From assembly GCF_030518215.1 (NCBI RefSeq), contig NZ_JAULRT010000062.1, positions 744,001 through 808,000 on the forward strand: 64,000 nt of DNA. The letters are read 5' to 3'. Of the stretch, positions 1 to 64,000 are shown in pieces. The DNA comes from Gilvimarinus algae (GTDB lineage: Bacteria; Pseudomonadota; Gammaproteobacteria; Pseudomonadales; Cellvibrionaceae). Every line of letters starts with the position of its first letter. Position 1 is the stretch's first letter. The position numbers and the translations under genes were made by a program. The notes beneath the pieces are model-generated. The model searched no databases, was not told the origin of the DNA, and was given only the letters and a program-made list of their open reading frames with translations.

Positions 1-1239
1 GACCGGGCGTGGCCCTTCGATATTATCCCGCGGGTTATTGCCCAGCGCGAATGGCTTCACACGGAAAAAGGGCTGATCCAACGCCTACAGGCGCTCAACT
101 GCTTTATCAACGATATCTACAACGACCAAAAAATCGTTAGGGATAAAGTGCTGCCAGCGGAGTTGCTGGCAGACTCGGTAAACTTTCGCCCGGAATGTGT
201 CGGCATGAAGCCCGCGTTTGGTGTCTGGGCTCATATTTGCGGCAGTGATCTGATTCGCGATAAAGACGGGCGCTTCTATGTGCTGGAGGACAATCTGCGG
301 GTGCCCTCTGGCGTCTCCTACATGCTGGAAAATCGCAAAGTCACCAAGCGAATTTTCCCTGAGCTGTTTGAAAACCATAACATCCTGCCGGTTACCGAGT
401 ACCCGAATCAACTGTTCGACACTCTCGCCGCTATCTCACCGAGACCCTTAGAATTTCCGGAAGTGGTGGTGCTAACTCCGGGAATTTATAACTCCGCCTA
501 CTTTGAGCATTCCTATCTCGCCCAGCAGATGGGGGTAGAGCTGGTGGAGGGCAGCGATCTGGTGGTGGAAGACGATCATGTGTTTATGCGTACCATTGGC
601 GGGCTGGCGCCGGTGGATGTGATCTACCGGCGCATTGATGATCTGTTTCTCGATCCGCAAATGTTTAACCCGGACTCGGTGCTTGGTGTCCCAGGTTTAA
701 TGCGCGCCTGGCTCAAAGGCAATGTCGCGATCGCTAATGCACCAGGTGCTGGAGTGGCCGACGACAAAGTCATCTATACCTTTGTCCCGCAAATGATCAA
801 ATACTACCTCGGGGAAGACCCCATACTGCCCAATGTGCCCAGTTATCTGTGTATCGACAAAAAGCAGCGCGATCACGTATTGGCCAACCTGGACAAGCTG
901 GTGGTTAAACCCGCCAACGAATCCGGCGGTTACGGAATGCTGATCGGACCGCAGGCAAGCAAAAAAGAGCGCGAAGAATTCGCGGCCCGAATCAAGGCAG
1001 CACCGCGCAACTATATGGCGCAACCGCTTATTTCATTGTCGACAACGCCCATTATTGGTACCAAGAACGCCGAGCCCAGGCATATCGACTTGCGGCCTTT
1101 TGTTTTGCAGGGGCGCACCAGTTCTGTTACCGCAGGCGGCTTGACGCGCGTGGCTATGCGCAAAGGGTCTTACGTGGTTAACTCGTCGCAAGGCGGCGGT
1201 AGTCAGGATACCTGGGTCGTGGTAGAGGAGGGCAAATAA
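1..1239 (+). CDS. Circularly permuted type 2 ATP-grasp protein (5' truncated by window)
   Basis: The frame is open from base 1, so the gene starts upstream of the window; 412 residues are visible of a family usually about 470-490 long. N-terminal text such as [10 protein letters not shown] and the segment [12 protein letters not shown] are hallmarks of the circularly permuted ATP-grasp family (old DUF404/DUF407). The glycine-rich loop [12 protein letters not shown] and the late HIDLRPFVL segment look like the ATP- and metal-binding elements. ATP-grasp enzymes join a carboxylate to an amine or thiol using ATP; the substrate of this branch is unknown, but a peptide or amino-acid ligase role is the usual prediction. 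Its stop overlaps the start of the alpha-E gene by one base, and an Anbu protease gene lies nearby, the classic company of this family. Confidence 0.93.
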
Positions 1240-2192
1240 TGCTGTCTCGTGTTGCGGAGCGAATTTACTGGATGAGCCGCTATATGGAGCGGTGCGAAAA
1301 TGCCGCCCGGTTGATCAATGTCAACACCAAGCTGCTGCTCGACTTGCCGAGGGGGGTCAGCGTCGGCTGGGGCACTTTGGTGGACATCAGTGGCGGTGGC
1401 GATTTCTTTCAAAAAGACACTGACAACGCCGATGAGCGCGCTGTCATGCGGTTTATGCTGGCCGATACCAATAACCCCTGTTCTTTGATCAGCGCTATCA
1501 CCTATGCGCGGGAAAATGCGCGGATTACGCGCGAGGTGATGCCCTCAGAAATTTACGAGTTGATCAACGATTTGTACTGGTATCTGAAAGAAAACCTTGC
1601 CAGAGGGACTGCCCGTCGGGAGCGACATATTTTGTTGGAGGCGGTGATCAGTCGTGTCCAGCAGTTTACCGGCATGTTGGCAGGTTGCATGAGCCAGAAC
1701 GATGCCTACAGCTTTATTCGCCTGGGGCGCAATCTTGAGCGCGCCGATATGACCTCGCGCATTGTCGATGTGGGGGCGAGCCGTATTTTGCCGCGCGCTT
1801 ATGAAGACAACAGCAGTAATGAGCCCTATGCCAATATTTTGTGGATGAGTGTGTTGCGCTCGCTCAGCGGTTATCAAATGTATCGCCAACATGTGCTCGA
1901 TCGCGTCAATGCCGAGGATGTGGTGATGTACCTGTTTCAGGATCCGCTGTTTCCGCGGGCGGTCGAGCACTGCCTGGGCGAGTTGGCCGATTGCGTGGCC
2001 CGCCTGCCCAATAATGATGAGGTGCTCCGTGTGCTCGCCAGTGTCCGGCGGCAGCTGAAGACCGCCGACTTTACCGTGCTGATCGACGATGGATTGCACG
2101 ACTATATCGATAACGTGCAAGCGGAGATCGCCTCCATTCACCAAGTCGTCGCTGCTACTTGGTTTTTGCCTGAGGTGCAGGTTGCCTCGTGA
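1239..2192 (+). CDS. Alpha-E domain-containing protein (DUF403)
   Basis: A 317-residue protein, full length for the alpha-E family. The N-terminal stretch RVAERIYWMSRYMERCENA is diagnostic. The family is all-helical, of unknown biochemical function, and is nearly always encoded beside a circularly permuted ATP-grasp gene. The start ATG shares one base with the upstream stop, and its own stop overlaps the next gene's GTG in a GTGA tetramer, so the three genes are almost certainly one translationally coupled operon. It may be a partner or scaffold of the ATP-grasp enzyme; no catalytic motif was recognised. Confidence 0.94.
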   Translation: MLSRVAERIYWMSRYMERCENAARLINVNTKLLLDLPRGVSVGWGTLVDISGGGDFFQKDTDNADERAVMRFMLADTNNPCSLISAITYARENARITREVMPSEIYELINDLYWYLKENLARGTARRERHILLEAVISRVQQFTGMLAGCMSQNDAYSFIRLGRNLERADMTSRIVDVGASRILPRAYEDNSSNEPYANILWMSVLRSLSGYQMYRQHVLDRVNAEDVVMYLFQDPLFPRAVEHCLGELADCVARLPNNDEVLRVLASVRRQLKTADFTVLIDDGLHDYIDNVQAEIASIHQVVAATWFLPEVQVAS

Positions 2193-3205
2193 GGGATTTT
2201 CACTGTCAGTGCGGGGCCCGGGTTTTCTTTCACAATAGTCGCTGTTTGAACTGTGGACTCAGCCTTGGTTTTGACCCTCAGCGTCTTCAAATGCGGTCGC
2301 TTCGAGTCGAGGGCGCCTGGCGAGTGGATGACAGTGATGGTAAGCGGTTTCGCTACTGTCGCAACCAGCGCGACTATGGGGCCTGCAATTGGCTGTTGCC
2401 GGAAGGGGAGCACAAGCCTTACTGCATCTCCTGCCGTTTGAACCGTACGGTGCCGGATCTGAGCGGTGCTGAGAACATTGGCCGCTGGATCAAGCTGGAG
2501 GAGGCCAAGCGCCACCTGCTCTATTCGCTCTTGTCTCTTGGCTTGGCTTTGACCCCAGCCAATAATCGCGGCGTGAATCTGGCGTTTGCGTTTTTAGAGG
2601 ATGCCCGCACTAATCCTGATATGGCTGAGAGTTTTATTGCCACTGGTCACAAAAGTGGATTGATTACCATCAATCTTGCTGAGGCTGATGACCTCTACCG
2701 TGAACGAGTGCGTGAAGAATTGGGTGAGCATTACCGCACCATACTCGGCCATTTTCGTCATGAAATTGGCCACTACTACTACGAAATTCTGGTGGCGGAC
2801 AGCCAGTGGCGGGAATCCTTTGAAACCTTGTTCGGCGATCCACAAACCGATTACGGTGAGGCGTTGAATCGCTACTATGCACTGTCCCCGAGCGCCGATT
2901 GGCACAAGGCTTACATCAGTAACTATGCCCAGGCCCACCCGCTGGAAGACTGGGCGGAAACCTGGGCCCACTACCTGCATATTGTTGACACCCTGGAGAC
3001 GGCGACAACCTTCGGCTTGATCAGCCGCGATGCTGAGCCGGGTGATATGGACGCGATTTTGTCTGAGTGGCTGGAGCTATCGGTGGGCCTGAATGCCTTG
3101 AATCGCAGTATGGGCCTGGCCGATGCCTACCCTTTTGTCATCACGCCGGCGGTTCGAGACAAGCTCAACCTTGTTCATCGTGTGATACGGAATCTGACCA
3201 GTTGA
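2189..3205 (+). CDS. Putative zinc-ribbon metallopeptidase
   Basis: A 338-residue protein starting at a GTG that overlaps the upstream stop by 4 bp. The N-terminus carries two cysteine clusters that look like zinc ribbons: Cys6, Cys8, Cys19, Cys22, then Cys57, Cys66, Cys79, Cys82. The C-terminal half has an HExxH zinc-protease motif (HEIGH, His191, Glu192, His195) with a downstream EDWAETWAHY segment around residues 254-262 that probably supplies the third metal ligand. This matches the family annotated as putative zinc-binding metallopeptidase (DUF2248/Peptidase_Mx type). It sits third in the ATP-grasp/alpha-E operon and its 3' end overlaps the convergent Anbu gene by 41 bp. A protease beside a predicted peptide ligase suggests processing of the same unknown substrate; this is inference. 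Confidence 0.88.
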   Translation: MRDFHCQCGARVFFHNSRCLNCGLSLGFDPQRLQMRSLRVEGAWRVDDSDGKRFRYCRNQRDYGACNWLLPEGEHKPYCISCRLNRTVPDLSGAENIGRWIKLEEAKRHLLYSLLSLGLALTPANNRGVNLAFAFLEDARTNPDMAESFIATGHKSGLITINLAEADDLYRERVREELGEHYRTILGHFRHEIGHYYYEILVADSQWRESFETLFGDPQTDYGEALNRYYALSPSADWHKAYISNYAQAHPLEDWAETWAHYLHIVDTLETATTFGLISRDAEPGDMDAILSEWLELSVGLNALNRSMGLADAYPFVITPAVRDKLNLVHRVIRNLTS

Positions 3206-3920
3206 GAGAGGGCAGGCGGTCGAAGGCCTCAATCAGGTATTTGTCCCAGGCTTTTTTCAGCGCGCGCAAATAGTCGTCGTCATCGTCGAAGCGAAAACGG
3301 GTCAGCGCGAAGCTGTCGGCCGGGTAAATACCAAGTTCGATGGGCGGCCCCACGGTGAGATTACTGCGCATGGTGGAGTCCATGGACACCAGGGCGCAGC
3401 GTGCCGCATTTTCCAAGGTGGTACCTGCCGAGAGGATGCGATCGAGAATCGGCTTGCCGTATTTGCTCTCGCCAATTTGCAGGTAGGGAGTGTCCTTGGA
3501 GGTGGTGATATGGTTGCCTTGGGGATAGACCATCGCGAGGCGGGGTTTGTCGCCCGCCACCTGGCCACCGATGATAAAGCTAGCCTCAAAGCTGGTACCG
3601 CCGTTGGGGCCACCCACGCTGACGTGCTTGTCCTGCTCCTGTCGGCTGATTTCACCCAAGTAGCTGGCAGCCTCGGCAATATCAGGCAGGGTCTTTAGGC
3701 TGGTGGCTGCGTTGTCGCGGATATCACGCTTGATCTGCGATACCACCGCCTGGGTGGTCGCCAGGTTACCCGCCGAAAGAACGATGAAATCGCGCTCGCC
3801 GCGGACGCTGTAATGGTACATCTTGCCGTAGGTGCTGACTTGGTCCACTCCGGCATTGGTGCGGGAGTCGGAGCAGAACACCAAACCGGCGTCCATGGTG
3901 ATGGCAACGCAATAGGTCAT
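3165..3920 (-). CDS. Anbu, proteasome-type protease (HslV/20S beta homologue)
   Basis: A 251-residue protein with the Ntn-hydrolase layout of Anbu (ancestral beta subunit). The catalytic threonine directly follows the start methionine (Thr2) with no propeptide. Asp18 in SDSRTNAG and Lys33 in GKM correspond, after Met removal, to the Asp17 and about Lys33 of HslV and proteasome beta subunits. Anbu proteins form open ring or helical assemblies in other bacteria; their substrates are not established. The gene is convergent with the metallopeptidase gene and overlaps it by 41 bp, so it needs its own promoter upstream of 3920. No clear Shine-Dalgarno is visible before its ATG. Confidence 0.93.
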   Translation of the reverse strand: MTYCVAITMDAGLVFCSDSRTNAGVDQVSTYGKMYHYSVRGERDFIVLSAGNLATTQAVVSQIKRDIRDNAATSLKTLPDIAEAASYLGEISRQEQDKHVSVGGPNGGTSFEASFIIGGQVAGDKPRLAMVYPQGNHITTSKDTPYLQIGESKYGKPILDRILSAGTTLENAARCALVSMDSTMRSNLTVGPPIELGIYPADSFALTRFRFDDDDDYLRALKKAWDKYLIEAFDRLPSLNWSDSVSHDEQG

Positions 3921-4579
3921 AGAGGGTACAGCTGAACCTTAAAATGGTGGCTTAGAGTAAGTTCGAACGTCCGGCGCGTCAAGCGCAGCTCGAAGAAATA
4001 GGCGACAGCCGGGTTTGGGCTGCCGACCCGCTCCCGCTCTAGGCCCCACAGGGCAAGGGGCTGGAAGCGAGAGTCGGGGTTTATGCAGCGAAACCGCTTG
4101 ATGATGCCTGTTTTTAGCCAGCTCGACGCAAGACGAGTGCTCTATAACGGCTCTGGGCGCGAGCTCCCGGCCGATCGTAGTGAAGCTTCCCCGCCAGTCT
4201 TCGGCGCCTGCTATTCACCAGCGGCGGCTAAAGACCCTACGGCGGCCGCTGGCTGGCATGGCGCCGTACGCCATGTGCTAAGGTGGCCGCTAGTTTGGTC
4301 ACCGGGCCCGCGAGCTGGGGGGCGGGCGATCAACATCGGTGAGCTTGCCAGGGGAAGCACTGGGCCCGGCAGTTGAGAGAGGCCGGCCGGACACCCTATC
4401 TCTTTCACGCCGACGGCCTGGTCGCACTGCGCTCCTCGGTTCGAGAGTTTCTCTGTCGCAAGGCGCTGCACCATGGGGGTACCCACCACCCAAGCACTGA
4501 GGCAAGATGGGGCCTTGCCTCAGAGACCTGTTAACAGGCCCAAACACGGCGCTTGCGCCACCTACCTCAAAGAGATTGT
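3921..4579. other. Gene-free 659 bp interval, possible decayed gene
   Basis: No reading frame here has convincing protein character in either strand; the short open frames are GC-rich and unlike any family known to me. One weak hint of a relic: plus-strand codons from 4343 to about 4531 read ACQGKHWARQLREAG and then run about 60 codons to a stop, faintly resembling the AC-G-H-WAR motif of IS110-type transposases. The left edge must hold the Anbu promoter and the right edge the NADAR gene promoter, but neither shows clear consensus boxes. Confidence 0.4.
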
Positions 4580-5056
4580 ATGTTCAGCGTCGACATCACA
4601 CCCAAATATGTGTTTTCCATGGACGATCCCACACACCCATTCAGCCGCCTGGCGGTGAAGCCTTTTGAGCTAGAGGGGCAACAGTGGCCGAGCGTTGAGC
4701 ACTACTTTCAGGCCATGCAGCTGGCCAGTGCCAGTGAGCGGGATCGGGTTCGGCAATTGGCCGCCCCTGAGGACGCCAGAAGGGCGGGCAAAGGCTGGTT
4801 TAAAAAGCGGCGCAAGGACTGGAGGCAATTGCGCCCCACGCTGATGACTCGCGCGCTCTATATCCAAATGCGCACCTATCCGGAGCGGGCGAAAGCCCTA
4901 CTGGAAACCGGCGATCTGTTGTTGGTCGAAGACAGCCAGTACGACTACTTCTGGGGCTGTGGCCGGGATAAGCGCGGCACCAACACTTACGGAAAAATTC
5001 TGATGGAAATCCGGCGAAAGCTGGCGGATATTGACGCCTCGCCCGAGACAGAGTAA
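4580..5056 (+). CDS. NADAR family protein (YbiA-like N-glycosidase)
   Basis: A 158-residue protein from ATG 4580; an in-frame TTG at 4553 would add nine residues, but the ATG fits the family length and has an AGAG-like ribosome site. The motif WPSVEHYFQAMQ (conserved Glu40) and the C-terminal FWGCGRDKRGTNTYGKILM are signatures of the NADAR/DUF1768 family. YbiA-type members hydrolyse N-glycosidic bonds of reactive early riboflavin intermediates, and others act on ADP-ribose or related damage products. It stands alone, convergent with the dienelactone hydrolase gene. Confidence 0.9.
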   Translation: MFSVDITPKYVFSMDDPTHPFSRLAVKPFELEGQQWPSVEHYFQAMQLASASERDRVRQLAAPEDARRAGKGWFKKRRKDWRQLRPTLMTRALYIQMRTYPERAKALLETGDLLLVEDSQYDYFWGCGRDKRGTNTYGKILMEIRRKLADIDASPETE

Positions 5057-5084
5057 TGGTTGCTTAGTTGACGCTATTCACCGG

Positions 5085-5100
5085 GCGCGCTAAAGCGCGC
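5085..5100. terminator. GC-rich stem-loop between convergent genes
   Basis: GCGCGCT at 5085-5091 and AGCGCGC at 5094-5100 form a 7-bp stem with a 2-nt loop. It lies between the end of the NADAR gene and the stop codon of the dienelactone hydrolase gene. No T-tract follows on either strand, so termination activity is uncertain. Confidence 0.3.
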
Positions 5101-5824
5101 GCCGAAACAAATCCACACTCAAACGATAGCAGTTCAAGGCGAGCTCTGGATCATAGCGCTCGCCCTCATCGCGCATAAAGGCGTGTTGGCCATTGAATTC
5201 GTGCCAGCTGAACAGGCAGTTAGCCTCGCGCAGATGGCGGTTGATCAAGGCGCGATCCTCGTCGGGGACGTGCGGGTCCTGGCGGCCCCAAATCATCAAC
5301 AGCTCGCCTTTGACATCGCCGGCGCGTGCCAGAGTTTGATCACTTGGCGCTGCGGGCAGTGTGTTGGAGTGTAAATCCGTGGCGTAGAGGCAAGCGGCCG
5401 CGCCGATCCTGGGGTTCAGCGCTGCCCGGAAGGCCAGGTGGCCGCCGATACAGACACCCATGGCCCCCACCCGGCCGCTGCAATAGGGCGCTGCTTGGAC
5501 GAAATCGATCATTGCCTGGGTATCGGCATCGTGGTCGACCAGTGGTTTGGTAAATTTATCCCGGTTGCCTTTGTCTTTGCCCTGATCGTCATAAGCTAGC
5601 ACCGTACCTATGGGGTTCAGCTCGTGAAAAACTTCCGGCACCAGCACAACAAAGCCGTGTCCGGCCAGCATAGCGGCCGAACGGGCAATGGGCGCGGTTT
5701 GCTGGAAAATTTCCGAATAGAAGATCACCGTGGCGTAACTGCCCTCGGCTGCCGGGCGGTAGATATAGGTGCGCATCGGACCTTTTGCCGTGGCCAGATC
5801 AATCTGCTCTTGCTGAATAATCAT
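5090..5824 (-). CDS. Dienelactone hydrolase family protein
   Basis: A 244-residue alpha/beta hydrolase of the dienelactone hydrolase family. The cysteine nucleophile is in GVCIGGH (Cys125), the acid is Asp183 in WGRQDPHVP, and the histidine is His214 in NGQHAFMRDE; Glu38 in YSEIF matches the family's assisting glutamate. These enzymes are cytoplasmic and open lactones or cleave small esters; the actual substrate is unknown and no aromatic-degradation genes are nearby. Its start overlaps the end of the upstream DUF1461 gene by 26 bp, so the two are co-transcribed. Confidence 0.92.
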   Translation of the reverse strand: MIIQQEQIDLATAKGPMRTYIYRPAAEGSYATVIFYSEIFQQTAPIARSAAMLAGHGFVVLVPEVFHELNPIGTVLAYDDQGKDKGNRDKFTKPLVDHDADTQAMIDFVQAAPYCSGRVGAMGVCIGGHLAFRAALNPRIGAAACLYATDLHSNTLPAAPSDQTLARAGDVKGELLMIWGRQDPHVPDEDRALINRHLREANCLFSWHEFNGQHAFMRDEGERYDPELALNCYRLSVDLFRRAL

Positions 5825-6560
5825 TCGATTTTCTCGTGTGGTGGAAGGGGATGACGCGCCACAGACGCACGAACAGCCAGAGGCTGATGCTCCATAGCAA
5901 AAGCCAAAGGCTCAGAAGAATAATGGCGATAAAGCCAAACAGGTCGGGCGCTTTCATCAGGGTGGTCATCAGTGAGTCCTGGTAATAAAAAAACCAGGGG
6001 TGCTCAGGGGGGAAAACCCACGTATGTAGGGTGTAGAACACGCGCTTAGGCCCAATGACAAACACCGCGGCTATCAGCAAACTCAGCGCGCCGACTACGC
6101 CTGTCAGTACTCGCAAGGGCCTCGGCAGTGGGCCCCGACGCCAGAGTAATGCCCCCATCGTTAGTGCCGTGAGCCCGAGCGAAAACCAGCCTAGCGTATA
6201 GACTCCGTTGATCAATCTGGCTACGTCTTGCAAGTGGACCACTTCCGGTTCGCGCAGCAGTGTCTGGGTTTTGCCGCCGTCAGGGGCAAATCGGATATCG
6301 GCGAGAGCTTCGGGTTTGTGATGTATGGCGTCGTTAATTTGACCAAACAAGCTCAGATGCGCTTGCTTGTCAGTGTCGGCAAAGCCTCGGCGATAGCGAT
6401 TTTGAGGACCAAACTCTTCGATGTGCCGGTCTATATTCAGCAATTCATAAGCCTGAGGGTAGGCGAAGTCTACCTGGGCCAAAAGGTGCCAGGCGAGAAA
6501 GCCGCAACTGAGAAACTGGCCGATAAAAAACGCGGGCCATAGCAGGTATCGGGCGTGCAC
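5799..6560 (-). CDS. DUF1461 integral membrane protein
   Basis: A 253-residue membrane protein with four predicted helices near residues 6-28, 118-139, 151-170 and 207-232, and a large non-cytoplasmic loop between the first two. The segment HPWFFYYQDSLMTTLMKAP before the last helix matches the DUF1461/TIGR01906 family pattern (W-F-x-D-SLM-x-x-L). Function is unknown. It is translated just ahead of the dienelactone hydrolase with an overlapping 3' end. Confidence 0.8.
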   Translation of the reverse strand: MHARYLLWPAFFIGQFLSCGFLAWHLLAQVDFAYPQAYELLNIDRHIEEFGPQNRYRRGFADTDKQAHLSLFGQINDAIHHKPEALADIRFAPDGGKTQTLLREPEVVHLQDVARLINGVYTLGWFSLGLTALTMGALLWRRGPLPRPLRVLTGVVGALSLLIAAVFVIGPKRVFYTLHTWVFPPEHPWFFYYQDSLMTTLMKAPDLFGFIAIILLSLWLLLWSISLWLFVRLWRVIPFHHTRKSNDYSARAD

Positions 6561-6613
6561 AGCGGGCTCCTTGTGACAACAACTGCTCGATCATAGCAAT
6601 GCCCCGATGGGTG

Positions 6614-7828
6614 TCAACCGCGGGACGTGCTCCTCGGATAGGAGAAACAAACCAGAACGGCCGCCAAGAAAGTACCGAGCGCGCTGTTGCCAAAGAGCGC
6701 GGGCAGGCTAGTGCCGCGATCGATGAGCGCGCCAAACAACACGGGCGAGGCGGCGGTAGAGAAGACCATAAACGCGGTCATTAACGAGCGGATCGAGCCG
6801 AGTTTGCCTGTGCCATAAACCTCAGCCCAGAGCGCGCCGATAATCGGGCTGGCTACGCCAATGGACGCGCCAAGCAGCGCCATAAACACTGGCGCTATCC
6901 AGTAGCCGTCCAGGTACGCGAGAACAGCCAGGGCGCCGATCAGCGGGGCGAGCATAAACGGCAGCAGTTTGCGAGCGCTGAACCAGTCCACCAAAACGCC
7001 GGCGAAAATCGAGCTCAGCCAGTGAGCAATGCCATAGACCACAAAACAGCTGGCCAGCCAGAGAGGGTCCCAGACTTTTTGCTCGAGGATAAAACCCTGC
7101 TGGATAAAAATTCCGGTTACCAAAAACGGTGCCGCGAGTACCGCCGGCAGCGCCAGCCAAAAGCGGTAATCGGTGAGCATATCGCGGCGCCCTTTGCTGA
7201 TGGCCCCGGGTGCCTGAGCCGCCCCAGGTGTTGCCGCGGTATTGTGCGGTGAGCGGCGCAGCAGCCAGAGGCTGAGGGGCAGGTAGATAAGAGGCACGGT
7301 CACGGCGAGAATCATCCAGCTGCCGCGCCAGCCAATCAGCCCAATCAACGCCACAGCAATCAGCGGCAGCAGTATTTCTCCGACGGGCACGCCACTGGCT
7401 GACAGGCTCAATGCCTTGCCGCGGTGGTTATCAAAATAACGCGCCATGGTGGTTTGCGCCGCGTGGGGCAGGAGCCCTTGGCCGCACAGGCGCAACAGAT
7501 AAAAGCCCAAGAGCAAGACAGCCGGGTGGATGCTCAGGGCCATCAGCAGGCAGGCGAGTGTCAGCCCAGCACCTACTGCCGCGGTAAAGCGCTCGAGCGG
7601 CCAGCGATCCACCAGCGCGCCCAGGGCAACAATGGTCAGAGCGCTCGCCAGGGTTGCGGCGGAGTAGAGGCTGCCATAGGCCGCTGCGCTTAAGCCGAGG
7701 GAAGCTTGAATGCTGGTGCCGTACCAGCTGATAAAAAATGACTGGCCAAAGTTGCCCCAGAAAATACTGATAAAACCAAACCCGAGCAGAGCCCAGTTTT
7801 GCCGAATAAAGTGAGTGTACTGTTTCAA
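6614..7828 (-). CDS. MFS transporter
   Basis: A 404-residue, strongly hydrophobic protein with about 12 membrane spans, typical of the major facilitator superfamily. The loop GALVDRWPLERF after the second helix matches the conserved MFS loop 2-3 motif (G-x-x-x-D-R/K). The overall pattern is like OFA/oxalate-formate or other metabolite:proton carriers; the substrate cannot be read from sequence. It is probably transcribed separately, from the interval before 7956 that it shares with the divergent periplasmic binding protein gene. Confidence 0.9.
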   Translation of the reverse strand: MKQYTHFIRQNWALLGFGFISIFWGNFGQSFFISWYGTSIQASLGLSAAAYGSLYSAATLASALTIVALGALVDRWPLERFTAAVGAGLTLACLLMALSIHPAVLLLGFYLLRLCGQGLLPHAAQTTMARYFDNHRGKALSLSASGVPVGEILLPLIAVALIGLIGWRGSWMILAVTVPLIYLPLSLWLLRRSPHNTAATPGAAQAPGAISKGRRDMLTDYRFWLALPAVLAAPFLVTGIFIQQGFILEQKVWDPLWLASCFVVYGIAHWLSSIFAGVLVDWFSARKLLPFMLAPLIGALAVLAYLDGYWIAPVFMALLGASIGVASPIIGALWAEVYGTGKLGSIRSLMTAFMVFSTAASPVLFGALIDRGTSLPALFGNSALGTFLAAVLVCFSYPRSTSRG

Positions 7829-7956
7829 GGAAGTCCTGCTTAGGCGAGAGGTGCGCGCAAAAGGTATAGTATAACAGTGGTGGTGATTGGCGGAAACGTG
7901 GCGCGCAGTCGCCTATACTGAAAGCGAAGTGACTGACAGTTACAGACGTGGCAATA

Positions 7957-8790
7957 ATGAAAATAACAAAGTGGTGGGTAGGAATCATCTGTTGGCTGTG
8001 CCTAGCCGCACTTGCCAATGGTGCGCAGATTTTGACTGTGCCGTCCTACGACTCGGATAAGATCGATCACGACAGTTATTATTTTACCCGGCTGCTGACA
8101 TTGGCATTGGACAAAACCCGCCCTGAATTTGGCGATTACGAGTTGCGCCAACCCGAAGTGGTCATGGTGGATGACCGGCTCAAGGCGGCACTGGTGCAGG
8201 GCGGTGTGGATCTGCTCTGGCATACATCGGTGAGCCTGGAGGACGCTCGTCTTCAGGCGGTGCCCGTCTCTCTGTTAGGGGAACTCAGTCAGTATCGTTT
8301 ACTGCTGATTCGCAGCGGCGAACAGCAGCGGTTTTCCTCTATCAGCTCGCTCGCGCAGTTGCGTCAACTGACCGCCGGAGTGGGTGCCCAGTGGCCGGGA
8401 GTGCGGGTTCTTGAGAGCAACGAACTGCCCATGGTGACGGCCACTGGCTATCCACAATTGTTTCGCATGCTGGCTGCAGGGCGCTTTGACTATTTCCCGC
8501 GGGGCATCTACCAGATTATCTCTGAAGTGGGTATGTACCCAGAGCTCGATCTGGCCATCGAGAGTGACTTAATGCTGAGCTATCCCAACCACATTTACTT
8601 TTTTGTGCGCAAGGGGGACGATCGCATCGCCGAGCGAATTCTGCTCGGGCTTGAGCGGGCCCGCGCTGACGGGGAGGTGGACGCACTGATCGACAGTATT
8701 CCTAGATTCCGCTGGGCCCGGGAAGAGTTGCAGCGGGGCCAGCGGCGGGTGATTCCCTTGCAGTCTTCTCCTCAACCTGTAGCGCAATAG
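7957..8790 (+). CDS. Periplasmic substrate-binding protein, type 2 fold
   Basis: A 277-residue protein from ATG 7957 (a GTG at 7948 would add three residues). The N-terminus KITKWWVGIICWLCLAALA is a signal peptide, probably cut near ANGAQ. The body has the pattern of amino-acid-type solute-binding proteins (SBP_bac_3), including the late GLERARADGEVDALID helix typical of these proteins. No permease or ATPase gene is adjacent, so it may be an orphan binding or sensory protein rather than part of a transporter. Its stop lies two bases from the end of convergent dapE. Confidence 0.8.
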   Translation: MKITKWWVGIICWLCLAALANGAQILTVPSYDSDKIDHDSYYFTRLLTLALDKTRPEFGDYELRQPEVVMVDDRLKAALVQGGVDLLWHTSVSLEDARLQAVPVSLLGELSQYRLLLIRSGEQQRFSSISSLAQLRQLTAGVGAQWPGVRVLESNELPMVTATGYPQLFRMLAAGRFDYFPRGIYQIISEVGMYPELDLAIESDLMLSYPNHIYFFVRKGDDRIAERILLGLERARADGEVDALIDSIPRFRWAREELQRGQRRVIPLQSSPQPVAQ

Positions 8791-8792
8791 GT

Positions 8793-9935
8793 TTAGGTCA
8801 GCAGGTTCTCGAGCACTTTTTGATAGCACTGGGTCAGCAGCTCCAGATCCTGCGCGCTGATTCGCTCGTCCACCTTGTGGATAGTGGCATTGACCGGTCC
8901 AAGCTCAACCACCTGAGCGCCGGTTGGGGCGATAAAGCGTCCATCGGAGGTGCCGCCACTGGTGGACAGCTCAGGCAGAGTGCCCGTGGTCTCTTGCACA
9001 GCTTTGACCACCGCCTCTACCAGTGAGCCCTTGGCCGTGAGGAAGGGCTGGCCACTGAGCTTCCAGAGAATGTCGTACTTGAGCCGGTGGCGGGCGAAAA
9101 TCGCCTCTGTGCGCTCGCGCAACTGCTGTTCAGTCACCTCGGTGGAAAAGCGGAAGTTGAACACCACATGGGCTTTGCCGGGTATGACATTGGTGGCCCC
9201 GGTTCCCGCCTGAATATTGGACACCTGAAAACTGGTCGCCGGGAAAAAGTCGTTACCCTGATCCCATTGTGTCGCTGCCAATTCAGCCAGAGCCGGGGCC
9301 AGGGCGTGTATCGGGTTATCGGCCAAGTGTGGGTAGGCCACATGCCCCTGCACCCCGTGCACAGTCAACTCAGCTCCCAGCGAACCCCGGCGGCCATTCT
9401 TAATCACATCCCCCAGTTTATTGGTGCTCGATGGCTCGCCGACAATACACCAGTCGATCGGCTCTCCCTGCGATTGCAGCCATTCAACGACTTTTACCGT
9501 GCCATTGTCGGCGGGGCCCTCTTCATCGCTGGTGATCAAAAAGCCAATACGGCCCGAGTGGTCGGGGTGTTGAGCGACGAATTGCTCGCAAGCGACCACC
9601 ATGGCGGCAAGAGAGCCTTTCATGTCGGCGGCGCCGCGGCCACACAGCATGCCCTCGATAACCTGAGGTTCGAAAGGCGGGTGCTGCCACTGCGTTTCAG
9701 GCCCAGTGGGCACTACATCGGTATGGCCCGCGAACACAAGAATGGGGCCGGCATTGCCTCGCACCGCCCAGAAGTTATCAACCTCGCCAAACCGCAGATG
9801 TTCTACCCGAAAGCCAATGCGCTCCAGACGCTGGGTCATCAGTGCTTGGCAGCCGGCGTCTTCGGGAGTAACCGAGGCTCTGGCAATAAGGTCGCAAGCC
9901 AGAGAGAGTGTGGGGCTGCTGTTGGGGTCAGTCAT
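8793..9935 (-). CDS. dapE: Succinyl-diaminopimelate desuccinylase
   Basis: A 380-residue M20-family metallohydrolase, the expected DapE length. The metal motifs [23 protein letters not shown] and SDEEGPA are all present. It removes succinate from N-succinyl-LL-2,6-diaminopimelate in lysine and peptidoglycan synthesis, in the cytoplasm with two zinc ions. It stands as a single minus-strand gene, convergent with the binding protein and divergent from lepA. Confidence 0.97.
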
Positions 9936-10141
9936 GGTTTTTTACCTGAGTGCGTTGGGCGGGGTTACGGTGGCGGCGATTCTATCAAATACCGCCAGGC
10001 GGCGCGAAAGCCGGGCGCTGTGCATAGCATGGACCTTGCAAATAGGCTACACTTGCCCGCTTTGCAAGACGGTCGGTGCCGGCCTTGCGCCAGATGGTTT
10101 TCGCGATGTACACAGCCGGTGCATCCATGAGTTGAGACAGA

Positions 10142-11959
10142 ATGTCAGATAGCATTAATCCTATAGAAATCAGTCATATACGAAACTTTTCCATTATCGC
10201 GCACATCGATCATGGCAAGTCCACTATTGCCGATCGCTTTATCCAGCTCTGCGGTGGTCTGACCGACCGCGAGATGGCCCAGCAGGTGCTCGACTCCATG
10301 GACATTGAGCGCGAGCGGGGCATCACCATCAAGGCTCAGAGTGTCACGCTCAAGTACAAGGCGCGCGATGGCGTCAACTACCAGCTGAATTTTATCGACA
10401 CGCCCGGGCACGTGGACTTTTCCTACGAGGTCTCCCGCTCGCTGTCCGCCTGTGAGGGTGCCCTTTTGGTGGTTGATGCGGCTCAGGGCGTTGAGGCCCA
10501 GTCGGTAGCAAACTGTTACACCGCCATTGAGCAGGGTCTGGAAGTTATTCCGGTACTGAATAAAATGGACTTGCCCCAGGCAGAGCCCGATCGGGTCGCC
10601 CAGGAAATTGAAGATGTCATCGGCATTGACGCTACCGAAGCCGTGCGCTGCAGCGCGAAATCGGGGCTGGGTATCGAAGATGTGCTCGAAGAGTTGGTGC
10701 GCTTGGTGCCGCCGCCTGTGGGCGATATCAACGCGCCCTTGCAGGCGCTGATTATCGACTCCTGGTTTGATAACTACCTGGGGGTGGTCTCGCTGGTGCG
10801 GGTCAAACAGGGCACGCTGCGGGTGAAAGACAAAATTGTGACCAAGTCCATCGGCAAGGCCCACGTGGTGGATAACGTGGGTGTCTTTAACCCCAAACTG
10901 ACTCAGCTCAAGGAGCTGCGTGCCGGTGAAGTGGGTTTTGTGGTTGCCGGAATCAAAGACATTCAAGGTGCACCTGTAGGCGATACGATTATCTCCAGTC
11001 AGTTCCCTGATACAGCGGCGTTACCCGGCTTTCAGAAAGTTAAGCCGCAGGTCTACGCCGGTATGTTCCCCGTCATCTCCGACGATTTTGAAAATTTCCG
11101 AGAGGCGCTGCAAAAGCTGACGCTGAACGACGCCTCGCTGTTTTTCGAACCTGAAAGTTCCGATGCGCTGGGATTTGGCTTTCGCTGCGGTTTTCTGGGT
11201 ATGCTCCACATGGAAATTATTCAGGAGCGGCTAGAGCGGGAATACGACCTGGATTTGATTACCACGGCTCCGACGGTGGTGTACGAGGTGGTGACCACCA
11301 AAGGCGAGACCATCTACGTGGATAACCCTTCGTCCTTGCCAGAGCCCGGCCTGATCGAAGAGATGCGTGAGCCGATCGTCGAGGCCAATATTCTGGTGCC
11401 CCAGGAGCACCTTGGCGCTGTGATTACATTGTGTGTGGAAAAGCGTGGCGTTCAGCGCGACATGCACTACATGGGCTCGCAGGTGTCTGTGCGTTACGAC
11501 ATGCCCATGAACGAGGTGGTGCTGGACTTCTTCGACCGGCTCAAGTCGGTGAGCCGGGGCTTTGCGTCACTCGATTACAGCTTCTCCCGCTTTGAAGCGG
11601 CGAAGTTGGTACGCCTGGATGTGCTGATCAATGGCGACCGGGTCGATGCTCTGGCCCTGATTGTTCATCGCGACCACGCTCAGAGTATTGGCCGCAACCT
11701 GACCGAGAAAATGAAAGAGTTGATTCCCCGGCAGATGTTCGATGTGGCGATTCAGGCGGCTATTGGCGGCAGTATCATTGCCCGCACCACCGTTAAGGCG
11801 CTGCGCAAAAACGTTACGGCCAAGTGTTACGGTGGCGATGCTTCGCGTAAGAAAAAACTGCTGCAAAAGCAAAAAGAAGGTAAAAAGCGCATGAAACAGG
11901 TGGGCAATGTGGAAATTCCGCAATCCGCTTTCCTTGCCGTGCTTCAGGTGGACAACTAA
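10142..11959 (+). CDS. lepA: Elongation factor 4 (LepA)
   Basis: A 605-residue translational GTPase (E. coli LepA 599). The G1 motif [10 protein letters not shown]3 DTPGH and G4 NKMD are intact, and the conserved LepA C-terminal domain ends with the basic stretch [19 protein letters not shown]. LepA associates with ribosomes and affects translocation, initiation or 30S assembly. It is followed by lepB after 15 bp, the standard lepA-lepB operon. A GAGACAGA sequence precedes the ATG. Confidence 0.98.
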
Positions 11960-11974
11960 ACACAAGGCGTAGGC

Positions 11975-12835
11975 ATGGGAAACATTAACCTGCCCCTGAT
12001 TTTGACGATTGGGGTTTTTGTTACCGGACTCATCTGGTTATTTGATGCGCTGGTCTTGGCCGGTCCCCGGCGCCGGGCAGTGGCCAGTGCCAAAGCGCAG
12101 TTTGACGGTGTCGACCTCGGCGAGGAGCACAGCGAAAACCGCAAGCTTTATTTCCAGGCGGTCGCCGCAGCTGAGCGCGAGCCCGTGCTGGTCGAGTACA
12201 GCAAGTCTTTCTTTCCAGTGTTGCTGGTGGTGTTTGTGCTGCGCTCGTTTGTTGCCGAACCCTTTCAGATACCCTCGGGCTCTATGGAGCCGACCTTGGA
12301 TATCGGTGATTTTATCCTGGTCAACAAATACACCTACGGTATACGCCTACCGGTGATCAACAAGAAAATTATTCCTATTAATGACCCCGAGCGCGGTGAT
12401 GTGATGGTGTTTTTCCCGCCGCATCTGCCCGACACTTACTACATTAAGCGGGTAGTGGGGCTGCCCGGTGACGAGATTCGCTATGTTGATCACAGGCTCT
12501 ATGTGAATGGAGAGCCTGTGCCAGAGACCTTGCAAGCCGTCTTGCCGCCGCAGGCGCCGCAATATCGCCTGACCGAGGAGCGCCTTGGCGAGCACGAGTT
12601 TACCGCCCGCAAGTATTTGCGCCCCGGTCAGTACAGCCGGCGAGGCGCCTGGCGTGTACCCGAGGGGCACTATTTTATGATGGGCGATAACCGCGATAAC
12701 AGCTTTGACAGCCGTGGCTGGGATGATCCGTTTGTTCCCGAGGACCATATCGTTGGCAAAGCGGTGGCCGTCTGGATGCACTGGGACTCATTGTTCAGTC
12801 TGCCGAGCTTCGATCGGGCAGGGGCCATTGAGTAA
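11975..12835 (+). CDS. lepB: Signal peptidase I
   Basis: A 286-residue membrane protease with two N-terminal membrane spans (about residues 5-29 and 79-94). The catalytic serine is Ser103 in IPSGSMEPTL and the general base is Lys158 in YYIKRVVGLPGDEI; the GDNRDNS box near the C-terminus is also intact. It cleaves signal peptides of secreted proteins on the periplasmic face of the inner membrane. It lies in the lepA-lepB-DUF4845-rnc-era-recO block. Confidence 0.97.
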   Translation: MGNINLPLILTIGVFVTGLIWLFDALVLAGPRRRAVASAKAQFDGVDLGEEHSENRKLYFQAVAAAEREPVLVEYSKSFFPVLLVVFVLRSFVAEPFQIPSGSMEPTLDIGDFILVNKYTYGIRLPVINKKIIPINDPERGDVMVFFPPHLPDTYYIKRVVGLPGDEIRYVDHRLYVNGEPVPETLQAVLPPQAPQYRLTEERLGEHEFTARKYLRPGQYSRRGAWRVPEGHYFMMGDNRDNSFDSRGWDDPFVPEDHIVGKAVAVWMHWDSLFSLPSFDRAGAIE

Positions 12836-12898
12836 CCGGGTGCAACATCTATACTGATACCACTCTGATCAGAGCACTGAGGTGCTAAGGATTGCATT

Positions 12899-13318
12899 AT
12901 GCGTACAGACTCTTCACAACGTGGGTTATCCTCTATTGGCTGGTTACTGGTGATTATCGTGGTGGTTTTTGCCTGTATGTGCGCTGCCAAACTCACCCCT
13001 GTGTATTTAGAAAACTATTACATAGTTAATGGGTTAAAAGCGCTTGCGGAAAACAATGAAGAGTCGCTAAAAAGGATGAGTCGAGCTGAGATAACTCGAA
13101 AACTCGAAAGCTACTTTTCAATTAACAGTGTGCGCAGTCCGGGCGCTAAAGAGCTTGAATTTATTCAAAACAGCAAGGGTATCGTCATTGTTAACCAATA
13201 TGAAACCCGTGTTCCTCTGATCGCCAATATTGATGTTGTTATGAGCTTTCACAACGTGCTCGATAGCAGCAATCCCGATCAGTGTTGCGAACCGCCGCCC
13301 GAAGCGGAGAAGCCGTGA
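12899..13318 (+). CDS. DUF4845 domain-containing protein
   Basis: A 139-residue protein with one N-terminal membrane span (about residues 11-35) and a small extracytoplasmic domain. Length, topology and position between lepB and rnc match the DUF4845 family, which occupies this place in Pseudomonas and relatives. Function is unknown. Its stop overlaps the rnc GTG start in a GTGA tetramer, so rnc translation is coupled to it. Confidence 0.88.
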
Positions 13319-13995
13319 GCGAGATTTTAATGAAGCGGTTGCAGCGGCGTCTTGGGTATGAATTTGGACGCCCTGAAAGCCTTCAGCTTGCGCTCAGTCA
13401 CCGCAGCGTAGGTGCCGACAATAACGAGCGTCTGGAGTTTCTTGGAGACTCCATTTTGAACTTTTTGATCGGCGAGGCACTGTTCGAGAAATTTGAAACC
13501 GCACGCGAGGGCCAGCTTAGCCGCTTGCGGGCGCAACTGGTCAAAGGTGACACCCTTGCGGAAATCGCCCGGGAATTCGAGCTGGGAGAGTGCCTTAAGC
13601 TCGGCGAGGGCGAGTTAAAAAGCGGTGGACAGAGGCGCGACTCGATTCTCGCCGATGCCGTGGAAGCGATTATCGGGGCGATTTATCTCGAGGCTGGGCT
13701 AGATACCTGCCGCGAGCGGGTGCTGCACTGGTACCGCGAGCGGCTTGCGAGCTTGACGCTGGATACTCCGGCCAAAGATGCCAAGACGCGTTTGCAGGAG
13801 TATCTGCAGTCGCGCCGCGAGCCGCTGCCGGAATACCGTGTGGCGGAGGTTGAAGGTGAGGCACACGCGCAGGTGTTTACTGTGGAGTGCCATGTGAGCT
13901 TGTTACCCACTCCTGAGCGAGCCCGCGCCAGCAGCCGACGAGTGGCAGAGAAAAAATCGGCCGCGCAGGTGCTCAAGCGCCTGGGTGTGGCGTAA
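13315..13995 (+). CDS. rnc: Ribonuclease III
   Basis: A 226-residue protein from GTG 13315, the same length as E. coli RNase III; this start is chosen because it forms a GTGA overlap with the upstream stop. The catalytic signature [12 protein letters not shown] places Asp45, and [13 protein letters not shown] places Glu117, both at E. coli positions. The C-terminal double-stranded RNA-binding domain covers about residues 155-224. The enzyme processes rRNA precursors and structured mRNAs, and is encoded just ahead of era, as usual. Confidence 0.97.
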
Positions 13996-14008
13996 GCGGG
14001 AGTAGAAA

Positions 14009-14908
14009 ATGTCAGAACAGGTGAGTCGTTGCGGATTTGTGGCCATTGTCGGCCGGCCGAACGTGGGTAAATCCACACTGCTGAATCATATGCTCGGCCA
14101 GAAAGTCAGCATCACCTCCCGCAAGCCCCAGACCACCCGCAACAATGTGACCGGAATCAAAACCGAAGGGCGAGATCAAATTGTCTTCGTTGACACCCCT
14201 GGTCTGCACAAGCACGAGCCAAGAGCTATTAATCGCTATATGAACCGCGCGGCTGGCTCGGCCATGAAAGACGTGGATCTGGTTATTTTTGTGGTGGACC
14301 GTCTCGCCTGGACCGAAGAGGACGAGATGGTCGCCCGTCAGCTTGAACAAGCCGGCTCTCCGGTGATTCTGGCGGTGAACAAGGTCGATAAGATCGACGA
14401 CAAAAATGCGCTCCTGCCGCATTTACAGTCACTTTCGGCGCGTCTGGGTGCCGATGAGATTATTCCCCTGTCGGCCCTGCGCGGTATTAATCTGGACAGG
14501 TTGCAAGACATAATCCTCAACTATCTGCCTGAAGGGCCGCACTTTTACGATGATGATCAGTTCACCGATCGCTCGGCGAGATTTATGGTGGCCGAGATTA
14601 TCCGGGAAAAAATCACCCGGCAGCTCGGTGACGAATTGCCGCACCAAATGGCGGTGGAGATCGAAGAGTACAAGCACGACGGTAAAACCCTGCACATCGG
14701 CGCCTTGATTTTGGTGGAGCGCGACGGCCAAAAGCGGATTTTGATTGGCAATCAGGGCGATCGCATCAAGCAGATTGGTCAGCAGGCGCGCCTTGATATA
14801 GAAGCTTTGCTGGACGGCAAGGTCATGTTGCGACTCTGGGTCAAGGTAAAGTCAGGCTGGTCCGATGACGAACGGGCTCTGCGCAGCCTTGGTTATGACG
14901 ACCTGTAA
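14009..14908 (+). CDS. era: GTPase Era
   Basis: A 299-residue protein (E. coli 301). GTPase motifs GRPNVGKST (G1), DTPGLH (G3) and NKVD (G4) are intact, and a C-terminal KH RNA-binding domain contains [12 protein letters not shown]. Era binds the 3' end of 16S rRNA and helps 30S subunit maturation. It starts 13 bp after rnc and is followed by recO after 17 bp. Confidence 0.98.
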
Positions 14909-14925
14909 TTGCCCGCGGCTGCGCC

Positions 14926-15630
14926 ATGATTCAGCGACTCGAGTTACAGCCGGCCTATGTGATACACGCCAAACCCTACCGTGATACCAGCTTTATCGTT
15001 CGCTTTTTGACCCCAGATGCGGGTGTTGTTGCCGGCATCGCCCGAGGCCAGCGGCAAAAAAAAAGTTCGCAGCGCGCTTTGCTTAACCCCTTTATCCCGC
15101 TACTGATATCGCTGCAAGGAAAGCGCGATTTAAAGCTCGTCACTCATCTTGAAGCCTCGGGCGTGCGCCCCCAGCTATTGGGCCCATCGCTGTTTTCCGG
15201 GCTCTACTTGAATGAGTTGCTGGTGCGCCTTTTGCCTGAGGCCGACCCCCATCCCTCTGTCTACTCTGACTACTGCAACGCCCTTGAGGGGTTATCCGGC
15301 GGCGCAGTTGTTGAAGATGTGTTGCGCCACTTTGAAACTCGCCTGCTGGCCGAGCTCGGTTATGCCATCAGCTGGCGCGAAGAAGCCGGTTCGGATTCCC
15401 CCATTCGTCCTGATGCCTACTACCGGCTCGACTGCGAAGCCGGTTTTGTTCCCGTGGGCCTTGAGGCGCATGATTCCTTGTACTGCGGCGAGCAGATATT
15501 GGCTGTCGCCTCCGACGCCGCGCCTACTCCGCAAAGTCGACGCTTGGCGAAACGTGTGAACCGGGCGTTGTTGCAACCGCTGCTGGGCAGCCGACCTCTA
15601 CAGTCGCGCGCGCTGTTCAAGTCTCCCTAA
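14926..15630 (+). CDS. recO: DNA repair protein RecO
   Basis: A 234-residue protein of typical RecO length, with the N-terminal OB-fold (QPAYVIHAKPYRDTS) and the helical C-terminal domain. RecO works with RecF and RecR to load RecA onto single-stranded DNA at gaps. It closes the lepA-recO block. Its stop overlaps the end of the convergent hybrid kinase gene by 4 bp. pdxJ, which often follows recO in this class, is absent here. Confidence 0.95.
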   Translation: MIQRLELQPAYVIHAKPYRDTSFIVRFLTPDAGVVAGIARGQRQKKSSQRALLNPFIPLLISLQGKRDLKLVTHLEASGVRPQLLGPSLFSGLYLNELLVRLLPEADPHPSVYSDYCNALEGLSGGAVVEDVLRHFETRLLAELGYAISWREEAGSDSPIRPDAYYRLDCEAGFVPVGLEAHDSLYCGEQILAVASDAAPTPQSRRLAKRVNRALLQPLLGSRPLQSRALFKSP

Positions 15631-18434
15631 ACATTTTCGGGCGCGGATTGCACAGCCTCGGCAAAGGCCTGGTCGATATCTGCTCGTTCAGCCCAAGCAA
15701 AAAGCTCATCGATAGCGCGGTTCAGGCTTTCTAGTATGGGCACGACAGATTCTGTTTGATCCGCTTGCAGGGCTTTATCCAGCAAGCCTGCCAGAGCCCG
15801 TAGATAGGGTACGCCGCAGTAGCAGCTGCTGCCATAAAGTTTATGAATGGGCTCGCGCAGCTCGCTCCAGTTTTGATCGGCGGCAAGCCCGTTGATGCGC
15901 TTTTGCTCTGCGGGTAGCGAATCAATCAACATCACCAACATGTCCCTTGCAAGGTCGACCTTTTGATTGGCCAGCGCAAGGCACTGGCTGATGTTAACCG
16001 GTCCGCTAGAGGCATGAACGCGTTGTGACGGGGTGGGCTCGGCGGGAGCTTGAGGTGCATATACAATGGCGTCCTGAGGGGTGTCTTTGCGTTTCGTCCA
16101 GCGATCGAGCATATGCGCCAGCTGCTCTTCGGTGACGGGCTTGCGAATGCAATCGTCCATGCCGGCAATCAGCAGGTCTGTTTTATGCTCAGTCATTGAG
16201 TGCGCGGTTAAAGCAACGATTGGGGTGCGTTTGCCCTCTTCAATTTCGAGCTGACGCAGATGGCCCGTGGTTTCCATGCCGTCCATTCCCGGCATTTGAA
16301 TGTCCATAAAAACAATATCAAAACGATTTTGCTGAAACAGGGCAATGGCTTCATCGCCACTGTGTGCCTGGGTTACCTCAACATTGAGGTCGCGCAGGAA
16401 CTCGGTGGTCAGCTGCAGGTTCGCTTCATTGTCATCCACCAACAGGACATGGCGCTCTGGGATGCTGCTGGCTAAAGGTTCCGGTTGCTCGCCGGTGGAT
16501 AAGTCCACGCCGAGGCTGTCGCTGATGGCGTCGAGCAAGTGCTCATAGGTAATCGGCTTTTGCACGAAGGCAATTGTGCGACTGTTGGTGTGTTGTTCAA
16601 ACATTTGCCGGTGGGCGGGCATACAGCAAACAATCACCTTGCAGGAAAATTCAAGCTCCAGCTGCTCGGCGAGGTTGCCGAGCAGTGCCGGTGGTAGCTT
16701 GCGTTCGTCGGGCGAGACGTCGAGAATCATCAGGTGGTAGGGAAAGCCCGCCGCCTGCTCCTTGCGCAGAGTGGGAAAAATATCGTGAATAGAATTGATC
16801 CACAGGGTCAAGGCTTGCCAGCAGTCGGCCAGGCTTTCGAGCTGGCGATACCCAAGCTCGCTGTCGCTGCAAATCAGTACCCGTTTGCCGCGCAGGCAGT
16901 TTTGCTCCGGTGCAGCGTAGTTGGGGTCGACACCAAGTTTGGCGGTAAACCAAAAGGTTGCGCCTTTTTCCGGTTCGCTGCGCACGCCAACGCTGCCGTG
17001 CATGCGATCCACCAACCCCTTGCAGATTGCCAAGCCAAGCCCGGTACCCCCGTACTCCCTGGATATGGATGCGTCAGCCTGGGCAAAGGCGGAAAACAGT
17101 TGTGCTTGCTGCTCTTGGGTTAGGCCGATACCCTCATCGGTAACCGCGACTTTGATGGTTATTTGGTTTTCCTCGAAATGCTCCAGGGTAATATCGATGC
17201 TGATGGTGCCGCGTTGACTGAACTTGATCGCATTGCCGAGTAAGTTGGAAATGATCTGCGTAAACCGCAGCGGGTCTCCCATCAGTTGCGGCGGAATGCT
17301 GTTGTCGATGACGGTGACTATCTGCAGGTTTTTCTCCAGTGCCTCGAAGGCCAGGGTGTCGACTGCCGACTCCACCACCTGACGCAGCGGCAGGGGGACA
17401 TAATCGAGCACCAGTTTGCCCGACTCGATTTTGGAAAAATCCAGAATGTCGTTGATGATAGTCAGCAGGTTTTGCGCAGAGTCGTGAATGGTTTGCAGGT
17501 AACCGCGCTGCTTATCTTCCAGTGGCGTTTTTAGTGCCAGGTTGGTAAAGCCGATAATGCCATTCAAGGGTGTGCGGATCTCGTGGCTGGTGTTGGCGAG
17601 AAACTCCGACTTGATCTGGCTTGCGGCCAGCGCCTCTTTGCGCGCCATGTCCAGCTCAATATTTTGCACCTCAATGGTTTCCAGAGTCTCCCGCAGATCC
17701 TCCATGGATTGATCGATATGCAGTTGCATATCGTGCTGCGCCTGCTCCTGAGAGTCCGCCATGGTGTTGACCGCCTCGGCGAGCTTTTCAAACTCATAGG
17801 CGAACTGTCCTTTCACTCGGCTTTCGAGCTGGCCTTTGCTCAGCTGGTCGATAACAGTGCCGATCAGGTGCAAAGGATCGGTGATATTGGCGTGCAGCTT
17901 GACCGCCAGATAACCGGCCAGCAGCAGGCAGGCGGTGGTGGCGAGCACGACAATGAGCAACATCTGATAAACGGTTACCCAGTAGGGCGACAACACCAGC
18001 TCTATCTCAAGCCAGCCCAACGGCTTCTCGCCCTGACCATTCACGATAGGGTAGGCGAAGCGGGTCGAGTGCTCAGTCCGTGCTACCCGCGCGGCGCCAT
18101 TGACCGGGCCGGCATCGGCGAGTGTCGGTTGAAACCGCGGCCCGGTGTGATGATTCTCGTTGTTGATCTCGTCAAAGACGTGTACCGCCCTTACCAGCGG
18201 TTCCTCCAGCGTGGACTTGATCAATTGCTGCAGCAGCTCAGGGCTGTCGCTACGCATGGCGATGTGCGCCAGATGCGCGGTTTTTTCGGCGAGCGTGCGC
18301 CCGCGCTGGTCAACAAAACTGTCGAGCTTGGTGATGTACAGAAACGTCAGGGTCGCGGACAACAGCAGGGTGATGCTGATGGCGGGCAGCAAGATAAGAC
18401 GCCAGACTTCGGTTTTGACACTGCTTGTTTTCAT
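15627..18434 (-). CDS. gacS: GacS/BarA-type hybrid sensor histidine kinase
   Basis: A 935-residue tripartite kinase. Order: membrane span 12-34, periplasmic sensor 35-155, membrane span 156-178, HAMP about 178-230, coiled coil 230-270, HisKA with His284 ([12 protein letters not shown]), HATPase to about 500, a degenerate receiver about 517-640, a full receiver about 661-780 (Asp667, Asp668, phospho-acceptor Asp711, Lys765) and a C-terminal HPt domain with His864. This architecture is that of GacS/BarA, which passes phosphate to GacA/UvrY and so controls small RNAs that titrate CsrA/RsmA. The first receiver keeps Asp572 but lacks the full acidic pair. Divergent cysM and rlmD downstream support the GacS assignment, since gacS-cysM-rlmD are neighbours in Pseudomonas. 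Confidence 0.93.
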
Positions 18435-18802
18435 GGGTTGTTATGATCAGCGATGGTCATGAGGCCCGAGTGGGTGGATACCCTACACTGGCTTGTAATG
18501 CCAGTAAATGTATGGGTCGTCTTGTGCTTGCGCCGCTGACTGTCCTGCGCGCGCTTATATTCTCATCGCGACCTTCAAATTAGGGTGAGCAGGGCCTAGA
18601 ATAGTCGCCTTTTGCTGGCAGCTGCAAGCCTCACAGGGCGCGAACGGTAGGCGGATGTCTCCTTGCCCCGACTTGTGACGAACCTGTGCGTTATCAGCGG
18701 CGCTTGGCCAGGTAGGCTATCCAGCTAGGCCATGTGTACCCTGGTCGCTGCGGCCCATTGCGATGACAATTGCTTGCTACCCCTCAAAGCTCAGAGGTCC
18801 CT
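18435..18802. other. Divergent intergenic region gacS/cysM
   Basis: A 368 bp interval without a supported gene. It must hold the promoters of gacS (leftward) and cysM (rightward). A plausible rightward sigma-70 promoter is annotated separately at 18574. I looked for an RsmY/RsmZ-like RNA (repeated GGA motifs in hairpin loops) because of the adjacent gacS, and did not see one. Confidence 0.5.
18574..18602 (+). promoter_or_regulatory. Candidate sigma-70 promoter for cysM
   Basis: TTCAAA at 18574-18579 (4/6 of the -35 consensus), a 17-bp spacer, then TAGAAT at 18597-18602 (5/6 of the -10 consensus). It would give a leader of roughly 195 nt before cysM. The match was found by eye only. Confidence 0.4.
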
Positions 18803-19702
18803 ATGGATTTTCCAACCATTGAAGCCTGCGTAGGCAATACGCCTTTGGTCCGTGTGCAACGCCTGCTGCCCGCAGGCAGCAGCAATACGCTGTTATTAAA
18901 GCTCGAGGGCAATAATCCGGCAGGCTCGGTCAAAGACCGCCCGGCGCTGTCCATGATCAGCCGGGCCGAGCAGCGCGGCGACATTCGCCCAGGCGATGCG
19001 CTCATCGAAGCCACCAGTGGCAATACTGGGATTGCTCTGGCAATGGTGGCGGCGATCAAGGGGTATCCGCTGACCCTCATCATGCCCGATAACAGCACCG
19101 AAGAGCGCAAAGCCTCTATGGCGGCTTATGGGGCCAAGCTTATTTTGGTGAGCAAAGAGCAGGGCATGGAGGGCGCCCGCGACTTAGCCCTGAGGATGCA
19201 GGCCGAAGGCAAGGGCAAGGTTCTGGATCAGTTTGGCAACCTGGACAACCCAGAAGCTCACTACACGGGCACAGGGCCTGAAATCTGGCGTCAAACCCAG
19301 GGGCGTTTGACGCATTTTGTCAGCTCCATGGGGACCACAGGTACCATCATGGGCTGCTCACGCTACTTTAAAGAGCAAAACCCCGAGGTCCAGGTGATTG
19401 GTCTGCAGCCTGAAGACGGTGCCAGCATCCCGGGTATCCGCCGTTGGCCGCAGGCGTACCTGCCGGCGATTTACGATGAGCAGCGGGTGGACCGTATCGT
19501 CAGTATGTCCCAGGCGCGCGCCGAGCACACCATGCGCGAGCTCGCCCGGCGTGAGGGAGTGTTCTGCGGGGTCTCCTCCGGTGGCGCTGTGGCGGCGGCA
19601 CTGGAGATGGCCGAAACACTGGAGAACGCGGTGATTGTCGCCATTGTGTGTGACCGTGGTGATCGCTACCTTTCATCCGGTTTGTTCAATACTCACTCAT
19701 GA
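18803..19702 (+). CDS. cysM: Cysteine synthase B
   Basis: A 299-residue PLP enzyme. ATG 18803 is chosen because AGAGG precedes it at good spacing; an upstream in-frame TTG at 18770 would add a non-conserved tail. The PLP lysine is Lys44 in NPAGSVKDRPA, and the TSGNTG phosphate-binding loop is present. CysM makes cysteine from O-acetylserine with sulfide or thiosulfate. Placement between gacS and rlmD, and the short length, favour CysM over CysK. Its stop overlaps rlmD by 4 bp. Confidence 0.95.
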   Translation: MDFPTIEACVGNTPLVRVQRLLPAGSSNTLLLKLEGNNPAGSVKDRPALSMISRAEQRGDIRPGDALIEATSGNTGIALAMVAAIKGYPLTLIMPDNSTEERKASMAAYGAKLILVSKEQGMEGARDLALRMQAEGKGKVLDQFGNLDNPEAHYTGTGPEIWRQTQGRLTHFVSSMGTTGTIMGCSRYFKEQNPEVQVIGLQPEDGASIPGIRRWPQAYLPAIYDEQRVDRIVSMSQARAEHTMRELARREGVFCGVSSGGAVAAALEMAETLENAVIVAIVCDRGDRYLSSGLFNTHS

Positions 19703-21054
19703 AATCGCGTCGCGGTAAACCGCGCTCTCGTCCGGCAACAAGGCCCTCTGCCGACCCCATTGAGCTGAGCGTTCACGGGACCATCCACGACGGCCGTGGC
19801 CTTGCCCATCACGGCGGCAAGGCTGTGTTTGTCAGCGGCGCTCTCGAAGGCGAAACAGTTCTGGCCAAGCTGGTTAACGAGCAATCGCGCTTTTGCGAGG
19901 CGCGCACGCTGGAGGTTATCGAACCCTCATCCCAACGCGTGGCGGCGCCCTGCGTGCATTTTGGACGCTGTGGTGGCTGCCAGCTGCAGCACATGGCAGA
20001 GCAGACTCAGCATGCGGTTAAGCAGGCCGGGCTTTTGGATCAATTGCGCCGCCGTGCGCTGGAGCTCCCGGCGCCACTTTTGCCTCCTCTGACCGGCGAG
20101 CCTTGGGGGTATCGTTCGCGTGCGCGTCTAGGGGTTCAATTTGATAAAACGGGCAGGGTTAGCCTCGGCTTTCGTCAGGCGCGCGACAAGGTGCTGGTCG
20201 ATCTGCAGCAGTGCCCGGTGCTGGCACCGCCTTTGGCGGCGCTATTGGCGCCTTTGCGGGCATGGCTGCAAGAGCAGGTGCTAACACCGGTCACTCACGT
20301 GGATTTTATTCAAGCTGAAGCTTTGACCGCCCTGGTTATCCGCCATACCCAGGCACTTCCAGCCAGTGCCCTGAAAACCCTGACCGAGTGGTCTCATGCG
20401 CAGGGTGCGACTGTTTGGTTGCAGCCGGCCAAGGATCCCATGCAGCTGCTGAATTTGGCGGGTGAACCTGTCGATCCGCGCCTTCGCTATCGCGTGGCAG
20501 ACGGCGCGTTGAGCCTTAGTTTTCACCCGAGCGACTTTACCCAGATCAACCCGGCGATCAATCGCGCCATGATCGATCAGGCCCTTGAGCTGTTGGCCCC
20601 ACAGCCTCACGAGCACCTGCTTGATTTGTTTTGCGGTATCGGCAATTTTTCCCTGCCAATGGCGCGTTTGGCGGGGCGCGTGAGCGGCGTCGAGGCAGTC
20701 GAGGCCATGGTGGCCCGCGGCCGGGAAAATGCGGCCTATAACGGGCTTGGCAATCTTTCGTTTTTCGCCTGTGACCTGACCCGCGAGCCAATGGGCCGTT
20801 TGCTCGGCAGAACCGGCCAGATTGATACCTTGCTGCTCGACCCACCACGCGCCGGTGCGCGGGAGATTTGTGAGCAGCTTGGTGGTATCAAGAGTGTCGG
20901 GCGCATCCTCTATGTCTCCTGCGACAGTGCCACATTTGTCCGCGATACCGGTATTCTTACCCAGCAGGGCTACCGCCTGACGCAGCTAGGTACCATGGAA
21001 ATGTTTCCCCAAACGTCTCACCTTGAAATCATGGCGCTGTTTACACGCCAATAA
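19699..21054 (+). CDS. rlmD: 23S rRNA (uracil-1939-C5)-methyltransferase
   Basis: A 451-residue RNA methyltransferase. It has an N-terminal TRAM domain, an iron-sulfur cluster motif (Cys85, Cys91 and Cys94 in CVHFGRCGGCQLQ plus a later cysteine in QQCPVL), a SAM-binding segment DLFCGIGNFSLP and the catalytic-cysteine motif LYVSCDSATF. RlmD methylates U1939 of 23S rRNA. It overlaps cysM by 4 bp. relA, which follows rlmD in E. coli and Pseudomonas, is not here; exeA takes its place. Confidence 0.95.
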   Translation: MKSRRGKPRSRPATRPSADPIELSVHGTIHDGRGLAHHGGKAVFVSGALEGETVLAKLVNEQSRFCEARTLEVIEPSSQRVAAPCVHFGRCGGCQLQHMAEQTQHAVKQAGLLDQLRRRALELPAPLLPPLTGEPWGYRSRARLGVQFDKTGRVSLGFRQARDKVLVDLQQCPVLAPPLAALLAPLRAWLQEQVLTPVTHVDFIQAEALTALVIRHTQALPASALKTLTEWSHAQGATVWLQPAKDPMQLLNLAGEPVDPRLRYRVADGALSLSFHPSDFTQINPAINRAMIDQALELLAPQPHEHLLDLFCGIGNFSLPMARLAGRVSGVEAVEAMVARGRENAAYNGLGNLSFFACDLTREPMGRLLGRTGQIDTLLLDPPRAGAREICEQLGGIKSVGRILYVSCDSATFVRDTGILTQQGYRLTQLGTMEMFPQTSHLEIMALFTRQ

Positions 21055-21098
21055 AAGCCGGTATGATCAGGCCAGAGAAATAAGGACGATACCTGCGC

Positions 21099-22697
21099 AT
21101 GTACCATCAGTACTTTGGCCTGAGCGAGCCGGCGTTTTCCATCGCCGTCAATCCGCGCTACCTGTATATGAGCGACCAGCACAAAGAGGCGTTGGCGCAT
21201 CTACTCTACGGGGTCGGTGGCGGAGGCTTTGTGCTATTGACCGGTGAGGTCGGCACGGGGAAGACCACCATCATCCGCTCCCTGCTTGAGCAGTTGCCGG
21301 AGAACACGGACATCGCCATGGTGTTCAATCCCATGGCGGAAGTGCCCGAAATGCTCGAAGTGATCTGCGATGAATTACATGTGGACTACGACCGCAACCG
21401 AACCAGTGTCAAGGCATTGACCGATGCGCTCTACCAATATCTTCTCGACAACCATCGTCGCGGCAGAAACACCGTGCTACTTATTGATGAGGCGCAGCTG
21501 CTCTCGCCCGAGGCGCTGGAGCAGATTCGGCTGCTGACTAACCTTGAGACCAACACCCAAAAATTACTGCAAATCATTCTGGTGGGCCAGCCGGAACTCA
21601 ATCGGCTCTTGTCGCAGCCGCGTCTGCGCCAATTGGCCCAGCGCATCACCGCGCGCTTTCACCTAAACCCCCTGACGCTCGCCGAGACGCGTGCCTACAT
21701 TGCCCATCGTCTGCAAGTGGCAGGGCTCACTGGCGATCGCAACCCGTTTCCGCCGGCCATTGTGCGCAAGATACACAAGTTTAGCGGCGGTATTCCCAGA
21801 CGCATCAACATCCTTTGTGAGCGTGCTCTGGTGGGGCTCTACGGGCACAACAAACACAAAGTTGACAGCAGTATCTTTCGTCTTGCAAAGAAAGAGGTGG
21901 TCGGCAGTTTGCGAGAACCCGGCGCTCGCCGGACGCCGCCTGGGTGGGTTCTGGTGTTGGTCCCGGCGTTGCTACTGATCATTCTCGCCGCAGTGCTCTG
22001 GCCCCAGAGTCAGCGCGAACCGGCGTCGGTGCCACAGGCGCCTGTGGCCGACATCGCCGCCGAGCCGCAGGTGGCGCCTGAGGCGGACGTGGCGCCAGCG
22101 GTAAAAGCCTATGTGATTCAACGGCTGCCGGTGGCACAAACGCTGCTGCTGCGTGAGTTCGGCTTGCCTGAGAATAACGCCGGTTGCTGGCAGGGCCGCG
22201 GCAGTGACCTGCAGTGCGAGACCGAGCGTCTCGACACCTGGGAGTCACTGACGCAGCTGAATCGCCCGGTGGTGCTGACACTGACCACGGAGGAGCGCTT
22301 TACCGCCTATACCGTGCTTGTTGCGCTGGCGGGCAATCGCGCGCAAGTGCTCGACGAGAGTGGCGAACGGATTGAGGTGCCGCTCAAAGAGCTGGGCCCC
22401 CAATGGACGGGTCGGGTTGTCTACGCCTGGCATCGCCCGCCCGGATATTTTGGCCCCATCGGTGAGGGCGATCGCGGTCCGGCGGTAAACTGGCTGGCAA
22501 GTCAATTTGTCACCATTGATGGTCAGAACTCGCCCCTGACCGATGATCGCTACAACCGCGCGCTGGCTGAGCGGGTGAAAATTTTCCAGCGCCGCGCCGG
22601 GCTTGAGGTCGATGGTATTCTCGGCCAGAAAACCATTTTGCGTCTCAATGAAATGCTCGGGCTGGACCCGACGCTCCAGTGGCAGGAGCAGCCCTGA
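21099..22697 (+). CDS. gspA: ExeA/GspA-type secretion ATPase with peptidoglycan-binding domain
   Basis: A 532-residue protein. An N-terminal AAA ATPase has Walker A GEVGTGKTT (residues 49-57) and Walker B LLIDEAQ (Asp130, Glu131). A single membrane span lies near 290-308, after an RRTPPG-type basic stretch. The periplasmic part ends in a peptidoglycan-binding domain (about 455-525, with KIFQRRAGLEVDGILGQKT). This is the layout of ExeA, which with ExeB helps the type II secretion secretin cross and assemble on peptidoglycan. The gspB/exeB-like gene follows with a one-base overlap. The rest of a T2SS operon is not in the window. Confidence 0.9.
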   Translation: MYHQYFGLSEPAFSIAVNPRYLYMSDQHKEALAHLLYGVGGGGFVLLTGEVGTGKTTIIRSLLEQLPENTDIAMVFNPMAEVPEMLEVICDELHVDYDRNRTSVKALTDALYQYLLDNHRRGRNTVLLIDEAQLLSPEALEQIRLLTNLETNTQKLLQIILVGQPELNRLLSQPRLRQLAQRITARFHLNPLTLAETRAYIAHRLQVAGLTGDRNPFPPAIVRKIHKFSGGIPRRINILCERALVGLYGHNKHKVDSSIFRLAKKEVVGSLREPGARRTPPGWVLVLVPALLLIILAAVLWPQSQREPASVPQAPVADIAAEPQVAPEADVAPAVKAYVIQRLPVAQTLLLREFGLPENNAGCWQGRGSDLQCETERLDTWESLTQLNRPVVLTLTTEERFTAYTVLVALAGNRAQVLDESGERIEVPLKELGPQWTGRVVYAWHRPPGYFGPIGEGDRGPAVNWLASQFVTIDGQNSPLTDDRYNRALAERVKIFQRRAGLEVDGILGQKTILRLNEMLGLDPTLQWQEQP

Positions 22698-23569
22698 TGT
22701 CATTGTTACTGGATGCCCTGAGAAAAGCGGATCGCGAGCGCAGCAATCAGCACCAGCCTGCGGGTATCGGGCCGTCAGTGACGGGCCAGACGAAGAGTGC
22801 AGCGGCGCCTTGGTTATTGCTGGGCCTGGCCGCACTGGTGTTGGCGTTGATCGCCCTGGTGATTTGGCTGCTGCTTGAGCGCGATCTGCCCGAGCCGGTG
22901 CCGCCTGCGGTGTCCACGGTTGTTACTGGTGGTGAAAGCGGCAGTACAGGGGTCGATAGCCTGCCGAGCAAGGGTGTGGCGCCAGCGCCGGTTGCTTTCA
23001 AGCCCGCTGATACTGCACCTGGCGCCGATGCTCCCGCCGAGACCGAGCAAACCCAAGCACCCGCGGAGCCGAGTATGATCGGTGAGGCCTATCCGCCAGT
23101 GGCTGTGAGTGCCGAGACTCAGGGCGCGTCAGAGTCGGTGCAAAGTGAGATAGCAGACGCGTCTTCCGCTTCTTCCACTTCGAGTAAACAGAGCTCGACA
23201 GGTGATGAAGTGGCGCAGCTCTATCAGCGTGCGCCTCAGACGCCTGAAAATGCCGGTGCAGCTGAAACCGCGAGCCGGGCAGCGGAGTCTGCAAGCGGCG
23301 GCCAGCGCCTTGAGGATTTTCCCGCAGTGGGGGGGATACGGGATTTGCCCCTGGCGGTGCAAAATGCTATTCCCTCGCTCATGTACGCGCTGCACGATTA
23401 TCAAGCCGGAGGCAGTAGCCGCGTGGTGTTAAACGGTCAGGCCTGGGGCGAGGGCGACCGCTTGCCCGGTCAGCTGACGATTGAGGTGATCACTGAGGAT
23501 GGCGTGGTCATGCGCCACGGGGATCACCACTTTAAGCTGGAGGCCCTGTCGAGTTGGGTGAATATGTAG
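22697..23569 (+). CDS. gspB: GspB/ExeB-type general secretion protein
   Basis: A 290-residue protein beginning at the ATG that overlaps the gspA stop by one base. The start MSLLLDALRKADRERS is the hallmark of the GspB/ExeB cytoplasmic tail. One membrane span follows at about residues 37-58, then a low-complexity Pro/Ala/Glu/Ser linker, then a folded C-terminal T2SSB domain (about 205-290) with NGQAWGEGDRLPGQLTIEVI. ExeB pairs with ExeA in secretin assembly. It ends one base before the convergent acyltransferase gene. Confidence 0.9.
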   Translation: MSLLLDALRKADRERSNQHQPAGIGPSVTGQTKSAAAPWLLLGLAALVLALIALVIWLLLERDLPEPVPPAVSTVVTGGESGSTGVDSLPSKGVAPAPVAFKPADTAPGADAPAETEQTQAPAEPSMIGEAYPPVAVSAETQGASESVQSEIADASSASSTSSKQSSTGDEVAQLYQRAPQTPENAGAAETASRAAESASGGQRLEDFPAVGGIRDLPLAVQNAIPSLMYALHDYQAGGSSRVVLNGQAWGEGDRLPGQLTIEVITEDGVVMRHGDHHFKLEALSSWVNM

Positions 23570-24211
23570 CTAGCGCCGGCCGATGGGGCGTGCAGGGTTG
23601 CCGGCGACGATGGTCATCGGCTCCACGTTGCGGGTGACCACACTGTTCATACCGGCGATAGAGCCGTCGCCCATGATCACGCCATCGGTAACACCGCAGT
23701 GACTGCCCAACCAGACATCCCGCCCGAGCTCAATCCCCCGAGAGCTGACCGGCTGCTTGCGAATCAGCCGCCCGGGGTCAAGGCCGTGGTTAAACGCGTA
23801 GAGGTGGGCGTAGGCTGCCAGCCTGCAATCGTCGCCAATGCGCACGCCGGCCCCGCCGCCGTCGATCGACACATGGTGATTAATCGACACCCGCTCGCCA
23901 ATGCGCGCAGGCCCGTGTATAACCGCATCAGCCGCCACATAGCTGTAATCGCCAATGATCACTTCGCGGCCGGGCTCGGCAAAAATGTGCGCCCCTGGTG
24001 CGATAAACACCTGTCGCCCGAGGCTGACGGTTTCGCATTCTTGCAGTGCTTGTTGGATCTCGGCTTGCCAAGGGGCGGCCCATTCGAGGTGTTTAGCTTT
24101 CAGGCGGTAAAACAGCCAGGGCATATAGCTGAGCCGTTGTTTGTGCTGGGCGGTGTAGTCAGGCATATCGACGTGCGGTCTGAAAAGAGCACAGTCTACA
24201 CCAATCCTCAC
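23570..24211 (-). CDS. Left-handed beta-helix acyltransferase
   Basis: A 213-residue protein with hexapeptide repeats from about residue 60 onward, and the familiar end VVTRNVEPMTIVAGNPARPI of the maltose/galactoside O-acetyltransferase group. Histidines in VSINHHVSIDGG and AHLYAFNHG could supply the catalytic base. Such enzymes move acetyl or other acyl groups from CoA to sugars or small alcohols. It is a single gene, so the acceptor cannot be guessed. Confidence 0.88.
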   Translation of the reverse strand: MRIGVDCALFRPHVDMPDYTAQHKQRLSYMPWLFYRLKAKHLEWAAPWQAEIQQALQECETVSLGRQVFIAPGAHIFAEPGREVIIGDYSYVAADAVIHGPARIGERVSINHHVSIDGGGAGVRIGDDCRLAAYAHLYAFNHGLDPGRLIRKQPVSSRGIELGRDVWLGSHCGVTDGVIMGDGSIAGMNSVVTRNVEPMTIVAGNPARPIGRR

Positions 24212-24680
24212 CGCTAGTTTTTGAAGGGATGAATGAGCATCGGACAGCCTGAGCGAGCTGTTCTATTCACCGCAAAGGAAAGCTACAGGCACAAGAGGGA
24301 AAACTAGAGGGAAAGAAGGTGTCCGCCGCTCGTTGCGCCATGAGAATCAGTGGTAGGATCACCGTAACACGCAGAACCAGGGCGTGGTTAAACAGTCGGT
24401 GGAGCATCGAGTGGACGCTCTCAGGTTGCCTCGGCGTTCTCGGCGCAGTCCCTGTGCTCAAATGAACGTGTCAGGCGTTTCCCGTTTTTACGTTCCGGTT
24501 GTTGCAGTAGCTCCTGAAGTGGCTTGCTCCGTCCTGTGGAGAGATTTCCCTTACACTTCAGCGGCGCTGATGGCGAACGGACACCTGGAATCAGTCTAGC
24601 ACTTTGGCGATTTGAAACTACTGCCTGTTTAGTTTTTCTCGGTCTTAGCCGTTTTTTTTATACCAGCTTGCGTAATAACT
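24212..24680. other. Gene-free 469 bp interval
   Basis: No supported gene. A 64-codon minus-strand frame (24267-24461) has a hydrophobic middle but no ribosome site and no family resemblance. The right end is T-rich just before the pseudouridine synthase gene. No clear terminator or promoter consensus was recognised. Confidence 0.4.
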
Positions 24681-25352
24681 ATGTACAAACTTCTCTGGCA
24701 GTCTGACGCGGCCCTGGTGGTCCACAAATTCGCTGGCGTTGATTTTCACAATCACCAAGGCGAAGCGGGTCTGTTCACTGCGGTCAAGTGCGGTGAAGGG
24801 CTCGACAGTCTCTACCCTGTGCACCGGCTCGATAAAATGACCTCGGGCCTGGTGGTGATGGCGAAAACCGCTGAGGCCAATCGACAACTGTGTGACCAAT
24901 TCGCCAGCGCTCAGGTAGAAAAATTCTATCTGGCGGTTTCTGCCAAAAAGCCCGCGAAAAAACAAGGCGGTATCATCGGCGATATGGTAAGCGCTCGTCG
25001 CGGCGCCTGGCGTTTGACGAAAACACGCGACAATCCGGCGAAGACGGCTTTTTTCTCCACGGCTCTGATACCGGGGCACCGCCTGTTTATGGTCAAACCT
25101 TTTACTGGTCGAACCCACCAGATACGGGTGGCGCTGAAAAGCGTTGGCGCCCCCATCCTGGGCGATACCCTCTATGGTGGCGCACCGGCCGATCGCGCCT
25201 ATCTGCACGCTTACGAGTTGTCATTTACGCTAGCGGGTCAGCGCGAGCGCTTTCGGGCGTTACCCGAGACGGGCGAGCTGTTTGACGGTGACGCCTTTGC
25301 GACGGCCCTGGCGCGCCTCGACCCCGCTGCCTTGCAGTGGCCCCGGCTGTGA
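24681..25352 (+). CDS. RluA-family pseudouridine synthase (TIGR01621 type)
   Basis: A 223-residue protein with the RluA catalytic motif VHRLDKMTSGL (Asp51) and the downstream PFTGRTHQIRVAL box. There is no S4 domain, and length and N-terminus fit the short RluA-like group TIGR01621. It converts a uridine in a structured RNA to pseudouridine; the target site is unknown. Its stop overlaps the likely GTG start of the S33 hydrolase gene. Confidence 0.9.
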   Translation: MYKLLWQSDAALVVHKFAGVDFHNHQGEAGLFTAVKCGEGLDSLYPVHRLDKMTSGLVVMAKTAEANRQLCDQFASAQVEKFYLAVSAKKPAKKQGGIIGDMVSARRGAWRLTKTRDNPAKTAFFSTALIPGHRLFMVKPFTGRTHQIRVALKSVGAPILGDTLYGGAPADRAYLHAYELSFTLAGQRERFRALPETGELFDGDAFATALARLDPAALQWPRL

Positions 25353-26845
25353 GTCAGCGAGCGGCGCTATGGGGCGCGGGTGTTTTGCTTGGTACACTGG
25401 TTGCGGTGCTTTTTCTCGCATTGCCCCGGTTTTCCGGGGAGGCAAAGCTTGAACAAAAGCCGCCGGCGCCAACCTATCGATTGGTGTGGTTGCCTTGCCG
25501 GGATACGGGCGACGTTTTGCCCGATGTGGATTGTGCGAGGCTGTTGACCTCTGGAGACACCTTTGAGCTTGATGTGGCGGTCTTGCGTTACACCGAGTCA
25601 GACAAGCAGGCCTCGCCGCTGGTTTATCTGCAGGGCGGGCCGGGTTTGCGCCTGGAAATGGATAAAGCTGCCTTGGTCTCTTGGGGCCACTTTCGCGATT
25701 ACGCCGGGCTAAAGCGCGACCTGATACTGATCAACCGGCGCGGCACCGGCCCCCGCGCCCCGTGGCAGTGCCCGGCTTACGAATCCCTGGGCCGCGAGTT
25801 GCTGGAAGCCGACTTAACGTTAGCGCAGGAGTGGGCCCACGGTCGGAAGGCTCTGGACGATTGCCTGGCGGAGCTTGCGGGCTTTAACCCGCAGGCTCTG
25901 GGTACGCAACACAGTGTGCAGGATATCAAAGCCCTGGTATCGCTTTTGGGGCTGGATGCCTGGCATCTGCTCGGTGTGTCCTACGGCACTCGTCTAGGCC
26001 TGGCCCTGGCCGATGCTCCCGGGCTTCAATCCATCGTGCTCGATTCTGTCTACCCACCCGCAGAGGGGGGAGTGGCCGTCTGGCCGCAGACGCTTGCGGG
26101 CGCACTGGAGCAGTTCGCTGCTGCCTGCGCCAGCGAGTCCTCGTGTGCCGAGCAGTGGCATAGCCGTTTCCCTGATTTAGCGCTCGACAAAGACAGCTTC
26201 TTATCGCAATTGTACGATCTGCTCGACGAATTGGCCCGCATGCCCATGCGCGTCGATGTCAGGGTTGAGGGATTGCCTAAACGAGTTCTGGTGAACGATC
26301 ACCGCTTTCTCGCGGCGGTTTTTGCGGCGAGTTATCATCACAGGCGTTGGTCGGCACTGGTGGCCGCGCTGGCCGATGGCCGGGCTCGCGAGCGCAAGGC
26401 AGTGGCGGCCCTGATGGACACTTTTGTTCAACAGGCGCTGTCGGATTCGGTCAATACCCTGACATTTTTGGCCGTGGACTGTCGAGACAATCCCGTGGGG
26501 CAGGAGGCTGCCTACAATCGGCAAGTGGCTCGCTACCCCGAGCTCGCCGCTTATACACAGACACTCTGGCGCGATCAGATCTGCCATCAGTGGCCGGCGG
26601 CCGAGCCGCCGGTGTTGCCGGACTTATCGCACAGTAGAGCGAGAGTTATGCTGCTCAGCGGTGAGTTTGATCCGATTACCCCACCTCAATGGTCGGCCAG
26701 CCTGCAGCGCGTTTATCCTCAGATACACCGCTCAGAGTTTCCGGCGACGGGTCACCATATTCTCGGTGCCAGGCCCTGCGCCTTGGCGCAGCTGGAGGAT
26801 TTTATCAGTGCCCGGCGCGAGCGCATTGCGTCCTGCGCCGAATGA
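25349..26845 (+). CDS. Secreted or anchored alpha/beta hydrolase, peptidase S33 (TAP-like)
   Basis: About 498 residues from GTG 25349, chosen because it overlaps the upstream stop; another GTG at 25337 is possible. Residues 7-26 form a membrane or signal segment. The fold has the QGGPG oxyanion-hole motif at about 95-99, the nucleophile Ser211 in GVSYGTR, an acid near Asp441 in SGEFDPITPP, and His469/470 in TGHHIL. This is the proline iminopeptidase / tripeptidyl aminopeptidase (S33) pattern, so it probably trims N-terminal residues from peptides in the periplasm. Confidence 0.87.
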   Translation: MSQRAALWGAGVLLGTLVAVLFLALPRFSGEAKLEQKPPAPTYRLVWLPCRDTGDVLPDVDCARLLTSGDTFELDVAVLRYTESDKQASPLVYLQGGPGLRLEMDKAALVSWGHFRDYAGLKRDLILINRRGTGPRAPWQCPAYESLGRELLEADLTLAQEWAHGRKALDDCLAELAGFNPQALGTQHSVQDIKALVSLLGLDAWHLLGVSYGTRLGLALADAPGLQSIVLDSVYPPAEGGVAVWPQTLAGALEQFAAACASESSCAEQWHSRFPDLALDKDSFLSQLYDLLDELARMPMRVDVRVEGLPKRVLVNDHRFLAAVFAASYHHRRWSALVAALADGRARERKAVAALMDTFVQQALSDSVNTLTFLAVDCRDNPVGQEAAYNRQVARYPELAAYTQTLWRDQICHQWPAAEPPVLPDLSHSRARVMLLSGEFDPITPPQWSASLQRVYPQIHRSEFPATGHHILGARPCALAQLEDFISARRERIASCAE

Positions 26846-26852
26846 GAGAGAC

Positions 26853-27134
26853 TTATTCGTAGAGGCACAGGTAGGCGGTGTCTGACTCGACCTTAACGCC
26901 GAATTTCTGGTTGGCTTCCACCTCAAAGGTCTCGCCCGCGCTGTAGGTCACCCATTCATCGGAGCCTGGCAGCTTAACCGTCAGTGCGCCGCTAATCACA
27001 CTCATATACTCTTTTTGTCTGGTGCCAAACTCGTAGTCGCCGGGGGCCATCACACCGACGGTGGCGGGCAGCTTTTCACCCTTGAAGGCGATGGAGGCAA
27101 CTTTGCCTTCAAAGTAGTTGTTGACGTTGAACAT
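26853..27134 (-). CDS. ppnP: Pyrimidine/purine nucleoside phosphorylase
   Basis: A 93-residue single-domain cupin. The start is the ATG at 27134, preceded by AAGGA at good spacing; a longer open frame upstream runs into the terminator and is not conserved. The sequence [12 protein letters not shown] and the segment [11 protein letters not shown] are typical of PpnP (former DUF1255), which cleaves many nucleosides by phosphorolysis. Length is exactly that of E. coli PpnP (about 94). A strong hairpin separates it from tRNA-Asn upstream. Confidence 0.93.
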
Positions 27135-27206
27135 GGTCAATTCCTTTAGGGTTGGACATCTGGTGGTTGGCCGTGGATCTGTGAAAAACGGTTCTTTGGT
27201 CCACGA

Positions 27207-27238
27207 AAAAGGGCCGCACACTTCTGTGCGGCCCTTTT
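27207..27238 (-). terminator. Rho-independent terminator after tRNA-Asn
   Basis: Perfect 14-bp arms, 27207-27220 and 27225-27238, with a 4-nt loop, ending in a T-run in the minus direction. It lies just downstream of the minus-strand tRNA-Asn gene and upstream of ppnP. It would also work on the plus strand. Confidence 0.88.
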
Positions 27239-27242
27239 AATA

Positions 27243-27318
27243 TGGCTCCGCCTGCTGGGCTCGAACCAGCGACCCAATGATTAACAGTCATTTGCTCTAC
27301 CGACTGAGCTAAGGCGGA
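27243..27318 (-). tRNA. tRNA-Asn (GTT)
   Basis: A 76-nt cloverleaf on the minus strand with 7-bp acceptor stem TCCGCCT/AGGCGGA, D-loop text AGCTCAGTCGGTAGAGC, anticodon loop CTGTTAA (anticodon GTT), T-arm GGTTCGAGCC and an encoded CCA end. It has its own promoter and terminator. Confidence 0.97.
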
Positions 27319-27348
27319 TCGATGACTTCCTCGCTGGAAGTGGTGCGC

Positions 27349-27377
27349 ATCTTATAGAGCCTCCATGGCGAGGTCAA
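27349..27377 (-). promoter_or_regulatory. tRNA-Asn promoter
   Basis: On the minus strand TTGACC (27372-27377, 5/6 of -35) precedes TATAAG/TAAGAT in the 27349-27356 region (spacer 15 or 17 bp depending on register). It is followed by a GC-rich GCGC discriminator typical of stable-RNA promoters. A short hairpin (ACTTCC/GGAAGT) lies in the leader before the tRNA. Confidence 0.65.
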
Positions 27378-27386
27378 CCCCCTTTA

Positions 27387-27429
27387 GGGAAAAAATACCA
27401 GAATTCAAAGCCTTTGGGTATTTTCTCCC
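27387..27429. repeat. 13-bp inverted repeat with 17-nt loop
   Basis: Arms 27387-27399 and 27417-27429 are complementary except at one position. It lies between the tRNA-Asn promoter and the DnaJ-related gene. It could be a weak terminator or a protein-binding site; its purpose is unknown. Confidence 0.6.
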
Positions 27430-27500
27430 CAGTTTGCATTATTTCTAAGCAATTCAACGGCATAGCGCTGGGCCAATTCGTCAATAACGAGTGGCGTGGC

Positions 27501-27506
27501 TATAAT
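27501..27506 (+). promoter_or_regulatory. Perfect -10 box immediately before the DnaJ-related start
   Basis: TATAAT ends 6 bases before ATG 27513, so transcription would be expected to start at or beside the initiation codon. The -35 region is poor. No Shine-Dalgarno sequence separates it from the ATG. Confidence 0.5.
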
Positions 27507-27512
27507 CACGGC

Positions 27513-28145
27513 ATGAACGATAAGCCAGCTTTCACCCCGTTAGGGGCCAATAAGGCGCCCGCCAACCCCATCTTGCCTGTGGTGCGTGAGCTGCTGTTTG
27601 AGCCTGGACAGTGTTACAGCGAGCATGCCTTGATCAAGATTCTGGTGGCCAGGGGGCTTTTACCCGAGGACTTTGCGGCCTGCCCCAAACAGTTGTTTCA
27701 AGCGCATTTTGCCCTGTTTAACGCGCTCTACCAGCTGCGTGATGAGCTGGGCCAAGAGGGTTTGGCGCTGGATATTGGCCTGCTGGAGGTGCGCGTTTAC
27801 CGCGTGGCCGAGGCGGTGGGGCAGGCGATGGGTAGCGGCCGGGAGTCGAAACTCAGGGCTTATTACCTCGACTGGCAACACTTTGAACAGGCGACGGATG
27901 AGAGCGTCGGCCAGTTGCTGGACGATTTTTGGCGCACGCTCGGGCAGCGACCGGTGGCTGACAGCGATAGGCGTGAGGCCCTTGAGGTCATGGCGCTCAG
28001 CGAGCCAGTCAGCTATAGCGAGCTCAAACAGCGCTATCGTCGCCTGGCTATGGAGTCGCACCCCGATCGCGGCGGCGACACCGCCAAGCTGCAGCAGATT
28101 AACTGGGCGATGTCGGTGCTGGAGCAGTCGGTGGAGCGCCGCTGA
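27513..28145 (+). CDS. DnaJ-related protein with C-terminal J domain
   Basis: A 210-residue protein from ATG 27513. The N-terminal two thirds match the DNAJ_related family; the C-terminus (about 158-210) is a J domain with the HPD tripeptide at 183-185, so it should stimulate DnaK ATP hydrolysis. The client is unknown. The frame is open further upstream to 27414, but that extension crosses a perfect -10 box and shows no family features. Its stop shares one base with the start of the spermidine synthase-like gene. Confidence 0.87.
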   Translation: MNDKPAFTPLGANKAPANPILPVVRELLFEPGQCYSEHALIKILVARGLLPEDFAACPKQLFQAHFALFNALYQLRDELGQEGLALDIGLLEVRVYRVAEAVGQAMGSGRESKLRAYYLDWQHFEQATDESVGQLLDDFWRTLGQRPVADSDRREALEVMALSEPVSYSELKQRYRRLAMESHPDRGGDTAKLQQINWAMSVLEQSVERR

Positions 28146-28876
28146 TGCAGGTGTACAGCGGGTTTGATGAATTTGGTCAGCGCTGTGAGGTGCGCCGCGC
28201 CGGCGCCAGCGTCCGGTTGTACACCGAGGGTATTTTTCACAGCCAGTACCATCCTCTGCGTCTGCTGGAGGGCAATTTATGGGACCTGTTGTGGCTGCCA
28301 GTATTGGCCCTGCCGTTTGAGCGGGTACGCCGGGTATTGGTGCTCGGGGTGGGCGGTGGGGCCGTGATTCGCAAACTCCACGCTCTCTATCCCGGGGCTT
28401 TGATCATCGGGGTGGACATCAGTCGCCGACACCTGGCCATTGCCCGGCGCTACTTCGGCGTCCGGGCGCAAAATACGCCGCTGTATTGCGCCGATGCTCT
28501 GGCTTTTGTCCGCCACTACCGTGGTCCCGTGTTTGATGTGATTGTGGACGATTTATTCAGCGGAGTGGCCGGAGAGCCCTCACGGGTCGTCGAGCTGAAC
28601 GATCGCTGGTATCGTCAGCTCGCTCGCCTCTTGCACACGCAGGGTTTACTGGTTGCCAATTTTGCCGAGCAGGCCGAGGTTTTTTCCTGTGCGCCTTGCG
28701 CCGGTGCCGGCCGATTTGATTTTGCCAGCCGCTGGGTCTGGCAGCATCGTCTCTACGATAACGCCATAGGCGCATTTTACGGCTCGACGGTCAGTGATAA
28801 AGCGACAAGGGTGAAGCGCGCCCTTGCCGCAAGAGGCGAATCCTGGCCGGACTCACTGAGTCTGAGACAGTTGTAG
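28145..28876 (+). CDS. Spermidine synthase-like methyltransferase-fold protein
   Basis: A 243-residue protein with the Rossmann motif VLVLGVGGGAVIRKL and the acidic VIGVDIS-type strand of the spermidine synthase/SAM methyltransferase fold, and an aspartate-rich VDDLF segment. It lacks the full polyamine-site signature that I would expect of a true SpeE, so the substrate is uncertain. It is translationally coupled (one-base overlap) to the DnaJ-related gene and overlaps the end of the convergent RsmC-like gene by 24 bp. Confidence 0.75.
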   Translation: MQVYSGFDEFGQRCEVRRAGASVRLYTEGIFHSQYHPLRLLEGNLWDLLWLPVLALPFERVRRVLVLGVGGGAVIRKLHALYPGALIIGVDISRRHLAIARRYFGVRAQNTPLYCADALAFVRHYRGPVFDVIVDDLFSGVAGEPSRVVELNDRWYRQLARLLHTQGLLVANFAEQAEVFSCAPCAGAGRFDFASRWVWQHRLYDNAIGAFYGSTVSDKATRVKRALAARGESWPDSLSLRQL

Positions 28877-29902
28877 CACTTTAAACTGGCGGTTGTTGGC
28901 GAGTGTGCGGACAGATTTAAAAAGGGGCCTGGCTTTTTCTTCTGCGGGAATAAACGCATTCACCACAAAGAAGGCGCTGCCGTTTTTGCGCAGGTGGCGT
29001 GCCGCGCTGGTGAGAAAGCGCCCGGTCAGATCCTCGCTCAAGGCGAAGCCCTGATGAAAGGGCGGGTTGCATAAAATGGTGTCGAACTCGCCCTGGACTT
29101 CTCTTCCCGCATCACTGGCGATAACGCTTGCGCTCAGTCCCAGGCGTTCGGCATTGGCCTTGGCGGCGAGCAGGGCGGCGGCGTTGTTATCGGTAAGTGC
29201 CAGGGTGCTCGGCGCTTTTTCGGCGAGCTCCCGGGCGGCGGCAAAGGCGAGGTAGCCGTAGCCGCAACCGAGATCGAGCAGCGATTCGGTTATCCAGGGG
29301 CGTGGTTGAGCTTTGAGTGTTGCAAGTAAAAAGGCGCTGCCGGCATCCACTTTTTGCCAGCCGAACACACCCGGTTTGCTCAGATAGGTTGCGTCGCTGT
29401 TCAGCGGGCGGAGCTGATGGTAGTTCTGATCATCCAGTTTGACGCTATTGCTGCTCTGCTTGGGCAAGCTGGCCACATAGGCCAGGCCATTTTTGCGCGT
29501 GGCTTTGGTCGTTCCCAGGCAGGCTGCCGCCTTTTCCAGCAGCGTTTTGGCACCTTCGTTTTTTAGCCCGGCAATGTGCAGCACGCCGCCTGGGCGCAAC
29601 ACCCGCGCGGCGGTGTTCATCAGGTGATGGACCACCGGCTTTTCTTTTGACAGCCGGTAGAACACTGTCTCCACCGATGCCTCGGGGATAGTTTCGGCAT
29701 CAAAGTCATTGAAGCTGACCTGGCAGCCGGCTGCCCGCATTCGCTGGGCGATGTCATAGCGATTGCAGAGATAGCGGTGGTTTTCAGTCGCCGGCAACTG
29801 TTGCTCAAAACCGTAAAAATGCTCGTCGCACAGCCACAGGCTGTCACCCTTTGGACTTGCCTGCTGCAAAAGCCACTGCAGGGCCGGGTCGGTGCTCATC
29901 AT
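28853..29902 (-). CDS. RsmC/RlmG-like rRNA guanine-N2 methyltransferase
   Basis: A 349-residue protein with the duplicated methyltransferase layout of RsmC and RlmG. The C-terminal active domain has LLDLGCGYGYLA for SAM binding and CNPPFHQG as the catalytic NPPF motif. The segment GVFGWQKVDAGSAFLLATL matches the RsmC linker GVFSRDGLDVGS. RsmC makes m2G1207 in 16S rRNA; RlmG makes m2G1835 in 23S rRNA. Length and linker favour RsmC but do not prove it. Its start overlaps the stop of rsuA by 4 bp. Confidence 0.85.
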   Translation of the reverse strand: MMSTDPALQWLLQQASPKGDSLWLCDEHFYGFEQQLPATENHRYLCNRYDIAQRMRAAGCQVSFNDFDAETIPEASVETVFYRLSKEKPVVHHLMNTAARVLRPGGVLHIAGLKNEGAKTLLEKAAACLGTTKATRKNGLAYVASLPKQSSNSVKLDDQNYHQLRPLNSDATYLSKPGVFGWQKVDAGSAFLLATLKAQPRPWITESLLDLGCGYGYLAFAAARELAEKAPSTLALTDNNAAALLAAKANAERLGLSASVIASDAGREVQGEFDTILCNPPFHQGFALSEDLTGRFLTSAARHLRKNGSAFFVVNAFIPAEEKARPLFKSVRTLANNRQFKVLQLSQTQ

Positions 29903-30600
29903 TGTGGTTGATTTCCCCGCTCGATTTCTTCAGCCGTGAGTGCCCGGTACTCGCCGGGTTGCAGGTTTTCATCCAGTTCAATGCCGGCCACAGCGTCTCT
30001 GTGCAAGGCGGTTACCTTGTGGCTACAGGCGGCAAACATGCGTTTGACCTGATGGTACTTGCCTTCGCTGATCGCCAGCTGAGCTCGGTGTGTGTCTATC
30101 ACCGAAAGCTCAGCCGGGCGACAGGCGTGGCGCTCGCCGTGCAGGGCAATGCCTTCGGCGAACCGCTCCGCCAGGCTCGCGTGTAGTGGATCTTCGGTGG
30201 TGACCGTGTAACGTTTTTGTTTGTCGTGTTGCGGCGAGGTGATTCGGTGGTTCCACTGGCCGTCATCGGTGAGTAACACCAGACCGGTGGTGTCAATGTC
30301 GAGACGGCCAGCGATCTGCAATGCCCGTGTGTCCAGATCTTTCAGGCAGTCAAAAACGGTCGGGTGCTCGGCGTCGGAATTGGCGCAGACAACACCGGCG
30401 GGTTTATGCAGCATATAGTAGCGCGGGCCGGGCAGCTGCAGCGTTTGACCATCGAGGGTGACCGAGTCGGTTAACGCAATGTGAGTTGCGCCTTTGCGCT
30501 CAATCAGGCCGTTGCAGGCAATGGCGCCGGCTTTCAAACGATGCTTGACGTCAGCGCGGCTGAGGCCCGTTGCGTGGGCGATAAACTTATCCAGCCGCAT
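29899..30600 (-). CDS. rsuA: 16S rRNA pseudouridine-516 synthase
   Basis: A 233-residue protein from ATG 30600 (E. coli RsuA 231). An N-terminal S4 RNA-binding domain (MRLDKFIAHATGLSRADVK) precedes the catalytic motif AGRLDIDTTGL with Asp101, close to Asp102 of E. coli RsuA. It modifies U516 of 16S rRNA. The open frame extends upstream but the S4 domain begins at this ATG. The start overlaps truC by 14 bp, and its stop overlaps the downstream RsmC-like gene by 4 bp, forming an RNA-modification operon. Confidence 0.93.
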   Translation of the reverse strand: MRLDKFIAHATGLSRADVKHRLKAGAIACNGLIERKGATHIALTDSVTLDGQTLQLPGPRYYMLHKPAGVVCANSDAEHPTVFDCLKDLDTRALQIAGRLDIDTTGLVLLTDDGQWNHRITSPQHDKQKRYTVTTEDPLHASLAERFAEGIALHGERHACRPAELSVIDTHRAQLAISEGKYHQVKRMFAACSHKVTALHRDAVAGIELDENLQPGEYRALTAEEIERGNQPQ

Positions 30601-31396
30601 GAGATTGCTCTGCAAGCCATTGACGGGGCAGGGCGGCTTGCCAGCCGAGCGCTTCAATGACGCTGGCAAAGCGTCCGGTCAGCGGTGCGTTAATGGTCAG
30701 GGGCGAGCGGCGGACCGGGTGACTCAGCGTCAGTTGTACCGCCGCCAGGAGTAACCTGTCGGCACCGAAACGCCGGGCAAAGAAATGATTGTGGATGCTC
30801 TTGCCGTGTTTGGCGTCCCCGATGATTGGATGGCCGATGTGTTTCAGATGACGGCGCAGCTGATGTTTGCGCCCTGTTAACGGCTGGCAACTGACCAGAG
30901 AATAGCGGCTGCTGGGGTAGCGATCCACGGCTTCGGGCAACTCAACCTGAGCCAGGGTATGTACCTCGGTTATGGCCGATTGCAGCGGCGCGTGGCTTTT
31001 ATCCGCATCGCCATAGTCGTCGCGCTTGTAGCGCAGGGCATGATCGATACGGGCGCTCGCCGGGGCGTGACCGCGGACAATGGCCAGATACTGTTTTTGC
31101 ACCAAGCCCGCTTCCCACTGCTCGTTCAGCGCCCGCGCCGTGTCGGGGGACAGGGCAAACAACAACACCCCCGAAGTGGGCTTGTCCAGCCTGTGGGCCG
31201 GGTAGACGCGCTGGCCAATCTGGTCGCGCAGTAGCTGAATGGCAAATCGCGTTTCGTGCTTGTCGATAGGACTGCGGTGAACCAGCAGACCGCTGGGCTT
31301 ATTGATGGCGATCAGCTGCTCGTCCTGAAAGACAATGTCTAGTGGCTTATCCGCGCGGGCATTCGCGTATTGCCCCGTGAGTGTGGCGCTGTTCAT
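30587..31396 (-). CDS. truC: tRNA pseudouridine-65 synthase
   Basis: A 269-residue RluA-superfamily enzyme without an S4 domain. The catalytic motif is YPAHRLDKPTSGVLL (Asp71), followed by PLTGRKHQLRRHL. The text INKPSGLLVHRSPID and the length fit TruC, which modifies U65 of tRNA-Ile and tRNA-Asp. It begins directly after the stop of the small secreted protein gene and overlaps rsuA. Confidence 0.93.
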   Translation of the reverse strand: MNSATLTGQYANARADKPLDIVFQDEQLIAINKPSGLLVHRSPIDKHETRFAIQLLRDQIGQRVYPAHRLDKPTSGVLLFALSPDTARALNEQWEAGLVQKQYLAIVRGHAPASARIDHALRYKRDDYGDADKSHAPLQSAITEVHTLAQVELPEAVDRYPSSRYSLVSCQPLTGRKHQLRRHLKHIGHPIIGDAKHGKSIHNHFFARRFGADRLLLAAVQLTLSHPVRRSPLTINAPLTGRFASVIEALGWQAALPRQWLAEQSHAAG

Positions 31397-31717
31397 TCAG
31401 TAGCGCGACAAGCTGTTGGTGTGTTCGGGCAGGTTGTCGCTGGTGCAGGTAAATCCCCACGCCTGCTGCTGACGTACCAGCTGCTTTGCCTTGCTTTCGC
31501 AAAAACCTTCCTGGTTGTCGGCGCGCCAGAGAACGTCGCTGTCCTCATTGTCCTTTTGGTAGCGCACCTCGCACGGCACGGCTTGCTCCGGCACTAGGTA
31601 AGCGACCTCAATCACCCGGCGGCTGTCGCTCAGGGTGCAGACGTAGTGGTAGTTGGTGTCGGCGGCCGCGGCTTCGCAGAGCAACCCGGCTGCCAGGGCA
31701 ATCTTAAGACGATCCAT
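31397..31717 (-). CDS. Small secreted cysteine-containing protein, unknown function
   Basis: About 106 residues from ATG 31717 (an ATG at 31744 would add nine). Residues 1-19 look like a signal peptide ending AAAADT. The mature part has four cysteines (in HYVCTLS, VPCEV, EGFCESK and GFTCTS), probably two disulfides. I recognise the sequence type as a conserved hypothetical found beside folD in gammaproteobacteria but cannot assign a role. It lies between folD and truC on the same strand, contiguous with both. Confidence 0.72.
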   Translation of the reverse strand: MDRLKIALAAGLLCEAAAADTNYHYVCTLSDSRRVIEVAYLVPEQAVPCEVRYQKDNEDSDVLWRADNQEGFCESKAKQLVRQQQAWGFTCTSDNLPEHTNSLSRY

Positions 31718-31743
31718 GGTCTTGCTGTTCTCGCAATGGGCCA

Positions 31744-32595
31744 TTAAGCAGCGGCAATAGACTTCTCACCGGAGTCGACCGTTTGGTAAATCAGGGTGTT
31801 GATGGTCATGGGGCCGACGCCGCCGGGTACCGGCGTGTAGGCGGCGACTCTATCTACCAGCGGCGCCAGCTCGATATCGCCAACACCACCCGGGTGGTAA
31901 CCGGCGTCGACCACGACCGCGCCGTCTTTAATCCACTCGGCTTTGATAAATTCTGGTCGACCGACCGCGCCGACCACGATGTCGGCCTGTTGGATGTGCG
32001 CCTCAAGGTTCTCGGTGCGAGAATGGCAAATGGTGACCGTGGCATTGGCGCCGAGCAGCATCATTGCCATGGGTTTACCCAGAATCGGACTGCGGCCTAC
32101 CACCACCGCGTGCTTGCCCGACAGTTCAATATTGTAGGCTTCAAGCAGACGCATAATGCCCTTGGGCGTGGCGCAGCCGTAGGCGCTCTCGCCCATGCTC
32201 ATGCGGCCAAAGCCGAGGCAGGTTACGCCATCGACATCTTTTTCGAGGGCGATGGCATCAAAACACAGACGCTCGTCGATCTGCTCGGGCACTGGGTGCT
32301 GCAGCAATATGCCATGGACATTGGGGTTGGCGTTAAGCTCTTCAATTTTTGCCAGCAGCTGCTCGGTGGTGGTGGCAGCGGGCAGTTCCACTTTTACCGA
32401 CTCCATACCAATGCGCTCGCAGGCGTTGCCCTTCATGCGCACATAAGTGGCGGAGGCCGGGTCATCGCCCACCAAAATGGTGGCCAAAATGGGTGTCTGT
32501 CCGCCACTGCCGGCCTTGATGGCCTCGACGCGGGCAGAGAGTTCCTGTTCGGTTTTGGCGGCAAGTGCCTTGCCATCGAGTACAAGTGCGGACAT
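31744..32595 (-). CDS. folD: Methylenetetrahydrofolate dehydrogenase/cyclohydrolase
   Basis: A 283-residue bifunctional enzyme of normal FolD length. It has the catalytic-lysine segment [14 protein letters not shown], the ILLQHPVP substrate loop and the nucleotide-binding [17 protein letters not shown]. FolD interconverts 5,10-methylene- and 10-formyl-tetrahydrofolate. It heads a minus-strand run with the small secreted protein and pseudouridine synthase genes. Confidence 0.97.
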
Positions 32596-32763
32596 GGGAT
32601 GTGAGTACCTTTTTTAAAGAAAAATCCAGGCTGGTGACTGATGATTATTTTCCCACAGCCGATGCCCGCTCGCCAACCGCAAAAGCGACTGATCTATTGT
32701 GTACTGAAGGCGCGACAGCAGACGTAACACATAAGGTAGATGCAGGGCGGGCGGGATAAAAAA

Positions 32764-32839
32764 TGGGGTGGCTGAGGGGACTCGAACCCCCGGCGACTGG
32801 AATCACAATCCAGGGCTCTACCAACTGAGCTACAGCCAC
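32764..32839 (-). tRNA. tRNA-His (GTG)
   Basis: A 76-nt minus-strand cloverleaf with anticodon loop TTGTGAT (anticodon GTG), D-arm AGCTCAGTTGGTAGAGC, T-arm GGTTCGAGTCC, discriminator C and encoded CCA. The extra 5' G (position -1) of tRNA-His is supplied by base 32840. It is the last gene of the Pro-Arg-His tRNA operon. Confidence 0.97.
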
Positions 32840-32945
32840 CATTGCGGTGTGTGTCCCTGTCGGGCGGGACATTCAACAGATGTTGGGCGATACAGAAGCG
32901 TACAACCCATCTTGAAACGCTGCCTGATCCCGAGCGGGAGCCAGA

Positions 32946-33022
32946 TGGCACGCCCGGCAGGACTCGAACCTGCGACCATCCGCTTAGAAGGCGGATGCTC
33001 TATCCAGCTGAGCTACGGGCGC
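32946..33022 (-). tRNA. tRNA-Arg (TCT)
   Basis: A 77-nt minus-strand cloverleaf with acceptor GCGCCCG/CGGGCGT (terminal G-T wobble), anticodon loop CTTCTAA (anticodon TCT), T-arm GGTTCGAGTCC and encoded CCA. It is the middle gene of the operon. Confidence 0.97.
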
Positions 33023-33057
33023 ATTGCTGGAATACTGAACCTGACAGGTTCGGTAGA

Positions 33058-33134
33058 TGGTCGGAGTGGAGGGATTCGAACCCCCGACATTCTGCTCCCA
33101 AAGCAGACGCGCTACCAGGCTGCGCTACACTCCG
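33058..33134 (-). tRNA. tRNA-Pro (TGG)
   Basis: A 77-nt minus-strand cloverleaf with acceptor CGGAGTG/CACTCCG, anticodon loop TTTGGGA (anticodon TGG), T-arm GGTTCGAATCC and encoded CCA. It is the first gene of the operon, 29 nt or so after the predicted transcript start. Confidence 0.97.
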
Positions 33135-33169
33135 TCCGTTACGTGGTACCCACGTTTCAAGAGGTGCGC

Positions 33170-33198
33170 ATAATACCGATGCCCCGTGCCTTCGTCAA
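33170..33198 (-). promoter_or_regulatory. Promoter of the tRNA Pro-Arg-His operon
   Basis: On the minus strand TTGACG (33193-33198) and TATTAT (33170-33175) are separated by exactly 17 bp; each differs from consensus at one base. A GCGC-rich discriminator follows, as in stringently controlled stable-RNA promoters. Confidence 0.85.
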
Positions 33199-33387
33199 CG
33201 AAAAAACCGCGGTTGCAGAAAGTTTGTCGAACCATCGTCTAAACGCAACCCAAACGGCCTAAACACTCGTCAATTTGGCCAGTAGCTGCACACCATGTGT
33301 TGTCCGCGGGCGCCGGGAATGTGCGCTGGGCTTGTGTCCGTGGGTGGGGGTCGTCAAAATAGCGCCCTTGTCTGTACTGGAGGTTCT

Positions 33388-33888
33388 ATGCACAACACCG
33401 ATCTGGCGCTGGCCATGAAACAGGGTATGCGGCGCCTGGCCTCAGGCGTCAGCGTTTTGTCCACCCGGGTGGATAGCGACGAGCGCTTTGCCATGACGGT
33501 CTCTTCGGTGACTTCGGTTTCCGATAATCCGCCGTCTCTGCTGGTTTGCATCAACAAGCAAATATCTCTGCAGGGGCATCTGGAGGCCGAGGGCTGTACC
33601 TTTGCGGTGAATGTGCTGGGCAGTGATCAACAGCAGGTTTCCAATGTTTGCGCCGGTTTCGAACCGGTGCACGACCGCTTTAGCGTGGGAAACTGGCTCG
33701 AGGGCCCGGATGCCATTCCCTACCTGACCGACTCGGAGGCGGTGTTCTTTTGCAAGACCGACAAGGTGGTGACCTACGGCACCCATCATATTGTCATCGG
33801 ACGCATTGACGATGTACTGGTCAGCGAGCGACACAGTAATCCACTTTTGTACCACAATGGTGGTTACGGGGAATTGCACCGAGGGTAA
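33388..33888 (+). CDS. Flavin reductase family protein
   Basis: A 166-residue protein from ATG 33388, preceded by a clear GGAGG. The FMN-binding split-barrel features are present: RRLASGVSVLSTR, FAMTVSSVTSVSDNPPSLLVCIN and the closing HHIVIGRIDDV. Members (HpaC/NtaB type) reduce FMN or FAD with NAD(P)H to feed a partner monooxygenase. No oxygenase gene is nearby, so the partner is unknown. Confidence 0.9.
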   Translation: MHNTDLALAMKQGMRRLASGVSVLSTRVDSDERFAMTVSSVTSVSDNPPSLLVCINKQISLQGHLEAEGCTFAVNVLGSDQQQVSNVCAGFEPVHDRFSVGNWLEGPDAIPYLTDSEAVFFCKTDKVVTYGTHHIVIGRIDDVLVSERHSNPLLYHNGGYGELHRG

Positions 33889-33984
33889 CTCTTGCGTTGA
33901 AATTAATGCCATTCTGGCTTCTTGGCACACCTCTGAAATCGCGACGACATTGGGGCAGTGCATCGGCTTGCGATTATTCCGCAG

Positions 33985-34006
33985 ATGACACTTTCTTGTC
34001 ATTTTT
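33985..34006 (+). terminator. Possible weak terminator after flavin reductase
   Basis: ATGACA (33985-33990) and TGTCAT (33997-34002) form a 6-bp stem with a 6-nt loop, followed by TTTTT. The stem is short and AT-rich, and it lies about 100 bp after the flavin reductase stop. Confidence 0.4.
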
Positions 34007-34258
34007 ATGCTTGATTTGTGAAAGTTTTGTGTCTACGGCAAGTTTGCGGTTAAGGAGCACTAACTTTTTATGCACATCCGTGGCGCGCCCCGGCCCGAGA
34101 TGAGGCAATACCGGCGAAAATGCCGCTAAAACACTGGTGCCATACCTTAAGTTATTGATATTTAAGTATTTATTTGGCAAGGTTAAATATTGTTCAATTT
34201 GTAGGTCGGCCAGTATTTACGGGGCTCCGGGTGATTTTCCCAAAAATAATCCACCAAG

Positions 34259-34281
34259 TTATCCACAGATTTTGTGGAAAA
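34259..34281. promoter_or_regulatory. Pair of opposed DnaA boxes
   Basis: TTATCCACA at 34259-34267 is a perfect DnaA-box consensus. TTTTCCACA lies on the opposite strand at 34273-34281, one base off consensus. Together they make the inverted repeat TCCACA-N5-TGTGGA. A weaker box-like TAATCCACC lies just upstream. Confidence 0.5.
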
Positions 34282-34382
34282 ACTGGCTAATAGTCATTTG
34301 TGCAGTTTCGTTACAGTTTTCTTGGTTACGTAACATTCAGGTGGGGCGATTTTTTGCTCGAATCGAATGATCTAAGCGCATG

Positions 34383-34410
34383 TTGGTTAAATAAAAGTTT
34401 TATATATAAA
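34383..34410 (+). promoter_or_regulatory. Candidate gpsA promoter
   Basis: TTGGTT (34383-34388), a 16-bp AT-rich spacer, and TATAAA (34405-34410). This would place the start about 50 nt before the gpsA ATG. Confidence 0.5.
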
Positions 34411-34467
34411 CCTTAGTCTGCAGCGGCAGTCTCAATTCCGGTTTTTGATCTGGAGAGTATCAATTAG

Positions 34468-35496
34468 ATGGACAGTAAAATTCAGGTGGCAGTGCTCGGT
34501 GGCGGCAGTTTTGGCACGGCAATCGCCAATATCATCGCCGTCAACGGTCATCGCACCTTTTTGTGGATGCGCGATGGGCAAAACGCCGAACAGTGTCAGA
34601 GCAGCCGGGAAAACAGCAAGTATCTGCCAGGCTACCAACTGACCCAGTCTTTGCAGATAACGGCCGACCTGGCCGAGGCCGTCGCTGGTACCGACCTGGT
34701 TTTTGTCTCCATACCCAGCCACTCGTTTCGCCAGGTAACGCGGCAGGTGAGGACATTGCTGAAGCCCGATGCCATCGTGGTCAGTACGGCCAAAGGTATT
34801 GAGCCGGTGGGCTTTACCCTGATGAGTCAGATACTTGAGCAAGAGCTTCCCGAGCACGACATCGGGGTGCTCAGTGGGCCCAATTTTGCCAAGGAGATTG
34901 TCGCCGCCCAGCATACCGGAACCGTCATCGCCAGCGAGAGCGAGCGGGTGTTTGATTGCGTACAGCGCACTCTGCGCTCCGAGACCTTTCGGGTCTACGC
35001 CAATACCGACCGCGGTGGCGTCGAGCTCGGCGGTGCCCTGAAAAACATCTACGCGATTATCTGCGGTATGGCGGCGGCGCTGGGGGCCGGGAAGAACACT
35101 CAAGCGATGCTGCTAACGCGCTCGCTGGCCGAGATGGGACGCTTTGCTGGTGTCATGGGTGCCAACCCCATGACCTTTCTGGGCCTGGCCGGTGTGGGTG
35201 ACTTGATTCTCACCTGCACGTCTGACTTGAGCCGCAACTACCGGGTCGGGTACTCTTTGGGGCAGGGACAGCCGCTCGATGAAGTCGTGTCGGGGCTTGG
35301 CCAAGTGGCCGAAGGCGTAAACACACTGCGCCAGGTAAAGCAAAAGGCCGATGATATGGGCGTTTACATGCCCTTGGTCAGTGGTTTGTACAGTGTACTA
35401 TTTGAGCGTCGGGCCATTGCAGATGTTGTGCGTGAACTGATGTTGGGTGAACAAAGTTACGATGTGGAATACATAGGACAATCTCATGGACAATGA
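34468..35496 (+). CDS. gpsA: Glycerol-3-phosphate dehydrogenase [NAD(P)+]
   Basis: A 342-residue cytoplasmic dehydrogenase (E. coli 339). It has the Rossmann loop [11 protein letters not shown], the STAKGIE and GALKNIYAI segments (catalytic lysines), and the conserved [12 protein letters not shown] motif. It makes sn-glycerol-3-phosphate for phospholipid synthesis. The 3' end overlaps the DUF4389 gene by 11 bp, beginning a gpsA-DUF4389-sixA operon. Confidence 0.97.
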
Positions 35497-35899
35497 AAAA
35501 CTGAAATCCAACTTGCTGTCTGCCGATCACTGGATGCGTCTGGTGTTTATGCTTCTGTTTTCGGTCATCTTGTACGTGGCCGGAATTGTCATGTCGATTC
35601 TGGTGATAGTGCAGTTTATCTTTGCGCTGATCACCGGCAAGGACAATCCCAACTTGCGTCAGCTGGGCGACTCTCTGTCGCAGTTTATCTACGCTGCACT
35701 GCGTTTTCTGACCTACAACACCGACGAAAAGCCGTTTCCTTTTGCCGATTGGCCCAAGCCTGCGCCTATTGTCGAGGAGCCCGAGGTGAAAGACGAGCCG
35801 CCGGTGGCCAAAGCCGAGCCTGCCCCAACCCCTGCGGAAGTCGTTGTCGACCCGGCATCAGAGTCGGACATGGACTCAGATCCGAAAGAACCAAAGTAG
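35486..35899 (+). CDS. DUF4389 membrane protein
   Basis: A 137-residue protein with a hydrophobic core at about residues 17-50 and a Pro/Glu/Ala-rich cytoplasmic tail. The segment [31 protein letters not shown] is the family hallmark of DUF4389, here given only by its ends ([15 protein letters not shown]). Function is unknown. It overlaps gpsA by 11 bp and is followed closely by sixA, the usual neighbourhood. Confidence 0.88.
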
Positions 35900-35909
35900 T
35901 GGCTTGAGT

Positions 35910-36365
35910 GTGAAGCTTTTTGTACTAAGGCACGGGCGCGCCGAGCCTCACCGCACGGATGACGCCAGCCGCGCTCTGCTTGATTCCGGCAGGGCTGATG
36001 TCCGCGCCATTGTCAGTCGGCAGGCGCCTCTTATGGGGCGCCCGCTTATCTGGTCGAGCCCCTATGTGCGGGCCCGGCAAACGGCCGAAATCGCCGCCGA
36101 CGTCCTCGGTTTGCGTGGCCATACGATTTTCACCACCGAGAACCTTGTGCCCGAGGCACGCCTGAGCGCGCTGGTTGAAGAGATCTACCGGGCCGATGTG
36201 CCCTCTTTACTGCTAGCCAGCCATCAGCCCCTGGTCAGCGCTTTGCTCGATCACCTGTGTGGCCCGAGTGAGGCGCACGCTATGGAAACCTCGGCGCTCG
36301 CCTGCGTTAGTCTGGACGTCGTCGCGGCCGATCTTGGCCGGCTCGAGTGGCTGCTCGCCCCCTGA
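35910..36365 (+). CDS. sixA: Phosphohistidine phosphatase SixA
   Basis: About 151 residues from GTG 35910 (TTG 35904 is an alternative). The histidine-phosphatase motif LRHGRAE places the catalytic His at residue 8; SSPYVRARQTAE and the later SHQPLVS histidine complete the active site. SixA removes phosphate from histidine phosphotransfer proteins, such as ArcB or the nitrogen PTS in E. coli. It is slightly shorter than E. coli SixA (161). Confidence 0.9.
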   Translation: MKLFVLRHGRAEPHRTDDASRALLDSGRADVRAIVSRQAPLMGRPLIWSSPYVRARQTAEIAADVLGLRGHTIFTTENLVPEARLSALVEEIYRADVPSLLLASHQPLVSALLDHLCGPSEAHAMETSALACVSLDVVAADLGRLEWLLAP

Positions 36366-36419
36366 GCCCGGCAGCAGGCTACACTGTCACAGCGATTTTT
36401 GAATGGGCAGGGTTCTGAT

Positions 36420-37271
36420 ATGTCAACACCTCGCGAAATCTCTTTTGATATAGACGGTCTGCATTTTGCCGCCCAACAATGGGGCGATGAATCTGGCAAA
36501 CCGGTACTGGCACTGCATGGCTGGCTGGACAACAGTGCGAGTTTTGCCAGGCTCGCCCCCAAGTTGCACGGCCTTAACCTGGTGGCTCTGGATATGGCCG
36601 GCCACGGTCAGAGTTGCCACCGCCCAGGTACCGCTCCTTACAATATATGGGAGGACGTGGCCGAAGTGCTGGCCATTGCCGATGCGCTCAACTGGCCGCG
36701 TTTTTCCCTTCTCGGGCACTCGCGCGGCGCTATCGTCGCCGCCATGGTGGGCAGTGCCTTTGCCGAGCGCATTGAGCGATTGGCGCTGATTGAAGGACTT
36801 TTCCCCGAGCCGATTGCCTCGTCCGATGCGCCCCGCCAATTGGCCAAGTCCATTATCGAGACCCGGCAGTTGGCAAAAAAACCACTGCGCTTGTTTGCCG
36901 ATATTGACGCGGCTGTGAGCGCACGGACCAAAGGTATGTTTCCCCTGAGCGAGCAGGCCGCCCGCGCGCTTACCGAGCGCGGGGTACGCCAGCTTGAGGG
37001 TGGTTATCAATGGAGCACTGATCAGCGATTGCTGGCGCCGTCTTCTTTTAAGTTAACCAAGGGCCAGATACACGCGTTTATCTCCACAATAAGCTCGCCC
37101 ACCCGTGTTATTCTCGCCGATCAGGGGATGCCCAAGCTGTTCCCGGGTTTCGCCGAGGCGGCCCGCGGTTATCCCAACCTGGAGTTGTGCGAACTTGCCG
37201 GTGGGCATCATTTGCATATGGAAGATCAAGTCGATGAGGTGGCCGCGCGCGTCAATGAGTTTTTTCGGTAA
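36420..37271 (+). CDS. Alpha/beta hydrolase
   Basis: A 283-residue protein from ATG 36420, with AGGG upstream. The oxyanion-hole text ALHGWLDNSASF, nucleophile elbow LLGHSRGA (Ser101) and C-terminal AGGHHLHME histidine are those of a classic alpha/beta hydrolase of the haloperoxidase/esterase-like group. It carries no signal peptide, so it is cytoplasmic. The substrate is unknown. Its 3' end overlaps the DUF4892 gene by 17 bp. Confidence 0.88.
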   Translation: MSTPREISFDIDGLHFAAQQWGDESGKPVLALHGWLDNSASFARLAPKLHGLNLVALDMAGHGQSCHRPGTAPYNIWEDVAEVLAIADALNWPRFSLLGHSRGAIVAAMVGSAFAERIERLALIEGLFPEPIASSDAPRQLAKSIIETRQLAKKPLRLFADIDAAVSARTKGMFPLSEQAARALTERGVRQLEGGYQWSTDQRLLAPSSFKLTKGQIHAFISTISSPTRVILADQGMPKLFPGFAEAARGYPNLELCELAGGHHLHMEDQVDEVAARVNEFFR

Positions 37272-38184
37272 AGGTCTGATAGCGGTTTTGGTGCTTTGCG
37301 GTGTGCTCGGGGCCCAGGCGCGCGATACTCAAAACCCGCCCTTAGTGCTCGATGATTTTCCCGGCGCCCGCTTGGTGTTTTCCTCGCGAGAAAACACCAA
37401 CGATTATGTGCTCGCCCTGGGTAACTACAAAAAAGTCCGCGGGCTCTGGCGGGTAGATGAGCAGCGCTTGAGTGGCGAGCTTATTCGCAAAACCTATCAA
37501 TTGCCGGACAACCACTCAGCGCTGGATGGTTACCGATTCTTTGTCGATCAGCTGCAAAAATACCCTCTGCGCGAGCTTTATACCTGCGAAGCGCGCGAGT
37601 GCGGTGACTCTAACAGCTGGGCCATTAATCACTTTAATATTCTGCAGCTCTACGGGCTTGACCAGTACCAATACTTTGGCACCTATGAGCTTACCGCTCC
37701 CGAACACGCTGGCGTCTACGTGACGCTTTACAGTGTTTTGCGTGGCAATAAGCGGGTTTATGTGCAGCTCGAGATACTGCTCAGCGACAGTGCCAGCCGC
37801 TATCAGGTGGCCAGTAATCCGGCGACGCTGGTGCGCCAGTTAACCCGCGATGGTTTTACCGTCTTTGCCGGGCTTCGCTACGCAGGGCAGGGCCAAACCC
37901 TGTCGCTGGCTCCGAGCCACGTTAAAGCCCTTGCCGATGCCCTTGCACGTGAGTCTCAGCTCAAGGTGGCACTGGTGGGACACAACTACGAGCGCCAGCC
38001 GCTGGCAACACAGCGTCAGGTCTCGCTCGGTTACGCCGAATTGTTGCAAAAGGCGCTGGTGGAACAGGGTGTCTCTGCTGACAGGTTAGAGGTGGTCGGC
38101 CTCGGTGCCTTGGCGCCGGCCGGGCGGGGCGATGCGGAGGCCCGCCTGGATGTGGTGCTGCTACGCACAGAAAGCGCCCCATAG
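37255..38184 (+). CDS. DUF4892 domain-containing periplasmic protein
   Basis: A 309-residue protein from ATG 37255, embedded in the end of the hydrolase gene. Residues 1-23 are a signal peptide (GLIAVLVLCGVLGAQAR). The central region (about 35-200) matches DUF4892 in Pseudomonas-group proteins, and the C-terminus (about 210-305) has an OmpA-like look: LSLAPSHVKALADALARE, VGHNYERQ, and RLEVVGLGALAP. It may contact peptidoglycan, but key OmpA residues were not all checked. Confidence 0.78.
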   Translation: MSFFGKGLIAVLVLCGVLGAQARDTQNPPLVLDDFPGARLVFSSRENTNDYVLALGNYKKVRGLWRVDEQRLSGELIRKTYQLPDNHSALDGYRFFVDQLQKYPLRELYTCEARECGDSNSWAINHFNILQLYGLDQYQYFGTYELTAPEHAGVYVTLYSVLRGNKRVYVQLEILLSDSASRYQVASNPATLVRQLTRDGFTVFAGLRYAGQGQTLSLAPSHVKALADALARESQLKVALVGHNYERQPLATQRQVSLGYAELLQKALVEQGVSADRLEVVGLGALAPAGRGDAEARLDVVLLRTESAP

Positions 38185-38212
38185 CACGCAAGCGTTTGTA
38201 ACCGCTTGCGTG
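38185..38212. terminator. Perfect 10-bp stem-loop between convergent genes
   Basis: CACGCAAGCG (38185-38194) and CGCTTGCGTG (38203-38212) form a perfect 10-bp stem with an 8-nt loop directly after the DUF4892 stop and before the end of folE. There is no T-tract on either side, so it may be a stabilising or factor-dependent end rather than a classic terminator. Confidence 0.55.
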
Positions 38213-38240
38213 AGGCTAGATGGGCCCCGGTGGCTGTGTA

Positions 38241-38780
38241 TTAGCGCAGCAGAGACAGAAATTCGGTGCGGGTGGCCTGGTTGGAGCGGAAGCTACCGAG
38301 CATGGCCGAGGTCTTCATCGCCGAGTTTTGCTTTTCCACGCCGCGCATCATCATGCACATGTGCTTGGCTTCAATAATGACCCCAACACCTGAGGCGCCG
38401 GTTATCTCCTGAACAGACTCGGCGATCTGCAGCGTCAGTTGCTCCTGGATTTGCAGGCGGCGGGCGTACATGTCGACAATACGGGCGATTTTTGACAAGC
38501 CCAGCACGTGCCCGGTGGGGATGTAGGCGACGTGGGCCTTACCGATAAACGGCAGCATATGGTGTTCGCACATAGAGTATAGCTCTATGTCCTTGACCAT
38601 GATCATCTCGCTCGAATCCGACGGAAAGAGTGCACCGTTGACCACTTCGTCCAGCGACTGGTGATAGCCCTTGGTCAAGAACTGGAACGCCTTGGCGGCC
38701 CGTTTGGGCGTGTCTTTCAGGCCTGGGCGCTCCAGATCCTCGCCAATACCCTCGATGATTTTGGCAAAATACTCTTGCAT
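38241..38780 (-). CDS. folE: GTP cyclohydrolase I
   Basis: A 179-residue enzyme, in the short class of FolE found in Pseudomonas. The zinc ligands Cys71, His74 (in [10 protein letters not shown]) and Cys142 (in KHMCMMMRG) are intact, as is the GKAHVAYIP segment. It converts GTP to dihydroneopterin triphosphate, the first step of folate synthesis. It is a single gene divergent from prmB. Confidence 0.96.
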
Positions 38781-38874
38781 GCGTGTGTTCCTGTGTCATC
38801 AGGGCGGCGGCCCGATGCTTGCCCCTGTGCCAATATTAGCCGTTTGTGAAAGGGCGGCAACATTACGGCAAGCC

Positions 38875-38900
38875 GCCCCCGAGGTAAAGACCTCAGGGGC
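38875..38900. repeat. 11-bp inverted repeat in the folE/prmB interval
   Basis: Arms 38875-38885 and 38890-38900 pair with one mismatch around the loop AAAG, followed on the plus strand by ATTTATA. As no plus-strand gene lies immediately upstream, it is more likely an operator or leader structure for the divergent promoters than a terminator. Confidence 0.55.
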
Positions 38901-38951
38901 ATTTATACGCCTTTGCGGTACAATGCGTTCATTTTCGCAAGCGGGGTGATT

Positions 38952-39857
38952 GTGCAGCACTATCAACGGGCGCAGTTGTGCGCAGAATTGACAAGCATCA
39001 GGGACTTTATTCGCTTCGGCGCCAGTCGCTTCAATCAGGCGCAGCTGTATTTTGGTCACGGCACCGATAATGCCTGGGACGAGGCGGTTCAGCTGGTGCT
39101 TAGCGCTGTGCACCTGACGGGCTTTACTCATCCCGGCGTGCTCGATGCGCGTCTGACCCAGCCGGAAAAAGAGCGGGTGCTCGACAGCTTTGATCAGCGC
39201 ATTGAGCAGCGCATTCCCGCCGCCTATATCACCCGGCACGCTCGCTTTTGCGATCTCGACTTCTACGTGGATGAGCGTGTGCTGGTGCCCCGCTCGCCCA
39301 TCGCCGAGCTTATTGAGCAGGGTTTCGCGCCCTGGCTCAGTGAGGAGCCCGAGTATGTGCTGGATTTGTGCACCGGCAGCGGCTGTATTGGGATTGCCTG
39401 TGCCTACCGGTTCCCGGAAGCGCAGGTGGCCTTGAGTGACATCAGTGCTGATGCGCTGGAGGTGGCCCGGCGCAACATTGCCGATCACGATCTGGGGGAG
39501 CGGGTCATGGCCTACGAGTCGGATCTGTTCGCCGGGCTCGCCGGTCAGTGCTTTGACCTGATTGTTTCTAACCCCCCTTATGTGGACGCCGAGGATCTTG
39601 CCCAGATGCCGGCTGAGTACAGGGCCGAGCCGGAAATAGGCCTGGGCTCGGGCGCCGATGGTCTGGCGTTTACCCGGCAATTGCTGGCCGAGGCTGCCAA
39701 TCACCTGAACGACGGTGGCCTGCTGGTGGTCGAGGTGGGAAACAGCGCCGGGGCGCTGGTGGAGTCCTACCCGCAGCTGCCGTTCACCTGGGTGGAGTTT
39801 GCGCGCGGTGGCCACGGGGTCTTCATCCTGACTCGCGAGCAGTTGGCAGGCGCTTGA
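38952..39857 (+). CDS. prmB: Ribosomal protein L3 N5-glutamine methyltransferase
   Basis: About 301 residues from GTG 38952, chosen for the GCGGGG upstream; GTG 38946 is also possible. It has [15 protein letters not shown] for SAM binding and VSNPPYVD, the NPPY motif for glutamine methylation. The [13 protein letters not shown] segment marks PrmB rather than PrmC. aroC follows downstream, as in E. coli and Pseudomonas. It methylates a glutamine of ribosomal protein L3. Confidence 0.93.
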
Positions 39858-39932
39858 TTCGCCAGGGTGAGATACCGGCAAAATGGGCGTATAATCGCGT
39901 CCTTTTGACAGATTGAGTAAGGCGCAGAGGCT

Positions 39933-41030
39933 ATGTCCGGCAACAGTTTTGGAAAACTTTTCACCGTTACCACGTTTGGCGAAAGTCACGGCCTTGCCCT
40001 GGGTTGTATCGTCGATGGCTGCCCGCCTGGACTGGCGCTGACCGAGGAAGACATTCAGGCCGATTTGGATCGCCGCAAGCCGGGGCAATCGCGTTTTACC
40101 ACTCAGCGCCGCGAAGCCGATCAGGTGAAAATTCTCTCCGGGGTGTTTGAAGGTAAAACCACCGGCACACCGATTGGCCTTTTGATTGAGAACACCGACC
40201 AGCGCTCTAAAGACTACTCCAACATCAAGGATCAGTTTCGACCCGCCCACGCCGATTACAGCTACATGCAGAAATACGGGGTTCGCGACTACCGCGGCGG
40301 TGGCCGATCTTCGGCCCGCGAGACCGCCATGCGCGTCGCGGCAGGGGCGATCGCGAAAAAGTACCTGAAGGAATTTTTCGGGGTTGAGGTGCGTGGTTAC
40401 CTCTCGCAGCTCGGGCCCATTGCGATTGAGTCGGTGGATTGGGATGAGATCGCCAATAACCCGTTTTTTTGTCCCGATGCCAGTAAAGTGCCGGCTATGG
40501 AAGAGTACATGAAGGCCCTCGGCAAAGAGGGAAACTCCATCGGCGCCAAGATCACCGTGGTGGCTTCCGATGTGGCGCCGGGCCTGGGAGAGCCGGTGTT
40601 TGATCGACTGGACGCGGACATCGCCCATGCGCTGATGAGCATCAATGCTGTCAAGGGGGTGGAGATTGGTGCGGGTTTTGACTGTGTGGCACAGAAGGGC
40701 ACCGAGCACCGCGATGAAATCCTGCCCGAGGGTTTTGCCTCCAACAACGCCGGCGGCGTACTCGGTGGTATTTCCACCGGTCAGGATATTGTCGCGCACA
40801 TCGCGTTAAAGCCTACTTCAAGCTTGCGTATCCCGGGGCGCAGTCTCGATGTGCACGGCAACGAGGTGGAGGTGGTCACCACCGGGCGCCACGATCCCTG
40901 TGTTGGTATCCGCGCGACGCCCATTGCCGAGGCCATGCTGGCGCTGGTGTTAATGGATCACACCCTGCGCCAGCGCGGTCAGAACGGCGGTGTTCAGCAT
41001 TCGATTCCGGTGATTCCGAAGGGGCACTAG
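39933..41030 (+). CDS. aroC: Chorismate synthase
   Basis: A 365-residue enzyme (E. coli 361). The signatures [14 protein letters not shown], the RPAHADY segment, [13 protein letters not shown] and the late FDVH-like [10 protein letters not shown] are all present. It uses reduced FMN to convert EPSP to chorismate, the precursor of the tryptophan made by the trp genes further on. It follows prmB by 75 bp. Confidence 0.98.
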
Positions 41031-41045
41031 CCGCAGGGCCATGCA

Positions 41046-41840
41046 ATGCGCGATCTGACAGTCACTCTCGTTCAAAGCGACATTGTCAGCGACAATCCGG
41101 CTGCCAATCTGGACAACTTGGCTACGCTAGCCGCCCAAGCAGAGCCTTCTGATTTACTGGTTTTGCCCGAGGTCTTTACTACGGGCTTTCACCCCAAAGC
41201 GCGCCAGCACGCAGAGATGGCTCAGGGGCCCGTGCACCAATGGCTGAGTTCACTCAGCGCCCGTTTGAACGCAGTGGTGACCGGCTCGGTGGTCATGCAC
41301 GAGGCGGGGCGCTATACCAATCGCCTGCTTTGGGCCGCGCCGGAAGGGCAGCCTCTTCACTACGATAAGCGCCACTTGTTTCGCATGGCCGGCGAACACC
41401 AGCGCTATGCCCCGGGCGAGCGCCGGGTCATTGCCGAGCTTGAGGGCTGGCGCTTCTTATTGCAGGTTTGCTACGACCTGCGCTTTCCCGTGTTCAGCCG
41501 CAATCGCGGCGACTATGACGCGATTGTCTGTGTCGCCAACTGGCCAGCTGCCCGCCACGACCATTGGTGCGCCCTGCTCAAAGCCCGAGCCATTGAAAAC
41601 CTCTGCTACGTGATCGGCGTGAATCGGGTAGGGCGAGATGCCTATGGCCAAGATTACGCTGGCGGCAGTGTGGTGATCTCGCCCAAGGGTGAGCTACTGG
41701 CCGATGCCGGCGACATTGAACAAGTTGTGAGTACACGCTTGAGTGCGCAGGCACTGCTAATCTACAGAGAACAATTCCCCGCCCACCTGGACGCCGACTC
41801 ATTTACCCTGCATGAGGTCAGGCCCGCCGACGGCGATTAG
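41046..41840 (+). CDS. Omega-amidase, nitrilase superfamily (YafV-like)
   Basis: A 264-residue carbon-nitrogen hydrolase with the Glu-Lys-Cys triad: Glu42 in LPEVFTTGF, Lys108 in HYDKRHLF and Cys142 in QVCYDLRFP. Text FTTGFHPKA and ANWPAARHDHWCALLKARAIEN match the YafV/Nit2 omega-amidase group, which hydrolyses alpha-ketoglutaramate or ketosuccinamate, repairing transamination by-products. It starts 15 bp after aroC and is probably co-transcribed. Confidence 0.9.
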   Translation: MRDLTVTLVQSDIVSDNPAANLDNLATLAAQAEPSDLLVLPEVFTTGFHPKARQHAEMAQGPVHQWLSSLSARLNAVVTGSVVMHEAGRYTNRLLWAAPEGQPLHYDKRHLFRMAGEHQRYAPGERRVIAELEGWRFLLQVCYDLRFPVFSRNRGDYDAIVCVANWPAARHDHWCALLKARAIENLCYVIGVNRVGRDAYGQDYAGGSVVISPKGELLADAGDIEQVVSTRLSAQALLIYREQFPAHLDADSFTLHEVRPADGD

Positions 41841-41922
41841 TCCGTAGCCCGGCGACTCGACGCCAACGCAGAACCCAACGACAATCTGAAAAACAAAGAC
41901 CAGCCCGCGACAGGAGTGACGA

Positions 41923-42684
41923 GTGAAACGAATAATGTCCATGCTAGCCATCATGCTCTGCTTACCGGTTTGGGCGGCAGAGCGGCCGACCCATGTGTTT
42001 ATGGCCGGCGACTCCACCATGTCCATTAAAGAGGTCAAGGACTACCCGGAAACGGGTTGGGGGGTGCCTTTTAGTATTTTCTTCGATGAAACCGTCGTTG
42101 TGGACAACCGCGCAAAGAACGGTCGCAGCAGCCGCACCTTTATCGAAGAAGGTCGTTGGCAGGCCATTGTGGATGAGTTGCATAAGGGCGACTATGTGAT
42201 TATTCAGTTCGGCCACAATGACCAGTCAAAACAGAAAAAAGATCGCTACACACCGCCTGCTGACTATCGGAGTAACCTCGAGCGTTTTATCACGCAAACT
42301 CGCCAGGCCGGCGCCGAGCCCATATTGATGACGCCGGTCACCCGGCGCTACTTTAGCGAGGAGGGGGTAATAGAGCCCACTCATGGTGTCTACCCGGATG
42401 TGGTGCGCGAACTGGCCAAAGCGCAAAAGGTCACGTTTATTGATATGGAAAAGGTCACTCGCGAGTACTTCACCGACATGGGAGACACTCAGTCACGCTT
42501 GCGCTTTATGCACATAGCGCCGCAGCTGCACCCCAACTACCCGATAGGTGTCTCGGATGATACCCACTTTACCCACTTGGGTGCCCGCGAAGTGGCTCAG
42601 CTGGTGCTCGCTGAGCTCAAGGCCCTTGAGCATCCGCTGGCGGGGCGCTTGCGAGTGCCCGATCCAAAGCACTTAAAGCCTTGA
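41923..42684 (+). CDS. Secreted rhamnogalacturonan acetylesterase-like SGNH hydrolase (CE12)
   Basis: A 253-residue protein with a signal peptide (residues 1-19, ending WAAE). SGNH blocks are clear: Ser31 in FMAGDSTMS, Gly68 in AKNGRSS, Asn99 in FGHNDQ and the Asp212/His215 pair in SDDTHFTHLG. This set, with the ETGWG motif, is typical of carbohydrate esterase family 12, which removes acetyl groups from pectin (rhamnogalacturonan) or xylan. It is the only carbohydrate-active gene in the window and supports a polysaccharide-using lifestyle. Confidence 0.9.
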   Translation: MKRIMSMLAIMLCLPVWAAERPTHVFMAGDSTMSIKEVKDYPETGWGVPFSIFFDETVVVDNRAKNGRSSRTFIEEGRWQAIVDELHKGDYVIIQFGHNDQSKQKKDRYTPPADYRSNLERFITQTRQAGAEPILMTPVTRRYFSEEGVIEPTHGVYPDVVRELAKAQKVTFIDMEKVTREYFTDMGDTQSRLRFMHIAPQLHPNYPIGVSDDTHFTHLGAREVAQLVLAELKALEHPLAGRLRVPDPKHLKP

Positions 42685-42690
42685 GCCTGT

Positions 42691-42704
42691 TACAAACTCT
42701 TACA
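42691..42704 (+). promoter_or_regulatory. RstA-box-like direct repeat
   Basis: TACAAACTCTTACA matches 9 of the 12 fixed positions of the E. coli RstA box TACATNTNGTTACA. It is part of two TTACAAA heptamers starting at 42690 and 42700, a 10-bp period typical of OmpR-family sites. It lies upstream of the MipA-DUF3019-RstA/RstB-like operon, about 55-60 bp before a TATAGT -10-like box (42748-42753). Confidence 0.55.
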
Positions 42705-42776
42705 AAAAGTCGGCGTAAAATCGTGGATTTGCAACCAGCAACCTTCTTATAGTGTTGGGGTTACTTTTCAGACTGG

Positions 42777-43793
42777 GTGAGTTCTTTGACGACGATTTAT
42801 CAGCGATTAATGGCGGTGTTGGCAGGATGCCTGTTTTCGGTATCTTGCCTCGCGCAGGCTGATCAAGCCTATTGCGACTCGCACCCGGATGACTGCATGG
42901 CGGTGGGCCAGTGGCAGTTTTCTGTGGGCCTGGGCCTGGGAGGGCGCACCAACCCGCTGGTTGATGGCGACACCATACCGATTGTGCTCCTGCCCCAGGT
43001 GAGCTACTACGGTGAGCGCTTCTTTCTCGATACCACCTCCATTGGTTTCACCCTCCTGGAAAGTCGCCGGCACATGCTCAATGTGGTGGCGACCCTTGGA
43101 CTCGACCAAATGTACTTTAACGATTTGAGTCTGGGCAATTTTGTGATCGAGGGCACTGGGGGTAGTTTCAATGCCGGAGGGCTTATTACCTCGGGTGCTG
43201 AAAATAACGACGGCGAATCGCTGGAGGTCAGAGTGCGGGACGAGACGACCACGCCCAATACCACCGATCGCGACGGCCCCAATGAGTTTTTCCACAAGAC
43301 ACTGGTGTCCGAAAACACCCCGCCGACTTACAGCCTCACGCTGGACGATATTGGCAAACGGCGCATGGCCGGCTTGGCGGGTGTCGAGTACAGCCTGTTT
43401 TTAGGTCAGACCGTTTTTAGTGTTCAGGCACTGCAGGATTTCACCGGGGTACACGAGGGGCAGGAGGTACGCGCCGGGGTCGATTACCGCACTTTTCATG
43501 GAATGAATCAGTTTACCTTGGCCGGCGGTATGGTCTGGCAGTCCGAAGAGGTAGTGGACTACTATTACGGCCTGGACGCCTCGGACGTGGGCAGTTTCCG
43601 CTCGCTGTATTATCAAGGCGAGGCGACGGCTACGCCCTATGTGCGCTTTGACTGGGTCAGACCGATTACCAAGAGCTGGACCTTCCAGGCCACCTTGCAT
43701 CAAAAATGGTTTGGCAGCGGCATCAGTGACAGCCCACTACTGGAGAAAGACACCTCGACCACGGTGTTTGTCGGAGGGGTCTACCATTTTTAA
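42777..43793 (+). CDS. MipA/OmpV family outer-membrane protein
   Basis: A 338-residue protein starting at GTG 42777 (ATG 42810 is an alternative). A signal peptide ends near CLAQA. The mature protein has the amphipathic strand pattern of a small beta-barrel, opening with WQFSVGLGLGGRTNPLVDGD and closing with FVGGVYHF ending in aromatic Phe, as MipA/OmpV barrels do. A loop of about 60 residues with many Asn/Thr/Glu/Asp interrupts the barrel. It leads an operon with DUF3019 and a two-component pair, so it is probably a target of that system. Confidence 0.85.
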   Translation: MSSLTTIYQRLMAVLAGCLFSVSCLAQADQAYCDSHPDDCMAVGQWQFSVGLGLGGRTNPLVDGDTIPIVLLPQVSYYGERFFLDTTSIGFTLLESRRHMLNVVATLGLDQMYFNDLSLGNFVIEGTGGSFNAGGLITSGAENNDGESLEVRVRDETTTPNTTDRDGPNEFFHKTLVSENTPPTYSLTLDDIGKRRMAGLAGVEYSLFLGQTVFSVQALQDFTGVHEGQEVRAGVDYRTFHGMNQFTLAGGMVWQSEEVVDYYYGLDASDVGSFRSLYYQGEATATPYVRFDWVRPITKSWTFQATLHQKWFGSGISDSPLLEKDTSTTVFVGGVYHF

Positions 43794-44193
43794 CGCGCGT
43801 TTACGGATAGCCGCGGCACTGTTTATGGGCAGTGCCAGTTGGGGGCAGGGAGCGGTTGCGGATGAGGCGGCCGATGTTGAGCTGATTGTCCACCCAAGCC
43901 TTTGCATACTCGAGCGCGGCGAGAGTCTGTGCCGAGATCAGGTAGAAGTGTCCTGGCGCGCCGGACAGCGCTATACCGTCTGCCTTTATGAACTCGGTGA
44001 GCCGGATCCGTTGCACTGCTGGGAGCAAAGCCGCTCTGGCGCACATACCTCGCTGCTCGAAGCGGCGGATGATGTACACTTTCAATTGATCGAAATGGCG
44101 GATCAGCGGGTTCTGGCCAGCCACGCCTTTGAGGTGGTGGCCGATGCTCAACGTTACCGCCGTCGCCGTCGTAACCCTTGGAGTTTTTTCTGA
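43768..44193 (+). CDS. DUF3019 domain-containing secreted protein
   Basis: About 140 residues. The start is unclear: TTG 43768 is the only standard codon before the signal-like segment FNARLRIAAALFMGSASWGQG, but it has no ribosome site; an ATT at 43786 has a good GGAGGGG eight bases upstream. The body matches DUF3019 (LIVHPSLCILERGESLCRDQV, given here only in part as HPSLCILERGE), with four cysteines. The C-terminus is highly basic (RYRRRRRNPW). It overlaps the end of mipA, and its stop overlaps the response regulator ATG by one base. Function unknown; probably periplasmic. Confidence 0.8.
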   Translation: MSEGSTIFNARLRIAAALFMGSASWGQGAVADEAADVELIVHPSLCILERGESLCRDQVEVSWRAGQRYTVCLYELGEPDPLHCWEQSRSGAHTSLLEAADDVHFQLIEMADQRVLASHAFEVVADAQRYRRRRRNPWSFF

Positions 44194-44879
44194 TGAGCGT
44201 TGTGCTCCTGGCCGAAGATGATGAGCGCCTGGCGGCGCTGGTAAAAGACTACCTCGAGGCAAATCAGTTTACTGTGGTGGTGGAGTCTTACGGGCTCAAC
44301 GTTCCGCGTCAGGTTCAGAGCCTGCAGCCCGACATTCTGATTTTGGATTTGAACCTGCCGGGCAAGGACGGCATTGCCATCTGCAAAGAAGTGCGCCCGT
44401 TGTATGAAGGGCCCATCTTGATGCTCACCGCGCGCGATGGCGACGCCGACCAGATTCTCGGTTTTGATGTGGGAGCCGATGACTATGTCGTCAAGCCAGC
44501 GGAGCCGCGGGTGTTGCTGGCACGCATCCACGCGCTGCTGCGACGTGCCAATCGTGAGCCTGTGGAAAATGGCGACGTGCAGGTCGGTGGTTTGCAGATC
44601 CGCGCCGCCTCGCGTGAGGTGGTGTTGGACGAGATCCCTGTGGCGTTATCGAGCCATGAATATGACTTACTGCTGACACTTGCGCGCCAGGCCGGCAAGG
44701 TGCTTAGCCGGGAATATTTGTTTACCACCATTTGCAACCGGCCCTACGATGGCCTGGACCGAACCGTCGATGTGCGAGTCTCGCATTTGCGCAAAAAGCT
44801 CGGTGACAACAGCGATAACCCGACCCGCATTAAAACCATTTGGGGGAGAGGTTACATGCTGGTGGCCGATGCCTGGTAA
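44193..44879 (+). CDS. RstA-like OmpR-family response regulator
   Basis: A 228-residue regulator. Receiver domain: Asp9/Asp10, phospho-acceptor Asp52 in LDLNLPGKDG and Lys101. DNA-binding winged helix from about 130 to the end, with RTVDVRVSHLRKKLGDN and IKTIWGRGYML. The receiver text PGKDGIAIC, GPILMLTARD and PRVLLARIHALLRR closely tracks E. coli RstA. The ATG shares a base with the DUF3019 stop. It should bind the RstA-box-like repeat upstream of the operon; this is inference. Confidence 0.92.
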   Translation: MSVVLLAEDDERLAALVKDYLEANQFTVVVESYGLNVPRQVQSLQPDILILDLNLPGKDGIAICKEVRPLYEGPILMLTARDGDADQILGFDVGADDYVVKPAEPRVLLARIHALLRRANREPVENGDVQVGGLQIRAASREVVLDEIPVALSSHEYDLLLTLARQAGKVLSREYLFTTICNRPYDGLDRTVDVRVSHLRKKLGDNSDNPTRIKTIWGRGYMLVADAW

Positions 44880-44894
44880 GCATGGGAGCCTGCC

Positions 44895-46262
44895 TTGTTA
44901 AAACGGGCGTTTTTCACTCTCTATTTGGTGGTGGTGTTGGCCATACTGGTGGCCGGCTGGGGGTTGGATCGCCTCTACCAGAGTGCGCAGGAGGCGGAGG
45001 CGGCCGACCCGCTCAATCGCGCTTTTTTTGCGTTGCTGGCGCAAAACGCCGAGTCTCTGTCAGAGGCCGCATACGCCGAGCGGCTCCGCCAGCAGCTTGC
45101 CGTTCTGGGTCTCAATGGCAGTGTCTACCGAGTCGAGGACTTTGCCGACTCTTCACTGTCTGAACAGCTGCTGGCCGGCGAGCCTGTCATGCTCAATGTG
45201 GGTGAGGGGCGTGAGGTCTACGACCGACTCGAAGGCTCGAACCTGGTTTTGCGCATCCAACTCCCCCCCGCCGATCAAAGCCATTGGTACGACGTCTACC
45301 TGGCGGTGTTTTACCTGATTCTCGCCGTGGTCATTTACCTTTGGGTCTGGCCACTGGTGCGCGATCTGCGCTCCCTTGAGCAGCAGGCGCGGCGCTTTGG
45401 CCGCTCCGGCGCGACGGGCAACCGGGTGAGTCTGAGTGTGCGTTCGCCAGTGTACATACTGTCGGCCGAGTTCAATCGCATGCAACAGCGCATTGATGAG
45501 TTATTGGCCAGCTACCGCGAAATGACCTACGCCGTGTCTCACGAACTGAGAACGCCCTTGGCGCGTATGAAGTTTGCGCTTGAGTTGGCGCAAACGAGCC
45601 GGGATCCGCAGGCGGTGGCGCGTCAACTCGACAGTGTGCGCAGCGATGTGGCGGACATGGATTCGCTGATCAATCAGCTGCTCAGTTACGCCGGTTTTGA
45701 GGCGCAGACCCAACACCTATCGCTGCAGGCCGGTTCGCCTGGCGCCCTTGCCGCCATGGTCAGTGACATGGCATCGCGACTGCAAGAGCGACGGCCCGAT
45801 TTGCAGTTCGATATCAATGATCAGCTAGCCGAAGTGGCCGTGGCCTGCGAGTGGAATTTGTTTGAGCGGGTGCTACAGAATCTTCTGGGCAATGCGGCGC
45901 GCTACGCTGACCGGACGATTTTGGTGGAGCTCATAGCAGAACCCGGCCACTACTGTGTGGCAGTGGAAGACGATGGGCCAGGTATCGACGCCGCCGATCG
46001 CGAGCGGGTGTTCGATTCGTTTATCCGCCTAAAACAGCTGCCGGGAAAAGACACCAAGGGCTTTGGTCTGGGGCTTGCCATCGTCAAGCGCATTATGGGT
46101 TGGCATGGTGGCAAGGTGGCGGCAGTATCTCCCAAACGGTTGGGCGGTGCGAGGTTCGAGTGCCGCTGGCCCATTGCGGGACCCAGCGGCGATGATGCCA
46201 GTCGAGAGGCTTCTCAGGCTCGGAGTTCAGAACTGCGCGGCGAAGGCGGCGTAGGGCCCTGA
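44895..46262 (+). CDS. RstB-like sensor histidine kinase
   Basis: A 455-residue kinase starting at TTG 44895, with GGGAG seven bases before it; the ATG at 44882 is out of frame. Membrane spans at about 7-26 and 134-153 bracket a periplasmic sensor domain of about 105 residues. HAMP follows, then HisKA with His216 in AVSHELRTPLARMKF, then HATPase with DDGPGI and GFGLGLAIVKRIM. It pairs with the upstream RstA-like regulator. The 3' end overlaps the convergent barrel gene by 36 bp. Confidence 0.92.
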   Translation: MLKRAFFTLYLVVVLAILVAGWGLDRLYQSAQEAEAADPLNRAFFALLAQNAESLSEAAYAERLRQQLAVLGLNGSVYRVEDFADSSLSEQLLAGEPVMLNVGEGREVYDRLEGSNLVLRIQLPPADQSHWYDVYLAVFYLILAVVIYLWVWPLVRDLRSLEQQARRFGRSGATGNRVSLSVRSPVYILSAEFNRMQQRIDELLASYREMTYAVSHELRTPLARMKFALELAQTSRDPQAVARQLDSVRSDVADMDSLINQLLSYAGFEAQTQHLSLQAGSPGALAAMVSDMASRLQERRPDLQFDINDQLAEVAVACEWNLFERVLQNLLGNAARYADRTILVELIAEPGHYCVAVEDDGPGIDAADRERVFDSFIRLKQLPGKDTKGFGLGLAIVKRIMGWHGGKVAAVSPKRLGGARFECRWPIAGPSGDDASREASQARSSELRGEGGVGP

Positions 46263-46922
46263 TAAATCCGTATCCGCCCCAAATCCCTTATCGAGATCGA
46301 GCGTAAACTCGCGGTAACCTACTTCAAAACCCACATCGAGCACGGCATCGAACAGGTAGCGCAATTTCACGGTGTAGTCGCTGATGGTGTAATCATCGTA
46401 CTCGGTGTAATTGAGCTCAGCGCCAGCGGACCAGCCGGTAAACGGCAGCTCGGCTTCGGCCAGCAAATAGCCCATAGGTATGCCGTCATCCAGTTCGATT
46501 TTCTGGTCACCGGCGACTGAGTCGAAGGCGATCGCACCATCGAACAGTCGCACAGACAGGCCCAAATCCAGGTTGACCCAGTTATCGAGCAGCTCGTAGT
46601 AAGCGGTGGCATCGACATGGGACAAGTCAATGCGCGATTGGGCGAGCTGTTGGTTGGCCAGGGTTTCGCTGCGCTCGGCGCTGATGTCTGTGTAGCTTAG
46701 ACGCGCGTTGGGCACCAGGGGGATGGGGTGCTCGACGTACAAATGGAAAAACTGACCATCTTCTTCTGAGAAGCCGAGCGTCGAGGCAGAAACGCCGCCA
46801 AGTTCACCGTCGAAGTCGGCGCGCCAGAGTCCGGCGTCACCCTTTACGCCGATCACGTCGGCCAGTAGGGTGGGAGAAAGAAAGGCAGAGCAGAGTGCGA
46901 GGATTACAGCAGGTTTTTTCAT
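46227..46922 (-). CDS. Outer-membrane beta-barrel protein (TIGR04219 family)
   Basis: A 231-residue protein with signal peptide KKPAVILALCSAFLSPTLLA. The mature sequence alternates polar and hydrophobic residues in strands and ends in AAFAAQF, an outer-membrane C-terminal signature. The start DVIGVKGDAGLWRADFDG is typical of the TIGR04219 family. Function is unknown. It is convergent with the RstB-like kinase gene, overlapping by 36 bp. Confidence 0.85.
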   Translation of the reverse strand: MKKPAVILALCSAFLSPTLLADVIGVKGDAGLWRADFDGELGGVSASTLGFSEEDGQFFHLYVEHPIPLVPNARLSYTDISAERSETLANQQLAQSRIDLSHVDATAYYELLDNWVNLDLGLSVRLFDGAIAFDSVAGDQKIELDDGIPMGYLLAEAELPFTGWSAGAELNYTEYDDYTISDYTVKLRYLFDAVLDVGFEVGYREFTLDLDKGFGADTDLSGPYAAFAAQF

Positions 46923-46967
46923 TCCATCATCCAGGGTCTGTGAAATCTCGGCCGATCATAGCATTCA

Positions 46968-47846
46968 TCAGCGGCCGGCTAAACTGCTCTGGGTCAGGGT
47001 GTGCAGAAACATTTTGCTGGCATTGCTCTGACTGCGGCCCCGGTGATAAACCGCGCCCAGCGAGCGCTCCAGGGTGTCGATCTCAAGGTCGAGGCGGGTG
47101 AGGGAGTCATCGACCATAGGCTCGGGTAAAACGCCCCAGCCGAGTCCTACGGACACCATCATTTTGATGGTGTCCAGATGGTTGGTCACCATATTGATGG
47201 TCAGCGGTAAACGCTCGGCTTCAAACAGCTGCTGAATCAATCTCGTGGTATAGGTACCCGCATCCGGCAGGATCGCCTGGAAGGTGGTCAAATCTTTCAG
47301 GCTCTTGGCACTTCCGGCGAGCGGATGACTCGGCGCGGCCACAAAACACAACTCGTCGCGCCAGATGGGAAGGGCCTGCAGCGCTTTGGGGCGCTCGTCG
47401 GGCAGAGTGATTACCCCCAGATCAAAGTCCCCTCGCTCAACTGCTTCCAGGGCTTTTTCCGAATCGAGAAAGTGCAAATCCAGGGACACCTCGGGATGCG
47501 CCCGGGAAAACTGGCCGAGCACTGGCGGCAGGCGGTGCAGGCCGATGTGATGGCTGGTGGCGATGCTCAATCTGCCCGAAACGGTGCCACTGAGGTCTCC
47601 GATGGCGCGTTCAGCTTCGCCGATGGCCTGGACAATCGCCCGTGCCCGCGGTAGCAGAACTCTGCCGGCCTGGCTCAAGCTGATGTGCTTGCCCAGGCGA
47701 TCGAACAGGCGGGTTCCAAGCTGCTCCTCCAGCAGCGCCATGCGCTTGCTCACAGCCGGTTGCGTCAGGTGCAAGCGCTCGGCGGCGGCAGAGAATGAGC
47801 CGGTTTCGGCAATAATGATAAAAGTGCTGAGTTGTAGGGAATCCAT
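46968..47846 (-). CDS. LysR-family transcriptional regulator
   Basis: A 292-residue LysR-type regulator: an N-terminal winged helix (residues 1-60, with SFSAAAERLHLTQPAVSKRM) and a C-terminal effector-binding domain. It is divergent from leuC, as in Pseudomonas, so control of the leucine genes is likely; the effector is probably a leucine-pathway intermediate, by analogy. A T-N11-A palindrome lies 10 bp upstream of its own start and at a distance suited to activation of leuC. Confidence 0.92.
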   Translation of the reverse strand: MDSLQLSTFIIIAETGSFSAAAERLHLTQPAVSKRMALLEEQLGTRLFDRLGKHISLSQAGRVLLPRARAIVQAIGEAERAIGDLSGTVSGRLSIATSHHIGLHRLPPVLGQFSRAHPEVSLDLHFLDSEKALEAVERGDFDLGVITLPDERPKALQALPIWRDELCFVAAPSHPLAGSAKSLKDLTTFQAILPDAGTYTTRLIQQLFEAERLPLTINMVTNHLDTIKMMVSVGLGWGVLPEPMVDDSLTRLDLEIDTLERSLGAVYHRGRSQSNASKMFLHTLTQSSLAGR

Positions 47847-47855
47847 GGCCTGATT

Positions 47856-47872
47856 CTATGTAGTCCACATAG
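47856..47872. promoter_or_regulatory. LysR-type operator between the regulator and leuC
   Basis: CTATGT (47856-47861) and ACATAG (47867-47872) form a perfect palindrome with a 5-bp centre containing the T-N11-A pattern of LysR sites. Its centre is about 70 bp upstream of the predicted leuC transcript start and 10 bp from the regulator's ATG, so it could both activate leuC and repress the regulator. Confidence 0.65.
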
Positions 47873-47898
47873 GAATGTAAAATATAAAAAATATGAAT

Positions 47899-47927
47899 TT
47901 GTTTTATTGATTGCTGGGCGATACCAT
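47899..47927 (+). promoter_or_regulatory. Candidate leuC promoter
   Basis: TTGTTT (47899-47904), a 17-bp spacer and TACCAT (47922-47927). It is a weak match to consensus, as expected of an activator-dependent promoter. The leader would be about 120 nt, with no leucine-rich leader peptide seen. Confidence 0.45.
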
Positions 47928-48052
47928 AACCCCGTAATGAAAACTGCCTGAAACTGGCAAAGGCGCCAATCGAGCGCTCCAGGGGTAAAGGTTGTTGACC
48001 GCCTTGGGTGCGGCAACGGCCGACGTGATTAGCCAAACCGCTAGAGGACACC

Positions 48053-49477
48053 ATGGCCGCAAGAACACTTTATGACAAGCTCTGGGATGCCCACCTTGTG
48101 CAGCAGCGCGAGGACGGCTCGGCATTGATATACATCGATCGCCATATCGTTCACGAAGTCACTTCTCCCCAGGCGTTTGAGGGGCTTCGCCTGGCCGGGC
48201 GCAAACCTTGGCGCGTGGATTCTGTGCTGGCGACGCCGGATCACAATGTCCCGACAACGGTGAAAGAGCGCGCCTCTGGTGTGGCGGGTATTGAAGATCC
48301 GGTGTCTCTGATTCAGGTCAAAACCCTGGACGACAACTGCGACGAGTTCGGTATTGTCGAGTACAAAATCAATGACCGTCGCCAGGGCATCGTACATGTG
48401 GTGGGGCCGGAGTCCGGGGCCTGTCTGCCCGGTATGACCATTGTCTGCGGCGACTCGCACACTGCGACCAACGGCGCCCTGGGCGCCCTGGCGCACGGTA
48501 TTGGTACCAGTGAGGTCGAGCATGTGCTCGCGACCCAGTGCCTGGTGGCCAAGAAAATGAAAAACATGCTGGTCGAGGTGACCGGCCGTTTGGGCGAAGG
48601 CGTCACGGCAAAGGATGTGGTTCTGGCCATCATCGGAAAAATTGGTACGGCCGGCGGTACCGGTTATGCCATTGAGTTTGCCGGCGAGGTGTTTCGTGCC
48701 ATGAGTATGGAAGGGCGCATGACCGTCTGCAATATGGCCATCGAGGCTGGCGCGCGCGCGGGCATGGTGGCGGTGGATGACACCACCATTGACTATGTGA
48801 AAGGGCGCCTCTATGCGCCTCAAGGTGAGCTTTGGGACAGAGCCGTCGAGGCGTGGCGTGATTTAACCTCCGACGAGGGCGCCCACTTCGATACCGTGGT
48901 GACCTTAAAAGGCGAGGACATTTTGCCGCAAGTGAGCTGGGGCACATCGCCGGAAATGGTGGTGGGGGTGAACGATTGTGTGCCCGAGCCTGCGCTTGAG
49001 GTCGATGCTGTCAAACGTGAGGGCATGGAGCGCGCACTCGAGTATATGGGGCTCAAGGCCGGTCAACCCATCGGCGACATTAAACTCGACCGGGTGTTTA
49101 TCGGCTCGTGCACCAACTCGCGCATCGAGGACATTCGCGCGGCAGCGGCGGTGGTAAAAGGCCGCAAAAAAGCCGAGAGCGTTAAGCAGGCGATGGTGGT
49201 GCCCGGTTCAGGGCTGGTTAAAGCTCAGGCCGAGGCTGAGGGACTGGATAAAATTTTTATCGAAGCGGGTTTTGAGTGGCGTGAGCCGGGCTGTTCTATG
49301 TGCCTGGCCATGAACGCCGATAAACTGGGTGCGGGTGAGCACTGTGCCTCGACGTCCAATCGCAACTTTGAAGGGCGCCAGGGCTACGGCGGCCGCACGC
49401 ATTTGGTCAGTCCTGCCATGGCGGCGGCGGCGGGTATTGCCGGCCATTTTGTCGATGTTCGTGAGTTTGTGCGCTGA
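48053..49477 (+). CDS. leuC: 3-isopropylmalate dehydratase large subunit
   Basis: A 474-residue aconitase-family subunit. Iron-sulfur cysteines are in [11 protein letters not shown] and GCSMCLAMN, and substrate-site text [14 protein letters not shown]-like ([20 protein letters not shown]) is present. With LeuD it isomerises 2-isopropylmalate to 3-isopropylmalate. It is the first gene of leuC-leuD-leuB, preceded by a LysR operator and its regulator. Confidence 0.98.
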
Positions 49478-49487
49478 GGAGACTGCC

Positions 49488-50138
49488 ATGAAAAGCTTTA
49501 CCAAGATAACCGGCACAGTCGCGCCTATGGATCGCGCCAATGTCGATACCGATATGATTATTCCGAAACAGTTTTTAAAGTCCATCAAGCGCACGGGCTT
49601 TGGCAAAAACTTGTTTGATGAGTTGCGCTACCTGGATGAAGGTAAACCGGATCAGGATTGTACCGGCAGACCCTTAAATCCGGACTTTCCGCTGAATCAG
49701 GCGCGTTATCAGGGCGCCAGTGTTTTGCTGGCGCGTAAGAACTTTGGGTGTGGCTCATCGCGCGAACACGCGCCATGGGCGCTCGATGATTACGGTTTTC
49801 GCTGTGTGATCGCCCCGAGTTTCGCCGATATTTTTTACAACAACTGTTTTAAGAATGGCCTCCTGCCGCTGGTGCTGGAAGAGGCGGTTGTCGAGCAGCT
49901 GTTTGCCGAAATGTACGCAAGCGAAGGCTATCAGTTGACCGTGGATTTGCAGCGCCAGCAGGTAGAAACGCCCTCCGGGCAGGTGTTTGCTTTCGACATT
50001 GATGAGTTTCGCAAACACTGTCTGATCAACGGTCTCGACGACATCGGCTTGACCCTCGAGCAGGCAGACGCCATCCGGGCTTACGAGTCCGAGCGCCGCC
50101 AGTCAGCGCCCTGGTTGTTTGACGCGGTAAAACCCTAA
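49488..50138 (+). CDS. leuD: 3-isopropylmalate dehydratase small subunit
   Basis: A 216-residue swivelling-domain subunit (E. coli 201). ATG 49488 has GAGGAG eight bases upstream and begins the conserved [20 protein letters not shown]. The motifs [13 protein letters not shown] and [13 protein letters not shown] are intact. It starts 10 bp after leuC and pairs with it. Confidence 0.98.
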
Positions 50139-50184
50139 TAGTGTGCGGTGCTGATAAAGCGCCAATAAGAGAACAGGAGTGAGT

Positions 50185-51258
50185 GTGTCCAGAAATATTA
50201 TGATTTTGCCGGGCGACGGGATCGGCCCTGAAATTGTGCGCGAAGCTTGCCGGGTGTTGGAGGCGGTCAATGATTCATTTGACCTGAAGCTGAATTTTGT
50301 CGACGAACTGATTGGTGGCGCGTCCATTGATGTGTATGGTGAGCCACTCACCGATGCCGCGGTGGAACGTGCCCGCGAATGCGATGCGATTTTGCTGGGT
50401 GCCGTGGGCGGCCCCAAGTGGGATACCATCGACCGCGCCATCCGCCCGGAACGGGGGCTGTTAAAAATCCGCTCATCTCTTGAGCTCTACGCCAATCTGC
50501 GCCCGGCGCTGCTGTATCCGCAACTGGTGGATGCATCGAGCCTGAAGCCTGAAGTGGTCTCCGGCCTCGACATTCTTATCGTTCGTGAGCTGACCGGCGG
50601 CATTTATTTTGGCGAGCCACGCGGGATTCGCACTCTGGAGAACGGCGAGCGCGAAGGCTATAACACCTATAAATACAGCGAGAGTGAAATCGAGCGTATC
50701 GGCCGAACGGCGTTTGAAATGGCGCGCAAGCGCAACAAGAAAGTGTGCTCGGTGGATAAGGCCAATGTGCTTGAGGCTACGATTCTCTGGCGCGAAGTGA
50801 TGGACCGTCTGGCGCCGGAGTATCCGGATGTCGCCCTGTCACATATGTACGTCGACAATGCCGCCATGCAGCTGGTGCGTGCGCCCAAGCAGTTTGATGT
50901 TCTGGTCACCGGCAATATGTTTGGCGATATATTGTCCGATGCCGCGGCCATGCTCACCGGTTCCATCGGCATGTTGCCCTCCGCGTCCTTGAACAAACAC
51001 GGGCGGGGTATGTACGAGCCCTGCCATGGCAGTGCGCCGGATATTGCCGGGCAGGGGATTGCAAACCCCTTGGCAACCATACTTTCGGCCTCAATGATGC
51101 TGCGCTACTCGCTGGGCGAGACTGCTGCCGCTGACGCCATTGAGACGGCGGTCGGCGAGGTTTTGGATCAGGGTTTACGCACCGCCGACATCTACACGTC
51201 GGGCACCGAAAAGGTGGGTACGGTCCAGATGGGCGATGCGGTTTTGGCGGCGCTTTAA
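50185..51258 (+). CDS. leuB: 3-isopropylmalate dehydrogenase
   Basis: A 357-residue NAD-dependent dehydrogenase (E. coli 363). GTG 50185 is chosen for the AGGAG five bases upstream, over GTG 50179. Signatures [26 protein letters not shown] and the catalytic-site [14 protein letters not shown] are all present. It oxidises 3-isopropylmalate to the precursor of leucine. It follows leuD by 46 bp. Confidence 0.98.
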
Positions 51259-51267
51259 GGCATACGG

Positions 51268-51366
51268 ATGCACTTGGGCCCATTGGCTCGATTTGCAGCC
51301 CAGGGGGATTTCCGGCAAGATAAAAAGGCCTATGCGGCGCTCAAAAGGCGCCCGAAGAGGCTTTAA
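51268..51366 (+). CDS. Possible 32-residue basic peptide between leuB and asd
   Basis: ATG 51268 has AAGG seven bases upstream and reads 32 codons to TAA 51364-51366. The C-terminal half is strongly basic (KKAYAALKRRPKRL). It resembles no protein I know and could be chance. It matters because it fills most of the leuB-asd gap. Confidence 0.25.
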   Translation: MHLGPLARFAAQGDFRQDKKAYAALKRRPKRL

Positions 51367-51391
51367 TTCATTCAAACCAGAGAGTTAAACA

Positions 51392-52501
51392 ATGAAAGTA
51401 GGTTTTGTAGGTTGGCGCGGAATGGTTGGCTCCGTACTCATGGAGCGCATGCAGGCCGAAAATGATTTCGACGGCATAGAGCCGGTATTTTTTACCACCT
51501 CCAATATTGGTGGCGAAGCCCCCAAGGTGGCCGAGGGGCTGCCGCCGCTGAAAGACGCCTACGCGATTGATGAGCTCAAACAACTGGATGCGATTATTTC
51601 TTGTCAGGGCGGTGACTACACCAAAGGAGTGTTCGCCGACCTGCGCAGTGCCGGCTGGAATGGCTACTGGATTGACGCGGCCTCCAGCCTGCGCATGGAT
51701 AAGGATGCGATCATTGTTCTCGATCCGGTGAATCTCAGCGTGATTAAAGACGGTCTCGCCCGGGGTGTTAAAAACTACATCGGTGGTAACTGCACGGTGA
51801 GCTTGATGTTGATGGGCCTCGGTGGCCTGTTCGCCAATAACCTGGTGGAGTGGGCCAGCTCCATGACCTACCAGGCCGCATCGGGCGCCGGTGCTCGCAA
51901 CATGCGCGAGTTAATTGAGCAAATGGGCAGTATTCGCGACGCCGTGTCGAGCGAGCTGTCCGATCCAGCATCGGCTATTTTGGATATCGACCGCAAGGTG
52001 GCCGAGACCATGCGCTCTGGCGATTTCCCGGTGGAGAACTTTGGTGCGCCTCTGGCCGGCAGTGTGCTGCCGTTTATCGACAGCCAGCTCGACAGTGGGC
52101 AGAGCCGTGAAGAGTGGAAGGCGCAGGCCGAGACCAACAAAATTCTCGGTAACGAAGGGGCGCCCATCCCGCTGGACGGCACCTGTGTGCGTATCGGTGC
52201 CATGCGCTGTCACGCCCAGGCTCTGACTATTAAACTGAAAAAGAATGTGCCGCTGGATGAGATTGAGCAGATGATTGCCGGTCACAACGACTGGGTGAAG
52301 GTGGTGCCCAACGACAAGCCTTCTACGCTGCGCGATCTGACACCCACGGCGGTCACCGGTACCCTGGGTATTCCGGTGGGGCGTCTGCGCAAGCTGAGCA
52401 TGGGGGGCGAGTACCTCAATGCCTTTACCGTCGGTGATCAGCTGCTGTGGGGTGCGGCCGAGCCGCTGCGCCGGATGCTGCGCGTGCTGCGCGAGTCCTG
52501 A
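51392..52501 (+). CDS. asd: Aspartate-semialdehyde dehydrogenase
   Basis: A 369-residue enzyme (E. coli 367). The NADP loop [14 protein letters not shown] and the catalytic cysteine in [11 protein letters not shown] are intact. It reduces aspartyl phosphate to the semialdehyde used for lysine, diaminopimelate, methionine and threonine. It is followed by a strong terminator and fimV, the Pseudomonas order. Confidence 0.98.
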
Positions 52502-52817
52502 TTGGCAGTGACCACGAGGCCCCGGTTCGTCCACCGAACCGGGGCTTTGTTGTATGTGAGCGGCGCATATTCTCGCATTTTTGTGGAGAAGGCCCTGTTT
52601 TCATCAAAAAAGCGGTGTTAAGCAAGGGCTAGGTCTGGCATAAGTATTGATAAAAAGCTATTTATAATGAATACTTACAGTCGATTGTGAAGAATTATTC
52701 GAGGTTTTGGGGCCTCTCAACAACAATTTTGGCTGGCCACTTCTGATTGAGTGGCTGACAGGATGTCGTAGGGCCGGGCTGTCGGATGGCCGGGGGAGAC
52801 AATAAAAGGAAAGTGCT
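52502..52817. other. Intergenic region asd/fimV
   Basis: A 316 bp interval without a gene. It opens with the asd terminator and then becomes AT-rich near 52640-52680. AAGTATT (52642-52648) and AATACTT (52670-52676) form an inverted repeat around a TATAAT at 52663, and TTGATA (52647-52652) precedes AATACT by 17 bp. The fimV promoter is probably here, though the exact boxes are ambiguous. Confidence 0.5.
52519..52551 (+). terminator. Rho-independent terminator after asd
   Basis: Perfect 11-bp GC-rich arms, 52519-52529 and 52535-52545, with a 5-nt loop, followed by TTTGTTG. It ends the leu-asd transcript. Confidence 0.9.
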
Positions 52818-55800
52818 ATGCATCTTCGTAAGCTGGTTTTACTGCTTGGGGTTCTATCGCTTGTCGTGTCGCGCTCGGTGCTGGCACTGGGGCTTGGCGA
52901 TATAACGCTTAACTCATCTCTCAATCAGCCACTGGATGCGCACATCAGGTTGCTGGATGTCGGGGATCTGGGAGCAGACCAGATCGTTGTCAAACTCGGC
53001 TCTCAGGAAGACTTTGACCGCGTAGGTCTCGAGCGCTCTTTCTTCTATTCCCAGTTACGTTTTAACGTGATTACCGACTCGGCCAAGGGGCCTTTTATCG
53101 CGGTCACCAGTCGCGATCCTGTGCGTGAACCCTTTTTGAGCTTTATCGTGGAGGTGCGCTGGACCAGTGGTCGCCTGCTGCGTGAATACACCGTTCTGTT
53201 GGACTTGCCAACCTTTGCTGAAGACGGCGCTCAGCCCGTGCAGGCCACGGCAACCCCCGTCCGTTCCAGCACAACACCGGTAAAGAGTGAGCCGGTACGG
53301 CCAGCGCAGGAGCCCGGCGCCGTATCGGCACAAACCTCCGGCGGCGGTGAACAATACGGGCCCGTGAAAGCCAATGACACGCTTTGGGAGATAGCCCGCG
53401 ATTATCGCCCCGGACGTGTTTCTATTCAGCAAACCATGCTGGCGATTCAGCGCGCCAACCCCGAGGCGTTTATCAATAACAACATCAACCTGCTGCGTAA
53501 AGGGCAGGTTTTGCGCATTCCTTCAGAGCAGGAAATTCGCTCCGTCACTACCCGCCAGGCCATCAGTGAGGTGGCGCAGCAGAACCGTGAGTGGTCCGGC
53601 AACGCCATGGGGGCTCAGTTGGATGCCTCTGGTCGTGGCGGCAGTGTCAATCGCTCCTCTGAGGGTGTCAGCGGCCGGGTCAAGCTGGCTGCACCGGGCA
53701 CTACCGGTGATTCCGGCTCTGCGCAAGGTGGCGGCTATGGTAGTAGCAATGGCGGGGCGACCGCCCGCGAGTTGGCCGAAGCCGAAGAGGAGCTTGAGCG
53801 CACTAAAAGCGAAAACAGTGATTTGCGCTCGCGTGTGAGCGACCTTGAAGGTCAAATTGAAACCATGGAGCGGTTGCTGGAAGTGAGTAACGAGCAGCTG
53901 CGCGCCCTTGAGTTGGCCGCCAATGACCCCGAGGCCACAGCGGCTGACGGCGGTACGGATTCGGCACAACAAGACAGCCAGTCTGAAACAGGCGAGCAAG
54001 CGCCGGCTAGCCCGACCGCCGATGCAGAGACTGATCCGGTTGCCGAGGAAACCCAGGAGGCAGCCGAAGAGCCCGAGCCTGCTGAGCCGGCACGCGAAGT
54101 AAACCGGGTTGTGCGTTCGGCGCCAGAGCCGACCTTGATGGACAAGGTCATGGACAACATTCTCTGGATTGCCCTGGCCGTTATTGGTTTGATTGTTGCC
54201 GTATTTGTCGCCTTGCGCAGACGCAGTGGTTCACAAGAGCAGGAAGAATTCACTTCTGAGTTTGATGGTGATGTTTTTGCCGAGCCCGAGACCGACGACG
54301 CCAAAGAGGAAGAGGACACCACCGCGCTGGATCTGGATGACGACTTTGAGTCCGAGTTTGCCGACGCCGATGAAGGTCCTGCCGAGGCGGAAACCGGTGA
54401 CGTGGTCAGCGAGGCGGATATTTACATTGCCTATGGTAAGTACGATCAGGCCGAGGAGATGCTCCTAAAAGGGTTGGAGAAGGAGCCCGGCTCCATGGCC
54501 ATTAAGCTCAAACTGCTTGAGCTTTACGCCGAGAGCGGTGACCTGAGCGCCTTTGATGAACGCTATGGAGATGTCCTGGCAAGCGGTGACGAGAGCGCTA
54601 TTGCGCGTGCTCGCGACCTGCGTGCGCAGTTCAGCGACGCGCCTGAATACGTTGCTGCCGCTGGTGCTGCAGCGGCCGCTGCCACGGTAGCAACTCAAAA
54701 TCGTGCGCAGGATGACGAGGTATTTGAACTCGACCTAGAGCCCGCCTCTCAAGCGGACGATGAAGACTTTACTCTGGAGCTGGACGACGGTGGAGACGAG
54801 CTGACACTGGACGATCTGGATATCGAACCCGAGAGCTCGCAGCAATCCAATGACGCTGATGATGAGCTGACGCTTGAAGATGACTTTGATTTCGATTTGA
54901 GCGATGACGACGAATCGACGGAGTCCAGTGCGGCCACCGATGAAGTGGATCTTGAGGGTTCGCACTCGCGCTATGACCTCTCGTTTGATGAGCGCGCCGA
55001 CAGTGGCGGCGAGGACGACGAACTGCTCGATTTCGACCTGGAGTTTGATGACGAAGAAACAGCGCCCAAAGCCGATGAGCCGAGTACCAGTGCCGACGAC
55101 GAACTGTCCCTCGACGATCTCTCTTTGACTTTGGATGAGCCCGAAACCGCTGAGGCGCCCACTCTCGAACTCGAGCCGGAAAAAACCGACGAATCTTCTG
55201 AAGACGATTTTGATTTTGACCTCGAGTCTCTGGATGAGGCGCCGAGCGCTGAGAAAGATAAGGCGGAAGATGCCGGTGAAGTGGCCCTGAATGATGAGGC
55301 GCCTCTGCTGGATGAAGATCTCGATTTCAGCTTTGAAGAATCCACTGGCGAGGACGACGAACCAGAACTGGAAACCGCTTACTCAGAGCCGGAGCCCTAC
55401 GCGCCCTCTGCAGCGCCATCCGGAGCTGACGAAGAGCCGGAGCCGCCCACGCTCGACCTAGCGGAAGACGATGCAGACGATTTCGATCTCGATCAGGCGA
55501 TGGGCGATCTGGATCTGGAAGCACTGGATCGCGAAATGGCTGATTTGGACGCTCCGGAGCCCGAGCCTTTGGCTCAGCCCGAAAACGAGGCGCCACAGGC
55601 TAAGCCGCAATCCGACGCCGGTGCTGACGCCTTTGATGTCTCCGAAGACGATGCCTTTGATCAAGCGCTTGAGGGGGTAGATGACTCTCTGGAACTGGAC
55701 GATCTTCCCTCGCCCGAATCAGTCAACGAGCCCGGCGATGATGACGAGGATCTGGACTTTTTGGCTGATGCCGACGAAGTCGCCACCAAGCTCGATCTCG

Positions 55801-55925
55801 CCCGTGCTTATATCGACATGGGCGATATGGACGGCGCGCGTGATATTTTGTCAGAGGTTACTGAAGAAGGTAACGAGCAGCAGCGTCAGGACGCCCAGGC
55901 TCTGCTGGAAAAAGTCGACAGCTAG
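52818..55925 (+). CDS. fimV: FimV-like pilus/polar hub protein
   Basis: A 1035-residue protein. Signal peptide about 1-24; conserved FimV N-terminal region from LGLGDITLNSSLNQPLDAHI-type text (about 25-135); LysM peptidoglycan-binding domain about 178-235; coiled coil about 318-362; membrane span about 446-467 (NILWIALAVIGLIVAVFVAL); a very acidic cytoplasmic region with repeated DDEL/TLDDLDI-type units about 480-980; and a C-terminal TPR-like FimV domain about 984-1035. FimV organises polar type IV pilus and signalling proteins in Pseudomonas. The asd-fimV-truA order supports the assignment. Confidence 0.93.
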   Translation: MHLRKLVLLLGVLSLVVSRSVLALGLGDITLNSSLNQPLDAHIRLLDVGDLGADQIVVKLGSQEDFDRVGLERSFFYSQLRFNVITDSAKGPFIAVTSRDPVREPFLSFIVEVRWTSGRLLREYTVLLDLPTFAEDGAQPVQATATPVRSSTTPVKSEPVRPAQEPGAVSAQTSGGGEQYGPVKANDTLWEIARDYRPGRVSIQQTMLAIQRANPEAFINNNINLLRKGQVLRIPSEQEIRSVTTRQAISEVAQQNREWSGNAMGAQLDASGRGGSVNRSSEGVSGRVKLAAPGTTGDSGSAQGGGYGSSNGGATARELAEAEEELERTKSENSDLRSRVSDLEGQIETMERLLEVSNEQLRALELAANDPEATAADGGTDSAQQDSQSETGEQAPASPTADAETDPVAEETQEAAEEPEPAEPAREVNRVVRSAPEPTLMDKVMDNILWIALAVIGLIVAVFVALRRRSGSQEQEEFTSEFDGDVFAEPETDDAKEEEDTTALDLDDDFESEFADADEGPAEAETGDVVSEADIYIAYGKYDQAEEMLLKGLEKEPGSMAIKLKLLELYAESGDLSAFDERYGDVLASGDESAIARARDLRAQFSDAPEYVAAAGAAAAAATVATQNRAQDDEVFELDLEPASQADDEDFTLELDDGGDELTLDDLDIEPESSQQSNDADDELTLEDDFDFDLSDDDESTESSAATDEVDLEGSHSRYDLSFDERADSGGEDDELLDFDLEFDDEETAPKADEPSTSADDELSLDDLSLTLDEPETAEAPTLELEPEKTDESSEDDFDFDLESLDEAPSAEKDKAEDAGEVALNDEAPLLDEDLDFSFEESTGEDDEPELETAYSEPEPYAPSAAPSGADEEPEPPTLDLAEDDADDFDLDQAMGDLDLEALDREMADLDAPEPEPLAQPENEAPQAKPQSDAGADAFDVSEDDAFDQALEGVDDSLELDDLPSPESVNEPGDDDEDLDFLADADEVATKLDLARAYIDMGDMDGARDILSEVTEEGNEQQRQDAQALLEKVDS

Positions 55926-55941
55926 CCGCTGCTTGTCTATC

Positions 55942-55977
55942 AAGGGCCTTGCGTGCGTCAGCGCGCAGGGCCTTTTT
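55942..55977 (+). terminator. Rho-independent terminator after fimV
   Basis: Arms 55942-55953 and 55964-55975 pair over 12 bp with two G-T wobbles, followed by TTTTT. It lies 17 bp after the fimV stop. Confidence 0.8.
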
Positions 55978-56068
55978 ATTATTTGTCTGTCTATAGCGGA
56001 ATACCAATTTGAGCTTTGAGTACACTCGCAACTGCGAAGTTTTAGCGGATACGCCCTGGCCGTCAGCC

Positions 56069-56905
56069 ATGCGCCGGGTGGCCCTGGCTGTGGAGTACAG
56101 CGGCAGTGGGTTTCGCGGCTTTCAGGTGCAGCCTAGAGGCATCAGCACGGTACAGGGCGCGCTGCATAAGGCCCTGTCAGCGGTTGCCGATGAGCCGATT
56201 ACCCTGGTGTGCGCCGGCCGCACCGATGCCGGCGTGCATGCCACCAATCAGATCGTCCATTTTGACACTCTGGCCGTCAGGCCCGAGAGAGCCTGGGTCA
56301 GAGGGGTCAGACCTCATTTGCCCGATGGTGTTGGCGTGCGCTGGGCACGTGAGGTTAAACCGCAGTTTCACGCGCGCTTCAGCGCCCGCTCGAGAGCCTA
56401 CCGCTACCTCTTGACTGACGCCAGCGCTCGCCCGGCGCTGCTGCACGATCAGGTGACCTGGTCGCGCCGCGCCCTGAATGTCGAGGCGATGCGTGAGGCG
56501 GCCCAGGCGCTGGTCGGTGAGCACGACTTTACCTCTTATCGCGCGGTGCAATGCCAGGCTCGGTCACCCGTGCGCACCATAGAACACTTACATCTGGTGC
56601 GCCGCGGCGACCTGATTGTACTCGAGGTGAAAGCCAACGCCTTTTTGCACCATATGGTGCGCAACATCGTTGGCGTACTCATGGCCATAGGTGCTGGCGA
56701 AAAGCCTGTTGACTGGGCGGGTGAGGTGCTGCGGGCGCGAGATCGCCGCACGGGCGGCATGACGGCACCGCCTTTTGGTTTGTATCTCGTGGAAGTGGAT
56801 TACGAGTCCGAGTTTGACCTGCCCAGGGCGCTGCCCGGCCCATTGTTCTTTCCCCAGCCAGTGGGCGCCTTGGGCGATTCTGACTCAGCGGTAAATTTCT
56901 GCTAA
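56069..56905 (+). CDS. truA: tRNA pseudouridine(38-40) synthase
   Basis: About 278 residues from ATG 56069 (a TTG at 56009 would add 20). The catalytic motif CAGRTDAGVHA and the later FTSYRAVQCQ, HHMVRNIVGVLM segments are those of TruA. It modifies uridines 38-40 in tRNA anticodon arms. It lies between fimV and trpF, as in Pseudomonas. Confidence 0.95.
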   Translation: MRRVALAVEYSGSGFRGFQVQPRGISTVQGALHKALSAVADEPITLVCAGRTDAGVHATNQIVHFDTLAVRPERAWVRGVRPHLPDGVGVRWAREVKPQFHARFSARSRAYRYLLTDASARPALLHDQVTWSRRALNVEAMREAAQALVGEHDFTSYRAVQCQARSPVRTIEHLHLVRRGDLIVLEVKANAFLHHMVRNIVGVLMAIGAGEKPVDWAGEVLRARDRRTGGMTAPPFGLYLVEVDYESEFDLPRALPGPLFFPQPVGALGDSDSAVNFC

Positions 56906-56943
56906 GATTCGCCCTCTCAAATTCAATAGACAGGGTAATCCCT

Positions 56944-57564
56944 TTGGCTGAGGTGCGCGTAAAAATCTGTGGTATGACCAGCGTCGCGCAGGCCGAGCAG
57001 GCGGTAGCAGCGGGCGCGGACGCTATTGGGCTGGTGTTTTATGAGAAGAGCCCGCGCCACGTGAACCTCGCCCTTGCGGCCGATATCGCCAGCGCCTGTG
57101 GCCCATTTGTGACGGTAGTGGGGCTGTTTGTCGATACGCCGCGCGAGCAACTGGATGCCATATTGCGAGCGGTTCCCCTTCACCTGCTGCAGTTCCACGG
57201 CAATGAGCCGGCCGAGATGTGCGAGGCCTACGGACGTCCCTACATGAAGGCGCTCAGAATGCGTCCGGAAATGGATGTGAATGGGGCACTTGTCCAATAC
57301 CCCACGGCGGCAGGAGTGCTCCTGGATGCCTACCGGCCCGGTGTGCCCGGCGGCACGGGGGAGACCTTTGACTGGGAACGCTTCCCTGAAACAAGCCCGC
57401 GCCCTCTGGTCTTGGCCGGCGGCCTGACGCCCGACAATGTGGCAGAAGCTGTGGCGGTCACCCGCTGCTATGGTGTCGATGTCAGCGGCGGCGTCGAGTC
57501 CTCGCCAGGGGTTAAAGACCCGGCGCTGGTTGAGCAATTTATTACTAATGCCAAACGTGGCTAA
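56944..57564 (+). CDS. trpF: Phosphoribosylanthranilate isomerase
   Basis: A 206-residue TIM-barrel enzyme starting at TTG 56944, with CAGGG upstream. It has VKICGMTS (catalytic Cys), the LQFHGNE strand, and GVDVSGGVESSPGVKD at the phosphate-binding end. It performs the third step after anthranilate in tryptophan synthesis and is followed by trpB and trpA. Confidence 0.96.
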   Translation: MAEVRVKICGMTSVAQAEQAVAAGADAIGLVFYEKSPRHVNLALAADIASACGPFVTVVGLFVDTPREQLDAILRAVPLHLLQFHGNEPAEMCEAYGRPYMKALRMRPEMDVNGALVQYPTAAGVLLDAYRPGVPGGTGETFDWERFPETSPRPLVLAGGLTPDNVAEAVAVTRCYGVDVSGGVESSPGVKDPALVEQFITNAKRG

Positions 57565-57583
57565 GCCTTAAGTGAGTTGACCT

Positions 57584-58807
57584 GTGAATGATGTAAACAA
57601 GCAAACCGTGGATTACAGTGCTTTTCCCGATGAGCGCGGTCACTTCGGCCAGTTCGGTGGTCGTTTCGTGTCTGAGACATTGATCTACGCGCTGGATGAG
57701 TTGCAAGAAATTTATGCCGGCCTCAAGGATAACCCCGAGTTCCAGGCCGAGTTTGATCGTGATCTGGCCCACTATGTCGGCCGGCCGTCGCCGCTGTATC
57801 ACGCCGAGCGCTGGAGCCGAGAGCTTGGCGGTGCGCAGATTTATCTTAAGCGCGAAGACCTCAACCACACCGGTGCTCACAAGGTGAACAACACCATCGG
57901 CCAGGCGCTCTTGGCGAAAATGACCGGTAAGAGCCGCGTGATTGCTGAGACCGGTGCCGGTCAGCACGGTGTGGCAACGGCCACTGTCGCTGCCAGACTG
58001 GGCCTCAAATGTCAGGTGTATATGGGCGCTGAAGATGTGCGCCGCCAGGCACTTAACGTCTATCGGATGAAGTTGCTCGGCGCCGAGGTGATTCCTGTCA
58101 CCTCCGGCTCAAAAACCCTGAAAGATGCTATGAATGAAGCGCTACGCGACTGGTCCACCAACGTAGACGATACTTTTTATATTATCGGCACTGTTGCCGG
58201 CCCGCATCCCTATCCGCAGCTGGTGCGCGACTTCCAGGCGGTTATCGGCCGCGAAGCCCGGGCCCAGTGTCTGGAGAGGACCGGCAAGCTGCCTGACGCC
58301 CTGGTGGCCTGTGTGGGCGGAGGTTCCAACGCCATCGGCTTGTTTCACCCGTTTTTGCGCGATGAGTCGGTTGCCATGTACGGCGTTGAAGCCGGTGGTG
58401 ACGGTGTTGATACGGGTCGCCATGCCGCACCATTGAATGACGGTATCCCTGGGGTCTTGCACGGCAACCGCACCTATTTGATGGAAGACGAGAACGGTCA
58501 GATTATCGAGACTCACTCGGTATCCGCGGGCCTCGACTACCCAGGCGTAGGCCCGGAACACGCCTGGCTCAAGGACCTCGGCCGGGTGAAATACGTGGCG
58601 ATCAACGATGCCGAAGCTCTGGCGGCGTTTCGCAAGACAACGCGCACCGAGGGTATCATGCCCGCCCTTGAGAGCAGTCACGCTCTGGCCTACGCCGAAA
58701 AACTGGCACCGACCATGGATAAAGAGCAAATTATTATCGTCAATTTGTCCGGTCGGGGCGACAAAGACATTTTAACCGTTGCCGATATTGACGGCATTAC
58801 GGTCTGA
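57584..58807 (+). CDS. trpB: Tryptophan synthase beta subunit
   Basis: A 407-residue PLP enzyme starting at GTG 57584. The PLP lysine is Lys100 in [21 protein letters not shown] and the glycine-rich [10 protein letters not shown] are intact. It condenses indole with serine. It follows trpF by 19 bp and is followed by trpA after 21 bp. Confidence 0.98.
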
Positions 58808-58828
58808 CCGGGTGATGGAAAAGAATCA

Positions 58829-59638
58829 ATGAGTCGAATCAGTCAGCAGTTTGAGCAGTTATCCAGCGCCGGTCGCAAAGCCTTGGTGGCCTACATTGTC
58901 AATGGCGATCCCGTGCGCGAAGCCACTTTGCCCACCATGCACAAAATGGTAGAGGCGGGCGTGGACATTATTGAATTGGGTGTGCCTTTTTCCGACCCTA
59001 TGGCCGAGGGGCCTGTTATCCAGAAGGGCCACGAGCGAGCGTTGGTCCACCGTGTCAGCCTGACCGACACCATTGCCATGGTGGCTGAATTTCGCAAAAC
59101 CAACCAGCACACGCCAGTGTTGTTAATGGGCTACGCCAACCCGGTCGAGCGCATGGGCTACGCCAGTTTCGCCGAGCGTGCGGCCAGCGCCGGAGTGGAT
59201 GGTTTGCTCACGGTCGACCTGCCTCCCGAGGAGTTGGAAGGCCTCAAGCAAGAGCTGGCCAGCCGCGATATGGACAATATCTTTTTGTTGGCGCCCACCA
59301 CCCGGGTAGAGCGGGCCCGCGAGATCGCCGCGCACGCCAGCGGGTTTTTGTACTATGTGTCACTCAAAGGGGTGACCGGGGCAGGGCACCTGGATATCGA
59401 GTCGGTCAAGCGCAAGCTGGACGAGTTCGGCAAGCTTACTGACCTGCCGATGTGCGTGGGTTTTGGCATCAAAGATGCCGCCAGCGCCAGCGCTGTGGCC
59501 AAGTTAGCCGATGGTGTGGTCATCGGCAGTGTGTTGGTTGATGCCATGGGCAAGATGGCTGGTCGCCCGGCGGGCGAGGTGGCCGATGCCGTAGGTGCTA
59601 TTATCAGTGATATCCGCCAGGCGTTGGATAATCTGTAA
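58829..59638 (+). CDS. trpA: Tryptophan synthase alpha subunit
   Basis: A 269-residue TIM barrel (E. coli 268). The catalytic glutamate is in IIELGVPFSDPMAEGP and the aspartate in LLTVDLPPEE. It splits indole-3-glycerol phosphate and channels indole to TrpB. Confidence 0.98.
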   Translation: MSRISQQFEQLSSAGRKALVAYIVNGDPVREATLPTMHKMVEAGVDIIELGVPFSDPMAEGPVIQKGHERALVHRVSLTDTIAMVAEFRKTNQHTPVLLMGYANPVERMGYASFAERAASAGVDGLLTVDLPPEELEGLKQELASRDMDNIFLLAPTTRVERAREIAAHASGFLYYVSLKGVTGAGHLDIESVKRKLDEFGKLTDLPMCVGFGIKDAASASAVAKLADGVVIGSVLVDAMGKMAGRPAGEVADAVGAIISDIRQALDNL

Positions 59639-59686
59639 TTGGGGTAAGGTCGCCGCGCGCGGCTCACTAGATCGAGAGAGAGAACA

Positions 59687-60553
59687 ATGAGTTGGCTTGA
59701 AAAACTGGTTCCCAGTGTTGTCCGCGCCGAAGGTAAAAAAGGCGCCAGCAAAGTGCCTGAGGGCCTTTGGAAGAAATGCGTGAAATGTTCTGCCGTGCTC
59801 TACCGGCCGGAGCTTGAGCGCAACTTGGATGTCTGTCCGAAGTGCGATCATCACATGCGTATCGGTGCGCGCCGTCGCCTGGATATTTTTCTCGATGAAA
59901 CCGGCCGGCAGGAAATCGCTGCCGAGGTGGAGCCCATCGATCGTCTCAAGTTTAAAGACGTCAAAAAGTACAAGGACCGCCTGAGCAGTGCGCAGAAGTC
60001 CACTGGAGAGAAAGACGCCATCGTCGCTATGAAGGGTGAACTGAAAGGTATGCCGGTGGTGGCTGTGGCGTTTGAGTTTGCCTTTCACGGTGGCTCTATG
60101 GGCTATGTTGTGGGTGAGCGCTTTACCCGCGCGGCGAAAATCGCGCTGGAGGAAAACATCCCGCTGGTGTGCTTTCCCGCAACCGGTGGTGCTCGCATGC
60201 AGGAGGCTCTGATTTCTCTGATGCAAATGGCCAAAACCTCGGCGGTTATTGAAAAACTCAAGGGGCAGGGCACACCTTATTTTTCCATCATGACCGATCC
60301 GGTCTACGGTGGCGTTTCCGCTTCTCTGGCTCTGCTCGGGGATATCAACGCCGCCGAACCCGGCGCGAGGGCGGGTTTTGCCGGCCCGGCCATTATCGAG
60401 CAGACCATTCGCCAGAAACTGCCCAAAGGCTTCCAGCGCGCTGAGTTTTTGCTTGAACACGGCGCTATCGATATGATCATTCACCGCAGTGATATTCGCG
60501 ATAAAGTGGCCGGCCTAATCGCCAAATTCACCCGGCGTGCGGAAGTGTCCTGA
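59687..60553 (+). CDS. accD: Acetyl-CoA carboxylase carboxyltransferase beta subunit
   Basis: A 288-residue protein (E. coli 304). An N-terminal zinc ribbon uses Cys31, Cys34, Cys50 and Cys53, followed by the carboxyltransferase domain with [19 protein letters not shown]-type text. With AccA it transfers carboxyl from biotin to acetyl-CoA, the first step of fatty-acid synthesis. The zinc ribbon can also bind its own mRNA in E. coli. It starts 48 bp after trpA. Confidence 0.97.
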
Positions 60554-60561
60554 CCACCTCA

Positions 60562-61812
60562 GTGAATCGTCAAAACCTTTGTGAATGGCTCGCTTGGTTA
60601 GAGCGGGCCCATCCCAGCGAAATTGACCTCGGTCTCGAGCGTATCCGCCAGGTGGCGGACAGACTCTCACTCGGCTCGGATGCCCGCGTTCTTACAGTCG
60701 CCGGCACCAATGGCAAAGGCTCGTGTGTGACCTTTGCCTCGGCGCTTATTCAAGGTAGTGGGCGCAAGGTCGGCACTTATACCTCTCCCCACATTCTCCA
60801 CTACTGTGAACGGGTACGCATCGACGGTGTACCAGTGAGCGAGGCGCAGATGTGTGAGGCTTTCACCGCAGTGGATGAAGCCAGAGGAGAGGTGTCTCTC
60901 ACTTACTTTGAGTTCGGTACCCTGGCGGCGCTCTGGCTGTTCGCGCGGCATCAGGTAGATGTGATGGTGCTCGAGGTGGGCCTGGGCGGACGATTGGACG
61001 CGGTCAATATCATTGATGCGGATGTGGCTGTGATCACCAGTATAGCGATCGATCACGAGGTCTGGCTTGGCTCTGATCGCGAAGCCATTGGCCGGGAGAA
61101 AGCCGGCATCGCCCGCAGCGGGCGCCCGCTGATTTGCGCAGACCGGGAGCCGCCCGAGTCCGTCCTGAGTGCTGCCCGTCACCTGGGCGCGCCTGTCGAG
61201 CGAATCGGTGTGGATTTTGAAATTACCGAGCAAGCCTCCGGCTACATGTTTTGCCGGGGCGATCGGCGCGTGAACTTGCCATCGTTGCACCTGCCCGCTG
61301 CCAGCGTCGCCGCCGCCATAGTCGCAGTAGAGACATTAGGCATTGCCATTGATGAGCTGGCACTGGTGCGCCTGGCGAATCAGACGCAGCTGCCTGGGCG
61401 CATGCAGCGTCTGCGCTCTGGGCGGGTAAGCTATATGTTGGATGTGGCTCATAATCCGGCCGCCACAGAGTATCTGGCAGCCAAACTCAGGGTTCAGCGA
61501 CCGGCAGGTCGACTTCACTGTGTCTTTGCCGTAATGGCGGATAAGGACATCGACGGCGTCTTGGCGCCGCTGACACCGCTAGTGGATACTTGGTATCTGG
61601 CGCAGCTGAGCGATGTTCCGCGAGCCGCAGCGCCCGAAGCGCTGGCCGACAGATTGGCGAATGCCAAGGCCAATGTGGTGCAAGTCGGCTCAATGGCAAC
61701 TTGCCTCGCCCAGGCGGCAGCTGTTGCCGGCGACGATGATCTGGTGCTGGTGTGCGGCTCGTTTTTTACCGTATCGGCGGCCCTGGCGCTATTGATCCCG
61801 GACGGCAGCTAA
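60562..61812 (+). CDS. folC: Dihydrofolate/folylpolyglutamate synthase
   Basis: A 416-residue Mur-ligase-family enzyme (E. coli 422) starting at GTG 60562. The P-loop is VAGTNGKGSC, followed by EVGLGGRLDAVN and the C-terminal LDVAHNPAA. It adds glutamate to dihydropteroate and extends polyglutamate tails of folates. It follows accD by 8 bp. Confidence 0.96.
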   Translation: MNRQNLCEWLAWLERAHPSEIDLGLERIRQVADRLSLGSDARVLTVAGTNGKGSCVTFASALIQGSGRKVGTYTSPHILHYCERVRIDGVPVSEAQMCEAFTAVDEARGEVSLTYFEFGTLAALWLFARHQVDVMVLEVGLGGRLDAVNIIDADVAVITSIAIDHEVWLGSDREAIGREKAGIARSGRPLICADREPPESVLSAARHLGAPVERIGVDFEITEQASGYMFCRGDRRVNLPSLHLPAASVAAAIVAVETLGIAIDELALVRLANQTQLPGRMQRLRSGRVSYMLDVAHNPAATEYLAAKLRVQRPAGRLHCVFAVMADKDIDGVLAPLTPLVDTWYLAQLSDVPRAAAPEALADRLANAKANVVQVGSMATCLAQAAAVAGDDDLVLVCGSFFTVSAALALLIPDGS

Positions 61813-61863
61813 CGGACTTGGTATCATGGCCCTTTCCCCATAACACTGGGCGCTGGAGGACAG

Positions 61864-62508
61864 GTGAACGACGGGTTAAAACAACGGTTGATTGGTGCCT
61901 TGGTGCTGACGGGCATCGCGGTGATCTTTCTCCCCGGCTTTTTTAAAGAGCAGCAGCTGCATCAGGTAGATACCCGCAGTCAGATTCCTCCACGACCCGA
62001 AACCCGGCCGATTGTGATCGAGGCTCCCCGGCCTGTGCAGGACAATCAGCTTCCTGAGGATCCGGACACGCTGTTTATGCCCGAGAGCGACCAGCCGGTA
62101 GCCGATGATTTGGCGCAGCTGGAGCAGTCCTACGCCACTAGCAGCAGTGCGCTGTCATCTGACGAGTCCCGGGAGGCGGTCTCGTCCTCTTCCTCTTCCG
62201 AGGTGATGGCCTCGTCCAGTGAGATGCTGGCCGCCTCTTCAGCCCCTGATTCCGACCCGCTGGCCACACCCGAAGCCTGGGTGGTCCAGGTGGCGAGCTT
62301 ACGTTCGGCTGAATCGGCGCAGCAGCTGCGTAAAAAGCTGCAGGAGCGAGGTTACAAAGCCTATGTGCGCCTGGCCCAGACCTCGCAGGGACAGGTGAGT
62401 CGGGTGTTTATCGGCCCAAAAATCGATAAAGCCCTGGCGGAAGCCGTCAAAGCCGAAATCGACCCGGCGTTCAAGGTTAATTCACTGGTATTGAAGTTCG
62501 CTCCTTGA
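61864..62508 (+). CDS. dedD: SPOR-domain protein, DedD-like
   Basis: A 214-residue protein starting at GTG 61864, with GGAGGA upstream. A short cytoplasmic tail, a membrane span at about 8-25, then a Pro- and Ser-rich linker (with a run of SSSSS around residues 105-125) and a C-terminal SPOR domain (about 135-212, VVQVASLRSAESAQQLRKKL). SPOR domains bind denuded peptidoglycan at the division septum. Position between folC and cvpA matches E. coli and Pseudomonas. Confidence 0.93.
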   Translation: MNDGLKQRLIGALVLTGIAVIFLPGFFKEQQLHQVDTRSQIPPRPETRPIVIEAPRPVQDNQLPEDPDTLFMPESDQPVADDLAQLEQSYATSSSALSSDESREAVSSSSSSEVMASSSEMLAASSAPDSDPLATPEAWVVQVASLRSAESAQQLRKKLQERGYKAYVRLAQTSQGQVSRVFIGPKIDKALAEAVKAEIDPAFKVNSLVLKFAP

Positions 62509-62602
62509 GTGCCCACTCGCCCCTCAGCGATGGTCAGGGTATGCCCGGCAGCCTGGCTCTGTTAGAATCTGCGCCTTCTCAAGTCCCGGAGTTATCCTGC
62601 GC

Positions 62603-63109
62603 ATGAATTGGGCAGACTGGACCATTGTCGGCATACTGTCTGTATCCTGCTTGATCAGTATCAAGCGTGGTTTTGTCAAGGAAGCTCTCTCTCTGGCGGT
62701 GTGGATTGCCGCTTTTGTGATCGCGCTGATATTCGGCGATCGTCTCGCCACCCTCATGACCGGTCTGATCGACACGCCCTCGCTGCGCGCTATTGCGGCT
62801 TTTGCCATACTCTTCGCAGCGACGCTCGTGGTGGGCGCCATGGTGAATTACTTGATTGGCGAGCTGGTCCGCATGACGGGGCTATCGGGCACGGATCGGT
62901 TGTTTGGCATGGTGTTCGGCTTGGTCAGAGGCGCTATTTTGGTGATGGCTCTGGTCATATTGATGCCTTCGGTGATTCCTGTCGACAATGATGTATGGTG
63001 GCGCGAATCGGCACTCATTCCCCGTTTTCTGGTCTTTGAACACTGGGCCAGAGAGACAAGCGCCGAGGTGAGCGCCTGGGTGATGTCTCTTTTTGCGGAG
63101 CATTCGTGA
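62603..63109 (+). CDS. cvpA: CvpA family membrane protein
   Basis: A 168-residue protein (E. coli 162) with four membrane spans, starting NWADWTIVGILSVSCLISIKRG, the family signature (given in part). CvpA is linked to colicin V production and envelope integrity in E. coli. It lies just upstream of purF, the usual pairing. Confidence 0.94.
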   Translation: MNWADWTIVGILSVSCLISIKRGFVKEALSLAVWIAAFVIALIFGDRLATLMTGLIDTPSLRAIAAFAILFAATLVVGAMVNYLIGELVRMTGLSGTDRLFGMVFGLVRGAILVMALVILMPSVIPVDNDVWWRESALIPRFLVFEHWARETSAEVSAWVMSLFAEHS

Positions 63110-63211
63110 ACCCGGGCCCTTTTGATCATTGATGTGGGCTCGACGTGAACGGCTCCTGAGTTATTAACTGGTACACAACGTTAATTCGTTAGCAACAAAG
63201 GTGAGGCAACT

Positions 63212-64000
63212 ATGTGCGGTATTGTTGGCATTGTCGGTAAGCGCGACGTCAATACTCAGTTATACGATGCGCTGACTATCCTCCAGCACCGTGGCCAGGA
63301 TGCCGCCGGTATTGTCACATGCCAGGGTGGCAAACTCGCCCAGCAAAAAGCCAACGGCCTGGTGCGCGATGTTTTCCGCACCCGCCATATGCAGCGCTTG
63401 GTGGGTAATGTGGGCATTGGCCATGTGCGTTACCCTACCGCAGGCAGCTCTGGCCCTGCACTGGCTCAGCCTTTTTACGTCAACTCGCCGTATGGTATTG
63501 CGCTGGCGCACAACGGTAACCTCGTCAATGCCGATGAGCTGAGTGAAGAGCTGTTTAAAACCGACTTGCGGCACGTCAATACCGACTCAGACTCCGAAGT
63601 GCTGCTCAACGTCTTTGCCCACGAATTGCAGCTGCAGGGTAAGTTGGTGCCGGCTGAAGAGGACGTTTTTGCGGCCGTTGAAGGCGTACACAAGCGGGTC
63701 AGCGGTGGCTACGCCGTGGTGGCGCTTATCGCTCGCTACGGCATTGTGGCCTTTCGCGACCCCAACGGTATCCGCCCCCTCGTGTACGGCAAGCGGGAGA
63801 CGGAGAAGGGCGAAGAGTACATGGTCGCCTCCGAAAGTGTTGCGCTGGATGTTCTGGGTTTCGATCTGATTGGCGATGTTGCCCCCGGCGAGGCCATTTA
63901 CATTACCTTTGATGGTCAGTTGCATCGCAAACAGTGTGCGGCGAATACTCGCCTCACGCCGTGTATTTTTGAACATGTGTATTTCGCCCGCCCGGATTCC
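63212..64000 (+). CDS. purF: Amidophosphoribosyltransferase (3' truncated by window)
   Basis: 263 codons are present of about 505; the frame is open to the end of the window. ATG 63212 follows AGGTGAGG. The mature N-terminal nucleophile is Cys2 in [29 protein letters not shown] and AHNGNLVN are the glutaminase-domain motifs. PurF starts purine synthesis by making phosphoribosylamine from PRPP and glutamine. Confidence 0.98.

Follow-up and report, generated by a model that had tools for sequence, protein, structure and literature searches.

The first 3,920 nucleotides of the window, by which we mean the whole stretch of 64,000 nucleotides analysed here (contig C26:744001-808000, from a genome of 4.2 Mb), carry what may be a compact variant of the known, though only predicted, Anbu/ATP-grasp/alpha-E system. 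In this variant a double-zinc-ribbon metallopeptidase, here called Mx, would be the linked bond-cutting or editing partner, standing in the position of the papain-fold transglutaminase-like protein (TG). We hold this reading tentatively, as a good possibility whose chemistry we infer; it is built on the observed gene content, the coupling of the genes, their intact catalytic residues, the recurrence of Mx beside the ligase pair and the rarity with which Mx and TG share one of the loci that we examined. A sequence-only reading had presented the locus as a candidate for an undescribed system, in which a ligated product might be synthesised, trimmed and then degraded. Its novelty as a system is not supported, as ATP-grasp, alpha-E and Anbu are parts of the published Anbu operon and both domains of Mx are existing Pfam families. 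The difference from the published operon is the presence of Mx and the absence of TG from the locus.

Gene content of the locus

The window begins inside a circularly permuted ATP-grasp ligase, the 3' part of which occupies positions 1..1239 of the forward strand, the last base of its stop codon being 1239. The complete gene (L002:9791-11239, 482 aa) starts with an ATG 210 bases upstream of window base 1. Profile searches assign the protein to PF14403 (CP_ATPgrasp_2, E 3.3e-168) and PF04174 (E 3.2e-142), and it matches PDB entry 3n6x with E 4.5e-158. It is followed on the same strand by an alpha-E protein of 317 aa (1239..2192; PF04168, E 5.9e-84), the start of which overlaps the ATP-grasp stop in a TAATG junction, and then by Mx, 338 aa (2189..3205), whose GTG start overlaps the alpha-E stop in a GTGA junction. 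The pattern of the two junctions is as in translational coupling. The AlphaFold model of alpha-E has a pLDDT of 89.2, and a Foldseek search for relatives of its fold returned a best PDB match of only E 0.53. No RNA families were found, and scans for sigma-70 promoters and terminators gave nothing above shuffled sequences.

Mx consists of a Zn_ribbon_DZR_6 domain (PF10005, formerly DUF2248; residues 4-92, window positions 2198..2464, forward strand) with eight cysteines, at residues 6, 8, 19, 22, 57, 66, 79 and 82, and a Peptidase_Mx domain (PF15887; residues 97-332, E 5.2e-94), which scores 314.5 bits against a cut-off of 27. The zinc-site motif HEIGH spans residues 191-195 (2759..2773, forward strand). 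In an alignment of 51 Mx sequences, including that of the window, C6, C19, C22, C57, C66, C79 and C82 are invariant, as are H191, E192, H195, E253 and E257; the two invariant glutamates outside HExxH are candidate third ligands. A zincin-like fold has been predicted for DUF2248 (PMC3650047). The predicted model of Mx has a pLDDT of 92.8. Its best PDB match in a Foldseek search, with E 1.4e-3 and probability 0.99 but a TM score of only 0.30-0.36, is the putative zinc-binding metallo-peptidase 4l7a. With full-length matches to both domains and its HExxH, the window's Mx shows no sequence difference from its family that we could find, and it is its genomic company that is notable.

Convergent to these three genes, on the reverse strand, lies Anbu (3165..3920, 251 aa), a proteasome-like Ntn hydrolase recognised by its matches to solved structures; its 3' end overlaps that of Mx by 41 nt. 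Of the five PDB matches (5loy, 5nyw, 5lox, 5nyj and 5nyf, E 2e-77 to 2e-61), four are chains of the Anbu family and the other is a designed Anbu. The catalytic Thr1, Asp17 and Lys32 are present in the window's Anbu and are kept in all readable Anbu of Mx-type loci (19 of 20). The residues T/Y/S/L/T at its S1 positions are conservative variants of T20/F30/T48/L52/S55 of Anbu-1, and the pocket is Anbu-1-like. In a tree of Anbu sequences 19 of the 20 Mx-type proteins fall on the same side as the Anbu of TG-DUF2126 amidoligase clusters. Domain matches, junctions and residues thus confirm the arrangement first described from the sequence, coupled genes for an ATP-grasp, an alpha-E protein and an HExxH peptidase with eight N-terminal cysteines, facing Anbu.

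The published Anbu operon is composed of ATP-grasp, alpha-E, TG and Anbu genes, as set out in PMC5666114 and in PMC6376114, each of which cites Iyer et al. 2009. The window resembles it in having alpha-E immediately after a circularly permuted ATP-grasp, and an Anbu with the same catalytic triplet and an Anbu-1-like S1 pocket. However, the published operon includes TG and a co-directional Anbu, whereas the window has no TG at the locus, Mx instead, an Anbu on the opposite strand and no sigma-54-like site that passes our threshold. A transglutaminase-like gene was looked for upstream of base 1, as the earlier reading had advised, and is absent; the gene upstream of ATP-grasp is a 2OG-Fe(II) oxygenase. 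This absence became the most informative point of the analysis.

Recurrence of Mx beside the ligase genes

An even sample of 150 Pseudomonadota genomes contains 26 full Mx genes, in 24 genomes. Seven of the 26 have an ATP-grasp/alpha-E gene no more than 6 kb away, against 0.12 expected, and the gene orders differ; therefore Mx is no chance neighbour and, as had been proposed, belongs to the gene set. Seventeen of the 24 genomes have no Mx near the ligase (one of them, G086, being without alpha-E), and in one genome without Anbu, G050, Mx adjoins ATP-grasp/alpha-E.

A second set consists of the 80 Mx loci most closely related to that of the window by their Mx, the rows of which are not independent. 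ATP-grasp, alpha-E and Mx with a convergent Anbu are found at 11 of these 80 loci, and the order Mx, convergent Anbu, ATP-grasp, alpha-E at six of them, as well as in G102. Two Marinobacter loci carry, on a single strand, Mx-ATP-grasp-alpha-E-[TG-DUF2126]-[ATP-grasp-alpha-E]-TG, so that the known cluster of an ATP-grasp/alpha-E fusion with a TG-DUF2126 amidoligase stands in one gene string with Mx. In contrast, the window's genome gave no match to DUF2126, and its ATP-grasp and alpha-E, which like Anbu have one match each in the genome, are unfused. No partner was found at 46 of the 80 loci, some of which are ended by contig ends, and the stretches retrieved for L040, L047, L053 and L062 showed no Anbu. 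Around solo Mx genes zipA-ligA is the only conserved context to stand out; several large clusters of neighbours lie opposite known genes and, judged by eye, look like antisense ORFs. G031 has ATP-grasp, alpha-E and Anbu with neither Mx nor a linked TG. Its two genes 3' of Anbu were considered as another enzyme in the slot and rejected, one having no Pfam match and the other being a methyltransferase. We found no link between Mx and Anbu in the open-access literature searched, and the key context paper, Iyer et al. 2009, may already mention Mx.

Mx and the transglutaminase-like gene

Among 111 standalone ATP-grasp/alpha-E pairs, 21 of the 28 that have Mx within 9 kb are without TG and seven keep it, whereas 78 of the 83 pairs without Mx have TG and five do not (Fisher 2e-12). 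In the even sample alone, with three Mx-adjacent pairs, the exclusion has p 0.017. In the ATP-grasp tree all 19 rows with Mx and without TG are placed inside one subclade of 50 rows. Since many pairs of this subclade have no TG in the slot and an amidoligase cluster nearby, Mx may have joined a ligase pair that was already without a TG of its own.

TG is not gone from all of these genomes. The window's genome has four Transglut_core matches, none at the Anbu locus, and one unlinked TG, on another contig (L004:1042-1953), is 63-65% identical to the slot TG of a Pseudoduganella ligase locus (L055) and 73-74% identical to the TG adjoining Anbu and ATP-grasp in G076. This protein, which also seeded our search for TG, has relatives in seven other Mx-type genomes (58-71% identical in three, 31-36% in three, a short weak piece in one). 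The idea that TG is wholly missing from Mx-type genomes is weakened by these results. Bact_transglu_N gave no match in 15 of 21 Mx-type genomes, weak partial matches in three, two of them over the family cut-off, and clear matches in three; 19 of the 21 have generic Transglut_core proteins. Twelve of the 21 show no relative of the unlinked TG and no clear match to Bact_transglu_N.

Nitrogen control

In P. putida and in B. cenocepacia the Anbu operon has been reported to be under NtrC/sigma-54 control. In P. putida the Anbu gene PP_2685 and the ATP-grasp gene PP_2688 respond to nitrate versus ammonium with log2 values of 4.44 and 3.99, although a reporter driven by the PP_2685 promoter proved nitrogen-agnostic (PMC8050072). 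Values in a B. cenocepacia ntrC mutant are -8.2 for DUF404/407, -9.4 for DUF403, -9.4 for TG and -6.0 for a large TG (PMC5491218), and in marine metagenomes the family correlates with urea-metabolism domains (PMC3597751). With the threshold set at the 98th percentile of upstream regions used as controls, we find sigma-54-like sites 5' of the ligase gene at 31 of the 73 loci of the TG-slot and amidoligase types and at none of 20 Mx-type loci; nor is there one upstream of Mx or Anbu in the 21 Mx-type loci scanned. A site 5' of the window's ATP-grasp, with three mismatches and a core shared with Gilvimarinus, is degenerate, reaches only the 90th percentile of controls and is not claimed. Judged by these motifs, the control reported for the other types does not seem to extend to Mx-type loci.

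Discussion

In the reading that we prefer, ATP-grasp and alpha-E would form an ATP-dependent ligase making an amide, peptide or isopeptide, bond, Mx would cut or edit the product, and Anbu, being of the Anbu-1 kind, would act as a threonine hydrolase. Mx and TG would then have equivalent functions, in which case the TG-like partner of ordinary Anbu operons would cleave peptide or isopeptide bonds and not cross-link, because zincins are not known to form an acyl-enzyme through which they could do so. The RimK-like ATP-grasp of the RimK/Rlo systems is of a class other than that of the window. RimK/RimB and RloA/B/C also encode an ATP-grasp protein together with a peptidase; unlike in the window, however, the peptidases are aspartic, RloB is an inactive transglutaminase, and alpha-E and Anbu are absent from the text of PMC12239564.

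Several other explanations have to be weighed. JAMM enzymes serve as metallo-isopeptidases in ubiquitin-like systems, and Mx could likewise be a tag remover: ATP-grasp and alpha-E would add a small peptide or an amino-acid tag to proteins, Mx would strip it, and Anbu would degrade what is tagged. The meeting of a ligase, a metallopeptidase and a proteasome-like protease at one locus speaks for it, and protein tagging by the Anbu operon has been proposed (PMC6376114). We nevertheless think it unlikely, given that Mx is found at the ligase locus of Anbu-less G050 and at the four loci where Anbu was not found, that no AAA+ protein is among the seven locus proteins scanned, and that proteasome substrates were left uncut by every recombinant Anbu assayed in PMC6376114. 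The same authors state that they know of no experimental confirmation for any Anbu-operon idea. Against the reading that we prefer, PMC5666114 argues on structural grounds that Anbu degrades protein, making a role in peptide synthesis less likely. Alternatively, ligase and hydrolases may help to make or break an amide-linked nitrogen store or an amine adduct when nitrogen is scarce. The nitrate response of PP_2685 and PP_2688, the ntrC-mutant values, the urea-metabolism correlation and the sites at TG-slot and amidoligase-type loci all agree with nitrogen salvage, but the lack of such sites at Mx-type loci, the fact that the window and Gilvimarinus share no more of a site than a degenerate block, and the nitrogen-agnostic reporter make it unlikely for the locus studied here.

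Because the window's genome keeps an operon-like TG that could act in trans, unlinking rather than replacement may have occurred; TG would have only moved off the locus and would still work with the ligase, Mx being an added partner. In favour are the unlinked TG of the window's genome and of three other Mx-type genomes, 58-71% identical among themselves, the occurrence of its subfamily at the Pseudoduganella and G076 ligase loci, and the seven of 28 pairs in which Mx and TG stand together. Yet the 12 Mx-type genomes without either kind of operon TG searched for, three of which (G102, G150 of Gilvimarinus and G151 of Glaciecola) have an identical or near-identical locus layout, render it quite unlikely. 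It is very improbable that Mx processes a partner protein such as Anbu instead of the ligase product, or is a bystander. In its favour, each of the two main arrangements has Mx next to Anbu and convergent with it, and most Mx genes are solo, some of them after zipA-ligA; against this, Anbu reportedly lacks a propeptide (PMC5666114), Anbu-less G050 has Mx at its ligase locus, which also disfavours a role in Anbu maturation, and adjacency far exceeds expectation in several gene orders.

Returning to Mx as the editing partner in the TG position, it is conceivable, though we are doubtful, that a metallopeptidase of unrelated fold displaced the TG-like protein in one branch of the Anbu system, with escape from sigma-54 nitrogen control. 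If this is true, the TG-like partner would be a hydrolase, and Mx, ATP-grasp, alpha-E and Anbu would amount to a ligase and two hydrolases for one amide-linked product. Gilvimarinus and Glaciecola are among the marine bacteria that have the compact variant. Given that Anbu is a proteasome relative without known function, a natural exchange of one linked partner for an enzyme with a different mechanism offers a useful hint at function, and the change of TG for Mx would point to bond cleavage as the job they have in common.

Results

The operon begins before the window, base 1 falling within the ATP-grasp gene, which starts 210 bases 5' of it (L002:9791, in the window locus with its flanks) and ends at 1239 on the plus strand (CP_ATPgrasp_2 3.3e-168; 3n6x, E 4.5e-158). 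It overlaps the alpha-E gene (1239-2192, plus strand; Pfam Alpha-E 5.9e-84) by TAATG, and alpha-E in turn overlaps, by GTGA, the gene for the double-zinc-ribbon HExxH metallopeptidase, Mx (2189-3205, plus strand, GTG start; Pfam Peptidase_Mx 5.2e-94 and Zn_ribbon_DZR_6 6.8e-27). Anbu (3165-3920, minus strand; Pfam Proteasome 7.4e-6; solved Anbu structures, E 2e-77 to 2e-61) is convergent, has 41 nt in common with Mx, and encodes Thr1, Asp17 and Lys32. The overlaps, Pfam matches and Anbu structure matches thus bear out the sequence-only reading, which had proposed three coupled genes, a convergent Anbu and eight Mx cysteines. Alpha-E, ATP-grasp and Anbu have one match apiece in the whole window genome. 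A 2OG-Fe(II) oxygenase ORF lies on the same strand 87 bases upstream of ATP-grasp (L002:8978-9703), and a sequence search found no relative of it among 80 Mx loci, that of a separate Gilvimarinus included. Past Anbu, window 3921-4600 (about 0.6 kb) contains no convincing gene by eye and no known RNA family, up to a NADAR-domain ORF (4553-5056).

The eight cysteines of Mx (6, 8, 19, 22, 57, 66, 79, 82), which precede the peptidase domain, likely form two zinc sites. An alignment of 51 sequences, the window's and 50 of its 80 nearest relatives, shows no variation at seven of them, nor at H191/E192/H195, E253 and E257. Four of 20 more distant relatives (L028, L029, L031, L033) have lost the first cysteine group and kept the peptidase motif. 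Genome G050 carries one Mx of each kind, and its cysteine-intact copy adjoins alpha-E. The AlphaFold model of Mx is confident (pLDDT 92.8); its closest counterpart in the PDB, the putative zinc-binding metallo-peptidase 4l7a (E 1.4e-3, probability 0.99, TM 0.30-0.36), makes a zincin fold likely, if only weakly shown. DUF2248 is predicted to be zincin-like in PMC3650047. The alpha-E model (window 1239-2192) is all-helical and confident (pLDDT 89.2); no solved structure matches it convincingly (best E 0.53), so the PDB may not yet contain this fold.

Among 150 surveyed Pseudomonadota genomes (147 with completeness >=90% and contamination <=5%), matches were found to Mx in 24, alpha-E in 84, Anbu in 54 and ATP-grasp, above cut-off, in 84. 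Alpha-E occurs in 23 of the 24 Mx genomes versus 61 of the 126 others (Fisher 7e-6, kinship uncorrected). Seven of 26 full Mx genes (three partial matches left out) have an ATP-grasp/alpha-E gene no more than 6 kb away; they are in the window genome (G000), G102 and G050, and, beside a fusion cluster (an ATP-grasp-alpha-E fusion with the TG-DUF2126 amidoligase cluster), in G137, G028, G095 and G143. Chance would give 0.12 (P 8e-11 for seven, 5e-9 for the six without the window, computed with manually entered genome sizes and locus counts). The co-occurrence survey that the sequence-only reading had called for therefore speaks against Mx being a chance neighbour.

At least one partner gene was detected by HMM in 34 of 80 Mx loci from nearest relatives (31 by single-sequence search). 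Eleven (L037, L041, L045, L061, L065, L068, L074, L101, L102, L103, L108) show ATP-grasp-alpha-E-Mx with convergent Anbu, contig ends cutting L061 and L065 and one ORF separating Mx from Anbu in L101; six (L043, L064, L072, L080, L107, L110) have Mx, convergent Anbu and ATP-grasp-alpha-E, and the remainder are fusion or amidoligase clusters, or fragments. Two Marinobacter loci (L047, L053; domains checked in L047) string six genes on one strand: Mx, ATP-grasp, alpha-E, TG-DUF2126, the ATP-grasp-alpha-E fusion and TG, the transglutaminase-like protein of the published Anbu operon. Paracoccus chinensis (L105:9926-20421) has two tandem Mx-ATP-grasp-alpha-E units, the second followed by Anbu on the opposite strand; the ORF separating the units resembles, by eye, a sensor histidine kinase. 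A solo Mx in Pseudomonas marginalis (L048:6314-11086) comes after zipA and ligA, the NAD-dependent DNA ligase gene (Pfam, L048 only), and the ligA cluster is present in 17 Mx loci.

Neighbours of 86 standalone alpha-E genes from the 150 genomes (L002 and 85 chosen by open frames, with 43 fused copies and a 55-aa fragment excluded) were scored with our own HMMs over about 9 kb each side where the contig permitted; the unlinked TG of the window genome served as seed for the TG HMM. TG directly follows alpha-E in 51 of the 86 (one fused), 34 of these also having Anbu. Adding 26 from the Mx set and removing L166 (contig edge) gave 111 standalone pairs: with Mx within 9 kb, 7 have TG and 21 lack it; without Mx, 78 have TG and 5 lack it (Fisher 2e-12). 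In the even sample alone, the Mx pairs number one with TG and two without, the non-Mx pairs 77 and 5 (p 0.017).

Matches to Bact_transglu_N are lacking in 15 of 21 Mx-type genomes, weak and partial in three, the window's included, and clear in three (those of L103, L105 and L107); each of the three genomes that combine Mx with the complete cluster (L040, L047, L053) has two. The window genome's unlinked TG, on another contig (L004:1042-1953), is 63-65% identical to the TG right after alpha-E in Pseudoduganella (L055) and 73-74% to a TG adjoining Anbu and ATP-grasp in G076, the median against 86 collected small TGs being about 29% (blastp). As a query in the 21 genomes it found close relatives (58-71%) in three others, distant ones (31-36%) in three, a short weak match in one and none in 13. 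Both tests combined, 12 of the 21 have neither operon kind of TG and nine have one; a number of the genomes being draft MAGs, these absences are soft. Transglut_core proteins of a generic kind were present in 19 of the 21 Mx-type genomes and in 10 of 14 controls.

The ATP-grasp tree was built from the 108 pairs, out of 112, whose ATP-grasp measures 400-620 aa. It has one 42-row clade with 38 TG rows; among the remaining 66 rows are a 12-row all-TG clade and a 50-row subclade (SH-aLRT 99), the latter holding all 19 Mx-without-TG rows, 24 TG, 4 Mx-with-TG and 3 with neither. The Mx-without-TG label needs five changes; starred branches force only one, so this form may have a single origin. The 65 rows of the Anbu tree fall into two groups, 31/34, separated with support 100/99; one side holds 19 of 20 Mx-type and all eight amidoligase-type Anbu, the other 32 of 34 from loci with TG after alpha-E; Paracoccus is the lone Mx-type exception.

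According to published data, the system is under nitrogen control: P. putida PP_2685 and PP_2688 change on nitrate by 4.44 and 3.99 log2 units, even though the PP_2685 promoter was nitrogen-agnostic as a reporter (PMC8050072); B. cenocepacia without ntrC shows -8.2 for DUF404/407, -9.4 for DUF403, -9.4 for TG and -6.0 for large-TG (PMC5491218); the system's domains are tied to urea metabolism (PMC3597751); and Anbu, as cited in PMC5666114, is up under nitrogen limitation, its expression otherwise unchanged. A scan of 109 of the 112 pairs, its threshold being the 98th percentile of 875 control regions, placed sigma-54-like sites 5' of ATP-grasp in 22/51 TG-slot loci (TG right after alpha-E), 9/22 amidoligase- or fusion-type, 3/10 with no Mx, slot TG or amidoligase, 2/6 with Mx and TG, and 0/20 with Mx without TG; TG-slot plus amidoligase types versus Mx type gives p 1e-4, the grouping being post hoc and the rows non-independent. 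An earlier, simpler score marked 34/110 loci versus 14/609 control ORFs. Upstream of Mx or Anbu no site reaches threshold in 21 Mx-type loci; the window and the separate Gilvimarinus have in common a degenerate block, TGGC-TGACTTATGC, which reaches the 90th percentile of the controls. From the published data and the site counts by type, nitrogen control is likely in the other forms of the system but unproven for the Mx-bearing one.

Discussion

The open-access literature searched, whose scope does not include the key 2009 context paper, yielded no publication linking Mx to Anbu, and we therefore class the system as of a known kind and its Mx-bearing form as new. Its positions in the ATP-grasp and Anbu trees put this form in a second branch of the system, in which the ligase pair often lacks a slot TG and an amidoligase/TG cluster lies nearby. 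Mx may have displaced that cluster or may have joined a ligase pair that never had TG; both are compatible with the trees.

At the locus the exclusion between Mx and TG holds firmly, genome-wide only in part. A live alternative is that a TG acts in trans with the Mx-type ligase; the window genome's unlinked copy may be a leftover or such a partner. The unlinked TGs and the Transglut_core counts lower our confidence in both readings that put Mx in place of TG. That Mx displaced the TG-like protein in one branch, with escape from sigma-54 nitrogen control, we consider rather unlikely.

The ATP-grasp of such an operon in Y. bercovieri frees phosphate from ATP, and the recombinant Anbu proteins assayed in the same work all failed to cleave proteasome substrates (PMC6376114); in PMC5666114, proteasome inhibitors are reported to bind Anbu, and protein degradation is argued for. 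Against a role for Mx at the step of TG stand most strongly the unlinked TGs, the many solo Mx genes, the clusters keeping both, and G031 (L170), where ATP-grasp, alpha-E and Anbu adjoin although the genome lacks Mx and the locus a TG, the TG it does have being unlinked and only 36% identical to that of the window genome. The likeliest reading, which we hold tentatively and whose steps beyond gene content we infer, is that ATP-grasp and alpha-E would perform a ligation, that Mx would cleave at the step where TG acts in other loci, and that Anbu would make a further cleavage.
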